Part shown: positions 1 through 27,706 of the stretch, one piece after another
Numbering within the stretch: the first letter of the stretch is position 1
How the letters are laid out: the number at the start of each line of letters is the position of its first letter
Source of the DNA: a virus
Virus record (IMG/VR): IMGVR_UViG_3300032285_003210
Span: 1-27,706 of that record
Reading direction: 5' to 3' (one strand)
DNA: 27,706 nucleotides
Made by a program: the position numbers and the translations under genes
Notes under the pieces: generated by a model
What the model was told of the DNA's origin: nothing
The model's input: the letters and a program-made list of their open reading frames with translations, nothing else
Databases searched by the model: none

Positions 1-531
1 ATGCGCCTTCTTGAATGTGTAACCAGTGCCATCCTGTTCCCAAACTTCAGGTTGGATGCTCTTCCAACCTTCACGCTCACATTTGCCCACCAGGTGGCGT
101 TTGCCAGGTCTGATCATTGCCAGCACCATGGCCAACTCCAACACACTGCGGGGACTTAGCTTGCGCACCAGTTCATAGTGTTGGTTCACGTGTGCCAGTT
201 CACGCACAAATTCTTCATGCTCCAACAGATTCCACATGGGAGTGGTTTCCATGAGATGGTTCAGATGGCTTTCGCTGCGCACACCACTGTAGATGTGGTT
301 GTTAAGTAGATCGATCTTGTAACATCCTTGATTTTCAGCCTCCTCATAGCTGAGGCTGCACCATTGTGCAAAAGGATCAGTGGGTACACTGTGGAAGTAA
401 ACACCAGTGTTGTGTTTGACAGTTTTTCCGTTGCGATGTGCCATGGCTGGCACATGATCTAGATTTTCCAAGAGAGAATTTCTGTCTCCTGTGTCAATAT
501 CAATGTCACCCAATAAACTGAAATCAGTCAT
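1..531 (-). CDS. Small protein with C-family (DnaE-like) DNA polymerase palm motifs, 3' end cut by window
   Basis: At least 177 residues are visible, and the frame is still open at the window edge. Three patterns occur in the order seen in bacterial DNA polymerase III alpha. An acidic stretch DIDID at residues 9-13 resembles the PDxDxDF catalytic aspartates. KIDLL at 72-76 follows YEEAENQG and resembles the KxDxLG catalytic aspartate. A segment near 126-143 (LSPRSV then LAMVLAMIRPG) resembles the 'L-P-x-x-DLvAl-AL-RPGP' region. N41TGVY45 could match the AGVVI strand. A full DnaE exceeds 1000 residues, so this would be a compressed relative or relic. Its ATG overlaps the upstream coiled-coil gene by 8 nt, placing it in the replication cluster. 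I infer a polymerase-related fold. Enzymatic activity is unproven, and the protein could simply be an unknown phage family. Confidence 0.55.
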   Translation of the reverse strand, partial: MTDFSLLGDIDIDTGDRNSLLENLDHVPAMAHRNGKTVKHNTGVYFHSVPTDPFAQWCSLSYEEAENQGCYKIDLLNNHIYSGVRSESHLNHLMETTPMWNLLEHEEFVRELAHVNQHYELVRKLSPRSVLELAMVLAMIRPGKRHLVGKCEREGWKSIQPEVWEQDGTGYTFKKAH

Positions 532-829
532 AACTCACCTTTGTGCTCAGCTCCTTTTTCATCTGCTGCATCTGAGTCTGTTGTAAACTCACTTGCTCCA
601 TCAATCTCAAGCACTTGTTTTTTAGCTCTCGGATGTCGTTTTCATTGCGAGTCAACTGATTTTGCAGTTGTTGAATCATCAAGGGAGTGGCCACCAGCAG
701 TTCTTTTCCGTCTACTGTGATACGGGCAGCAGCACCCAGGGGGTCAATTTTTAGCACGCTGGGCACTGATGCTCGTGGTGAGGGATCCTGTTCAGGATCT
801 TGCTCGTACATGTCGTAAGTGTCACTCAT
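524..829 (-). CDS. Small coiled-coil protein of unknown function
   Basis: 101 residues. The N-terminal 25 residues are acidic and Pro/Ser-rich, likely disordered. A short strand-like segment around VDGKELLVATP (residues 39-49) is followed by a long polar helix rich in Gln, Leu, Glu and Lys (about 50-95) with heptad spacing, which suggests a coiled coil. The ATG has a good ribosome-binding site (GGAGAA, about 6 nt away). It lies between the zinc-finger gene and the DnaE-motif gene and overlaps the latter by 8 nt, so it probably belongs to the same replication operon. I do not recognise the family. The helix suggests an oligomerising or adaptor role (inference). Confidence 0.8.
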   Translation of the reverse strand: MSDTYDMYEQDPEQDPSPRASVPSVLKIDPLGAAARITVDGKELLVATPLMIQQLQNQLTRNENDIRELKNKCLRLMEQVSLQQTQMQQMKKELSTKVSYD

Positions 830-880
830 GTGTGTTCTCCATATAGATATATTGTTTATACCGAAACGGGCCAGGCCAAA

Positions 881-1603
881 CTATAGTCCCACACTTGCCA
901 AGCATTCTTTGATAGAATCAGCTTCCTGCTTCATACGCAAGAACCTCACTTTCCATTTCCTGATATTGGCTGTCTCTTGGATGAGAGCCAGCTGTTCTGG
1001 ACTACACCGTTCAAAGTAGTTTACTGCACCAGGTGTATTATAAAGTAGCCAGGGACTTATTTTCCCATCCCTGATCCAGTTTGTTATGATATTTGCATGG
1101 CAGGTAGCGAAAAAGCTGGTCCATTCATGCCCTGTGTCCCTAGCCCAGTTGCTGATGGTATCCAAACTCCTTTTTAGGGCTTGTTCACTTTTTTCGTTGT
1201 CCAGCAAATTGTTGAGATATTCTTTGTAGAGATTAAGATCACACCAGCGATCTATTTTTACATTGTTTTTCAGCATGTATTCAACCAGAGCTGGAAACTC
1301 CTGAACCTGATTTTCCAGGCTCCAGCTACCGAACTTGACAAATGCACTATACAAGGTGCTAGCACAGAACTCCTGATAGGTTTTGATGTGCATCTTGTTG
1401 GGAGTAATACTGTTATGAAACTGCTGAAATGCCATGTGACCCCTGCGCACATGTGGCTCTTTTTGAGCCAAGTGGCGCCTTTTGGGTTCACAAACATGTG
1501 TGGCCAGGCTGCTTTCCCTAGTAAAGTTCTTGTGACAAAACTCGCAAGTGTAGGGCTTGTTTAGATCAATCACCTCTATCTGTGAATTCTTTCTTGAGCT
1601 CAT
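881..1603 (-). CDS. Zinc-finger protein, possible gp59-like helicase loader
   Basis: 240 residues. Residues 18-38 form a C2H2-like finger: YTCEFC, then FTRESSLATHVC and a downstream KRRH, so the last ligand may be Cys36 or a later His. The rest is predicted helical. The pattern IITNWIRDGKISPWLLYN (about residues 172-189) resembles the 'x-L-x-G-x-IS-x-x-x-L' stretch of T4 gp59, and a preceding aromatic KEYL helix fits its middle region. The position just after a gp62-like gene supports a replication role. The ribosome-binding site is AAGGA. The ATG lies within the end of the upstream gene (38-nt overlap). Zinc-finger-like N terminus: seen. gp59 relationship: weak inference. Otherwise a conserved phage protein of unknown function. 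Confidence 0.8.
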   Translation of the reverse strand: MSSRKNSQIEVIDLNKPYTCEFCHKNFTRESSLATHVCEPKRRHLAQKEPHVRRGHMAFQQFHNSITPNKMHIKTYQEFCASTLYSAFVKFGSWSLENQVQEFPALVEYMLKNNVKIDRWCDLNLYKEYLNNLLDNEKSEQALKRSLDTISNWARDTGHEWTSFFATCHANIITNWIRDGKISPWLLYNTPGAVNYFERCSPEQLALIQETANIRKWKVRFLRMKQEADSIKECLASVGL

Positions 1604-2087
1604 CTTTTAGATCCTTGAGTTCTTTGTCACTGAGAGCACTGCCTTTGGCAAATTTCATCCACTCTTCTTGAGTGCGCAAACTCTTGAGTAGGTCTCTTTC
1701 TTCCTCATTGATGAGTGGCCACTGTGCATTTATCAGTTTATCAAACAGTGGAGTTTTGCTATCAGCTTTTTTTGTGGGAATCCACTGATGATATTGTTTC
1801 TTTCCTGTGCCAGCCACAGTCATGAGCAGCCAAACCAATTCTGGATGCTTACTTAGCTCATATAACCTAAGGTTAATCAACTCATTTACGGCTAGTATAG
1901 CATACTCTCGTTCTCGGCTCTTGTCACTCAGCACACTCAACCAGCGCATGACAACTTTAGGGGCAAAGCCCTTGCGTTCTTCTTCTGTCAAATTGGAATA
2001 GTAGTCCTTGAGACCCCTGTCTGCTGCTTCCAGAGTCCCCATAAGATCCAGCTTGAAAGATCTCTTAGCTGTTTTGGGTTTGGCCAT
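1566..2087 (-). CDS. Clamp-loader small subunit (gp62-like), probable
   Basis: 173 residues. In T4, gp62 joins gp44 to load the gp45 sliding clamp onto primed DNA. The match is by pattern, not strong identity. FAPKVVMRWLS (about residues 41-51) resembles the FNPYxINRxLS segment typical of phage gp62. A YHQWIPTKK segment resembles the conserved 'aromatic-x-W-x-KK' region. The C terminus (LSDKELKDLKDELKKEF) resembles the 'LTDEQL...I...' helix that ends marine homologues. Family members are usually 110-190 residues. An AGAAGAAGAG purine tract precedes the ATG. It is first in a minus-strand operon with its own sigma70-type promoter. No gp44 or gp45 lies in this window, so context does not confirm the call. 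Confidence 0.6.
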   Translation of the reverse strand: MAKPKTAKRSFKLDLMGTLEAADRGLKDYYSNLTEEERKGFAPKVVMRWLSVLSDKSREREYAILAVNELINLRLYELSKHPELVWLLMTVAGTGKKQYHQWIPTKKADSKTPLFDKLINAQWPLINEEERDLLKSLRTQEEWMKFAKGSALSDKELKDLKDELKKEFTDRGD

Positions 2088-2111
2088 CGTTTTTCTCTTC
2101 TTCTATATACA

Positions 2112-2140
2112 ATGATAAACTAGGGTTTTGGTTACATCAA
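2112..2140 (-). promoter_or_regulatory. Sigma70-type promoter for the gp62-like operon
   Basis: Read on the minus strand: -35 TTGATG at 2135-2140, a 17-nt spacer, -10 TATCAT at 2112-2117. Transcription would start near 2105, about 18 nt before the ATG at 2087. Confidence 0.5.
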
Positions 2141-2152
2141 GAGGTGTTATTG

Positions 2153-2184
2153 CTAAATACCAGCACAACGCCGCAATAGTGCGG
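2153..2184 (+). promoter_or_regulatory. Late-type promoter motif and 5' hairpin upstream of the virion-type gene
   Basis: CTAAATAC at 2153-2160 resembles the T4 late promoter TATAAATA. Downstream, CCGCA-ATAG-TGCGG (2171-2184) can fold into a 5-bp hairpin, and GGGT-ATA-ACCC (2191-2201) can form a second small one. A strong Shine-Dalgarno (AAGGAGA) then precedes the ATG at 2241. The leader would be about 75 nt. The divergent minus-strand promoter lies immediately beside it. Confidence 0.45.
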
Positions 2185-2240
2185 TTTATGGGGTATAACC
2201 CGCCCCGTATGGCCTAGAACGCCACAAGGAGACCAATCAA

Positions 2241-3380
2241 ATGGGACGCCCATTAAACAAGAGATTTTTTGACCCTACACCCCCCAGCAACGGAGAAAGT
2301 GTGGTCAGTTATAGCATTGATGTTGCAGGAACTTATACCGCAATACCCACCGTGACTGTAAGCCCACCAGGCCTGCCTGATGGAGTGATTGCAACACTGG
2401 GATCCACCGCAATGAAGGCTGTGAGCGCAGTGGTCACCGTGGGCGGCACTGGCGATGTGAGTGCAGACTATGCCCCAGGTAACACACTTACAGTTGCTGG
2501 CGGAACTGGCACAGCCCCTGTGTTCAGTGTCACAAGCGTGAAGGTGCGCACAGCAGCCAATGTGACCAATGCAGGCGGATTCCAAAATGGTAACACTGTC
2601 ACATTCAGCACTGGCTGGTCCACTCCTGCTGTGTTGACCCTGACAGTGAATGGCGGCGGCGCCATCACTGGTGTGGCTGTCACGAATGCAGGCGTCAGAT
2701 CCACATACATACTGCCCACAGACCCTGTGACGCCAAATGCAACCAATGGTCCTGGCACACTGGCTGGAACCACATTCAACTTGGGATTTTCAGTAAATGC
2801 TATCAGCCTAGCCACAGCTGGCAGCTTGACCGCACTACCTGCAAATCCAGTAGCCACCACCACCAACTCGTCAACTGGCGGCACAGGAGCCACACTCACT
2901 GTAACATACGGTGTGTTGTCGGTTCCAGTTGCTACTGGGGGTTCCGGTTATGTTAGCGCAGCAGATGCAGCATTGACATTCAATCCCACTGGCGCAACAG
3001 CCACAGCAATATTGAGCACCACAGGAACAAACGTGATCCTGGCTCATGCTCGAGTTTACGGTAGCAGTAGTGTGTTGGATGCAGACATTGTCAAGCAAAC
3101 CAGCACCAATGAATACTTGATGAACACCATAGATGGATCATCCATATGCACGCTTGTGGAATCCGATGATCTATTGCAAGGTCAGGCATATATCAAGGCC
3201 ACAGACTCACTGGGCAGCACATACTTTGTGGTCAAGCTCACAGCTCACTTGGCTGTGCTGGGCGCTCAGTGGGACAACGCTGGTTCGGGTTGGGTGTATA
3301 TCCCTGGTGATGAAGTTCCTTGGAACTTTGACATCAGTGGTGACACACAAGGCCTACAAGTGCAAATAGAAAGCGCATAA
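2241..3380 (+). CDS. Glycine/threonine-rich virion-type protein with MGRPLNKRFF N terminus
   Basis: 379 residues. The N terminus MGRPLNKRFF, as I recall it, marks a family of abundant hypothetical proteins in marine T4-like phages. Residues 25-260 are low-complexity beta-rich repeats built from Gly, Thr, Val and Ala. They include recurrent GGTGxxxV and GGSGYxSA units, as in fibre or head-decoration beta domains. The C-terminal 110 residues are more complex (ICTLVESDDLL, QAYIKATDSLGSTYFVVKL). It is alone on the plus strand in this part of the window, preceded by a late-type motif and followed by a strong terminator, so it forms its own late transcription unit. A structural role (decoration, fibre or tail) is inferred. 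No catalytic motif is visible. Confidence 0.8.
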   Translation: MGRPLNKRFFDPTPPSNGESVVSYSIDVAGTYTAIPTVTVSPPGLPDGVIATLGSTAMKAVSAVVTVGGTGDVSADYAPGNTLTVAGGTGTAPVFSVTSVKVRTAANVTNAGGFQNGNTVTFSTGWSTPAVLTLTVNGGGAITGVAVTNAGVRSTYILPTDPVTPNATNGPGTLAGTTFNLGFSVNAISLATAGSLTALPANPVATTTNSSTGGTGATLTVTYGVLSVPVATGGSGYVSAADAALTFNPTGATATAILSTTGTNVILAHARVYGSSSVLDADIVKQTSTNEYLMNTIDGSSICTLVESDDLLQGQAYIKATDSLGSTYFVVKLTAHLAVLGAQWDNAGSGWVYIPGDEVPWNFDISGDTQGLQVQIESA

Positions 3381-3419
3381 TAAATCAGCCAAGGGAAGTG
3401 GTAAACCCTGGCAGACTCA

Positions 3420-3461
3420 GTGAACCCCAACAGCAAGCCTGAGCGAACTGTTGGGGTTCAC
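3420..3461. terminator. Bidirectional terminator hairpin between convergent genes
   Basis: A perfect 14-bp stem (GTGAACCCCAACAG at 3420-3433 with CTGTTGGGGTTCAC at 3448-3461) encloses a 14-nt loop. It sits between the plus-strand gene ending at 3380 and the minus-strand gene ending at 3467. The flanking U tract is weak on both sides, so termination efficiency is uncertain. Confidence 0.75.
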
Positions 3462-3466
3462 CTTAT

Positions 3467-4912
3467 CTAGTAGGTGGCAAATTCAGTGTGGATACTTGTC
3501 TTGATTTGGTTCATGTCCACAGGCACCATCAGTTCGGGCATATAGCTGCTGGGACCCTGCTGCATTTTTACACAGTCCACATACATGCTAAATTTGCCCT
3601 CGGTGCTGGTGACCAAAACTTGTGGCACGTCAATTTCCTTGAGCACCTCACCAAACTGTTCAACAAAGCTGGTGTCCACTCCCAATGTATAAAACCTGGC
3701 CCCCCAGTGCGGCCGGCTTACACGGTCAGCTTGCAACCGCATCAGTGCTGTGATTCCATCCAAGTCATGTGGTTTTTGGCTTACACCAAAGCCCACATTT
3801 TTGTAACCCAACAATAACATGGGCACACCATGTTGCCAGCTTTTTTCCAGTAGCAGGGCTGTATCTTGAATGTCCAAGGTTCCCACCACGTGCTGCGCAG
3901 TGATTTTCACACTCCTGCTATCCCAGCCCCTGTTGGGATAACGATTTATCGCATGGTCAATCTTGGCCACCTTGGCCAAGTCCTTAATATTGTGAACACT
4001 GACTCCAATTGCTCCCACATACTGGCGTACTGCCTTGACAAGTTCCTCGTTTTTGAGCCAATCCACACCATATGTGGTGAAGTTGGGAACCATACCCCAT
4101 TGATGGGTGCGCTCTAGAGCTTGTGCCAAATGGGGGTATTGAGTGGTTTCCCCTCCTCCAAAAGCGATCTCAAACACGCCCAAATCAGACAATGCTGCCA
4201 GCGTGGCATTCACATTGCTCCATTCTGCGTGTTGTCCCTGCTTGGTGCTGCTCTGATAACAGAACTGACAACCATAAGTGCAATAGTCAGTGAGCTTCAC
4301 ATCCACCAGTTCCGGGGTTTGTGCCTTGGTATATTCAGGCAGATCGGCATCAAAACTAAATCTAGCCTTGTTACCGCTGTGGGGATCAAAAATGACCCAA
4401 TAATCTCCGTCTTCACGCACCCTTACGTGAGCCCCCGCAGTGTTGGACAGATTGGTGTATTCATTTTCATAACTGTCAGGTGGGGAGATCTGACCGTCGC
4501 TGTTGTCGTTTCCTCCCAGGATAACCACATTGTCTTGCATGAGCCAGTTATGATAGGCCTTAATAAAGCGTGGATTTTTGCCCAAAGTGCCGTTGAATAT
4601 ACTCCACACACTTTGGTGATCCACATTACCCTCACACAGCTCAGATTTTGCATAATCTGTGCCCAGCCATGTGTTCACAAGTTGAACCGCTGTATCAGAG
4701 GGGATATTACTACCCTCCAGAGCCAGCTTGAGCTGAACAGCCAAATAGGCAGTTTTGCTCTCCCTGTCAGCCAAGGTAAAAGTTTCCCAACCGTAATTGA
4801 AACGATTGTCCTCATCAGAACACACACGTTGGCCGGGAGGAATCATTACAATGCTGTGACTGCTGCTACTGTTTGTGGCAAATCCAGCTCGCACATTATG
4901 GATTTTGATCAT
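3467..4912 (-). CDS. Radical-SAM protein with TNSSSSHS N-terminal motif
   Basis: 481 residues. Cys211, Cys215 and Cys218 form the CxxxCxxC motif (CTYGCQFC) that binds the 4Fe-4S cluster used to cleave S-adenosylmethionine. FGGGETTQYP at 251-260 is the usual 'GGE' motif. The region from about 200 to 440 fits a partial TIM barrel. The N-terminal 200 residues are a separate domain starting with a peculiar VRAGFATNSSSSHS segment (residues 7-20), similar to Ser-rich starts seen in other phage and bacterial hypothetical proteins. No SPASM-like Cys cluster is evident at the C terminus. The substrate is unknown; peptide, tRNA or cofactor modification are all possible. The ATG at 4912 has only a weak ribosome-binding site. 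A dedicated sigma70-type promoter and palindrome lie just upstream. Confidence 0.88.
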   Translation of the reverse strand: MIKIHNVRAGFATNSSSSHSIVMIPPGQRVCSDEDNRFNYGWETFTLADRESKTAYLAVQLKLALEGSNIPSDTAVQLVNTWLGTDYAKSELCEGNVDHQSVWSIFNGTLGKNPRFIKAYHNWLMQDNVVILGGNDNSDGQISPPDSYENEYTNLSNTAGAHVRVREDGDYWVIFDPHSGNKARFSFDADLPEYTKAQTPELVDVKLTDYCTYGCQFCYQSSTKQGQHAEWSNVNATLAALSDLGVFEIAFGGGETTQYPHLAQALERTHQWGMVPNFTTYGVDWLKNEELVKAVRQYVGAIGVSVHNIKDLAKVAKIDHAINRYPNRGWDSRSVKITAQHVVGTLDIQDTALLLEKSWQHGVPMLLLGYKNVGFGVSQKPHDLDGITALMRLQADRVSRPHWGARFYTLGVDTSFVEQFGEVLKEIDVPQVLVTSTEGKFSMYVDCVKMQQGPSSYMPELMVPVDMNQIKTSIHTEFATY

Positions 4913-4925
4913 GACATATCCGTTT

Positions 4926-4944
4926 ATCTTGTATGCTACAAGAT
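4926..4944. promoter_or_regulatory. Perfect palindrome overlapping the radical-SAM promoter (operator or leader hairpin)
   Basis: ATCTTGTA-TGC-TACAAGAT is an 8-bp perfect inverted repeat with a 3-nt centre. It overlaps the -10 element at 4940-4945 and extends into the leader before the ATG at 4912. Position and symmetry suit a repressor operator. A short RNA hairpin is the alternative. Confidence 0.4.
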
Positions 4945-4967
4945 ACTACATACGACCAGATTGTCAA
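4940..4967 (-). promoter_or_regulatory. Sigma70-type promoter for the radical-SAM gene
   Basis: Read on the minus strand: -35 TTGACA (perfect) at 4962-4967, a 16-nt spacer, -10 TATCTT at 4940-4945. The start would be near 4933, about 20 nt before the ATG. The -35 sits directly upstream of the neighbouring gene's stop region near 4970. Confidence 0.55.
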
Positions 4968-4969
4968 GT

Positions 4970-5461
4970 CTAAACTAGCTCTCGTATATCCAGGATATCA
5001 AAGCTCTTGCCCACTTCTTGAATAAAATAGGCGCACACAGGCGATTGTTTGCTGCCCAGGGGCACGGCCAAATAGTGCCCAGTTTTGAGTTTGGGAAAAC
5101 ACCAACGCACATCATTAAATATGTTGATGATTTCAATGTTTAAAAACTGGGGCATGTAGCCGTTGATGGGATTGAATACAAACACATCAAAGTCCTTGTC
5201 CATCACATCCACCAGCTTCATTGCTTCCAGATCTCCTCCATGTTTGTCGCCAACCACAACACTCCAGTCCAGGGGCATCTGGATGTTATATTCCCCTATG
5301 CGAATATCTGCACAGGGGCTGCTGAAGGTGTCCAGGAACACCAATGGCGGCCAATAATAGTCTATGTTATTGTGGTCACTGTAATCCAAAACACAGTAGC
5401 GAAGATCATCAACTTTTTCTGGTAACTGATTCAGGTCAAAAGTTTGATTGCTGGTTGTCAA
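4970..5461 (-). CDS. Conserved phage protein of unknown function; start uncertain (TTG or +1 frameshift)
   Basis: 163 residues if read from the TTG at 5461; the first in-frame ATG would lose 63 residues. Recognisable segments are YCVLDYSDHNN, MPLDWSVVVGDKHGGDLE (residues 64-81), VFVFNPINGYMPQF and CFPKLKTGHYLAVPLG. I associate this pattern with an uncharacterised family in marine T4-like phages, from memory only. It looks like a compact soluble alpha/beta protein without membrane segments or catalytic motifs. The TTG has no well-placed Shine-Dalgarno; the nearest is AGGA 17 nt upstream. An ATG-started ORF overlaps in the -1 register (5436-5522) and ends in TTT-TGA-C, so the true N terminus may be encoded there. 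A late-type motif lies at 5556-5563. Confidence 0.8.
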   Translation of the reverse strand: MTTSNQTFDLNQLPEKVDDLRYCVLDYSDHNNIDYYWPPLVFLDTFSSPCADIRIGEYNIQMPLDWSVVVGDKHGGDLEAMKLVDVMDKDFDVFVFNPINGYMPQFLNIEIINIFNDVRWCFPKLKTGHYLAVPLGSKQSPVCAYFIQEVGKSFDILDIRELV

Positions 5462-5522
5462 AATACGAATTGGTTGGGTCCTCGCTTACTTGGTGTGGCG
5501 ATCGCGGCACAATTGCACCCAT
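5436..5522 (-). CDS. 28-residue overlapping ORF, possible N terminus of the downstream gene via +1 frameshift
   Basis: It starts with ATG at 5522 (MGAIVPRSPHQ...) behind a weak purine stretch (CAGAG). It ends at TGA 5436-5438 in the context AAC-TTT-TGA-C, inside the start of the 4970-5461 gene. A one-base forward slip on TTT at the UGA would continue into that gene's frame (GAC CTG AAT). The UUU-UGA-C context resembles the CUU-UGA-C site of bacterial prfB. Alternatives are a sequencing error, a non-expressed ORF, or a short leader coupling translation. Confidence 0.35.
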   Translation of the reverse strand: MGAIVPRSPHQVSEDPTNSYFDNQQSNF

Positions 5523-5555
5523 CAGCTCTGACAGTATTACGGAACCATCAGCGGT

Positions 5556-5563
5556 ATATTTAG
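5556..5563 (-). promoter_or_regulatory. Late-type promoter motif CTAAATAT
   Basis: Minus-strand CTAAATAT lies 34 nt before the ATG at 5522 and about 95 nt before the TTG at 5461. It shares the TAAATA core of the T4 late promoter TATAAATA. Confidence 0.4.
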
Positions 5564-5643
5564 ACACCAATCCGCGTGTTTGATGAATAATATTGCCGCT
5601 TATGTTTAATAGACAACAAGGTCCATAGCTTATGTTCTGTATT

Positions 5644-6483
5644 CTAGTACTGCACCTTTTTTATTTCGTAGGGATACTTGACTTTGTTGTAGATGGCTTT
5701 GCGCTTGTTCATGTGGTTGTTGCTGAACTTGCACTTGCTGGCCACATCCCAAATAACCACCTCATCCTTGTCGTTGGTTTTGCGAAGACCTCTGCCAATA
5801 CTCTGCACGACCCTGATAAAACTCTTGCCTGGCTCCACCAAAACCACATGATTGATCTTGCCAATGTTGATTCCCACAGCAGCAACACCAAATGTGGCTA
5901 TTACTACCCTGTTGTCCACGATCTCCATCTCACGGTAATATTCTGCACGATCTTTGTTTTTCATTTCTCCGCTTACAAAGATACTGCCCTTGAGATTGTC
6001 ACGCAAAAATTCTCCTGTGGCAATACGGTCCACCAGCACCATTATGTTTCCTGTTTTGCTGATTTCCTCAACCAAACCAGAAAGCCAATTCAGCCTTGCA
6101 GGGTCTGTGGTCAAATATTTGAGCTCATTCTGATAGTCTGTATATTGTGCAGTTTCCTGAGTGTGAAGTATGTTCACTTGACATGATGCCAACACTCCTG
6201 CCTCCTGCAATTCATGTGCAGCCAGTTCACCAATCTGTGGGCCAATGGCAGTAAACAAACTGAGTTGGTTCCATTCTTCTTCGGGCAATGTGCCAGTGAG
6301 TCCCCAACGAATGGGCACATTCTTGAAGTTTTGAGTCATCAACTTTTGAACCACACCCAAATCTTTTACCCCGTGGCAATTGGAGACTACTGCCCCCTCA
6401 ACGATATAATTATGATCTTCTTGAACATGAAGATTATACACGTTTTGAGGTTTATTAATTTCAGTCCTCTTTAGTAGTTTCAT
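5644..6483 (-). CDS. uvsW: Split-intein C-fragment plus UvsW helicase C-terminal half
   Basis: 279 residues. Residues 1-35 are an intein C-fragment ending DHNYIVEGAVVSN, followed by Cys36 as the C-extein nucleophile. Residues 36-279 are the UvsW C-terminal half. It begins with CHG, completing the split DECH motif II, then has WGLTGTLP (motif III-like), FVSGEMK, VVIATFGVAAVGIN (motif V-like) and QSIGRGLRKT (motif VI). UvsW is an SF2 helicase that remodels recombination intermediates and R-loops in T4. The protein needs trans-splicing with the product of 7411-8427 to yield an intact helicase. The ATG at 6483 overlaps the end of the endonuclease gene by 23 nt, suggesting translational coupling. 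Ligated helicase: 241 + 244 = 485 residues, near the usual UvsW size. Confidence 0.93.
   Translation of the reverse strand: MKLLKRTEINKPQNVYNLHVQEDHNYIVEGAVVSNCHGVKDLGVVQKLMTQNFKNVPIRWGLTGTLPEEEWNQLSLFTAIGPQIGELAAHELQEAGVLASCQVNILHTQETAQYTDYQNELKYLTTDPARLNWLSGLVEEISKTGNIMVLVDRIATGEFLRDNLKGSIFVSGEMKNKDRAEYYREMEIVDNRVVIATFGVAAVGINIGKINHVVLVEPGKSFIRVVQSIGRGLRKTNDKDEVVIWDVASKCKFSNNHMNKRKAIYNKVKYPYEIKKVQY
6379..6483 (-). other. Intein C-fragment (IntC) coding segment
   Basis: It encodes 35 residues with intein blocks F and G: QNVYNLHVQEDHNYIVEGA, then VVSN before Cys. The penultimate residue is Ser instead of the common His, as in cyanobacterial DnaE split inteins (IASN then Cys). The terminal Asn and following Cys, needed for cyclisation and transesterification, are intact, so splicing looks competent. 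Confidence 0.92.
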
Positions 6484-7369
6484 ATAGGATTCTCAACTTT
6501 CTTGCGGTTGTGTCATCGAATTTGGATAAATCAGGATTCAATACATTGTTTACCAGCCAATATTGATCCGCTAGTAATACAGTGTATCCATTGTTTTGGG
6601 ACCAGTCTACTAGACTTTCCCATTTGACTTTGAATATCCTATCCTTAGTCAATTCTCTTGGTTTTACTTCAATAACCAACTTATTTTGTTCATCTACAAA
6701 ATCTACAATATAAACTCTTTCTTCGTTGTTATGGGTATAAGGTATTCTTAGCTTTTCATATTTGGCCTGTGGATTATAAGAGTGATATAGTGCCTCCCAA
6801 CTTGATCTGTATTTTAGTCCGTTGAACAGGACATCATAATGAGTTTGTCTATTATTTGAATTGGGAGTAAATCTTCCTTCTTGAATCATGGTCTTCATAA
6901 GCAGAGAATGCTTATTTTTGACCTCCTCTGAGTGCCTTTTACCATACATAGGATTCCCGGCTCCCATACGCCGTTTTGACATATTGTCACACTGTTCTTC
7001 CGTAAGAGGACGTCTCTTATAGTCAATATTTTTCTTCTTACCTTTGATCCACGGTTGTCCAGTGTTTAAATTATTCCTTATATGATCCTTATGGATTTCT
7101 TGGCATTTTTGTCCACGCTTAACGGCCAGAATATGCAAAACATCTAGTTCGCTTATTTCGTTGGTGATCCATTGATCAAAAAGTTCGTACCAGATAGGGG
7201 CTTTAGAATATATCAATCTCTTGCGGAAGTTTTGTAGCTCTCCGCCTATAAACTCTTTACCATTGGTAACTGACCATTTATTTTTTGTGCAGACATCTAT
7301 GCGCAAGATCTGATTACACAGAGCCAACTTGTCATTGATTCTCTCTTTAATTTCAGGATAGGTTTTCAC
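6461..7369 (-). CDS. Free-standing homing endonuclease, PD-(D/E)XK/Vsr-like core with NUMOD3-like motif
   Basis: 302 residues, between the two intein halves of uvsW. A NUMOD3-like DNA-binding motif, NPMYGKRHSEEVKNKHS, lies at 139-155. The nuclease core has YRSSWE (187-192), IPY (209-211), VDF (222-224) and IEVKP (233-237), giving Glu192, Asp223, Glu234 and Lys236 as candidate catalytic residues. The same RSSWE/IPY/xDF/IEVKP series occurs in gp4 of this genome. The start is GTG at 7369, with a strong Shine-Dalgarno (AGAGGAGG, 6 nt). A late-type promoter motif lies at 7394-7401. The presumed role is cutting intein-less uvsW alleles to spread the element. The arrangement matches the 'fractured gene' loci described in environmental phage DNA by Dassa and colleagues. 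Confidence 0.85.
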   Translation of the reverse strand: MKTYPEIKERINDKLALCNQILRIDVCTKNKWSVTNGKEFIGGELQNFRKRLIYSKAPIWYELFDQWITNEISELDVLHILAVKRGQKCQEIHKDHIRNNLNTGQPWIKGKKKNIDYKRRPLTEEQCDNMSKRRMGAGNPMYGKRHSEEVKNKHSLLMKTMIQEGRFTPNSNNRQTHYDVLFNGLKYRSSWEALYHSYNPQAKYEKLRIPYTHNNEERVYIVDFVDEQNKLVIEVKPRELTKDRIFKVKWESLVDWSQNNGYTVLLADQYWLVNNVLNPDLSKFDDTTARKLRILYETTKED

Positions 7370-7393
7370 GAATGCCTCCTCTTTGACTTCGTG

Positions 7394-7401
7394 TATTTAT
7401 G
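7394..7401 (-). promoter_or_regulatory. Late-type promoter motif CATAAATA driving the homing endonuclease
   Basis: Minus-strand CATAAATA differs from the T4 late promoter TATAAATA at one base. It lies 24 nt before the GTG at 7369, in the 41-nt gap between the N-half stop codon and the endonuclease. It would make endonuclease and the C-half transcript independent of the uvsW promoter at late times. Confidence 0.6.
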
Positions 7402-7410
7402 CCATCTACG

Positions 7411-8427
7411 TTAGGAGACGTTTATGATTTCATGATCATTAGTCAATTCATCTGCTCTACACCAGCCTTTGTTGGTCATAAACTTATGATTGCCTGTTAC
7501 TTTAATTACAGTTCCGTTATCGAATTCAAGCTCATACATTTTCTCTGTGTAAGAATTCGTAAGATTAACATGTTGTTTGACAACAATATCCTCCTTGAAC
7601 TCCTTGGTAGATTCAGAATAGTTGATTACCCTGTCCCCTGGTTTTAAGTCTTTAATAGGCACATATCCTTGGGGAGTAAGAACTCTACTCTCCCCGTCGA
7701 AGCACTCATCAACTACGACACAGATCAAGTTTTTCATGAACACTTCCATTTGATGTTCATCCAAACAATCCTTGCTCTTTTTATCAAGAACATTCAAACT
7801 CTGCCAGGTGCAGATGGTGTGAGTGCGGTCATACTCTTTGCGATCACCATACATGACTCCCACATCCAATCCCAGATTGCGGTAGTCCTGCTCTGTTTGA
7901 GTCACCAGACTCTTGTTGGGAACAATCACAATAGTCCTACCATACTGTTCAACTATTTTGCTGAGAGTGGAAGTGATAATGGTTTTGCCCGCGCCTGTGG
8001 CCAATATGTTCACGCCTTGTAGATTGTTAAGGCATTCGTTGATAGCATCCACTTGATAGTCACGAAGCACGATGGGTTGACCTGCAAATCTGTGACCACT
8101 GGGCCAAGTGGTGCCAGCGTGGTATTGTTCATCAATGTTTCCAAAATCAAACTTATGATATGCTCTCTGATCGTCCAGTACAAATTCATAACCACGTTCT
8201 TGTAGCACAGGAATTAGCTTGTCCAGAATGTTCAGATAGCTCTTTCCACCCTGGGTACAAAAGCTGGTGGTTCCATCCCATCGTCCTGTCTTATAAGCAA
8301 AGCTATATCTAGCATGAGGCATAAAAAATTGAACACTCTTGACCAATGCACGCTTGGTGGCTGTATCCACATCTTTGATAGAGATGTTTACTTCGTCTTC
8401 AATAATAATTTTTGCTACGTTGTCCAT
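7411..8427 (-). CDS. uvsW: UvsW helicase N-terminal half fused to split-intein N-fragment
   Basis: 338 residues. Residues 1-241 are the UvsW N-terminal half: a small N-terminal domain (1-115), LRDYQVDAI (Q-motif-like, 121-129), Walker A LATGAGKT (142-149), VIVPNKSLVTQ (motif Ia), and the start of motif II, VVVDE (237-241). At Cys242 the sequence changes to an intein: CFDGESRVLTPQGYVPIKDL (block A), then TGNHKF near 70-75 of the intein (block B). The ORF ends 97 residues into the intein with a normal TAA. The break therefore falls between DE and CH of the DECH box, and no helicase can form without splicing to the product of 5644-6483. Ribosome-binding site AAGGGC. A sigma70-type promoter is just upstream. 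Confidence 0.93.
   Translation of the reverse strand: MDNVAKIIIEDEVNISIKDVDTATKRALVKSVQFFMPHARYSFAYKTGRWDGTTSFCTQGGKSYLNILDKLIPVLQERGYEFVLDDQRAYHKFDFGNIDEQYHAGTTWPSGHRFAGQPIVLRDYQVDAINECLNNLQGVNILATGAGKTIITSTLSKIVEQYGRTIVIVPNKSLVTQTEQDYRNLGLDVGVMYGDRKEYDRTHTICTWQSLNVLDKKSKDCLDEHQMEVFMKNLICVVVDECFDGESRVLTPQGYVPIKDLKPGDRVINYSESTKEFKEDIVVKQHVNLTNSYTEKMYELEFDNGTVIKVTGNHKFMTNKGWCRADELTNDHEIINVS
7414..7704 (-). other. Intein N-fragment (IntN) coding segment
   Basis: 97 codons starting at the Cys1 codon (7702-7704). Block A CFDGESRVLTPQG and block B TGNHKF, with the TxxH residues that catalyse the N-S acyl shift, are present. No dodecapeptide LAGLIDADG blocks occur. With the 35-residue C-fragment the intein totals 132 residues, a minimal splicing domain. 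Confidence 0.92.
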
Positions 8428-8454
8428 TATGATGCCCTTGAGATGCTAGACTAA

Positions 8455-8483
8455 ACTATAATTTATCATCAGCCTGTGTTCAA
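8455..8483 (-). promoter_or_regulatory. Sigma70-type promoter for uvsW
   Basis: Read on the minus strand: -35 TTGAAC at 8478-8483, a 17-nt spacer, -10 TATAGT at 8455-8460. The start would be near 8448, giving a 20-nt leader before the ATG at 8427. Confidence 0.6.
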
Positions 8484-8520
8484 GAGCCTTATCTGAATAC
8501 CTGATCCTTCTAGAACTTTA

Positions 8521-8721
8521 CTAGCCTGGTTTATCCTTTTGTGATCTGATCCATTCAGCAACATGGCGTGGAGTAATCATGATCTTCTCAACGTCATTGA
8601 TCCAAACTGTTTCCCCCACCTGTTCACGTGCAGCAGCTTCAAATCCCTTTATTTTGACAATGGCTGCTCCAATTGTATATTCATATTCTTGATCATCTAC
8701 AGTGATCTTGCGGTAACTCAT
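8521..8721 (-). CDS. Conserved 66-residue phage protein, unknown function
   Basis: 66 residues beginning MSYRKITVDDQEYEY, with a beta-strand-rich first half (YTIGAAIVKIKGF) and a C-terminal TPRHVAEWIRSQK helix. From memory I associate the pattern with small hypothetical proteins of marine T4-like phages, with 'VTP..V..WI' near the end. The ATG overlaps the stop of mazG in an ATGA arrangement, so translation is coupled to mazG. No catalytic motif, membrane segment or zinc site is visible. Confidence 0.8.
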   Translation of the reverse strand: MSYRKITVDDQEYEYTIGAAIVKIKGFEAAAREQVGETVWINDVEKIMITPRHVAEWIRSQKDKPG

Positions 8722-9002
8722 GGAATGTCTCTCAAATGTTTGGAATAGATTTTGAGCTTGTCAAATTTTCTCTGTTTGGCAAACTCTATCTCTAGTGTTC
8801 CTATATTATGGTATCTACAAACAAGGTCGGCCAATGCAAACACATCACCTATCTCTTGGAGCAGTCGTTGTCTGGCGGTCACACCAGGCTGTTCAGGATT
8901 TTCGCTCATCAAACCAAAACGTTTGACCTTGCTGATTATTACCACCAGTTCGCCACACTCTTCCTGGAGTATGTCCAATGATTCTTGTTGTGCATCTGTC
9001 AT
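8718..9002 (-). CDS. mazG: MazG-like nucleotide pyrophosphohydrolase
   Basis: 94 residues, the size of single-domain MazG proteins. Such enzymes hydrolyse NTPs or dNTPs to monophosphates and pyrophosphate; phage versions may tune nucleotide pools during infection. The metal-binding helices are visible: EECGE at residues 14-18 (ExxxE type) and EIGDVFALAD at 50-59 (ExxD). SKVKRFG in between is typical of phage MazG. No Shine-Dalgarno precedes the ATG at 9002, and the promoter at 9009-9037 would start transcription at or next to the ATG, so the message may be leaderless. The next in-frame ATG (residue 32) would remove the first catalytic helix, so I kept this start. Coupled to the 66-residue gene downstream. 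Confidence 0.88.
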   Translation of the reverse strand: MTDAQQESLDILQEECGELVVIISKVKRFGLMSENPEQPGVTARQRLLQEIGDVFALADLVCRYHNIGTLEIEFAKQRKFDKLKIYSKHLRDIP

Positions 9003-9008
9003 GCTGTT

Positions 9009-9037
9009 AGTATAGCCGAGTGTGATTGGCTATTCAA
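9009..9037 (-). promoter_or_regulatory. Sigma70-type promoter for mazG
   Basis: Read on the minus strand: -35 TTGAAT at 9032-9037, a 17-nt spacer, -10 TATACT at 9009-9014. The predicted start (about 9002) coincides with the mazG ATG. Confidence 0.5.
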
Positions 9038-9097
9038 ATACAGACTTACTCTCATCATGCATTCTCTCAACCAGTTGATTCCAGGCCAGAAGCAAGA

Positions 9098-9121
9098 AGG
9101 GCTGCCATTGCTGGCAGCCCT
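9098..9121 (-). terminator. Terminator hairpin after the 35-residue ORF
   Basis: A perfect 10-bp stem AGGGCTGCCA / TGGCAGCCCT closes a 4-nt loop, which reads GCAA (GNRA type) on the minus-strand RNA. It is followed on that strand by TCTTGCTTCT, a fair U-rich tail, and lies 10 nt past the stop codon at 9132. Confidence 0.65.
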
Positions 9122-9131
9122 ATCTTTGTGA

Positions 9132-9239
9132 TTACAGTAGGAATATTTGCTCGTTCAATTCCGTAGCGAATCTGTGAAGTTCAAACGGGTTGTGAGCCCT
9201 CGCTTCACGAGCTGTTATCTCAAGCCCTTGCTTTTCCAA
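9132..9239 (-). CDS. Possible 35-residue protein, unknown function
   Basis: It reads from TTG at 9239 (LEKQGLEITAREARAHNP...) to TAA at 9132. A strong Shine-Dalgarno (GGAGGG) lies about 5 nt upstream, and a terminator hairpin follows the stop. The product is an amphipathic, charged helix-like peptide with normal codon composition. It is the only coding signal I see in the 415-nt gap between mazG and the PspA-like gene; the remainder holds hairpins and the mazG promoter. No family is recognised. Confidence 0.4.
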   Translation of the reverse strand: MEKQGLEITAREARAHNPFELHRFATELNEQIFLL

Positions 9240-9345
9240 TTCCCACCCTCCGATCAGTAAGACTCTACTCGCTCAATTGGCTCACACCTTTTGGCTTTCC
9301 ATGTACCACGCCGGATTTATCGCATCAGTGTTGTTACTGTAATCT

Positions 9346-9379
9346 GTAGCCACACATGATGTGAGTCATGTGTGGCTAC
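9346..9379. repeat. Perfect 14-bp inverted repeat
   Basis: GTAGCCACACATGA (9346-9359) pairs perfectly with 9366-9379 around a 6-nt loop. There is no adjacent U tract on either strand, so it is not a classic terminator. It may stabilise RNA, act as a processing site, or help end transcription of the PspA operon together with the hairpin at 9386-9416. Confidence 0.6.
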
Positions 9380-9385
9380 CAGTCT

Positions 9386-9416
9386 AGTGTTGGCCTACTC
9401 TCACCAGGCCTACACT
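9386..9416 (-). terminator. Hairpin directly after the PspA-like gene
   Basis: AGTGT-T-GGCCT (9386-9396) pairs with AGGCC-T-ACACT (9406-9416), leaving one T-T mismatch. It begins one base after the stop codon of the PspA-like gene. No strong U tract follows, so its role as terminator or 3' stabiliser is inferred from position. Confidence 0.5.
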
Positions 9417-9417
9417 G

Positions 9418-10140
9418 TCACTTGCGTGCCTTGAGAGCAGCCAGCTTGTCCTGAAGGCTCTGGCTCTTGCCACCGCCATCCACCTCAGCCAAGGCCCGGG
9501 TAATGGCATCGTCAGCTTCCACCGCCTTGCCCAGCACACCACTGCGGATGTTGTTGGCTTCAGCTCGTTCGCGAGCAGCACGAGTATTTGCACTCATGGC
9601 ATCAATGGCCAAGTCAGCACCGCTTAGTCCCTTGGTGATACCAGCCAGGCGCTCCCTGTCAGCTCGGCGCTGGTCAGCCACCTTTTCAGCCTGTAGGGCA
9701 CGAGCCTGTTCACGCTTGGCAGCTTCGATCTTTTGACGGCCCTGCATAACCAGTTGCTGAGCATTCTCAGCCGCCACCCGGGTCTCCTTGGCCCAAGCTT
9801 CTGCATCAGAAGCTTCAGACTCTGCAGTCTCCAACTTTCCAGCCCAATCCAAAGCTTGATCCGCAGCCTTGTTGGCGGCATCTTCATTGCCAGCCATGGC
9901 CAGCTTTTCGGCGGCAGCAGTGTAACGATCCACGTTGCTCTGGATGTTCTTGACCGCATCACGAGCAGTCTTGGCATCAGTTACAGCGCGGGCAGCAGTC
10001 TGGGCCATTTCTCGAGCAGTGTTATCCCACTCCTTGAGTTGGGCTTCACCTACTGCATCAGGATCCCACTTGGCCATCAGCTTGACTGCCCCATCATGCA
10101 GATCCTGTGCCTTCTGGGTAATATAGTTTGTGAGAAACAT
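9418..10140 (-). CDS. PspA/IM30-family (YjfJ-like) coiled-coil membrane protein
   Basis: 240 residues, almost all helical and rich in Ala, Glu, Lys and Gln, the size and composition of PspA/IM30 proteins. These ESCRT-III-related proteins assemble on the inner face of the membrane and preserve its integrity under stress. The C-terminal EADDAITRALAEV...LQDKLAALKARK resembles the end of E. coli YjfJ and PspA ('D..L.E.GI...DVLARLK'). There is no signal peptide or membrane span. It follows a DUF2491(YjfK)-like gene, the same pairing as yjfJ-yjfK of enterobacteria, which strengthens the call. Ribosome-binding site AAGGAG. An unrelated phage coiled-coil protein is possible, but the neighbour makes it less likely. 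Confidence 0.75.
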   Translation of the reverse strand: MFLTNYITQKAQDLHDGAVKLMAKWDPDAVGEAQLKEWDNTAREMAQTAARAVTDAKTARDAVKNIQSNVDRYTAAAEKLAMAGNEDAANKAADQALDWAGKLETAESEASDAEAWAKETRVAAENAQQLVMQGRQKIEAAKREQARALQAEKVADQRRADRERLAGITKGLSGADLAIDAMSANTRAARERAEANNIRSGVLGKAVEADDAITRALAEVDGGGKSQSLQDKLAALKARK

Positions 10141-10163
10141 TTGTTTTACTCCTTGAGGTTGTG

Positions 10164-10910
10164 TTAAGCTACTGAAATTACGTTCTGTGTAGCTGGATCC
10201 AGATCCACGCCCACATACACCTTGACTGTGCCAGTGGCACCCTGGAAGGTAACTAGCAAGTGTTCAACAATAGAGTTCACGTCAGATGTCAAGCGTGCAT
10301 ACTCCATGGCTTCATAAGCAATTATACTGCTGGTGTTCACATATCGGATTTGCTCTTTGAATTGCACAGGAGCATCTTTGGTTGTAGCCCACTGTCTATC
10401 ATAAACTAGGGCAGGAGGACCGTCAATCTGAAATTGTGGCCAGCCAATCAGTCCAGGTTCAATAATTTCGCTGTTTCCCCATTTGTCACGAATAACCATG
10501 CCATGGGCATCGCGACCAATCTTGCCCAGCCAAAATTCCACATCATCCTGTGTGGATACGAGTACATCCTTGTGTAGTGTAAACAAACGACATTGTCTCA
10601 CTTGGTCCATCTTTGCAGCTTGTGTGACCACCTGGAGGAAATTTTCACTACCCTGCAGATACACATTGTACACGTCCATACCAAAAAGATGGATCATACC
10701 CAGATGGCTCACAATTTGGTCGCCTTGGGGAACCTGAATAATACTGCCGTCAGCTTGGGCCAGACCAATATCCACATCTGAGGGATGCCATACACTGCCA
10801 GGAACAAGACCCAGAGGTGCCCGAATTACGGGCAATATAATTGATGTATTTGGGTCAGGTGCGGTTACAGCCTGTACCTTTTTGCGGAAAATATTACCAA
10901 GAAGGCCCAT
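10164..10910 (-). CDS. DUF2491 (YjfK-like) protein
   Basis: 248 residues. The C-terminal third carries the family pattern: VYDRQW (169-174), PVQFKEQI (181-188), AMEYARL (201-207), EHLLVTF, and finally VYVGVDLDPA (231-240). E. coli YjfK has a very similar ending (IGVDLTPA), as I recall it. The N terminus MGLLGNIFRKK is like the short amphipathic start of family members. The biochemical function of DUF2491 is unknown; it repeatedly neighbours PspA-type genes. It lies 23 nt before the PspA-like gene and 12 nt after the Ser/Pro-rich membrane gene. Ribosome-binding site AAAAGGA. Presumed role: partner of the PspA-like protein at the host inner membrane (inference). Confidence 0.75.
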   Translation of the reverse strand: MGLLGNIFRKKVQAVTAPDPNTSIILPVIRAPLGLVPGSVWHPSDVDIGLAQADGSIIQVPQGDQIVSHLGMIHLFGMDVYNVYLQGSENFLQVVTQAAKMDQVRQCRLFTLHKDVLVSTQDDVEFWLGKIGRDAHGMVIRDKWGNSEIIEPGLIGWPQFQIDGPPALVYDRQWATTKDAPVQFKEQIRYVNTSSIIAYEAMEYARLTSDVNSIVEHLLVTFQGATGTVKVYVGVDLDPATQNVISVA

Positions 10911-10922
10911 GACAAAATCCTT

Positions 10923-11618
10923 TTAGCGATTACGAAGCATACTGAAAACTAAGAATCCAGCCACACCCAAGGTGCCCAACCCCAGCAGCCAGATCAGCCA
11001 AGTCCAGCTTGAGCCGACGGAACTCGTGTGAGTAGGCCTACTAGCCATAATAGGAGCAGGCTGATAACCAGGTGTGGGCACATAAATCACTTGCGGTGAG
11101 GATGGCACATAGATCGTTTCACGTTCCATCACAGTCCTGGCTTCAGACCTGGGTGTGGTTGCGGTAGAAGGGCCAGTATAACTGGGAGTAGCAGCACGTT
11201 GTTCCTCACGTTGAACGGGTGTGGGAGCACGGTCAGACTGATAACTTTGATAGGCTGCGGCTGCACCTGCGCCAGCAGCCGCACCAGCCAGTGCCCCTGC
11301 AGGGGCACTTGGCAATTTAGGAGCGGATGGAGTTGAAACAGCTGGTGGAGAAGCAGTAGTAACTGGTTGCGATGAACTAGGACGGCTGAATCCGTTATTG
11401 CTGGGAGCAGCAGTAACTGGGGCGCTAGGTGTGGGGGTAGCCACACGTGGAGAACTGGGGGCAGGTGAACTCACACTGGGACGGCTGAATCCACTGCTGG
11501 AGGAAGAGGAGGGAGAGCTGCTTGAATTGTTACCAGCCCCCAGAGAGGGTGCAGTGAAAAGAGCCATGCTCAGAACTGATGCTGCCAGCATTGAGCGGAA
11601 TGTGATCCTTGAGTTCAT
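10923..11618 (-). CDS. Secreted Ser/Pro/Ala-rich protein with C-terminal membrane anchor
   Basis: 231 residues from the ATG at 11618. The longer frame to 11699 is rejected because it would begin upstream of the operon promoter. The N terminus MNSRITFRSMLAASVLSMAL is a signal peptide, with likely cleavage after SLGA. Residues 28-190 are low-complexity Ser/Pro/Ala/Thr sequence containing two GFSRPS repeats and an Ala/Gly-rich patch, then VIYVPTPGYQPAP. The last 29 residues (WTWLIWLLGLGTLGVAGFLV...RNR) form one transmembrane helix with a basic cytoplasmic tail. It would span the periplasm with the tail facing the YjfK/YjfJ-like proteins. First gene of the operon. Family not recognised. Confidence 0.78.
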   Translation of the reverse strand: MNSRITFRSMLAASVLSMALFTAPSLGAGNNSSSSPSSSSSSGFSRPSVSSPAPSSPRVATPTPSAPVTAAPSNNGFSRPSSSQPVTTASPPAVSTPSAPKLPSAPAGALAGAAAGAGAAAAYQSYQSDRAPTPVQREEQRAATPSYTGPSTATTPRSEARTVMERETIYVPSSPQVIYVPTPGYQPAPIMASRPTHTSSVGSSWTWLIWLLGLGTLGVAGFLVFSMLRNR

Positions 11619-11649
11619 AAGGAATACTGCCTTTGTTATGATATCTGGT

Positions 11650-11677
11650 ATTATACGGCGAATATGCCAGGTGTCAA
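11650..11677 (-). promoter_or_regulatory. Consensus sigma70 promoter of the PspA/DUF2491 operon
   Basis: Read on the minus strand: TTGACA (perfect) at 11672-11677, a 16-nt spacer, TATAAT (perfect) at 11650-11655. The start would be near 11642. It is the strongest promoter in the window and overlaps the 3' end of the kinase gene at 11674. Confidence 0.8.
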
Positions 11678-12144
11678 CCGGCCACGTGAACCTGGTCAAA
11701 CCCTTCTTCTTCAGTGGGCATTTCCAGTTGGCTGGCCATACCCATCACCACATTAGCCGGAATGGTCTTACCTGCGCGGCTATCAAGCCTACGCTTGAGT
11801 TCCGTACTGTTGGGGGTGGGAAAGAACACTGCCACCTTGCGATAAGTAGCAGGCACGTGGGCCAGCTTGGCGCGGCGTGCCTTGGCAGTCACATTTGTCT
11901 GGTCATGGATCACATCAAATCCATTGGCCAAAGCATCTGCAATGGCCTTGTTCATGTGATTGGTGGCTGCCTTGATCTCAGATTGGAAAACCTGAGAGTA
12001 GGTCTTACCCTGCGCCTTGGCCTGCATTTCAATAAAATGATCAGTGCTTGCAAGAACAGTGTTGCTCCAGTCAATAGGCTGTTTGGAAATCCAGGTGCTC
12101 TTACCAGAGCCTGGAACCCCAATCAGCATGGTATAAGTGGGCAT
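11674..12144 (-). CDS. P-loop kinase, polynucleotide-kinase-like
   Basis: 156 residues from the ATG at 12144, which overlaps the upstream TAA (TAATG). Walker A GVPGSGKST lies at about 9-17. STDHFIE, then DVIHDQTNVTAKAR (the 'D-x-T-N' motif) and FFPTPNSTELKRRLDSR (LID-like arginines) fit the kinase domain of T4 Pnk and related zeta-toxin or AAA_33 kinases. T4 Pnk also has a C-terminal 3'-phosphatase domain, which is absent here. Likely reaction: ATP-dependent 5'-phosphorylation of nucleic acid, perhaps in RNA repair. No RNA ligase gene is seen in this window. Other small-molecule kinases of the same fold cannot be excluded. Last gene of the AAA+ operon. Confidence 0.82.
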   Translation of the reverse strand: MPTYTMLIGVPGSGKSTWISKQPIDWSNTVLASTDHFIEMQAKAQGKTYSQVFQSEIKAATNHMNKAIADALANGFDVIHDQTNVTAKARRAKLAHVPATYRKVAVFFPTPNSTELKRRLDSRAGKTIPANVVMGMASQLEMPTEEEGFDQVHVAG

Positions 12145-12323
12145 TAGCGATTCTCGCAATGCGCCAGATACTGCACATTACGTCCGGCAGCCAGATTGGA
12201 CATGTTCAACGACTGCACAACGATAATTTCGTTCATGCAATTGCCGCTCATGGCAACCATTTCACTGCGCTCTGGCTGGATCACACCAGCCACCATGGTA
12301 AGGATTACTAGAAAAGTGCTCAT
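12144..12323 (-). CDS. Small 59-residue protein with hydrophobic N terminus
   Basis: It starts at ATG 12323 behind an excellent Shine-Dalgarno (AAGGAG, 7 nt). MSTFLVILTMVAGVIQ is hydrophobic but short and lacks basic residues, so it is either a weak signal sequence or a buried helix. The rest contains two Cys (NCMNE near residue 29 and AHCENR at the end), which could form a disulfide if exported. It sits between the 76-residue gene and the kinase, sharing an A with the kinase start. Function unknown. Confidence 0.7.
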   Translation of the reverse strand: MSTFLVILTMVAGVIQPERSEMVAMSGNCMNEIIVVQSLNMSNLAAGRNVQYLAHCENR

Positions 12324-12348
12324 TTGATTTCTCCTTGTCTGTGTTACA

Positions 12349-12579
12349 CTAGCGCCAAGTGGTTGAGTTGTCAAGCTCTTCTGGAGCAAACTGCCCACCT
12401 GAGCGATCAGGATACATCTGCCAACTCTGAGCACTCAGCTTATCCTGTGCCACCCTCAGTTCATCCTCCAGCTTGCGCAGAGGTTCATACAGATGGCGTA
12501 ATAGTTGTTGCTTTTGATCGCTGTATTCTGGCAGTTCTCCAAACCATCCGTTCAGGATTGCGTCCACACGATATTCCAT
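12349..12579 (-). CDS. 76-residue protein, unknown function
   Basis: It begins at ATG 12579, two bases after the AAA+ stop codon, so translation is probably coupled. A longer in-frame start at 12630 would overlap the ATPase by 49 nt and lacks support. MEYRVDAILNGWFGELPEY is followed by a heptad-like helix (LLRHLYEPLRKLEDELRVAQDKL, about residues 27-49) and a polar C terminus. It may be a partner or adaptor for the ATPase. No known motif. Confidence 0.75.
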   Translation of the reverse strand: MEYRVDAILNGWFGELPEYSDQKQQLLRHLYEPLRKLEDELRVAQDKLSAQSWQMYPDRSGGQFAPEELDNSTTWR

Positions 12580-12581
12580 GA

Positions 12582-13625
12582 TCAACGGCCCCCGTTCTTG
12601 AACAGAGTCTTGCTGGCTCGGCTCTGCCAATTCAGCGGCATGGCCTTCATCAGGTCTGCGGCCTTGAGCACTGTGCGTAAATCTACAAAATTCAGCTTGT
12701 TTACGTTGCTGAGCAGCCAGTCCATGAGTGTGGTCTTTTCACGCTTGGTGAATTCATATTCGTCCAGCATGTCTGTGTTAAGCACCACGTTCTTCATATG
12801 CACTAGACGCTCACGCATGGTGTCAATCTTCACGTCCATGTAGTGAACGCGGCTCATGAGCGCATTCAGATGGTTGGCAATGCGCGGGCTCTTGCAGTTG
12901 TCCCACTTCATGTTGGTGAGGAAGATCACGCCGCCACGGAACTCAAACGAGTTGGGCACACCTTCCTTTTCCAGGATGGTGCTGTTGGTGCCCCAATGCA
13001 CACGACGCACCTTCTTGGTGTCCAACACCGCCTTGAGCACGTTCAGGGCATCTTCATCATACAGCGCGCCATCGCAGTCGTCCAGCACCAGCACGCTGCC
13101 TTCATCAGCATACTTGTAAAGCATGCAATAGAGCGTGATAGCGCTCAGGTTACCCTTGAAGATGTCATACTTGGGATTGGTGCCAGCCAGGCGAGCAGGC
13201 ACGCCCAGCGTCTCTTCCAGAGTGGTTTCCACAGTGTGGCTCTTGCCAATGCCGGCAGGGCCGCTGATCACAAGGCCCTTGACAACACTGTTGGCCACGG
13301 CGCTGGTCATCTCGCCCAGGATGTCAAACGTTTCCTTGAGATCAGCAGCAATCTCGTCGTCTGTGCGCTCCAGCTCAGGCTCAGCTTCCACAGCCACAGC
13401 CTTCTGGCCAGTCTGAGCGTCAATCATCTCATAGTCAGTGGGGTTCAGGTAGATGCGGTTCTTGCCCTGACGCAGGTCCTCGTGACCCTCACCATCCACT
13501 GTAATGAACGTGCCAAACTCGTTGCGGCCCAGGTGGCCCATGAGACGGAACACACGATTGGTAATCTCGTTACCAGCCTTGGTTTTGCCGTTTAGCACGC
13601 GGACGAAAGCGTTGTTCAGTTCCAT
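12582..13625 (-). CDS. AAA+ ATPase
   Basis: 347 residues from the ATG at 13625. An earlier ATG at 13649 lacks a Shine-Dalgarno and coincides with the predicted transcription start. Walker A GPAGIGKSHT follows VVKGLVIS (about residue 122 onward). Walker B is SVLVLDDCDG. GGVIFLTNMKW fits the sensor-1 strand, and the MSRVHYMDVKID segment the arginine-finger region. The N-terminal 100 residues form a separate domain, possibly substrate binding (VFRLMGHLGRNEFGTF). Such stand-alone AAA+ proteins occur in many large phages; the substrate is unknown. First gene of a four-gene operon with a 76-residue protein, a 59-residue protein and a P-loop kinase. Two sigma70-type promoters precede it. Confidence 0.88.
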   Translation of the reverse strand: MELNNAFVRVLNGKTKAGNEITNRVFRLMGHLGRNEFGTFITVDGEGHEDLRQGKNRIYLNPTDYEMIDAQTGQKAVAVEAEPELERTDDEIAADLKETFDILGEMTSAVANSVVKGLVISGPAGIGKSHTVETTLEETLGVPARLAGTNPKYDIFKGNLSAITLYCMLYKYADEGSVLVLDDCDGALYDEDALNVLKAVLDTKKVRRVHWGTNSTILEKEGVPNSFEFRGGVIFLTNMKWDNCKSPRIANHLNALMSRVHYMDVKIDTMRERLVHMKNVVLNTDMLDEYEFTKREKTTLMDWLLSNVNKLNFVDLRTVLKAADLMKAMPLNWQSRASKTLFKNGGR

Positions 13626-13655
13626 GTGTTTTACTGCTCCGTTGTTCATGTGGCC

Positions 13656-13684
13656 AATATAACATTGTTTGGGTGGGCCGTCAA
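13656..13684 (-). promoter_or_regulatory. Sigma70-type promoter for the AAA+ operon (proximal)
   Basis: Read on the minus strand: TTGACG at 13679-13684, a 17-nt spacer, TATATT at 13656-13661. The start near 13649 gives a leader of about 24 nt containing the GGAG ribosome-binding site. Confidence 0.65.
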
Positions 13685-13750
13685 CCAAAAAAGGTGTCTT
13701 TTTTACTTTTTTTGGGATGCCCTAGCCCCTTGATCTGCGGCGGAAATGCT

Positions 13751-13779
13751 TTATTACACTGCCTTTTGTGGGATGTCAA
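13751..13779 (-). promoter_or_regulatory. Second upstream promoter for the AAA+ operon (distal)
   Basis: Read on the minus strand: TTGACA (perfect) at 13774-13779, a 17-nt spacer, TAATAA at 13751-13756 preceded by TG. The -10 is poor, so this is weaker evidence than the proximal promoter. The rest of 13689-13850 is T-rich and shows no gene. Confidence 0.4.
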
Positions 13780-13849
13780 CAGTTTTTTAGGGTAATTTTC
13801 CTGCGTTCGTTACGCGGTCGTATTTTTGTGATAAAGCTTCTGATTCTGG

Positions 13850-13877
13850 TTGACCATATCCGCTATGGTGCTATAAT
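13850..13877 (+). promoter_or_regulatory. Sigma70-type promoter for the SprT-like operon
   Basis: TTGACC at 13850-13855, a 16-nt spacer, TATAAT (perfect) at 13872-13877. The start near 13884 gives a leader of about 25 nt with GGAG before the ATG at 13909. Divergent from the AAA+ promoters. Confidence 0.7.
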
Positions 13878-13908
13878 ACGCGCATAACGACGCAACGGAG
13901 TAGACAAG

Positions 13909-14694
13909 ATGGACCGTTTTGCTCTTATTACAGCCCGCACCCAAGAAGTGCTCAACCAGGCTGAAGCGCTCTATGGCGTAAAGATCAACCCCAGCATTGC
14001 TTTCAACCTCCGCGGTCGCGTTGCAGGTTGGGCTGGCTGCAAGTTTTGCTTCCTCACTCGTAAAGCTACTCAGTTCAGCTTGCGTTTCAATCGCGAGCTG
14101 ATTACGGGCAACCATTTTGACGATATGATGAACAACACTGTGCCCCATGAAGTGGCCCATTTGGTTTGTTATGCGCGCCCTGAACTGGGCCGCAAGCATG
14201 ACGGTGGTTGGAAGAGGGTGTGCATGGCGCTGGGCGGCAATGGAGATCGTTGCCACAATTATGATGTGGTGGTCAAAGGTCGCTGGGACTACCTCACAGA
14301 CCTAGGAAACAAGGTAAGTGTCACCAAGAAGCACCATGTGTATGTGCAGCAAGGCGGTACCCTGCGCTTCAAGCGGGGGCTGGGTATGATCAGCAAAGCC
14401 AGCATGTGCGCTCCCAGCGGCCAACTCCAAGTGACACCCAAGTCAGATGGCACGGTTGTGGTTCGCACCCAGCCCAAGAATGAACCTGCTGTGACACCCA
14501 AGAAGGAAATTACCAAGACTGTGCCGGTGAGCAAGGATGGTGAGCTCACTTGGGCAGAGAAGGTGCGGCGTTTGATTCGGGCCAACAAGCCAGAAGGCAT
14601 GAGCATGGATACGGTTATCGTGTTGGCCATGGACCTGGGCATGACCAAGGAACGTGCCAAGAGCTGTGTCAAGGCACATTGGAACAAGATTTAA
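13909..14694 (+). CDS. SprT-like zinc metalloprotease domain protein
   Basis: 261 residues. PHEVAHLV at 79-86 is the HExxH zinc site, with the third ligand likely His96 in GRKHDGGWKRVC, the SprT spacing. SprT/Spartan proteases cleave DNA-crosslinked proteins in eukaryotes; the bacterial and phage roles are unclear. A GWAGCKFCF Cys pair (residues 40-48) precedes the active site, and a KFCF-type second metal site is possible. Residues 150-205 are a basic, Pro/Thr/Lys-rich linker. The last 50 residues (WAEKVRRLIRANKPEGMS...AKSCVKAHW) look like a helical, DNA-binding-type tail. First gene of a plus-strand operon, with its own promoter. Confidence 0.85.
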   Translation: MDRFALITARTQEVLNQAEALYGVKINPSIAFNLRGRVAGWAGCKFCFLTRKATQFSLRFNRELITGNHFDDMMNNTVPHEVAHLVCYARPELGRKHDGGWKRVCMALGGNGDRCHNYDVVVKGRWDYLTDLGNKVSVTKKHHVYVQQGGTLRFKRGLGMISKASMCAPSGQLQVTPKSDGTVVVRTQPKNEPAVTPKKEITKTVPVSKDGELTWAEKVRRLIRANKPEGMSMDTVIVLAMDLGMTKERAKSCVKAHWNKI

Positions 14695-14709
14695 AAGGAA
14701 ACTCAACAC

Positions 14710-14925
14710 GTGAATGAACATGAACCAAAGCCTCCCATTTTCAATACGGATCAGGGGCTGGATTGGGAATCAGATTTGGAAATGACAGCCTGGGCCCTAG
14801 AGTTTTTGAAAGCTTTTATGGCTCAGCAAGATCTGGAATTTTTTCTACGTCCCAGCTTTAGGCAGCAGATGATGGGAGAGGACATTCCTGAGATTCTGGA
14901 TCTTATCTCGGGTGCTAGGCCGTGA
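14710..14925 (+). CDS. 71-residue acidic protein, unknown function
   Basis: It starts with GTG at 14710, 15 nt after the SprT-like gene, with AAGGA about 10 nt upstream. The product is acidic and helical (WESDLEMTAWALEFLKAFMA, then FRQQMMGEDIPEILDLI). No motif is recognised. Co-transcribed with the SprT-like gene and followed by a terminator. Confidence 0.72.
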   Translation: MNEHEPKPPIFNTDQGLDWESDLEMTAWALEFLKAFMAQQDLEFFLRPSFRQQMMGEDIPEILDLISGARP

Positions 14926-14994
14926 TAAAACTTATGGTGTTATAAGAAGGTCTGCACAGGATTGAGTAATCGGATACTCCCTAGTAAAATAGTC

Positions 14995-15022
14995 AAGGCG
15001 GTGGTGCTGATACCGCCTTTTT
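14995..15022 (+). terminator. Rho-independent terminator after the SprT-like operon
   Basis: AAGGCGGT (14995-15002) pairs with ACCGCCTT (15012-15019) around a 9-nt loop, and the run of T continues to 15021. It ends the plus-strand SprT unit 70 nt past the last stop codon. Confidence 0.75.
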
Positions 15023-15035
15023 CACGGAGAGATTC

Positions 15036-15689
15036 ATGACATCTGCTTACAATACGCTGGACCACTTGCTCCAGCCTCAAAGTCTTACACCAGAATCTGC
15101 TGAGGCATACATCAAAATGATCCGTGCAATGCCCACAGAGCAATTGCACGATGACTATATGATGATCTGGTTGCAAATGCCGGAAACAGGCTATGCAGAT
15201 AAACAAACAATTGCTAGTGTGCGCCTGGCTATAATTGCAGAGCTCAAAAATAGAATTCCCTTGGGGGGTCAGACACGATTGGAAACCAGGTTGAAAAACC
15301 GTAATCAGGAAATCTTGATTGCCAATACTGAAACCCTTATTGAAAAATATTCAAGTTTAGATAATAATCAAAACATGAACACAATTTTTCACGACCCTAG
15401 AAAATTCCTTGAACACTTGGAAGCATCACTGGGCGCCAAGGATAGCTTGACTGAGGCACATCAAACTCAACTGTTGCACGGATGCCTGCACACTCTACGC
15501 TACCTGTTGGATAGCCAAAACGTTCTCACTGAGAGAATGGTAAAAACACTGGATGTGCTGAATGCTCCTCACGAAACATGGGGACACAAGCTGAGCGAGC
15601 TCTATACTCTGCTTGAGGCAGGCGCAGTCACACCTGAGGAGATGAATGTAATCCTGGTCAGGGAAGTTTGCAGTGCTCCAAAATCTTAA
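15036..15689 (+). CDS. 217-residue helical protein, unknown function
   Basis: The start at ATG 15036 has a close Shine-Dalgarno (GGAGAG). Two halves are visible. Residues 1-85 are helical with LQMPETGYADKQTI. Residues 118-217 are helical and end in YTLLEAGAVTPEEMNVILVREV. A polar linker (SSLDNNQNMN) joins them. No catalytic or metal motif and no membrane span. It lies between a terminator and an overlapping 99-residue gene. I do not recognise the family. Confidence 0.8.
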   Translation: MTSAYNTLDHLLQPQSLTPESAEAYIKMIRAMPTEQLHDDYMMIWLQMPETGYADKQTIASVRLAIIAELKNRIPLGGQTRLETRLKNRNQEILIANTETLIEKYSSLDNNQNMNTIFHDPRKFLEHLEASLGAKDSLTEAHQTQLLHGCLHTLRYLLDSQNVLTERMVKTLDVLNAPHETWGHKLSELYTLLEAGAVTPEEMNVILVREVCSAPKS

Positions 15690-15972
15690 GGGTGTTGTAT
15701 TTCTGGAAAATCCTGACCGTGTGGCTATAATTTTTGGTGATGGACCTGTCAACAGATGGACAACGCCCTTCCTGGTTATGAATTTGATTCTCCAATTGGA
15801 AGATCATGACCTAAGGACTTTTAAAGTAATCAAAAATAGATACAGCTACCTCAAAGAGCTAGCCTTGTTGGGCGAGTTGTTTGAGGATTATACCGTTCTG
15901 CAAGATGGCTGGCACGGTATAATACAACTAGGCGACAGTGACTATTTCCGACTACAACTGAGTGCGGGCTAG
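15673..15972 (+). CDS. 99-residue protein, unknown function
   Basis: It starts with GTG at 15673, overlapping the previous gene by 17 nt, with AGGGAAG as ribosome-binding site. Strand-like VVFLENPDRVAIIFGDGPV is followed by helix-rich FLVMNLILQLEDH and YLKELALLGELF. It stops at TAG within CTAG, which is also the stop of the convergent minus-strand gene. No motif recognised. Confidence 0.75.
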   Translation: MLQNLKGVVFLENPDRVAIIFGDGPVNRWTTPFLVMNLILQLEDHDLRTFKVIKNRYSYLKELALLGELFEDYTVLQDGWHGIIQLGDSDYFRLQLSAG

Positions 15973-16493
15973 AGCAGCCAAGCTCCCAAACTTATGGCCA
16001 AGCCTACAAGGGCTCCAAAATAAAGTTCACCCAGTTCAGGCCCTGTTTGGAACCCGGGTCGGGTGCTGGGCGTTCTCCATCCCAGTTCATACATGACCCC
16101 ACACAAGGCTCCAGCTATGGACACAGCCACGGCTCCTGTGTGAAATCCTGCTAGACCTATCATAAGGGCCACACCCAGCATTTTTACAAAGCCAACCAAA
16201 GTCATCACTGTGAAATCCCTGATCCATGTGCCGTGCATACGGCCCATGTCAATGCCGCCAAACCATCCAATGGTTGCGCCAGCAAAAGCAAGAACACCTG
16301 TTGCCAGCGCAAAATACCAAGCAAATTGATACCAGGCCCAGGTTACTAGTGCAACTGGGATGGCCCAGGCTATGATCCGGGCAGTGGTGGCTCCCCAACC
16401 AATTTTATCACCCCACAGTCCTCCCCTCATACGAAAGCCGATGCCCAGAGCACTGGCTGTGAGTAAACTCAGTAAAATACAAACCACAATCAT
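15969..16493 (-). CDS. Integral membrane protein, about five or six helices
   Basis: 174 residues from ATG 16493, chosen because AAGGAGG lies 6 nt upstream; longer in-frame starts run into the preceding gene. Hydrophobic segments: IVVCILLSLLTASALGIGF (2-20), IIAWAIPVALVTW, WYFALATGVLAFAGATIGW, a MTLVGFVKMLGVALMIGLAG stretch, AVAVSIAGALCGVMYEL, and a C-terminal FGALVGLAISLGAWLL. A basic, glycine-rich loop (FRMRGGLWGDKIGWG) follows the first helix, and GRMHGTWIRD sits between helices. No transporter or holin signature is certain; a role in host membrane modification is possible. Confidence 0.82.
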   Translation of the reverse strand: MIVVCILLSLLTASALGIGFRMRGGLWGDKIGWGATTARIIAWAIPVALVTWAWYQFAWYFALATGVLAFAGATIGWFGGIDMGRMHGTWIRDFTVMTLVGFVKMLGVALMIGLAGFHTGAVAVSIAGALCGVMYELGWRTPSTRPGFQTGPELGELYFGALVGLAISLGAWLL

Positions 16494-16503
16494 GGATGCC
16501 TCC

Positions 16504-16962
16504 TTAATCCAATTTGGCGTCATCCATTCCCGAAACACGGAGCCTTGTGATATTATTGATACTAAAACTTTTGGCTTCCAATCCCTTGATGACGGCCAAA
16601 TATTTATTGCGCACTAGAGCCACCTCGTTTATGAGCATGCTCATGTCCACAATGTCTTCTTCACCGTCAATATATTTTTCAATGCTGCGATCAGTCAGCT
16701 CTCTGTTGTAACGTTCCAGATACTTGCGATAATGATCGCTACGCATCTTGTCATACTTGACGTTCAAGTGTTTGAGAACAGCTTCAATTTCTTGAAGCTG
16801 ATCAAATCTGTAAGCTACACAACCAGGCAAGTCTTGAGCATTTTTTTCAAGACTTCCCCTGATACGAGTTTCCTCTCTGGCCACCAAGGCTTCAGCACTG
16901 TAATGCTCAATCATGTCAGGTAGTCTACCCAAGTCAGCCTTTATACGGAGGAACCATTGCAT
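16504..16962 (-). CDS. Helical protein, possible UvsY-like recombination mediator
   Basis: 152 residues, mostly helical and charged. T4 UvsY (137 residues) loads UvsX onto gp32-coated DNA. Like it, this protein has a coiled middle (FDQLQEIEAVLKHLNVKYDKMRSDHYRKYL) and ends in a helix with VRNKYLAVIKGLEAKSFSINNITRLR, similar to the UvsY ending 'L..I..RGFAIKHI...R'. The location a few genes from uvsX and gene 32 fits. Identity is weak and the N terminus (MQWFLRIKADLGRLPD) is not UvsY-like. Ribosome-binding site AGGA. Otherwise a conserved phage protein of unknown function. Confidence 0.75.
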   Translation of the reverse strand: MQWFLRIKADLGRLPDMIEHYSAEALVAREETRIRGSLEKNAQDLPGCVAYRFDQLQEIEAVLKHLNVKYDKMRSDHYRKYLERYNRELTDRSIEKYIDGEEDIVDMSMLINEVALVRNKYLAVIKGLEAKSFSINNITRLRVSGMDDAKLD

Positions 16963-16974
16963 ATGAATATCCTA

Positions 16975-17193
16975 TCAGAAATCGTCGTCAAGATCAAAGT
17001 CATCAAACACTTCTTCCAGTGCTGAATCAAGATCATCGTCCACGTCTTTGAGTTCTTCCAAATCCTCAATTTCCACATCATTGTCAACAAGCAGTTGCAG
17101 GATGGCTGTGATCAATTCTTCACGCTTGTTGGCGTTCACATAGTCTTTGATGGTTTCCCATAGTTCAGCAACGGTTTTTGCATCAATTTGCAT
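16975..17193 (-). CDS. Acidic 72-residue protein, unknown function
   Basis: MQIDAKTVAELWETIKDYVN opens a helical protein that becomes strongly acidic (EEVFDDFDLDDDF at the end). Phage proteins of this pattern are conserved but uncharacterised, as I recall. The acidic tail could mimic DNA or bind a basic partner. The Shine-Dalgarno is AAGGAAAA. A late-type motif (CTTAAATAG) lies 28 nt upstream, so it may head a late unit with the UvsY-like and membrane genes. Confidence 0.78.
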   Translation of the reverse strand: MQIDAKTVAELWETIKDYVNANKREELITAILQLLVDNDVEIEDLEELKDVDDDLDSALEEVFDDFDLDDDF

Positions 17194-17220
17194 AATAATT
17201 TTTCCTTACTGGAGGTGCGG

Positions 17221-17229
17221 CTATTTAAG
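17221..17229 (-). promoter_or_regulatory. Late-type motif CTTAAATAG
   Basis: Minus-strand CTTAAATAG sits in the 37-nt gap after the 79-residue gene and before the ATG at 17193. It shares the TAAATA core of other late-type sites in the window; an identical copy is at 21920-21928. Confidence 0.4.
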
Positions 17230-17230
17230 A

Positions 17231-17470
17231 TTATGAATACTTGAGACTCAAAACAGTCTGGTATTGGTCAAACAAATGCTTGAGATCAGGGTCTGTTTCC
17301 CGCAACTGTTGCTCACGCTCCACCTTGCGTTTATACTCTTGCACCCACACCAAAGTTTCACGGAGATTATGGGTCATTCCAATCATAATGTCTACACCTC
17401 CCTGTCTTTCCAGGGTGCCCACCATGAGCATATCAGGATTGTTGCTGATAACATCCACTATTTGCCTCAT
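17231..17470 (-). CDS. 79-residue conserved phage protein, unknown function
   Basis: The ATG at 17470 overlaps the radical-SAM stop as ATGA. A longer frame to 17500 has no support. MLMVGTLERQGGVDIMIGMTHNLRETLVWVQEYKR gives a compact start with a 'GTLE..GGV..MIG' pattern that I associate with uncharacterised proteins of marine T4-like phages. The second half is a charged helix. Tight coupling suggests it works with, or is made in proportion to, the RlmN-like enzyme. Confidence 0.78.
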   Translation of the reverse strand: MRQIVDVISNNPDMLMVGTLERQGGVDIMIGMTHNLRETLVWVQEYKRKVEREQQLRETDPDLKHLFDQYQTVLSLKYS

Positions 17471-18318
17471 GACTGGTTTCCCGAAATAAACTGCCCGCAA
17501 CTGGCGTAAACTTCACGACCAACCCGGGATATGATCTTGCAAGGCATGTATTCACTGATCACTTCCTGAATGGCTTCCAAGTTGACACTTTCTAGGCCCT
17601 GATCAGATGTGAGTGGATTGTATCGCACAATATTGAATTCTCCACGGATTCCCCTGCGCCAGATTTCATGAGCCATTTCACGAACCTGATCCACATGATC
17701 ATTCTCACCCTTGATGAATGCTCCATGAAATTTGATAATTTTCTTGCTCACAGATTGATAATCCTTGAGCAACTCTAGGCTGGTGTCCACAGGCAAACTG
17801 GTGGGTAGCCACCGCTTGCGAAAATTGGCATCTACACTATAGATGCTGTAGTAGATGGTGGGACTGATAAACGGAAAACACTCAACCAGGTTCTTCTTTA
17901 GAGTAACTGGCAGTATGGTGCTGATGTTAAACTTGGTGGCCAAACCCCTATCACGAGCAATACTTCCCAACATATACAGCATCTCTGTGCTGGTTTCTGT
18001 TATGGTGGGATTGGCCATGGGTTCTCCGCGGGCCATCCAATTTATGTGAACAAGTTTGGCTGGTGCTTCTCTTTCATAATGCCGTAGCACTGTTTCGAAC
18101 TGATTTACAAAATCAGTAAGGTCGCAATTTTTGAACTGAGTTTGACCTGTTGCAGTCAAGTGGCACATGCGGCAACCGCGATTGCAACCAGTTTGGCTGC
18201 TCAAATAGGCAATAAAATAATCCTCAGCTCGGCGAACATAACGACTTTCAATAAAGCCCGTGAGTTGTTGTTCCACAAAATTCACACTTGGGTCTTGACT
18301 GTCTCTCAAGATTTGCAT
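17467..18318 (-). CDS. RlmN/Cfr-like radical-SAM protein lacking one catalytic cysteine
   Basis: 283 residues. LSSQTGCNRGCRMCHLTATG (39-58) holds the CxxxCxxC cluster motif (Cys45, 49, 52) in the SSQ-x-GC setting typical of RlmN and Cfr. These methylate C2 or C8 of A2503 in 23S rRNA; RlmN also acts on tRNA. MARGEPMANP (95-104) matches the family GMGEPLxN motif. YASCGQF near the C terminus matches AACGQL, so Cys274 is equivalent to the methylated Cys355 of E. coli RlmN. The other catalytic cysteine (Cys118 in RlmN) is replaced by Tyr38. The protein is about 100 residues shorter than RlmN, mainly at the N terminus. It could be a diverged nucleic-acid methyltransferase or a repurposed enzyme. 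Ribosome-binding site GAGGA; between uvsX and the ATGA-coupled 79-residue gene. Confidence 0.85.
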   Translation of the reverse strand: MQILRDSQDPSVNFVEQQLTGFIESRYVRRAEDYFIAYLSSQTGCNRGCRMCHLTATGQTQFKNCDLTDFVNQFETVLRHYEREAPAKLVHINWMARGEPMANPTITETSTEMLYMLGSIARDRGLATKFNISTILPVTLKKNLVECFPFISPTIYYSIYSVDANFRKRWLPTSLPVDTSLELLKDYQSVSKKIIKFHGAFIKGENDHVDQVREMAHEIWRRGIRGEFNIVRYNPLTSDQGLESVNLEAIQEVISEYMPCKIISRVGREVYASCGQFISGNQS

Positions 18319-18339
18319 ATTAAATTGTCCTCAAAGAAA

Positions 18340-18365
18340 GAGTGTGAATGCTTCCACTCACACTC
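18340..18365 (-). terminator. Hairpin after uvsX
   Basis: GAGTGTGA (18340-18347) pairs with TCACACTC (18358-18365) around a 10-nt loop. On the minus strand it is followed by TTTCTTTGAGG. It may attenuate transcription between uvsX and the radical-SAM gene, whose Shine-Dalgarno starts right after it. Confidence 0.55.
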
Positions 18366-18390
18366 ATTTTGCAAGCTATTTTTTATTATT

Positions 18391-19479
18391 TCAAACTTCA
18401 GAATCAACTGATGTGGCTTGATGGCCACGCTCACGGCGTTCCAGAGCGTCATGGAACTCGTCCATGACTGCTTCTAGGCAGCCATCCTCATTCCTGTCCC
18501 AGGGCTTTTCAAACTGCTTGATCTGTGTGCCATCCAGCTTTGTGTAGGCCCACTTGTTGCCTTCCTTGACCAACAGCTTCTTTTGAACAAACAGGTCAAA
18601 CAAGCCACTGAAAGGATCCATACCCCTGTCATAGGGGATCTTGATTTCCACCTGCTCAAAGGGCTTGTTGTATCGTGTCTTCATGATCTTGCATTGAGCA
18701 CGGATACCACTCACTTCACCGCCTGTGAGCTTGTTACCCATCTCATCTTCCTTGAGCTTGAGCTTGCGCATGGCCAGCACAATGCTTGAGGCATAGATGG
18801 GACCCTGTCCACCACTGATCACGTCATCAGGATTGAACATGTCCTGGCTGGCATAACTGTGGTTGGTGCAAACCATACCCACATCATATTCACCAAACAT
18901 GTTCACACAGTTGCGCACCAGTGCAGCCAATGCCTTGGGCTTGCGACCCATGTCGCCCTTGAGATCACCAGCTTCAAACTGATTCACGTCAGTGGGTGTG
19001 AGCATCATGCCCAAACTGTCAATCACAAACAGCACACGTGGACGAAGATCTTCATCCACGCTGCCATACTGAGTCTTGTAATCCTTCATAAAGTCGCTGA
19101 TCAGCTTGGCAACATCGTCAATCATGGCCATGTTGGCCTTGAGCAACTTGTCCTCGCTGGTGTCCACATCCAGTGCCTTGAGCCAGCTTTCGTCCAGAGC
19201 GTTTTCAGTATCAATCAGCACCACAAACACATCTTTCTTTTGTGCGTTGGCTGTGATATTACCTGATGCAAGAAAGCTCTTGCCTGATCCACTCTGGCCA
19301 CCCAGCATGGTCACCTTGCCCAGTGGAATTCCACCGTCACGGAAACGCCCGCTGATTGCATAGTTGAGTGCATAATTGCCAGTGCTGATCCACACCTTGG
19401 GATCACGAAACCCCATACTCAAACCAGGGATGTTTTTGGTGATGTCCTTGCGGAACTTACTTAAATCTAGTGCTTTCAT
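18391..19479 (-). CDS. uvsX: UvsX RecA-like recombinase
   Basis: 362 residues, a normal length. UvsX forms filaments on single-stranded DNA and drives strand exchange in recombination-dependent replication. Walker A is GGQSGSGKS (60-68), with Walker B-type RVLFVIDSLGMM and a RecA-like loop around DMGRKPKALAALVR. VCTNHSY matches the sensor strand, and SGGQGPIYASS the L2/Q region of T4 UvsX. The C terminus is charged and polar, as in RecA. Preceded by AAGGA. It lies directly downstream of gene 32 with a hairpin in between. Recognition is strong from motifs and length. Confidence 0.96.
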   Translation of the reverse strand: MKALDLSKFRKDITKNIPGLSMGFRDPKVWISTGNYALNYAISGRFRDGGIPLGKVTMLGGQSGSGKSFLASGNITANAQKKDVFVVLIDTENALDESWLKALDVDTSEDKLLKANMAMIDDVAKLISDFMKDYKTQYGSVDEDLRPRVLFVIDSLGMMLTPTDVNQFEAGDLKGDMGRKPKALAALVRNCVNMFGEYDVGMVCTNHSYASQDMFNPDDVISGGQGPIYASSIVLAMRKLKLKEDEMGNKLTGGEVSGIRAQCKIMKTRYNKPFEQVEIKIPYDRGMDPFSGLFDLFVQKKLLVKEGNKWAYTKLDGTQIKQFEKPWDRNEDGCLEAVMDEFHDALERRERGHQATSVDSEV

Positions 19480-19504
19480 AATTCATCCTTGTCATAGAGA
19501 GTTC

Positions 19505-19532
19505 AAGTGTGATAGATTTCTCTATCACACTT
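19505..19532 (-). terminator. 12-bp hairpin between gene 32 and uvsX
   Basis: AAGTGTGATAGA (19505-19516) pairs perfectly with 19521-19532; the minus-strand RNA loop is GAAA (GNRA). There is no U tract, so it probably acts as a partial terminator or 3' RNA-stabilising element separating very abundant gp32 mRNA from uvsX. Confidence 0.6.
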
Positions 19533-19540
19533 GCAGTGTT

Positions 19541-20581
19541 TTAGGCGCCGCCGTTTTGCTTGCGACGGATGGCTGCCAGGATATCCTGTGGATTTGTGAG
19601 CTTCTTGGCTTCACCAGCTGGTTCAGCCTTGGCTGCTGGCTTTGTTTCCATATCAAAAGGTGGCTCATCCTCTTCAGCGGCCTTGGGGGCACGGATGTTG
19701 AGGTTTTTGGTGGGGATATTCACCTTGGGGGATTCCTCACGAGCAGCACTACCTGATGTGTCTGCATCAGTCTTCAAGCCATAAGGCTTGTAAAACTGGG
19801 CATACTTGTCAGGATCATAGGGCTTCTCATCCACACTGTCATGGAACATGGACATGATCGCTTGCAGATGATCTTCATCTGGCTTCTTGGGCAGGAACTG
19901 GCTGAGAGTGAATAGGCCATGCTTTTCAATAGCTGCCAGTTCTTCTTCAGTGAGTGCGCTTTCGCGACGTGCCCATGCGCTCTGACCATAGTCAGCATAC
20001 TGACCCTTGGTGCCCTTGACCAGACGGAAATCCAAGCCCTTTTCATATTCAACTGGGCTGTTTTCAATCTCCTGGTCCATGAACACAGTCTTGATGCGAT
20101 CAAACACGCTGGGGTTGATCACAAACCGACGGATCGGATTCTCATGTGTATTGCCTGCGTCTTCTGCATTTGGATTCTGACGCACAAAGCCCTGGAACAG
20201 AAAGCTCTTCTTCCTCCAATACTTGCGGGCCATGTCTTCCAGATCCTTGCCACCCTTCCACCAAGGACGGATTTCTGCATTGATTGGGCAGCTCCCAGGC
20301 TTCCACATGTCCATGCATGGAACCTGAACTTCAGTTGCACGACTTGAGCTATCACCCTTGATGCCTGGAAATGGCAGCTTGATAATAAGCCGTTCAGACC
20401 AGAAGAAGTCGTTGCTGGTATCGCCGTCAGGTAGGAATCGGAGTGTTGCTGTGCTGCCTTCTGGGTTGTTCCAGAATGGATAAGTGGCGTTGTCTCCACC
20501 ACGTGCGCCGCCCTGTGTGCGGTCTTTATTCGATTGTTGTGCTAGTAGTTTTTCACGAATCTGAGCTAAATTGAGTGCCAT
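19541..20581 (-). CDS. 32: gp32 single-stranded DNA-binding protein
   Basis: 346 residues. gp32 coats single-stranded DNA at forks and recombination intermediates and recruits UvsX and UvsY partners. The N terminus MALNLAQIREKLLAQQ followed by basic residues matches the cooperative B domain. The core has FWNNPEGSTATLRFLPDGD and FFWSERLIIKLPFPG. The VPCMDMWKPGSCP region holds two Cys (about 88 and 97), fewer than the three-Cys-one-His zinc site of T4, so zinc binding is uncertain. The C-terminal 100 residues are acidic and Pro/Ala-rich, ending in a short basic tail (LAAIRRKQNGGA). Ribosome-binding site AAGGA. The leader contains a strong hairpin and a late-type promoter. Confidence 0.94.
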   Translation of the reverse strand: MALNLAQIREKLLAQQSNKDRTQGGARGGDNATYPFWNNPEGSTATLRFLPDGDTSNDFFWSERLIIKLPFPGIKGDSSSRATEVQVPCMDMWKPGSCPINAEIRPWWKGGKDLEDMARKYWRKKSFLFQGFVRQNPNAEDAGNTHENPIRRFVINPSVFDRIKTVFMDQEIENSPVEYEKGLDFRLVKGTKGQYADYGQSAWARRESALTEEELAAIEKHGLFTLSQFLPKKPDEDHLQAIMSMFHDSVDEKPYDPDKYAQFYKPYGLKTDADTSGSAAREESPKVNIPTKNLNIRAPKAAEEDEPPFDMETKPAAKAEPAGEAKKLTNPQDILAAIRRKQNGGA

Positions 20582-20617
20582 TATTTTTTCCTTTTATGTG
20601 CCATATATGTTTTAAGA

Positions 20618-20647
20618 AAGCAAGCTGAATGTTCCATCAGCCTGCTT
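20618..20647 (-). promoter_or_regulatory. 5'-leader hairpin of gene 32 mRNA
   Basis: AAGCA-A-GCTGA (20618-20628) pairs with TCAGC-C-TGCTT (20637-20647), an 11-bp stem with one mismatch. It lies at the predicted 5' end of the transcript from the promoter at 20655-20662. An A/U-rich, unstructured stretch runs from it to the AAGGA site. The layout recalls the T4 gene 32 leader, where gp32 represses its own translation. Confidence 0.5.
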
Positions 20648-20654
20648 ACAAGTA

Positions 20655-20662
20655 TATTTATC
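20655..20662 (-). promoter_or_regulatory. Late-type promoter motif GATAAATA before gene 32
   Basis: Minus-strand GATAAATA differs from TATAAATA at one base. It lies 74 nt before the ATG of gene 32, and transcription would begin next to the leader hairpin. Confidence 0.5.
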
Positions 20663-20685
20663 CATCGAGCATGGATCAAACAAAT

Positions 20686-21897
20686 TTATCGGATTTTTTT
20701 AAGTTTTTCGAGAGCTGAGTTGATGCTGTCCAGGGTGCTTTTGGGATCCTTTTCAAAACTGGCTTCCCAGTTGGGAACGTTGTCCTTTAGGTTCAAATAA
20801 ACTTCGCGAGGATCTGTGCTTTCTGCATCCTCAGATGCCGCTTCCACATCGCTTAATACGTGAGTATCTTTTTCAAAGATCACGTCGTTGTCAAACTGTC
20901 TGAACCAGTTTTCCATGACCTGTTGCTCACGGAACCATTGGGCTTGCACCATATCATCATCCCAAGAGTCTGCTGGCATGCTTTCGGGCTCCATTTCCAC
21001 TTCGGGATCCACATTAATCACACTGTTCATTGCGGCGGCAGCATCTTCTGTGCCATCAGGCCAATTCAACATGGTGGGCTCACCAGCAGCAGCCTTCCAG
21101 CTGGTGACATGATCAGTTGCTTGGTCCATGCCTGTTGTGTAACTGTGGCTTTGAGCAATTCTGCGCAACAGGTTTTTGATACCATGGACCAAGCTTTCAG
21201 CTTGAGCTTGAGTTGTTTGATCGCCATTTGTTTGTAGCCATTTGCGAACTTTGCGCATCTGCATGAGAGTGCGGATCAGATGATGAATCATCTCACCATG
21301 ATCATCCCAGGGAGCATGTCCTTGCTCAATGTGCTGCGCTAGTGCTCTGGCTCCAGTGATATGCTTCCATGGGCAACGATAACGGCTGCCATCTGGCGCA
21401 TGTATAAAGATGTCTTTGATTCGAGTCCAGCGCGGAGTATTCTCTGAATCGTCCAGTCGTTGACTGTGACGGATCACCACTTGTGTTTCACCAATGTTCA
21501 TGCGGCTGGTTCTGGTGCTGCCAGTCCAGCTACTTTCAGTAACCTCTGCGGGGTTTACATGATGAATAAAATGCTTGGGCTGTAGAGTTTTGCCATAGAT
21601 ATAAGTGTCAAAACTGTGGTCATATAAGTTGTGTTGCTTGAGAGTGCTTTTCATTTGAGTTACCAACTTCATGGGTGTGGTTTGACTACAGTAAAACTTA
21701 ACCAAAGGCTTGGCTGGTTTGCCTTTGGTATAGCCCAGAGTCACCATCAACTTTACAGGATCACTGTAAAGGAATGTGGATTGGTCAGCATTGTAAACAC
21801 GCTTGCCCTTGTTGTCATACATGAAGATTTCATGTCCTTGACCAGTCAGCAGCTTGAAAATTTCTTCAGCCATCCAAGAATTCGCTATATCAGACAT
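20686..21897 (-). CDS. 403-residue conserved marine-phage protein, unknown function
   Basis: It starts MSDIANSWMAEEIFKLLTGQGHEIF, a pattern I recall from uncultured marine phage contigs with no assigned function. AEVTESSWTGSTRTS (about 118-132), RHSQRL and IKDIFIHAPDGSRYRCPWKHITGARALAQHI (about 164-195) form the most conserved-looking region. The last 140 residues are acidic (NVDPEVEMEPES, EDAESTDPREV) with a Lys/Leu-rich end (NSALEKLKKIR). No enzymatic motif is certain. It lies between gp17 and gene 32, with a late-type motif upstream; the purine tract GAGAG serves as ribosome-binding site. A virion or DNA-processing role is possible. Confidence 0.85.
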   Translation of the reverse strand: MSDIANSWMAEEIFKLLTGQGHEIFMYDNKGKRVYNADQSTFLYSDPVKLMVTLGYTKGKPAKPLVKFYCSQTTPMKLVTQMKSTLKQHNLYDHSFDTYIYGKTLQPKHFIHHVNPAEVTESSWTGSTRTSRMNIGETQVVIRHSQRLDDSENTPRWTRIKDIFIHAPDGSRYRCPWKHITGARALAQHIEQGHAPWDDHGEMIHHLIRTLMQMRKVRKWLQTNGDQTTQAQAESLVHGIKNLLRRIAQSHSYTTGMDQATDHVTSWKAAAGEPTMLNWPDGTEDAAAAMNSVINVDPEVEMEPESMPADSWDDDMVQAQWFREQQVMENWFRQFDNDVIFEKDTHVLSDVEAASEDAESTDPREVYLNLKDNVPNWEASFEKDPKSTLDSINSALEKLKKIR

Positions 21898-21919
21898 AAT
21901 TTATCTCTCAACGTTTAGA

Positions 21920-21928
21920 CTATTTAAG
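21920..21928 (-). promoter_or_regulatory. Late-type motif CTTAAATAG
   Basis: The same 9-mer as at 17221-17229, in the 39-nt gap between gp17's stop and the ATG at 21897. Confidence 0.4.
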
Positions 21929-21936
21929 TAATAATG

Positions 21937-23547
21937 TTACCAGCCAATACTAACAGGCATTGGCTCAACCAAGTCTTGTAGATCTTGTAGGTCCTGATCC
22001 AGGAACTTTTCAGCAGTGCGGTCGTCCCATTTGCTGATTTGTTGGCTCATTCTCACAATCAGCAAAGTAGCACTCACCAGGTCATCATGTTCTCCTGACT
22101 TGCCTGCAAAGCTGTCGCCCTTGCTCACATAATTCTTGATTTGACTTACCAGAGCCTTGCTGCGGATCTGCATTTTGTTGCTTTCCACCAAGCTCTTGAA
22201 TTTGACTACTGCTTGACTTTTACTGCGAACATTGGTGTTGTATCCTCTGCGCACCACATTATTGGTGCTCACATCGCTCATCAGCTGTGCAGGTATGATA
22301 TCCAAACCCACTTCATTCAATAGTTCGGTAACACTTTGGCCTACTGCATTATTTTCAAAGGTCCAAAACAACTCTGGTTCACCAATTTGATCTGGAAGTC
22401 TGCGAATTTCCTTGTCCAGCCACTGGCATGTTTGGATCACCACCTTTAGCTGACTGGCCACATTGCTTTTATTGTGCATCCATTCTGCTACTTGTGCCAT
22501 GTCTGGCAGCCTCCACACCTGAACTGCGCCATAATCTTTACCCACACCTGCACTGGGATCCAATCCCACCAGGTAGATGCTGTTGGCTTGTGGCCGTTCA
22601 AACCAACGTATTTCTTGTGTTTTGAACAATGGTTCTTGGTTGACAAGATTTGCCAAAACCTTACTATCAATGAGCGTGTCCTCAGCACTCAAGAATTGCA
22701 GTTCATATTCACGTGCAAACTTCTCATAGCCAATTTTTGCACGCTCCTTGTTAGCCCAATCTTCATCTCTTTCTGGATGTTGATCCCAGGTGGCTTTGAA
22801 GGCCTTGAAGCCGTTGGCGCCCAGTCCGTCGGCTCTTTCATTGCCAAATTCGTCCAATGTTTTGTTGGCAGCATACCAAATGTTGGCAAAGGTGTCTTCA
22901 TCACCATTGGGAGTGCTTGTAATAATACACTTGCCACCTGTGGCAAGTGTGGGACTGATGGCTGTCCAGAACTCTTCGGCAATCCTGCTTTTTACGAAAG
23001 CCATCTCGTCACAGTAAAGCAAGCTGATACTTTTACCGCGCCCTGCATCTGCTGTGGTAGTGGTACTCTCTATCTTGCTGCCGTTATCAAACTGTATCTT
23101 TTGCACATTCCAGGTGACCACACCAGGACGTAGCCAGTCAGGAAGTTCTTCGTAGGCAAAGCGAACACGATCCATGATTTCAGTGGCAGCTTTGAACTTG
23201 TTGGCTGCTATAAGCACATTCACGTTGTTTTGAAAAATACTGAACCAGATAATAAATGCGGCGGCGCTTGCTGTTTTACCCAGCTGACGACTACACATGG
23301 CAATAACTTGGCGATTGGCTGCAAAAGTTTGCAACATGTCCACCTGGTAGTCATATAGATCAAAAGCTATTTTGCCTTTGGTGGGATGCTGAACCCAGAT
23401 ATAATTCCTGCAGAAATATACAGGATCCATTGCGCATCGTAGGAACTCTGGTTTCTGTTGAGCATTGAGAGTGAGTTTTTGATAAGGGGCTTTGATGAGG
23501 TTGGGCTCATCTTGCATCATGTATTTAAGTGGCTTTTTTTGGGCCAT
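21937..23547 (-). CDS. 17: Terminase large subunit gp17
   Basis: 536 residues. gp17 is the ATP-driven packaging motor and headful nuclease. The ATPase domain has YDYQVDML (Q motif), Walker A SRQLGKT (86-92), nearly identical to T4 SRQLGKT, and Walker B LLYCDE (177-182). TSTPNG is the coupling motif. The nuclease domain has GLDPSAGVGKDYGAVQVW with the first catalytic Asp, FENNAVGQS with the central Glu, and HDDLVSATL with the last Asp. It is slightly shorter than the T4 protein (610), lacking part of the N-terminal extension. Start at ATG 23547, three bases after the 81-residue gene, so probably coupled. Confidence 0.97.
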   Translation of the reverse strand: MAQKKPLKYMMQDEPNLIKAPYQKLTLNAQQKPEFLRCAMDPVYFCRNYIWVQHPTKGKIAFDLYDYQVDMLQTFAANRQVIAMCSRQLGKTASAAAFIIWFSIFQNNVNVLIAANKFKAATEIMDRVRFAYEELPDWLRPGVVTWNVQKIQFDNGSKIESTTTTADAGRGKSISLLYCDEMAFVKSRIAEEFWTAISPTLATGGKCIITSTPNGDEDTFANIWYAANKTLDEFGNERADGLGANGFKAFKATWDQHPERDEDWANKERAKIGYEKFAREYELQFLSAEDTLIDSKVLANLVNQEPLFKTQEIRWFERPQANSIYLVGLDPSAGVGKDYGAVQVWRLPDMAQVAEWMHNKSNVASQLKVVIQTCQWLDKEIRRLPDQIGEPELFWTFENNAVGQSVTELLNEVGLDIIPAQLMSDVSTNNVVRRGYNTNVRSKSQAVVKFKSLVESNKMQIRSKALVSQIKNYVSKGDSFAGKSGEHDDLVSATLLIVRMSQQISKWDDRTAEKFLDQDLQDLQDLVEPMPVSIGW

Positions 23548-23550
23548 GAT

Positions 23551-23796
23551 TTAGTTCATTCTAAGTATTGCATCTACACTTGCATAGCTTGCATAGTGGC
23601 GTTGGTTTACACCCAAATTGATTTCTCTTATTACTGCTTCTATGTTTCTTTTCCAGTGCCAGAGGAACTTGTGTGTTCTCTCCAGCTCTGGTATCAAATC
23701 TTCATAACTCCAAACAAATTCTTGAAGCAGAGTAGTGTAGTCTGGTCTATAGTATATTATTTGGATTGTAACTGGTTGTTTGGATCGGATCAGCAT
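23551..23796 (-). CDS. 81-residue protein upstream of gp17, unknown function
   Basis: The ATG shares a base with the preceding TGA (TGATG). Tryptophan- and tyrosine-rich: YYRPDYTTLLQEFVWSYEDL, then FLWHWKRNIEAVIREI. As I recall, similar small proteins precede the terminase gene in marine T4-like phages. It is too short for gp16, which is identified at 25383-25850. A packaging or tail-related role is guessed from position only. Confidence 0.8.
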   Translation of the reverse strand: MLIRSKQPVTIQIIYYRPDYTTLLQEFVWSYEDLIPELERTHKFLWHWKRNIEAVIREINLGVNQRHYASYASVDAILRMN

Positions 23797-24539
23797 CAGT
23801 CGGGTAGTTCTTGTCTTTCAATACGGCTGAGTGGACTACGAGTTCCATCGTCCACAACCTCCTCCTTGGCAAGAGGATCCTTGTCAAATTCATCTCTGGC
23901 GTTGGCTGTGAGAGGACTAGCATATCCAGCATCATTTTCTCTGGCCTCATTCAAAAAATCCAGATACTTGTTTTTGATTTGATCAAATGCACTTTCTTTC
24001 ATTTCGTTTTTGAGAGCATTGCTGCCGAATTGAGCACTGGTAAGACGTTCTGGAAGGTCAGCACGTCCACGGAAGTTATAGTCTGTGATAGTGAACTCTT
24101 CCTGATCTTCAATGTAATCTTTATGGCCATAGTCATAAGCGGCTTGTTGTTCCATCATGGCAATGGGCATTTCCATTGCTGGCATACTCATTGCACCTTC
24201 TTCCGGCGCCTCACATCCGCAACTGTCATCCGAAGTCATTTCAGAACCTGTGACGCCAGATAAACTTAAAATCCTAGCCAGGAAGCCAGCATTGTCAGCT
24301 TGCAAGGTAGTGTTTGTAGCCACGGTAACATCAACGCCTGCGCTGTTGTCAGTAGCAGTGGCGCTTATGCTCAAGTTATACTTCCTACCAGCCTCGTCAT
24401 TTTGTCCACAGAGGTCCAACAGTCGCATAAGATCCTTGGCATCTGTTGTGCCCAGGTTTAGATGGCCCTGCGTTTGCTGTGTGACAGGGTCAGTTTTGCT
24501 CACATTCAGGTTGTAGTTTACGGGGTTTATTTGTGTCAT
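23796..24539 (-). CDS. 247-residue structural-type protein, unknown function
   Basis: The ATG at 24539 overlaps the preceding stop (ATGA). MTQINPVNYNLNVSK is followed by a strand-rich region up to about 80. An acidic, Met/Glu-rich linker contains DDSCGCEAPEE (near 103-113) and MPAMEMPIAMMEQQ. The C-terminal half has DYNFRGRADLPERLTSAQFG and SPLTANARDEFDKDPLA. The CGC pair could bind metal, but nothing is proven. Such modular acidic proteins in the packaging/tail region are often virion or scaffold components. No family assigned. Confidence 0.8.
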   Translation of the reverse strand: MTQINPVNYNLNVSKTDPVTQQTQGHLNLGTTDAKDLMRLLDLCGQNDEAGRKYNLSISATATDNSAGVDVTVATNTTLQADNAGFLARILSLSGVTGSEMTSDDSCGCEAPEEGAMSMPAMEMPIAMMEQQAAYDYGHKDYIEDQEEFTITDYNFRGRADLPERLTSAQFGSNALKNEMKESAFDQIKNKYLDFLNEARENDAGYASPLTANARDEFDKDPLAKEEVVDDGTRSPLSRIERQELPD

Positions 24540-25360
24540 TTTTTGGCACCCTTTGCTGCTTTACGAACAGGATCGCTGGTCATCTGTGTGACCACAGTCT
24601 TGCCCTTGCTGTCTTTGTTTAGTTGGAAATATTTTTTGATATCGTCATCCAAGTTAGCATCTGGGGCCAAATAACCATTGGGCACAGGCTCTTCAACAGG
24701 AGACTTTGGTTTATACACTGGCTTGGGTGTATCATATTCACTATTGAAGTCAGCAACATCTTGCTTGGGTTCGCGACTTGCAGCCATTATTTTGGCAACG
24801 TCATTATTATCACTACTGGTTTCAAAAGTTTGAGTTTTGCGGCTGGCTGCTACTTGTGCCAGTGTGTTCAAGAACTTCTTGTTGTATTTGTCCCCATATA
24901 CATCTGTAACAGTGGGCTGTTCGGCAGGCAGATACTCTCGGTCAGTGCTCAAAAGGCTAGCTTTTTGTGTGAGACCCTTTTTCTTGGCAATCTGTTCCAG
25001 ATGTCTTAGTATGGCATTGCGGTTGCCTTCCACTTCAACAGGTTCGTTGTCAGCTCTCACCACCAAAAACTTCTCTGGCACACTAAGAGCAGCTCTTAAT
25101 TCCTGCTGTAGGATATAGGCACTCATGGGCACAGCCACAGTAAAGTCCAGATAATTTACCACAGCATTGTCCAAGTCCTGGAATTCCAAAACGTCATGTT
25201 TGGCATCTACTGTTATGGGCGTGCCAAAATCGAGTAGATCATATCTGCGCAGGAATCTTTCCATAATTTCCAAACGCTTATCGTCAAGAGGCACTACAGT
25301 TTTGAGTCTGTAGCTGTATTCTTTTTGACTTTCTTGCAATAGTTTTTTGAAGCTCTTCAT
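24536..25360 (-). CDS. 274-residue conserved protein (MKSFKKLLQES start), unknown function
   Basis: The start at ATG 25360 was chosen because MKSFKKLLQESQKEYSYRLK is a typical family-type start and a late-type motif lies just upstream. The longer frame to 25474 overlaps gp16 heavily. Residues 1-110 look alpha/beta (YRLKTVVPLDDKRLEIMERF, then LDFTVAVPMSAYILQQELR). The middle has EYLPAEQPTVTDVYGDKYNKKFLNTLA. The tail is Pro/Lys-rich and basic (DPVRKAAKGAKK). I recall proteins of this type near terminase genes in marine T4-like phages, without known function. A virion or core role is possible. Confidence 0.8.
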   Translation of the reverse strand: MKSFKKLLQESQKEYSYRLKTVVPLDDKRLEIMERFLRRYDLLDFGTPITVDAKHDVLEFQDLDNAVVNYLDFTVAVPMSAYILQQELRAALSVPEKFLVVRADNEPVEVEGNRNAILRHLEQIAKKKGLTQKASLLSTDREYLPAEQPTVTDVYGDKYNKKFLNTLAQVAASRKTQTFETSSDNNDVAKIMAASREPKQDVADFNSEYDTPKPVYKPKSPVEEPVPNGYLAPDANLDDDIKKYFQLNKDSKGKTVVTQMTSDPVRKAAKGAKK

Positions 25361-25382
25361 GTGTGCTCTCAGCTTTGTTGGT

Positions 25383-25391
25383 CTATTTATT
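25383..25391 (-). promoter_or_regulatory. Late-type promoter motif AATAAATAG overlapping the gp16 stop
   Basis: Minus-strand AATAAATAG includes the gp16 TAG stop and lies 22 nt before the ATG at 25360. Confidence 0.45.
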
Positions 25392-25850
25392 GTTTTGCTT
25401 GGTGACTTCACGTATCTGGTCCAAGAGGGTGTTCCTGTCCAACACAGTAACATTCTCAGCCTGTATGGTTTCACCCTGATCTGGTGCAGTTCTGTCCAGT
25501 TTGAGACGATCCAGCTCTAGTCTTAGTAGCTTGAGCTTTTTTTCCATTTTCATGTTACGAGCATCAAGTGCTATTTTGATCATGTTTGAACTGGCTGTGA
25601 AAATCTCCCCTGCATTCTTTACTTCCACACTCATGCCCAAATCATGCAAACTTTTGCCGTATTCAAGGGCCATGTGGCTGATTTCGTCCATTTCTTCATC
25701 GTGTAGTTCAAAATGATCCTGCTCTTTATAGGTTTTGCCCAGAGCTTTGGCTTCGTCCACAACTTGTTCTACAGGCATTTGATTCTGCTCCAATACGTCT
25801 TCCAGACGGGGCATTTCAAATGTGTCTTCAAGCTTCTCAAAACGGCTCAT
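25383..25850 (-). CDS. 16: Terminase small subunit gp16
   Basis: 155 residues (T4 gp16: 164). gp16 recognises phage DNA and regulates gp17. An acidic N terminus is followed by two long helices (about 48-75 and 83-120) that fit the central oligomerising coiled coil. The C-terminal segment QAENVTVLDRNTLLDQI resembles T4 gp16 'QNATVFMGSPTELMDEI'. The ATG overlaps the gp4 stop (ATGA), and AAGGG is the ribosome-binding site. Being between gp4 and gp17, although three genes lie between it and gp17, supports the call. Confidence 0.8.
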   Translation of the reverse strand: MSRFEKLEDTFEMPRLEDVLEQNQMPVEQVVDEAKALGKTYKEQDHFELHDEEMDEISHMALEYGKSLHDLGMSVEVKNAGEIFTASSNMIKIALDARNMKMEKKLKLLRLELDRLKLDRTAPDQGETIQAENVTVLDRNTLLDQIREVTKQNNK

Positions 25851-26281
25851 CTTTTACCCTTGTTCACAAATATTTGATCTTCGTTGAGCACGCGGAAATG
25901 GATGCCATTGCGACTACAAAACTCCATGGCAGCACGCCACTTGGCTGAATTCAGCACCACAAAGGCCTTGTCTCTTTTGCTTTTGGCTGCTTCCATAAAT
26001 GTTTCCTTCTTGGGCTTGACTTCAATCATTTCCACACGCTGACGCCCTGACTTGTCCTGATATTTTATTAGGAAATCAGGCACATATACTGTTTGTTTGC
26101 CAGTAAAAGGATTCTTGTAAGGAATGCTAAGGCATTCACTGCCCCACTGGATCACACTGGGATGGGTGTCTAGGAAGTTCATCACCGAAATTTCCCAGGA
26201 ACTGCGCGCATAAGGGCGAGTATTGCCAATAAGCTTTCCAGGATTTTTAGGCACGAAATATTGCTGGCTATACTTGGACAT
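25847..26281 (-). CDS. 4: Head-completion nuclease gp4
   Basis: 144 residues (T4 gp4: 150). gp4 acts at the end of packaging to complete heads. It has the TnsA-like PD-(D/E)XK core: RSSWE (26-30), SIPYKNP, VPDFL with Asp69, and MIEVKPKKE with Glu87 and Lys89, followed by a KWRAAMEFCSRNGIHFRVL strand-helix. The catalytic residues appear intact. These motifs are shared with the homing endonuclease at 6461-7369. The ATG lies only 7 nt after the late-type motif CTAAATAC, and there is no clear Shine-Dalgarno. Confidence 0.9.
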   Translation of the reverse strand: MSKYSQQYFVPKNPGKLIGNTRPYARSSWEISVMNFLDTHPSVIQWGSECLSIPYKNPFTGKQTVYVPDFLIKYQDKSGRQRVEMIEVKPKKETFMEAAKSKRDKAFVVLNSAKWRAAMEFCSRNGIHFRVLNEDQIFVNKGKR

Positions 26282-26287
26282 ATCCGA

Positions 26288-26295
26288 GTATTTAG
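26288..26295 (-). promoter_or_regulatory. Late-type promoter motif CTAAATAC before gp4
   Basis: Minus-strand CTAAATAC, the same 8-mer as at 2153-2160 on the plus strand, in the 19-nt gap before gp4. If used like a T4 late promoter, the message would start at or next to the gp4 ATG. Confidence 0.4.
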
Positions 26296-26300
26296 ATCAT

Positions 26301-26771
26301 TTAACCAATTTGGTTGTAGATCTTGGCGCCCAACATCAGATTGTGGTTATAGGGAGGATCACTGGCTCCAGAGTTGACACCAATCTGACTGTGTTGTGTG
26401 CGGAAAAAGTTTACATTTTCCAAGAGCTGGCTACTCATTATTCCATTTTGAAACAACTTGTTGGCACCCACACCCTGATCTTTGGCTGTAACCGCAGTGA
26501 TGGCACCAAAGGTGTTGCTCAAGTTTGTGGGAACGTCACGTTGTTCAAATAAGGCTTTGCTGATATTGTAGCTTTGCGGATTTAGTTGGAAGGTACCATC
26601 CAGAGGGCTGTTTTGTATGTCGTATCTGTCAGCCATCACAGCACGATCTAGGGATCTGCCTGTGCTTGCATCAACGAACTGTCGTTCTCCGTTACGATTG
26701 GAAACAACAGCTTCAATACCAAAATTGGCGCTCTGATCTTGAAGGTTCCTGGTAATACGTTGATTGGTCAT
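26301..26771 (-). CDS. 156-residue virion-type protein, unknown function
   Basis: The start at ATG 26771 overlaps the stop of the tail-tube-like gene (ATGA). MTNQRITRNLQDQS is followed by strand-rich NRNGERQFVDASTG, PLDGTFQLNPQSYNISKALFEQRD, and a C-terminal DPPYNHNLMLGAKIYNQIG. Asn/Gln-rich composition and position between a baseplate/tube gene and gp4 suggest a small baseplate, neck or tail component. No catalytic motif. I could not match it to gp53 or another named T4 protein. Confidence 0.8.
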   Translation of the reverse strand: MTNQRITRNLQDQSANFGIEAVVSNRNGERQFVDASTGRSLDRAVMADRYDIQNSPLDGTFQLNPQSYNISKALFEQRDVPTNLSNTFGAITAVTAKDQGVGANKLFQNGIMSSQLLENVNFFRTQHSQIGVNSGASDPPYNHNLMLGAKIYNQIG

Positions 26772-27706
26772 CGGAACACACCCCACCGTGTGAGGCTGCT
26801 GCTACTCAAATTTTGTGCAACTCTGGGCAAAAATCCAGTGGCATTACTGCCTCGAATAACATTGGACCCCAGTCCTGCCAAAGCTTCCCCCACAAAAGGC
26901 ACATTACGAGCCACGTTGTTGAGTAGTCCATCAATACTGGCTTCCAGATTGTCATTCAAGTCCAAAAGGAAAGCATTCACACCACCAAACAAGTCACTGG
27001 GTTCATAATAGTCACCGCTGTTGAGGTTGAACAATATGATCTGTTTGTTTGTAATGGGTGCAGCCACCTCCATGTATTCAAAACCTTCATGCTTGATGGT
27101 CATGTCCACATTGGCAAGGGAGCTGCTGTCACTTTCCATACTATCAAAGTTGATGCTGGTGATCTTGGGATTGTACATGCGCACCATGGTATACTTTTTT
27201 CCATAGAACACATACACATCCAAGCTATCAAAAAAATTGGTGTCCCAGCTGGTGGTATCAGGAGGGCTAAATCCCCATCCGTTGGCTATGGGGAAATTCC
27301 TTTGAACCACACTACTTTTCCAGGTTGTGGCAGCGTTTTTACCCCTGCCGTCACCAAAATACCATTTGTAGTAGTCACGCCATACCTTGAGCACCCTATC
27401 ATCCACTGTGTCATGCAGGGTCACATTTACACCATCATACTCTATACCAGTATGGATCAAGCGTTTACGATTATATTGATTGAGTTCTTTTACTTGTGGA
27501 GATGCTTTGGGACGATCAATCTTGTTAATCTGAAACGCAAACCCTTGTTGCCAGGTGCTGAAATTTCTCAACGTGCCAATGTAGGGTCCTGGATTGAAAG
27601 TGGCATAATACAAAAACTTCTGTCTAGGCATGGCCTGTATGACACGGTTGGCCTTGTTGTGTACTGTTGCATATCTACTAGTGCGCAGGAACAGAGGCAA
27701 GCCGCG
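26768..27706 (-). CDS. Tail-tube-fold baseplate protein (gp48/gp54-like), 5' end cut by window
   Basis: 313 codons are visible, and the frame is open to the window edge, so the start is missing; the TTG at 27700 is unlikely to be the true start. RQKFLYYATFNPG is typical of the opening strand of T4-like tail-tube and tube-initiator proteins. VWRDYYKWYFGDG and YTMVRMYNPKITSINFDSM, then DSSSLANVDMTIKHEGFEYM, fit the repeated strands of the tube fold found in gp19, gp48 and gp54. The C-terminal 80 residues (FGGVNAFLLDLNDNLEAS...GEALAGLG) are a helix and glycine-rich tail. gp54 (tube initiation) or gp48 are the best guesses; which of them is unresolved. Confidence 0.75.
   Translation of the reverse strand, partial: RGLPLFLRTSRYATVHNKANRVIQAMPRQKFLYYATFNPGPYIGTLRNFSTWQQGFAFQINKIDRPKASPQVKELNQYNRKRLIHTGIEYDGVNVTLHDTVDDRVLKVWRDYYKWYFGDGRGKNAATTWKSSVVQRNFPIANGWGFSPPDTTSWDTNFFDSLDVYVFYGKKYTMVRMYNPKITSINFDSMESDSSSLANVDMTIKHEGFEYMEVAAPITNKQIILFNLNSGDYYEPSDLFGGVNAFLLDLNDNLEASIDGLLNNVARNVPFVGEALAGLGSNVIRGSNATGFLPRVAQNLSSSSLTRWGVFR

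What the first reader, a model, noticed from the sequence alone, without database searches (positions are those of the whole stretch)
5644..8427. Fractured uvsW: split intein inside the DECH motif with a free-standing homing endonuclease gene
Seen: the N-half ends in VVVDE then Cys1 of an intein (97 aa). The C-half begins with a 35-aa IntC ending VVSN, then CHG. An independent 302-aa nuclease gene lies between them. Both halves have normal starts and stops, so active UvsW (241 + 244 aa) requires trans-splicing, and splicing rebuilds the Walker B/DECH box. The arrangement matches the fractured-gene loci reported from environmental phage DNA; whether uvsW was among the loci reported there I cannot say. 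The 132-aa intein is compact, with Ser instead of His before the terminal Asn, as in fast DnaE split inteins.
Basis: partly seen in the sequence, partly recalled or inferred. Interest (0 to 1): 0.92.

Follow-up and report, generated by a model that had tools for sequence, protein, structure and literature searches.

The report
Phage helicase split by mobile intein
A virus of bacteria carries its UvsW DNA-repair helicase gene broken in two by a mobile element whose two halves should glue the protein pieces back together, and close relatives show how such elements spread, decay and sometimes heal.

Summary
On the minus strand, uvsW is broken inside the DECH box: N-half (241 aa extein + 97-aa IntN), a 302-aa endonuclease gene, C-half (35-aa IntC + 244 aa extein). 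The joined 485-aa protein aligns end to end with intact jumbo-phage UvsW. Most likely it is a mobile "fractured gene" of the kind described in 2009: two precursors trans-splice and the endonuclease drives homing. Splicing and cleavage are inferred, not shown. What I add: (1) about 80 distinct elements at this exact site, with Cys1, terminal Asn and Cys+1 invariant; (2) the same element in cultured Salmonella phages S16/STP4-a, with near-isogenic empty relatives (STML-198) and a co-conversion-like tract; (3) a series from full through decayed and lost endonuclease to at least one re-fused contiguous intein that keeps a fragment of the endonuclease gene; (4) a late-promoter-like motif before the endonuclease gene; (5) related loci with uvsW broken twice, needing two trans-splicing reactions. 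The endonuclease has a TnsA-like PD-(D/E)xK fold. The window element is a new member of a known kind. I could not check whether uvsW was among the 2009 loci.

The parts
7705..8427 (-). uvsW N-extein (241 aa, UvsW N-terminal part, Walker A ATGAGKT, up to VVVDE)
7414..7704 (-). IntN, 97 aa, Cys1 and block B TGNH; stop codon 7411-7413
7393..7401 (-). CATAAATAC, T4-late-promoter-like motif between IntN and the endonuclease gene
   Evidence: ATAAATA in 56 of 60 distinct spacers, 9.5 expected by shuffling; inside a 30-nt stretch identical in L002
7375..7380 (-). AGGAGG, ribosome-binding site of the endonuclease gene
   Evidence: sequence; identical in L002
6461..7369 (-). free-standing putative homing endonuclease gene, 302 aa, GTG start
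6911..7012 (-). NUMOD3 motif of the endonuclease (residues 120-153)
   Evidence: E 5.9e-8
6521..6907 (-). PD-(D/E)xK nuclease domain (residues about 155-283; E192, D223, E234, K236 conserved)
   Evidence: TnsA 1t0f Z 8.7
6461..6483 (-). 23-nt overlap of the endonuclease 3' end with the IntC start (possible translational coupling)
   Evidence: every full-length relative counted has an overlap, of 4-41 nt
6379..6483 (-). IntC, 35 aa, own ATG, block F HNY, ends VVSN
5647..6378 (-). uvsW C-extein (244 aa, starts CHG, Helicase_C); stop 5644-5646

Best explanation
This is a mobile 'fractured gene' element at the DE|CH site (Walker B/DECH) of a phage uvsW helicase gene. Two precursors are made separately: UvsW-N fused to IntN, and IntC fused to UvsW-C. 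The intein halves bind, and class-1 splicing chemistry (Cys1, Thr/His of block B, terminal Asn, Cys+1) joins the exteins into a 485-aa UvsW with a rebuilt DECH box. The endonuclease gene between them has its own late-type promoter-like motif and ribosome-binding site. Its product would cut uvsW alleles that lack the element, and repair would copy the whole 1.2-1.3 kb unit with some flanking DNA into them. After spread, the endonuclease gene decays or is deleted, leaving a plain split intein or, by an in-frame deletion, a contiguous mini-intein. Shown here: the anatomy, the conserved catalytic residues, mobility by phylogenetic incongruence, precise empty and occupied alleles with a co-conversion-like tract, and the decay series. 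Inferred: that splicing occurs, that the endonuclease cuts the empty allele, and that the promoter works.
For: Exteins are 42-50% identical to intact UvsW over their full length. Cys1 in 80/80, terminal Asn in 81/81 and Cys+1 in 81/81 distinct elements. A contiguous relative (L120) folds confidently (pLDDT 92) and matches solved inteins, among them NpuDnaE, gp41-1 and NrdJ-1. Window versus L002: IntN 89%, IntC 91%, endonuclease 78%, exteins only 59-60% identical; dN/dS of the endonuclease 0.14-0.18. In the extein tree the window groups with EMPTY alleles L003/L004 (99*), while its intein is nearest L002 (100/86*). Versus Salmonella and Proteus phages, IntN is 61-62% but exteins only 26-34% identical. 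STP4-a against empty STML-198: precise 1227-nt insertion at GACGAG|TGCCAC, with 31 mismatches in the 490 nt to its left versus 1 in the next 900 (p 1e-13). Endonuclease remnants remain in alleles that have lost the gene, including contiguous L120.
Against: No splicing or cleavage experiment exists for this element. Related sequences are not independent, so invariance of catalytic residues overstates the number of tests. The co-conversion tract could also come from ordinary recombination between T-even phages. Near the junction, window and L002 exteins are only slightly more alike than elsewhere (0.62-0.77 nt identity), so the window itself shows no clear tract. The promoter motif sits in AT-rich DNA.
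Confidence: 0.9

Rival explanations
1. The two halves reassemble without splicing, as the endonuclease-broken NrdA of phage Aeh1 does; the intein pieces are vestigial.
For: Precedents for functional split phage enzymes without splicing are reviewed in PMC2988022.
Against: All splice-site residues are conserved in about 80 distinct elements, and IntN/IntC have low dN/dS (0.04-0.15). The break lies within the Walker B/DECH motif itself, between E and C, where unspliced intein tails would sit in the ATPase site. Alleles without the endonuclease gene still keep intact IntN and IntC.
Confidence: 0.05
2. An RNA intron removes the endonuclease region and joins IntN to IntC in the mRNA, giving a contiguous intein.
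For: Introns with endonuclease genes are common in such phages (established knowledge).
Against: No Rfam match of any kind in the window. IntN and IntC each have their own stop and start, and the frames differ among relatives. Alleles with the endonuclease gene deleted still keep separate ORFs.
Confidence: 0.03
3. Dead allele or assembly chimera.
For: The window is a single metagenomic viral record.
Against: The same arrangement is in independent contigs and complete cultured genomes; low dN/dS of intein and endonuclease; both halves open.
Confidence: 0.02

Closest known systems
Fractured genes with split inteins (Dassa et al. 2009, Nucleic Acids Res., gkp095)
   Same: Gene broken by a split intein with a free-standing endonuclease gene between the halves, in phage. 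The paper itself could not be read; the description is from my own knowledge and from papers citing it.
   Different: Host gene is uvsW at DE|CH (whether uvsW was among the 2009 loci is unknown to me). The endonuclease is NUMOD3 + TnsA-like PD-(D/E)xK, whereas I recall the new 2009 family as Vsr-like.
Fractured PolB of Pseudomonas jumbo phage MIJ3 (PMC6892783)
   Same: Split intein halves with an endonuclease gene between them in a jumbo phage; MIJ3 UvsW is a 47.5% relative of the window's.
   Different: Different host gene, different intein; described there as having an HNH-family endonuclease; MIJ3 uvsW itself is uninterrupted (one piece).
Split uvsW of Salmonella phages S16/STP4-a and Proteus phage PM2
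   Same: Same site, homologous IntN (61-62%), endonuclease (29-31%) and IntC; same order of parts.
   Different: T4-type uvsW exteins (26-34% identical); penultimate residue His. Deposited records call the parts 'DNA helicase' and 'hypothetical protein', with no intein named.
gp41-1, NrdJ-1 and DnaE split inteins
   Same: HINT fold, canonical split position (long IntN, about 35-aa IntC), Cys1/Asn chemistry.
   Different: Low sequence identity of the contiguous relative to these structures (22-26%); different host protein.

Membership tests
Fractured-gene split-intein locus | Conserved enzyme gene broken in two by a split intein | tested here: met
Fractured-gene split-intein locus | Free-standing endonuclease gene between the halves | tested here: met
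Fractured-gene split-intein locus | Endonuclease of the Vsr-like family (recalled as true of about half of the 2009 loci, so not strictly defining) | tested here: inconclusive
   Fold hits TnsA Z 8.7, Vsr 5.9, I-Bth0305I 5.5; conserved E192/D223/E234/K236 fits PD-(D/E)xK
Fractured-gene split-intein locus | Endonuclease cleaves the empty allele and drives homing | not testable with these tools
   Indirect support only: empty/occupied pair and co-conversion-like tract
Canonical class-1 split intein | Cys1, block B TxxH, C-terminal Asn, Cys+1 | tested here: met
Canonical class-1 split intein | HINT fold | tested here: met
   By proxy: contiguous relative L120; the window's own two halves were not folded together
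Canonical class-1 split intein | Trans-splicing activity | not testable with these tools
   needs co-expression
UvsW helicase | Full-length collinearity with UvsW and helicase motifs after joining | tested here: met
PD-(D/E)xK (TnsA-like) homing endonuclease | Restriction-endonuclease-like core with E, D, E-x-K | tested here: met
   Z 8.7 is moderate and Foldseek's own E-value was weak (0.19)
Vsr-like (EDxHD) homing endonuclease of I-Bth0305I type | EDxHD active site | not tested
   No structure-based residue check was run; fold similarity only

The most novel reading that the evidence does not exclude
The uvsW split inteins form a complete, readable life cycle (empty, fractured, endonuclease-decayed, split without endonuclease, re-fused contiguous). 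Some phages carry uvsW in three pieces, so that a natural protein is assembled by two separate trans-splicing reactions, one by an atypically split intein at Walker A and one by the window-type intein at Walker B. I found neither the re-fusion nor a natural three-piece protein in the papers I could search.
Probability: 0.6. Interest if true: 0.82.

Novelty: new member of a known kind. Interest (0 to 1): 0.65.

Why it matters
It turns a 2009 observation on environmental sequence into something testable in culture: S16/STP4-a (occupied) and STML-198, CGG4-1 and Melville (empty) are near-isogenic at uvsW, so homing of a split intein and the need for trans-splicing can be measured directly. The large family shows that a split intein can become contiguous again, which bears on how split genes arise and persist. 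The three-piece uvsW loci would be a natural case of tandem protein trans-splicing, and all of these are new candidate split inteins for protein engineering.

Tried and rejected
RNA intron: no Rfam match anywhere in the window. Solved-structure sequence search with the endonuclease profile found nothing meaningful; the fold comparison did. The genome-contig scan with IntN found only weak or partial matches in bacteria and no true relatives, so I treat the element as phage-borne. Literature: the 2009 paper is not held. A search for uvsW with intein gave seven papers; I read passages in two of them and judged the other five from titles and abstracts only, and saw none reporting a split intein in uvsW. 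A search for naturally split inteins with three polypeptides gave no paper. Clear co-conversion between window and L002 was looked for and not seen. L142 and L153 contiguous inteins show no endonuclease remnant, so only L120 is claimed as re-fused; the intein tree does not resolve L142 and L153. The first endonuclease alignment failed on a stop codon in L235 and was redone without it. Counts of loci are not prevalence: the scans start from conserved peptide patterns and keep at most 80 loci each.

Full report
OBSERVATION. On the minus strand uvsW is in two pieces with a third gene between. N-half 8427..7411: 241 aa ending VVVDE, then 97 aa beginning CFDGES. Endonuclease 7369..6461: 302 aa, GTG start. 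C-half 6483..5644: 35 aa ending VVSN, then 244 aa beginning CHG. Pfam finds ResIII/DEAD and intein domains in the N-half, Helicase_C in the C-half with only a weak intein match there, and intein/HINT models strongly when IntN and IntC are joined. The joined exteins align with intact UvsW of cultured jumbo phages over 99-100% of their length at 42-50% identity. The window is a whole IMG/VR record of 27706 bases. Rfam finds nothing in it.

RELATIVES. Scans of viral contigs gave two loci with the same element in closely related uvsW genes (L002, L010) and many more with IntN and endonuclease alignments. By script I classified 81 distinct elements at the same uvsW site: 68 split with a full endonuclease gene, 5 with a partial one, 5 split without it, 3 contiguous. 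Of the loci with both exteins readable, 77 of 79 have an uninterrupted site. Cys1 is kept in 80/80, terminal Asn in 81/81 and Cys+1 in 81/81. The element also sits at the same site in cultured Salmonella phages (S16, STP4-a and others) and Proteus phage PM2.

MOBILITY. Window and L002 share 89-91% of intein and 78% of endonuclease residues but only 59-60% of extein residues; four-fold-site identity is also higher in the element. The window's uvsW is sister to empty alleles L003/L004 in the extein tree (99*), while its intein is nearest L002. Against STP4-a, IntN is 62% and exteins about 30% identical. In 330 of 1953 pairs the intein is at least 20 points more alike than the exteins. In culture, STP4-a and S16 carry the element (99.9% identical over this region) and STML-198, CGG4-1 and Melville are empty; in STP4-a and CF-SP2 the 1227-nt insert lies exactly at GACGAG|TGCCAC. 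STP4-a differs from STML-198 at 31 of 490 nt left of the insert but at 1 of the next 900 (Fisher p 1e-13), with 5 differences in the first 98 nt to the right; the inserts of STP4-a and CF-SP2 differ at 1 position. This is what homing with co-conversion would leave, though ordinary phage recombination can leave tracts too.

DECAY AND HEALING. Alleles without the endonuclease gene nest among full ones: L133 with L130 (96/92*), L103 and L116 with L211 (100/94*), L160 and L161 with L158 and L159 (100/99*). L103, L116, L133 and L141 keep short remnants of the endonuclease 3' end. The contiguous intein of L120, found in five contigs, lies within a clade of full elements (99/96*) and carries about 50 nt matching the endonuclease 3' end of L201/L207, joined at a CACGA present in both flanking stretches; its ORF is 625 aa and open. 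I read this as a split intein re-fused by deletion. L142 and L153 are contiguous too but without remnant, so their direction is open.

ENDONUCLEASE AND CONTROL. The endonuclease has a NUMOD3 motif and a predicted PD-(D/E)xK domain closest to TnsA (Z 8.7), then Vsr (5.9) and I-Bth0305I (5.5); Foldseek alone ranks TnsA first but with a weak E-value of 0.19. E192, D223 and E234 are invariant and K236 nearly so in 25 relatives. A CATAAATAC motif resembling the T4 late promoter lies just after IntN; ATAAATA occurs in 56 of 60 distinct spacers against 9.5 expected by shuffling, and the window and L002 share 30 identical nt covering it and the ribosome-binding site. Every full element counted overlaps the endonuclease end with the IntC start (4-41 nt), so the C-half may be translated by coupling; this is inference.

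TWICE-BROKEN RELATIVES. Thirteen loci, several of them near-copies of one another, also have a split insertion at Walker A. L102 reads N-piece, endonuclease, middle piece with IntC at its start and IntN at its end, second endonuclease, C-piece. If both inteins work, UvsW there is built from three polypeptides. The Walker A endonuclease belongs to a different family (EFNGEYWHAD stretch; weak DUF559 match; phrog_22677). That its intein is of the atypically split type rests on the short first and long second fragment.

KNOWN WORK. Fractured genes are known since 2009 (paper not held) and a split-intein PolB with an endonuclease gene is reported in jumbo phage MIJ3. For uvsW, a full-text search gave seven papers naming both uvsW and intein; I read passages in two and judged five by title and abstract; none appeared to report a split intein in UvsW. 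No paper was found for a natural three-polypeptide split-intein protein. Most subscription papers are outside this search.

VERDICT. The window element is a new member of a known kind; the family around it makes homing, decay and re-fusion of split inteins directly testable.

Noticed in passing
L102 2766-7051 (also L101, L103, L105, L126, L220, L222, L224-L229): uvsW broken twice: an atypically split intein with a different endonuclease gene at Walker A and the window-type split intein at Walker B; the middle piece carries IntC and IntN. UvsW would need two trans-splicing reactions.
   Followed up: partly
L010 4746-5879; L231 about 4010-4404: Contiguous inteins at Walker A of uvsW (large in L010, mini in L231) beside the window-type split intein at Walker B.
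   Followed up: partly
L088, L089, L084, L086: Endonucleases related to the window's lie within broken terminase genes (Yersinia phiR1-RT, Shewanella Thanatos-2), a broken phoH (Campylobacter CP20) and a broken helicase of Prevotella phage Lak-B2; TerL and PhoH halves carry intein-like ends.
   Followed up: partly
L085 2687-6754: NrdA of Campylobacter phage CP20 is in two pieces with IntN- and IntC-like ends and two unidentified ORFs between them.
   Followed up: no
L083 4540-5250: Proteus phage PM2 has a second annotated homing endonuclease between the uvsW C-part and the piece annotated as T4-like UvsW.
   Followed up: no
window 25390, 20661, 16607 (minus strand): The only other ATAAATA motifs in the window, all on the minus strand; those at 20661 and 16607 lie shortly upstream of ORF starts.
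   Followed up: no
window 3467-4912, 18391-19479, 21937-23547: Neighbouring genes: Fe-S oxidoreductase/radical SAM protein, UvsX-like recombinase, terminase large subunit.
   Followed up: no

Follow-up and report, generated by a model that had tools for sequence, protein, structure and literature searches.

A protein encoded by what is probably a giant T4-like phage, related to the RNA methyltransferases RlmN and Cfr, carries an invariant tyrosine, Tyr38, at the position of their second catalytic cysteine. This Tyr-for-Cys change is real, lies at a catalytic position of a known enzyme class and is apparently undescribed: in the literature searched, where coverage was partial, we found no earlier description of a Tyr family or of Tyr at the Cys118 site. 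Our preferred reading, held with about even confidence, is that the protein is an active RlmN/Cfr-type radical-SAM nucleobase modifier of a giant T4-like phage, whose Cys-CH2 adduct would be resolved by Tyr38 in a rebuilt pocket.

The gene and its surroundings

The window, by which we mean the whole 27,706-nucleotide (27.7-kb) viral record analysed here, encodes terminase, gp32-like, UvsX and UvsY proteins of a T4-like phage. Its closest relatives, with matching gene order, sit on contigs as long as 328 kb, so that the window probably represents part of a giant phage genome. The 283-aa open reading frame placed at 17467-18318 by the original prediction is real but lies on the minus strand; the plus strand over this interval is full of stops, with no open frame. 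It is preceded by TGAGGA, a ribosome-binding-like sequence, and its stop codon is overlapped by the ATG of a 79-aa ORF (17231-17470, minus strand), making translational coupling of the two likely. The closest relatives likewise have the small ORF downstream of the gene, even at two loci (L027 and L039) where the uvsX-uvsY setting has been lost. That setting, a UvsX-like recombinase upstream (18391-19479, minus strand) and a UvsY-like recombination mediator downstream (16504-16962, minus strand), is conserved in the clade that includes the window, as is the proximity of an SprT-like metalloprotease with an HEVAH motif (13909-14694, plus strand).

Several other features of the window are worth recording. 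A second radical-SAM gene (3467-4912, minus strand) encodes a 481-aa protein that carries a CxxxCxxC motif and an additional N-terminal region of about 190 aa; it matches PHROG 16999 at 119 bits and, weakly, the viperin family (42 bits against a cut-off of 180). A helicase gene (5644-8427, minus strand) is split by an apparent split intein in its DECH box (...VVVDE|CFDGES... / ...VVSN|CHGVKDL...), and an endonuclease-like ORF (NUMOD3, weakly TnsA-like) lies between the two halves at 6461-7369. The interval 9418-11699 (minus strand) holds a cluster of PspA/IM30-like (weak), DUF2491 and small membrane-like proteins that is unusual for a phage.

Tyr38 and the catalytic positions around it

The RlmN/Cfr motifs listed in the original prediction are all present (SSQTGCNRGCRMC at residues 40-52, MARGEP at 95-100 and the terminal SCGQF at 273-277), and Cys274 (codon 17497-17499, minus strand, as are all codons below), there taken to be the methyl carrier, indeed aligns with carrier Cys355 of E. 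coli RlmN. The [4Fe-4S] cluster motif CX3CX2C (18163-18186) is formed by Cys45, Cys49 and Cys52, equivalent to RlmN Cys125, Cys129 and Cys132; Met95 corresponds to RlmN Met176, and Glu24 (18247-18249) to RlmN Glu105, which has been proposed to deprotonate the carrier Cys (PMC9692996). These residues of the first half of catalysis are intact and invariant in 99 relatives, conservation within residues 48-55 and 93-100 being partly by construction, as the two peptide patterns used to fetch relatives cover those stretches. Residues 24, 38, 160, 198 and 274 are untouched by either pattern.

Tyr38 (18205-18207) lies seven residues before the first cluster Cys, the same spacing as Cys118 in the alignment with E. 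coli RlmN, and an independent phmmer search against the PDB pairs it with residue 105 of Cfr, a Cys, and with the corresponding Cys of Sphaerobacter RlmN, bearing out the position originally assigned to it. The column holds Tyr in 14 of 14 relatives in our first set and in 99 of 99 in a widened set, which was drawn from phage records, viral contigs and bacterial genomes, includes some near duplicates and takes in one giant-plasmid protein, that of a Pseudomonas serbica plasmid. Canonical RlmN has Cys in this column in 35 of 35 sequences, and on these counts Tyr at position 38 is not chance. Its invariance in a family whose columns average near 41% identity points to a chemical or structural role and away from lost function.

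Other pocket positions have changed together with Tyr38 and are likewise invariant. Tyr160 (17839-17841) replaces His235 of RlmN, and His198 (17725-17727) stands where RlmN has Glu278 and Cfr has Ala. Arg97 (18028-18030) replaces Met178 of RlmN and Met157 of Cfr, its invariance, like that of Asn93, reflecting in part its place inside a search pattern. The original prediction had allowed for another Cys in the catalytic pocket; none besides Cys274 and the cluster Cys is conserved among the 99 relatives, which rules out a replacement Cys serving the family from elsewhere in the pocket. The protein thus has the architecture of a class A radical-SAM methylase, with CX3CX2C and a C-terminal carrier Cys on an RlmN/Cfr-type barrel with strand extension, but a single conserved non-cluster Cys does not accommodate the two-cysteine mechanism of that class.

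An AlphaFold2 model of the protein (pLDDT 92.3, pTM 0.90) is matched best in VIA-align by RlmN cross-linked to tRNA (5hr7; Z 28.4, 2.3 Å over 261 residues, 15% identity), followed by Cfr (Z 20.2), while the next unrelated family, pyruvate formate-lyase activase, scores Z 17.0. The nearest folds are therefore those of RlmN and Cfr, and not those of an unrelated radical-SAM family, an outcome that would have told against the original prediction. The model aligns with RlmN residues 83-361 only. The loop that holds Cys274 is of low confidence (pLDDT 51-73). In Cfr the backbone of a loop residue, Phe330, reads the adenine (PMC13001441); both proteins have a spacing of 8 between this residue or its equivalent and the carrier Cys, as would suit an adenine-like target.

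Relatives, carriers and phylogeny

With RlmN, the 23S rRNA m2A2503 and tRNA m2A37 methyltransferase, the protein shares the fold over residues 83-361, CX3CX2C, the carrier Cys355, Glu105 and Met176; it differs in having Tyr for Cys118, Arg for Met178, Tyr for His235 and His for Glu278, and its 283 aa lack the N-terminal helical RNA-binding domain. Cfr, the 23S rRNA m8A2503 methyltransferase, is slightly nearer in sequence (82.5 against 57 bits in a profile search) and has in common with it an RYNP motif, which is PWNP in RlmN, but again Cys105 is replaced by Tyr38 and the N-terminal domain is missing. Scores fall below the curated cut-offs for both enzymes: 57.2 bits against 290 for RlmN (TIGR00048), and 53.9 and 51.8 bits against 530 and 550 for Cfr (NF000424 and TIGR04432). 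Together with the missing N-terminal domain and the tree described below, these scores rule out a plain phage RlmN. The protein instead matches PHROG 27142 (Fe-S-cluster redox domain-containing) at 282.6 bits, residues 8-278 covering positions 13-299 of a profile of 300. That cluster is unnamed and makes no mention of the Tyr feature, and some of its members are labelled RlmN in GenBank. Proteins of phages 201phi2-1, Phabio, Psa21 and CcrColossus, annotated as Fe-S-cluster redox domain-containing, all have the Tyr.

Phage carriers of the Tyr family include phiKZ-like Pseudomonas phages (201phi2-1, Phabio and Psa21) and giant phages of Caulobacter and Brevundimonas, and the gene is found on many uncultured viral contigs of about 200-465 kb. 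It is also carried by plasmids of 0.27-1.3 Mb in Pseudomonas, Acetobacter, Acidiphilium, Rhizobium and Miltoncostaea, and by scattered bacterial contigs and chromosomes. Since it is present in a single copy in each of 28 large phage records (28/28), and a canonical RlmN above cut-off is also present in all six bacterial carriers tested, the Tyr-family protein does not stand in for RlmN. On planctomycete and similar contigs (L097, L102, L104, L107, L109 and L110) a divergent gene for a leucine-rich-repeat protein precedes that of the family. One family member (L026, 6001-6852) has an in-frame stop at residue 81, which is Tyr in its relatives; the stop is TAA, ruling out amber recoding, and represents either a sequencing error or a broken gene.

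In our tree every Tyr protein falls into a single clade (99/97 support) on a long branch far from RlmN. Two other phage proteins, one with Val at the Cys118 position (L015) and one with Cys (L016), branch between the Tyr clade and RlmN, although their branches are long and their placement insecure; no relatives of either were found in viral contigs. The former is an RlmN-like protein of Klebsiella phage 05F01 (BBK09218; L015 1929-2858), 25% identical to ours, whose gene is flanked by an ADP-ribosylation gene on one side and an anaerobic ribonucleotide reductase on the other.

Mechanism, target and alternative explanations

Catalysis by RlmN and Cfr begins with methylation of the carrier Cys; the methyl group is turned into a radical that adds to the adenine, after which a second Cys strips the ring proton and the C-S bond breaks (PMC9692996, PMC13001441). 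Recent work casts this resolving Cys mainly as the base for the C2/C8 proton and less as a disulfide former. Its loss traps a covalent cross-link, as the original prediction stated and as has been demonstrated for RlmN C118A and for Cfr C105A and C105S (PMC9692996, PMC13001441). With the first half of this chemistry kept, and the second Cys exchanged for an invariant Tyr amid invariant neighbouring changes, the most economical interpretation is that the enzyme is active and that Tyr38, with the rebuilt pocket, would resolve the adduct. One SAM would methylate Cys274; a second would yield the 5'-deoxyadenosyl radical, which would abstract a hydrogen from the Cys274 methyl; and the resulting Cys-CH2 radical would add to the target base. 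Tyr38, with Arg97, His198 and Tyr160 in the rebuilt pocket, would then perform the resolving step or a hydrogen-transfer equivalent, the product most likely being a methylated base. The fold, the catalytic residues of the first half and the invariant Tyr are established by the comparisons above; turnover, resolution by Tyr38, a nucleobase target and methylation as the outcome are predictions. Against resolution by Tyr38, the adduct is not resolved by Cfr C105S, so a hydroxyl is no automatic substitute (PMC13001441), and a Tyr side chain placed where the Cys sulfur lies ~3 Å from the base would be expected to clash unless the base sits differently. The absence of the N-terminal domain, with which Cfr holds its RNA (PMC13001441), also counts against the preferred reading.

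A rival that we consider rather unlikely is that the scaffold serves a different chemistry: the Cys-CH2 or 5'-deoxyadenosyl radical would act in hydrogen-transfer repair or on some other base or group, such as a pyrimidine whose smaller ring leaves the purine-ring space to Tyr, so that the product would be neither 2- nor 8-methyladenine. The joint, invariant alteration of Tyr38, Tyr160, His198, Asn93 and Arg97 and the long branch between the Tyr family and RlmN favour such a change, and the distances in Cfr (PMC13001441) suggest that Tyr38 should displace an adenine placed as in that enzyme; however, the spacing of the adenine-reading backbone loop is retained, and the sequence names no alternative substrate. 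Ordinary RNA methylation in which an external thiol or a non-conserved Cys resolves the adduct is decidedly improbable: the window protein does have Cys65, Cys147 and Cys260, but these occur in 10, 5 and 21 of the 99 relatives, respectively, and cannot serve the family. A catalytically dead relative that binds only nucleic acid or an Fe-S cluster would account for the absence of one residue essential in RlmN, but with every catalytic residue of the first half invariant we regard it as highly improbable.

It is also conceivable, though improbable, that, as in RlmN C118A and Cfr C105A/S, the adduct forms and is never released, so that the protein would cross-link stoichiometrically to RNA or DNA of the host or the phage. 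Loss of the resolving Cys is precisely what traps the adduct in those enzymes (PMC9692996, PMC13001441), and the SprT-like protease of the window, with its HEVAH motif intact, is encoded about 3 kb from the gene. Proteases of the SprT-like type digest DNA-protein cross-links. Yet SprT-like proteins are found in 5 of 28 large carrier records (3 above cut-off), so a suicide cross-linker paired with SprT is not general; giant plasmids and bacterial chromosomes live with the Tyr-family gene; and a Tyr that is invariant rather than relaxed argues for a job at position 38.

Genomic context touches on both RNA and DNA as candidate targets of the active enzyme that we favour. Near the gene are tRNA genes, RtcB and a CCA-adding enzyme in Pseudomonas and Caulobacter phages, and an RNase II-family exoribonuclease on one plasmid. 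Among the large records, a set made up of carriers only, 25 of 28 have tRNA genes (up to 65), but none were detected in L028 (the closest large relative of the window), 201phi2-1 or L089, which weakens the idea of an enzyme for phage-encoded tRNAs only. The largest sets comprise 65, 57, 55 and 53 tRNA-family matches per phage contig, the 266,899-base L043 record being among these contigs. A 453-kb phage contig (L039) has, at 3871-4026, a pair of tRNA genes called as tRNA-Pyl (anticodon CUA); of 10 long plus-strand ORFs in its 12.8-kb locus, none terminates with TAG. The enzyme may act on host ribosomes or tRNA, as the original prediction found attractive, but three carriers are without detected tRNA genes and the domain by which RlmN touches RNA is absent. 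On the DNA side, genes for recombination, replication or nucleotide metabolism adjoin it in 8 of the 25 lineages that we sampled, with neighbours that include uvsX/uvsY, a gp46-like ATPase, LigA, DnaB with primase, thymidylate synthase and dCMP deaminase. Of 99 near neighbours, 10 are DNA-metabolism genes; in a weak control of 140 genes lying farther away, at least 8 are (25 of 52 families listed), so the DNA-repair and DNA-metabolism neighbourhood is suggestive and barely above control.

The RlmN/Cfr mechanism has been taken to require the resolving Cys. A large family found in nature, in which this Cys is always exchanged for Tyr with the prior steps kept, is a ready-made test of how protein-nucleic-acid adducts are broken, and database entries that call these proteins RlmN would be corrected. 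Tentatively, and with more doubt than confidence, we suggest that the family may represent a one-cysteine class A, a separate class of radical-SAM nucleic-acid enzymes, widespread among giant phages and giant plasmids, whose Tyr resolves the adduct or whose Cys-CH2 radical makes a new base modification, possibly on DNA. Its study would identify what these phages and plasmids make with it, an unrecognised nucleic-acid modification or a cross-link.
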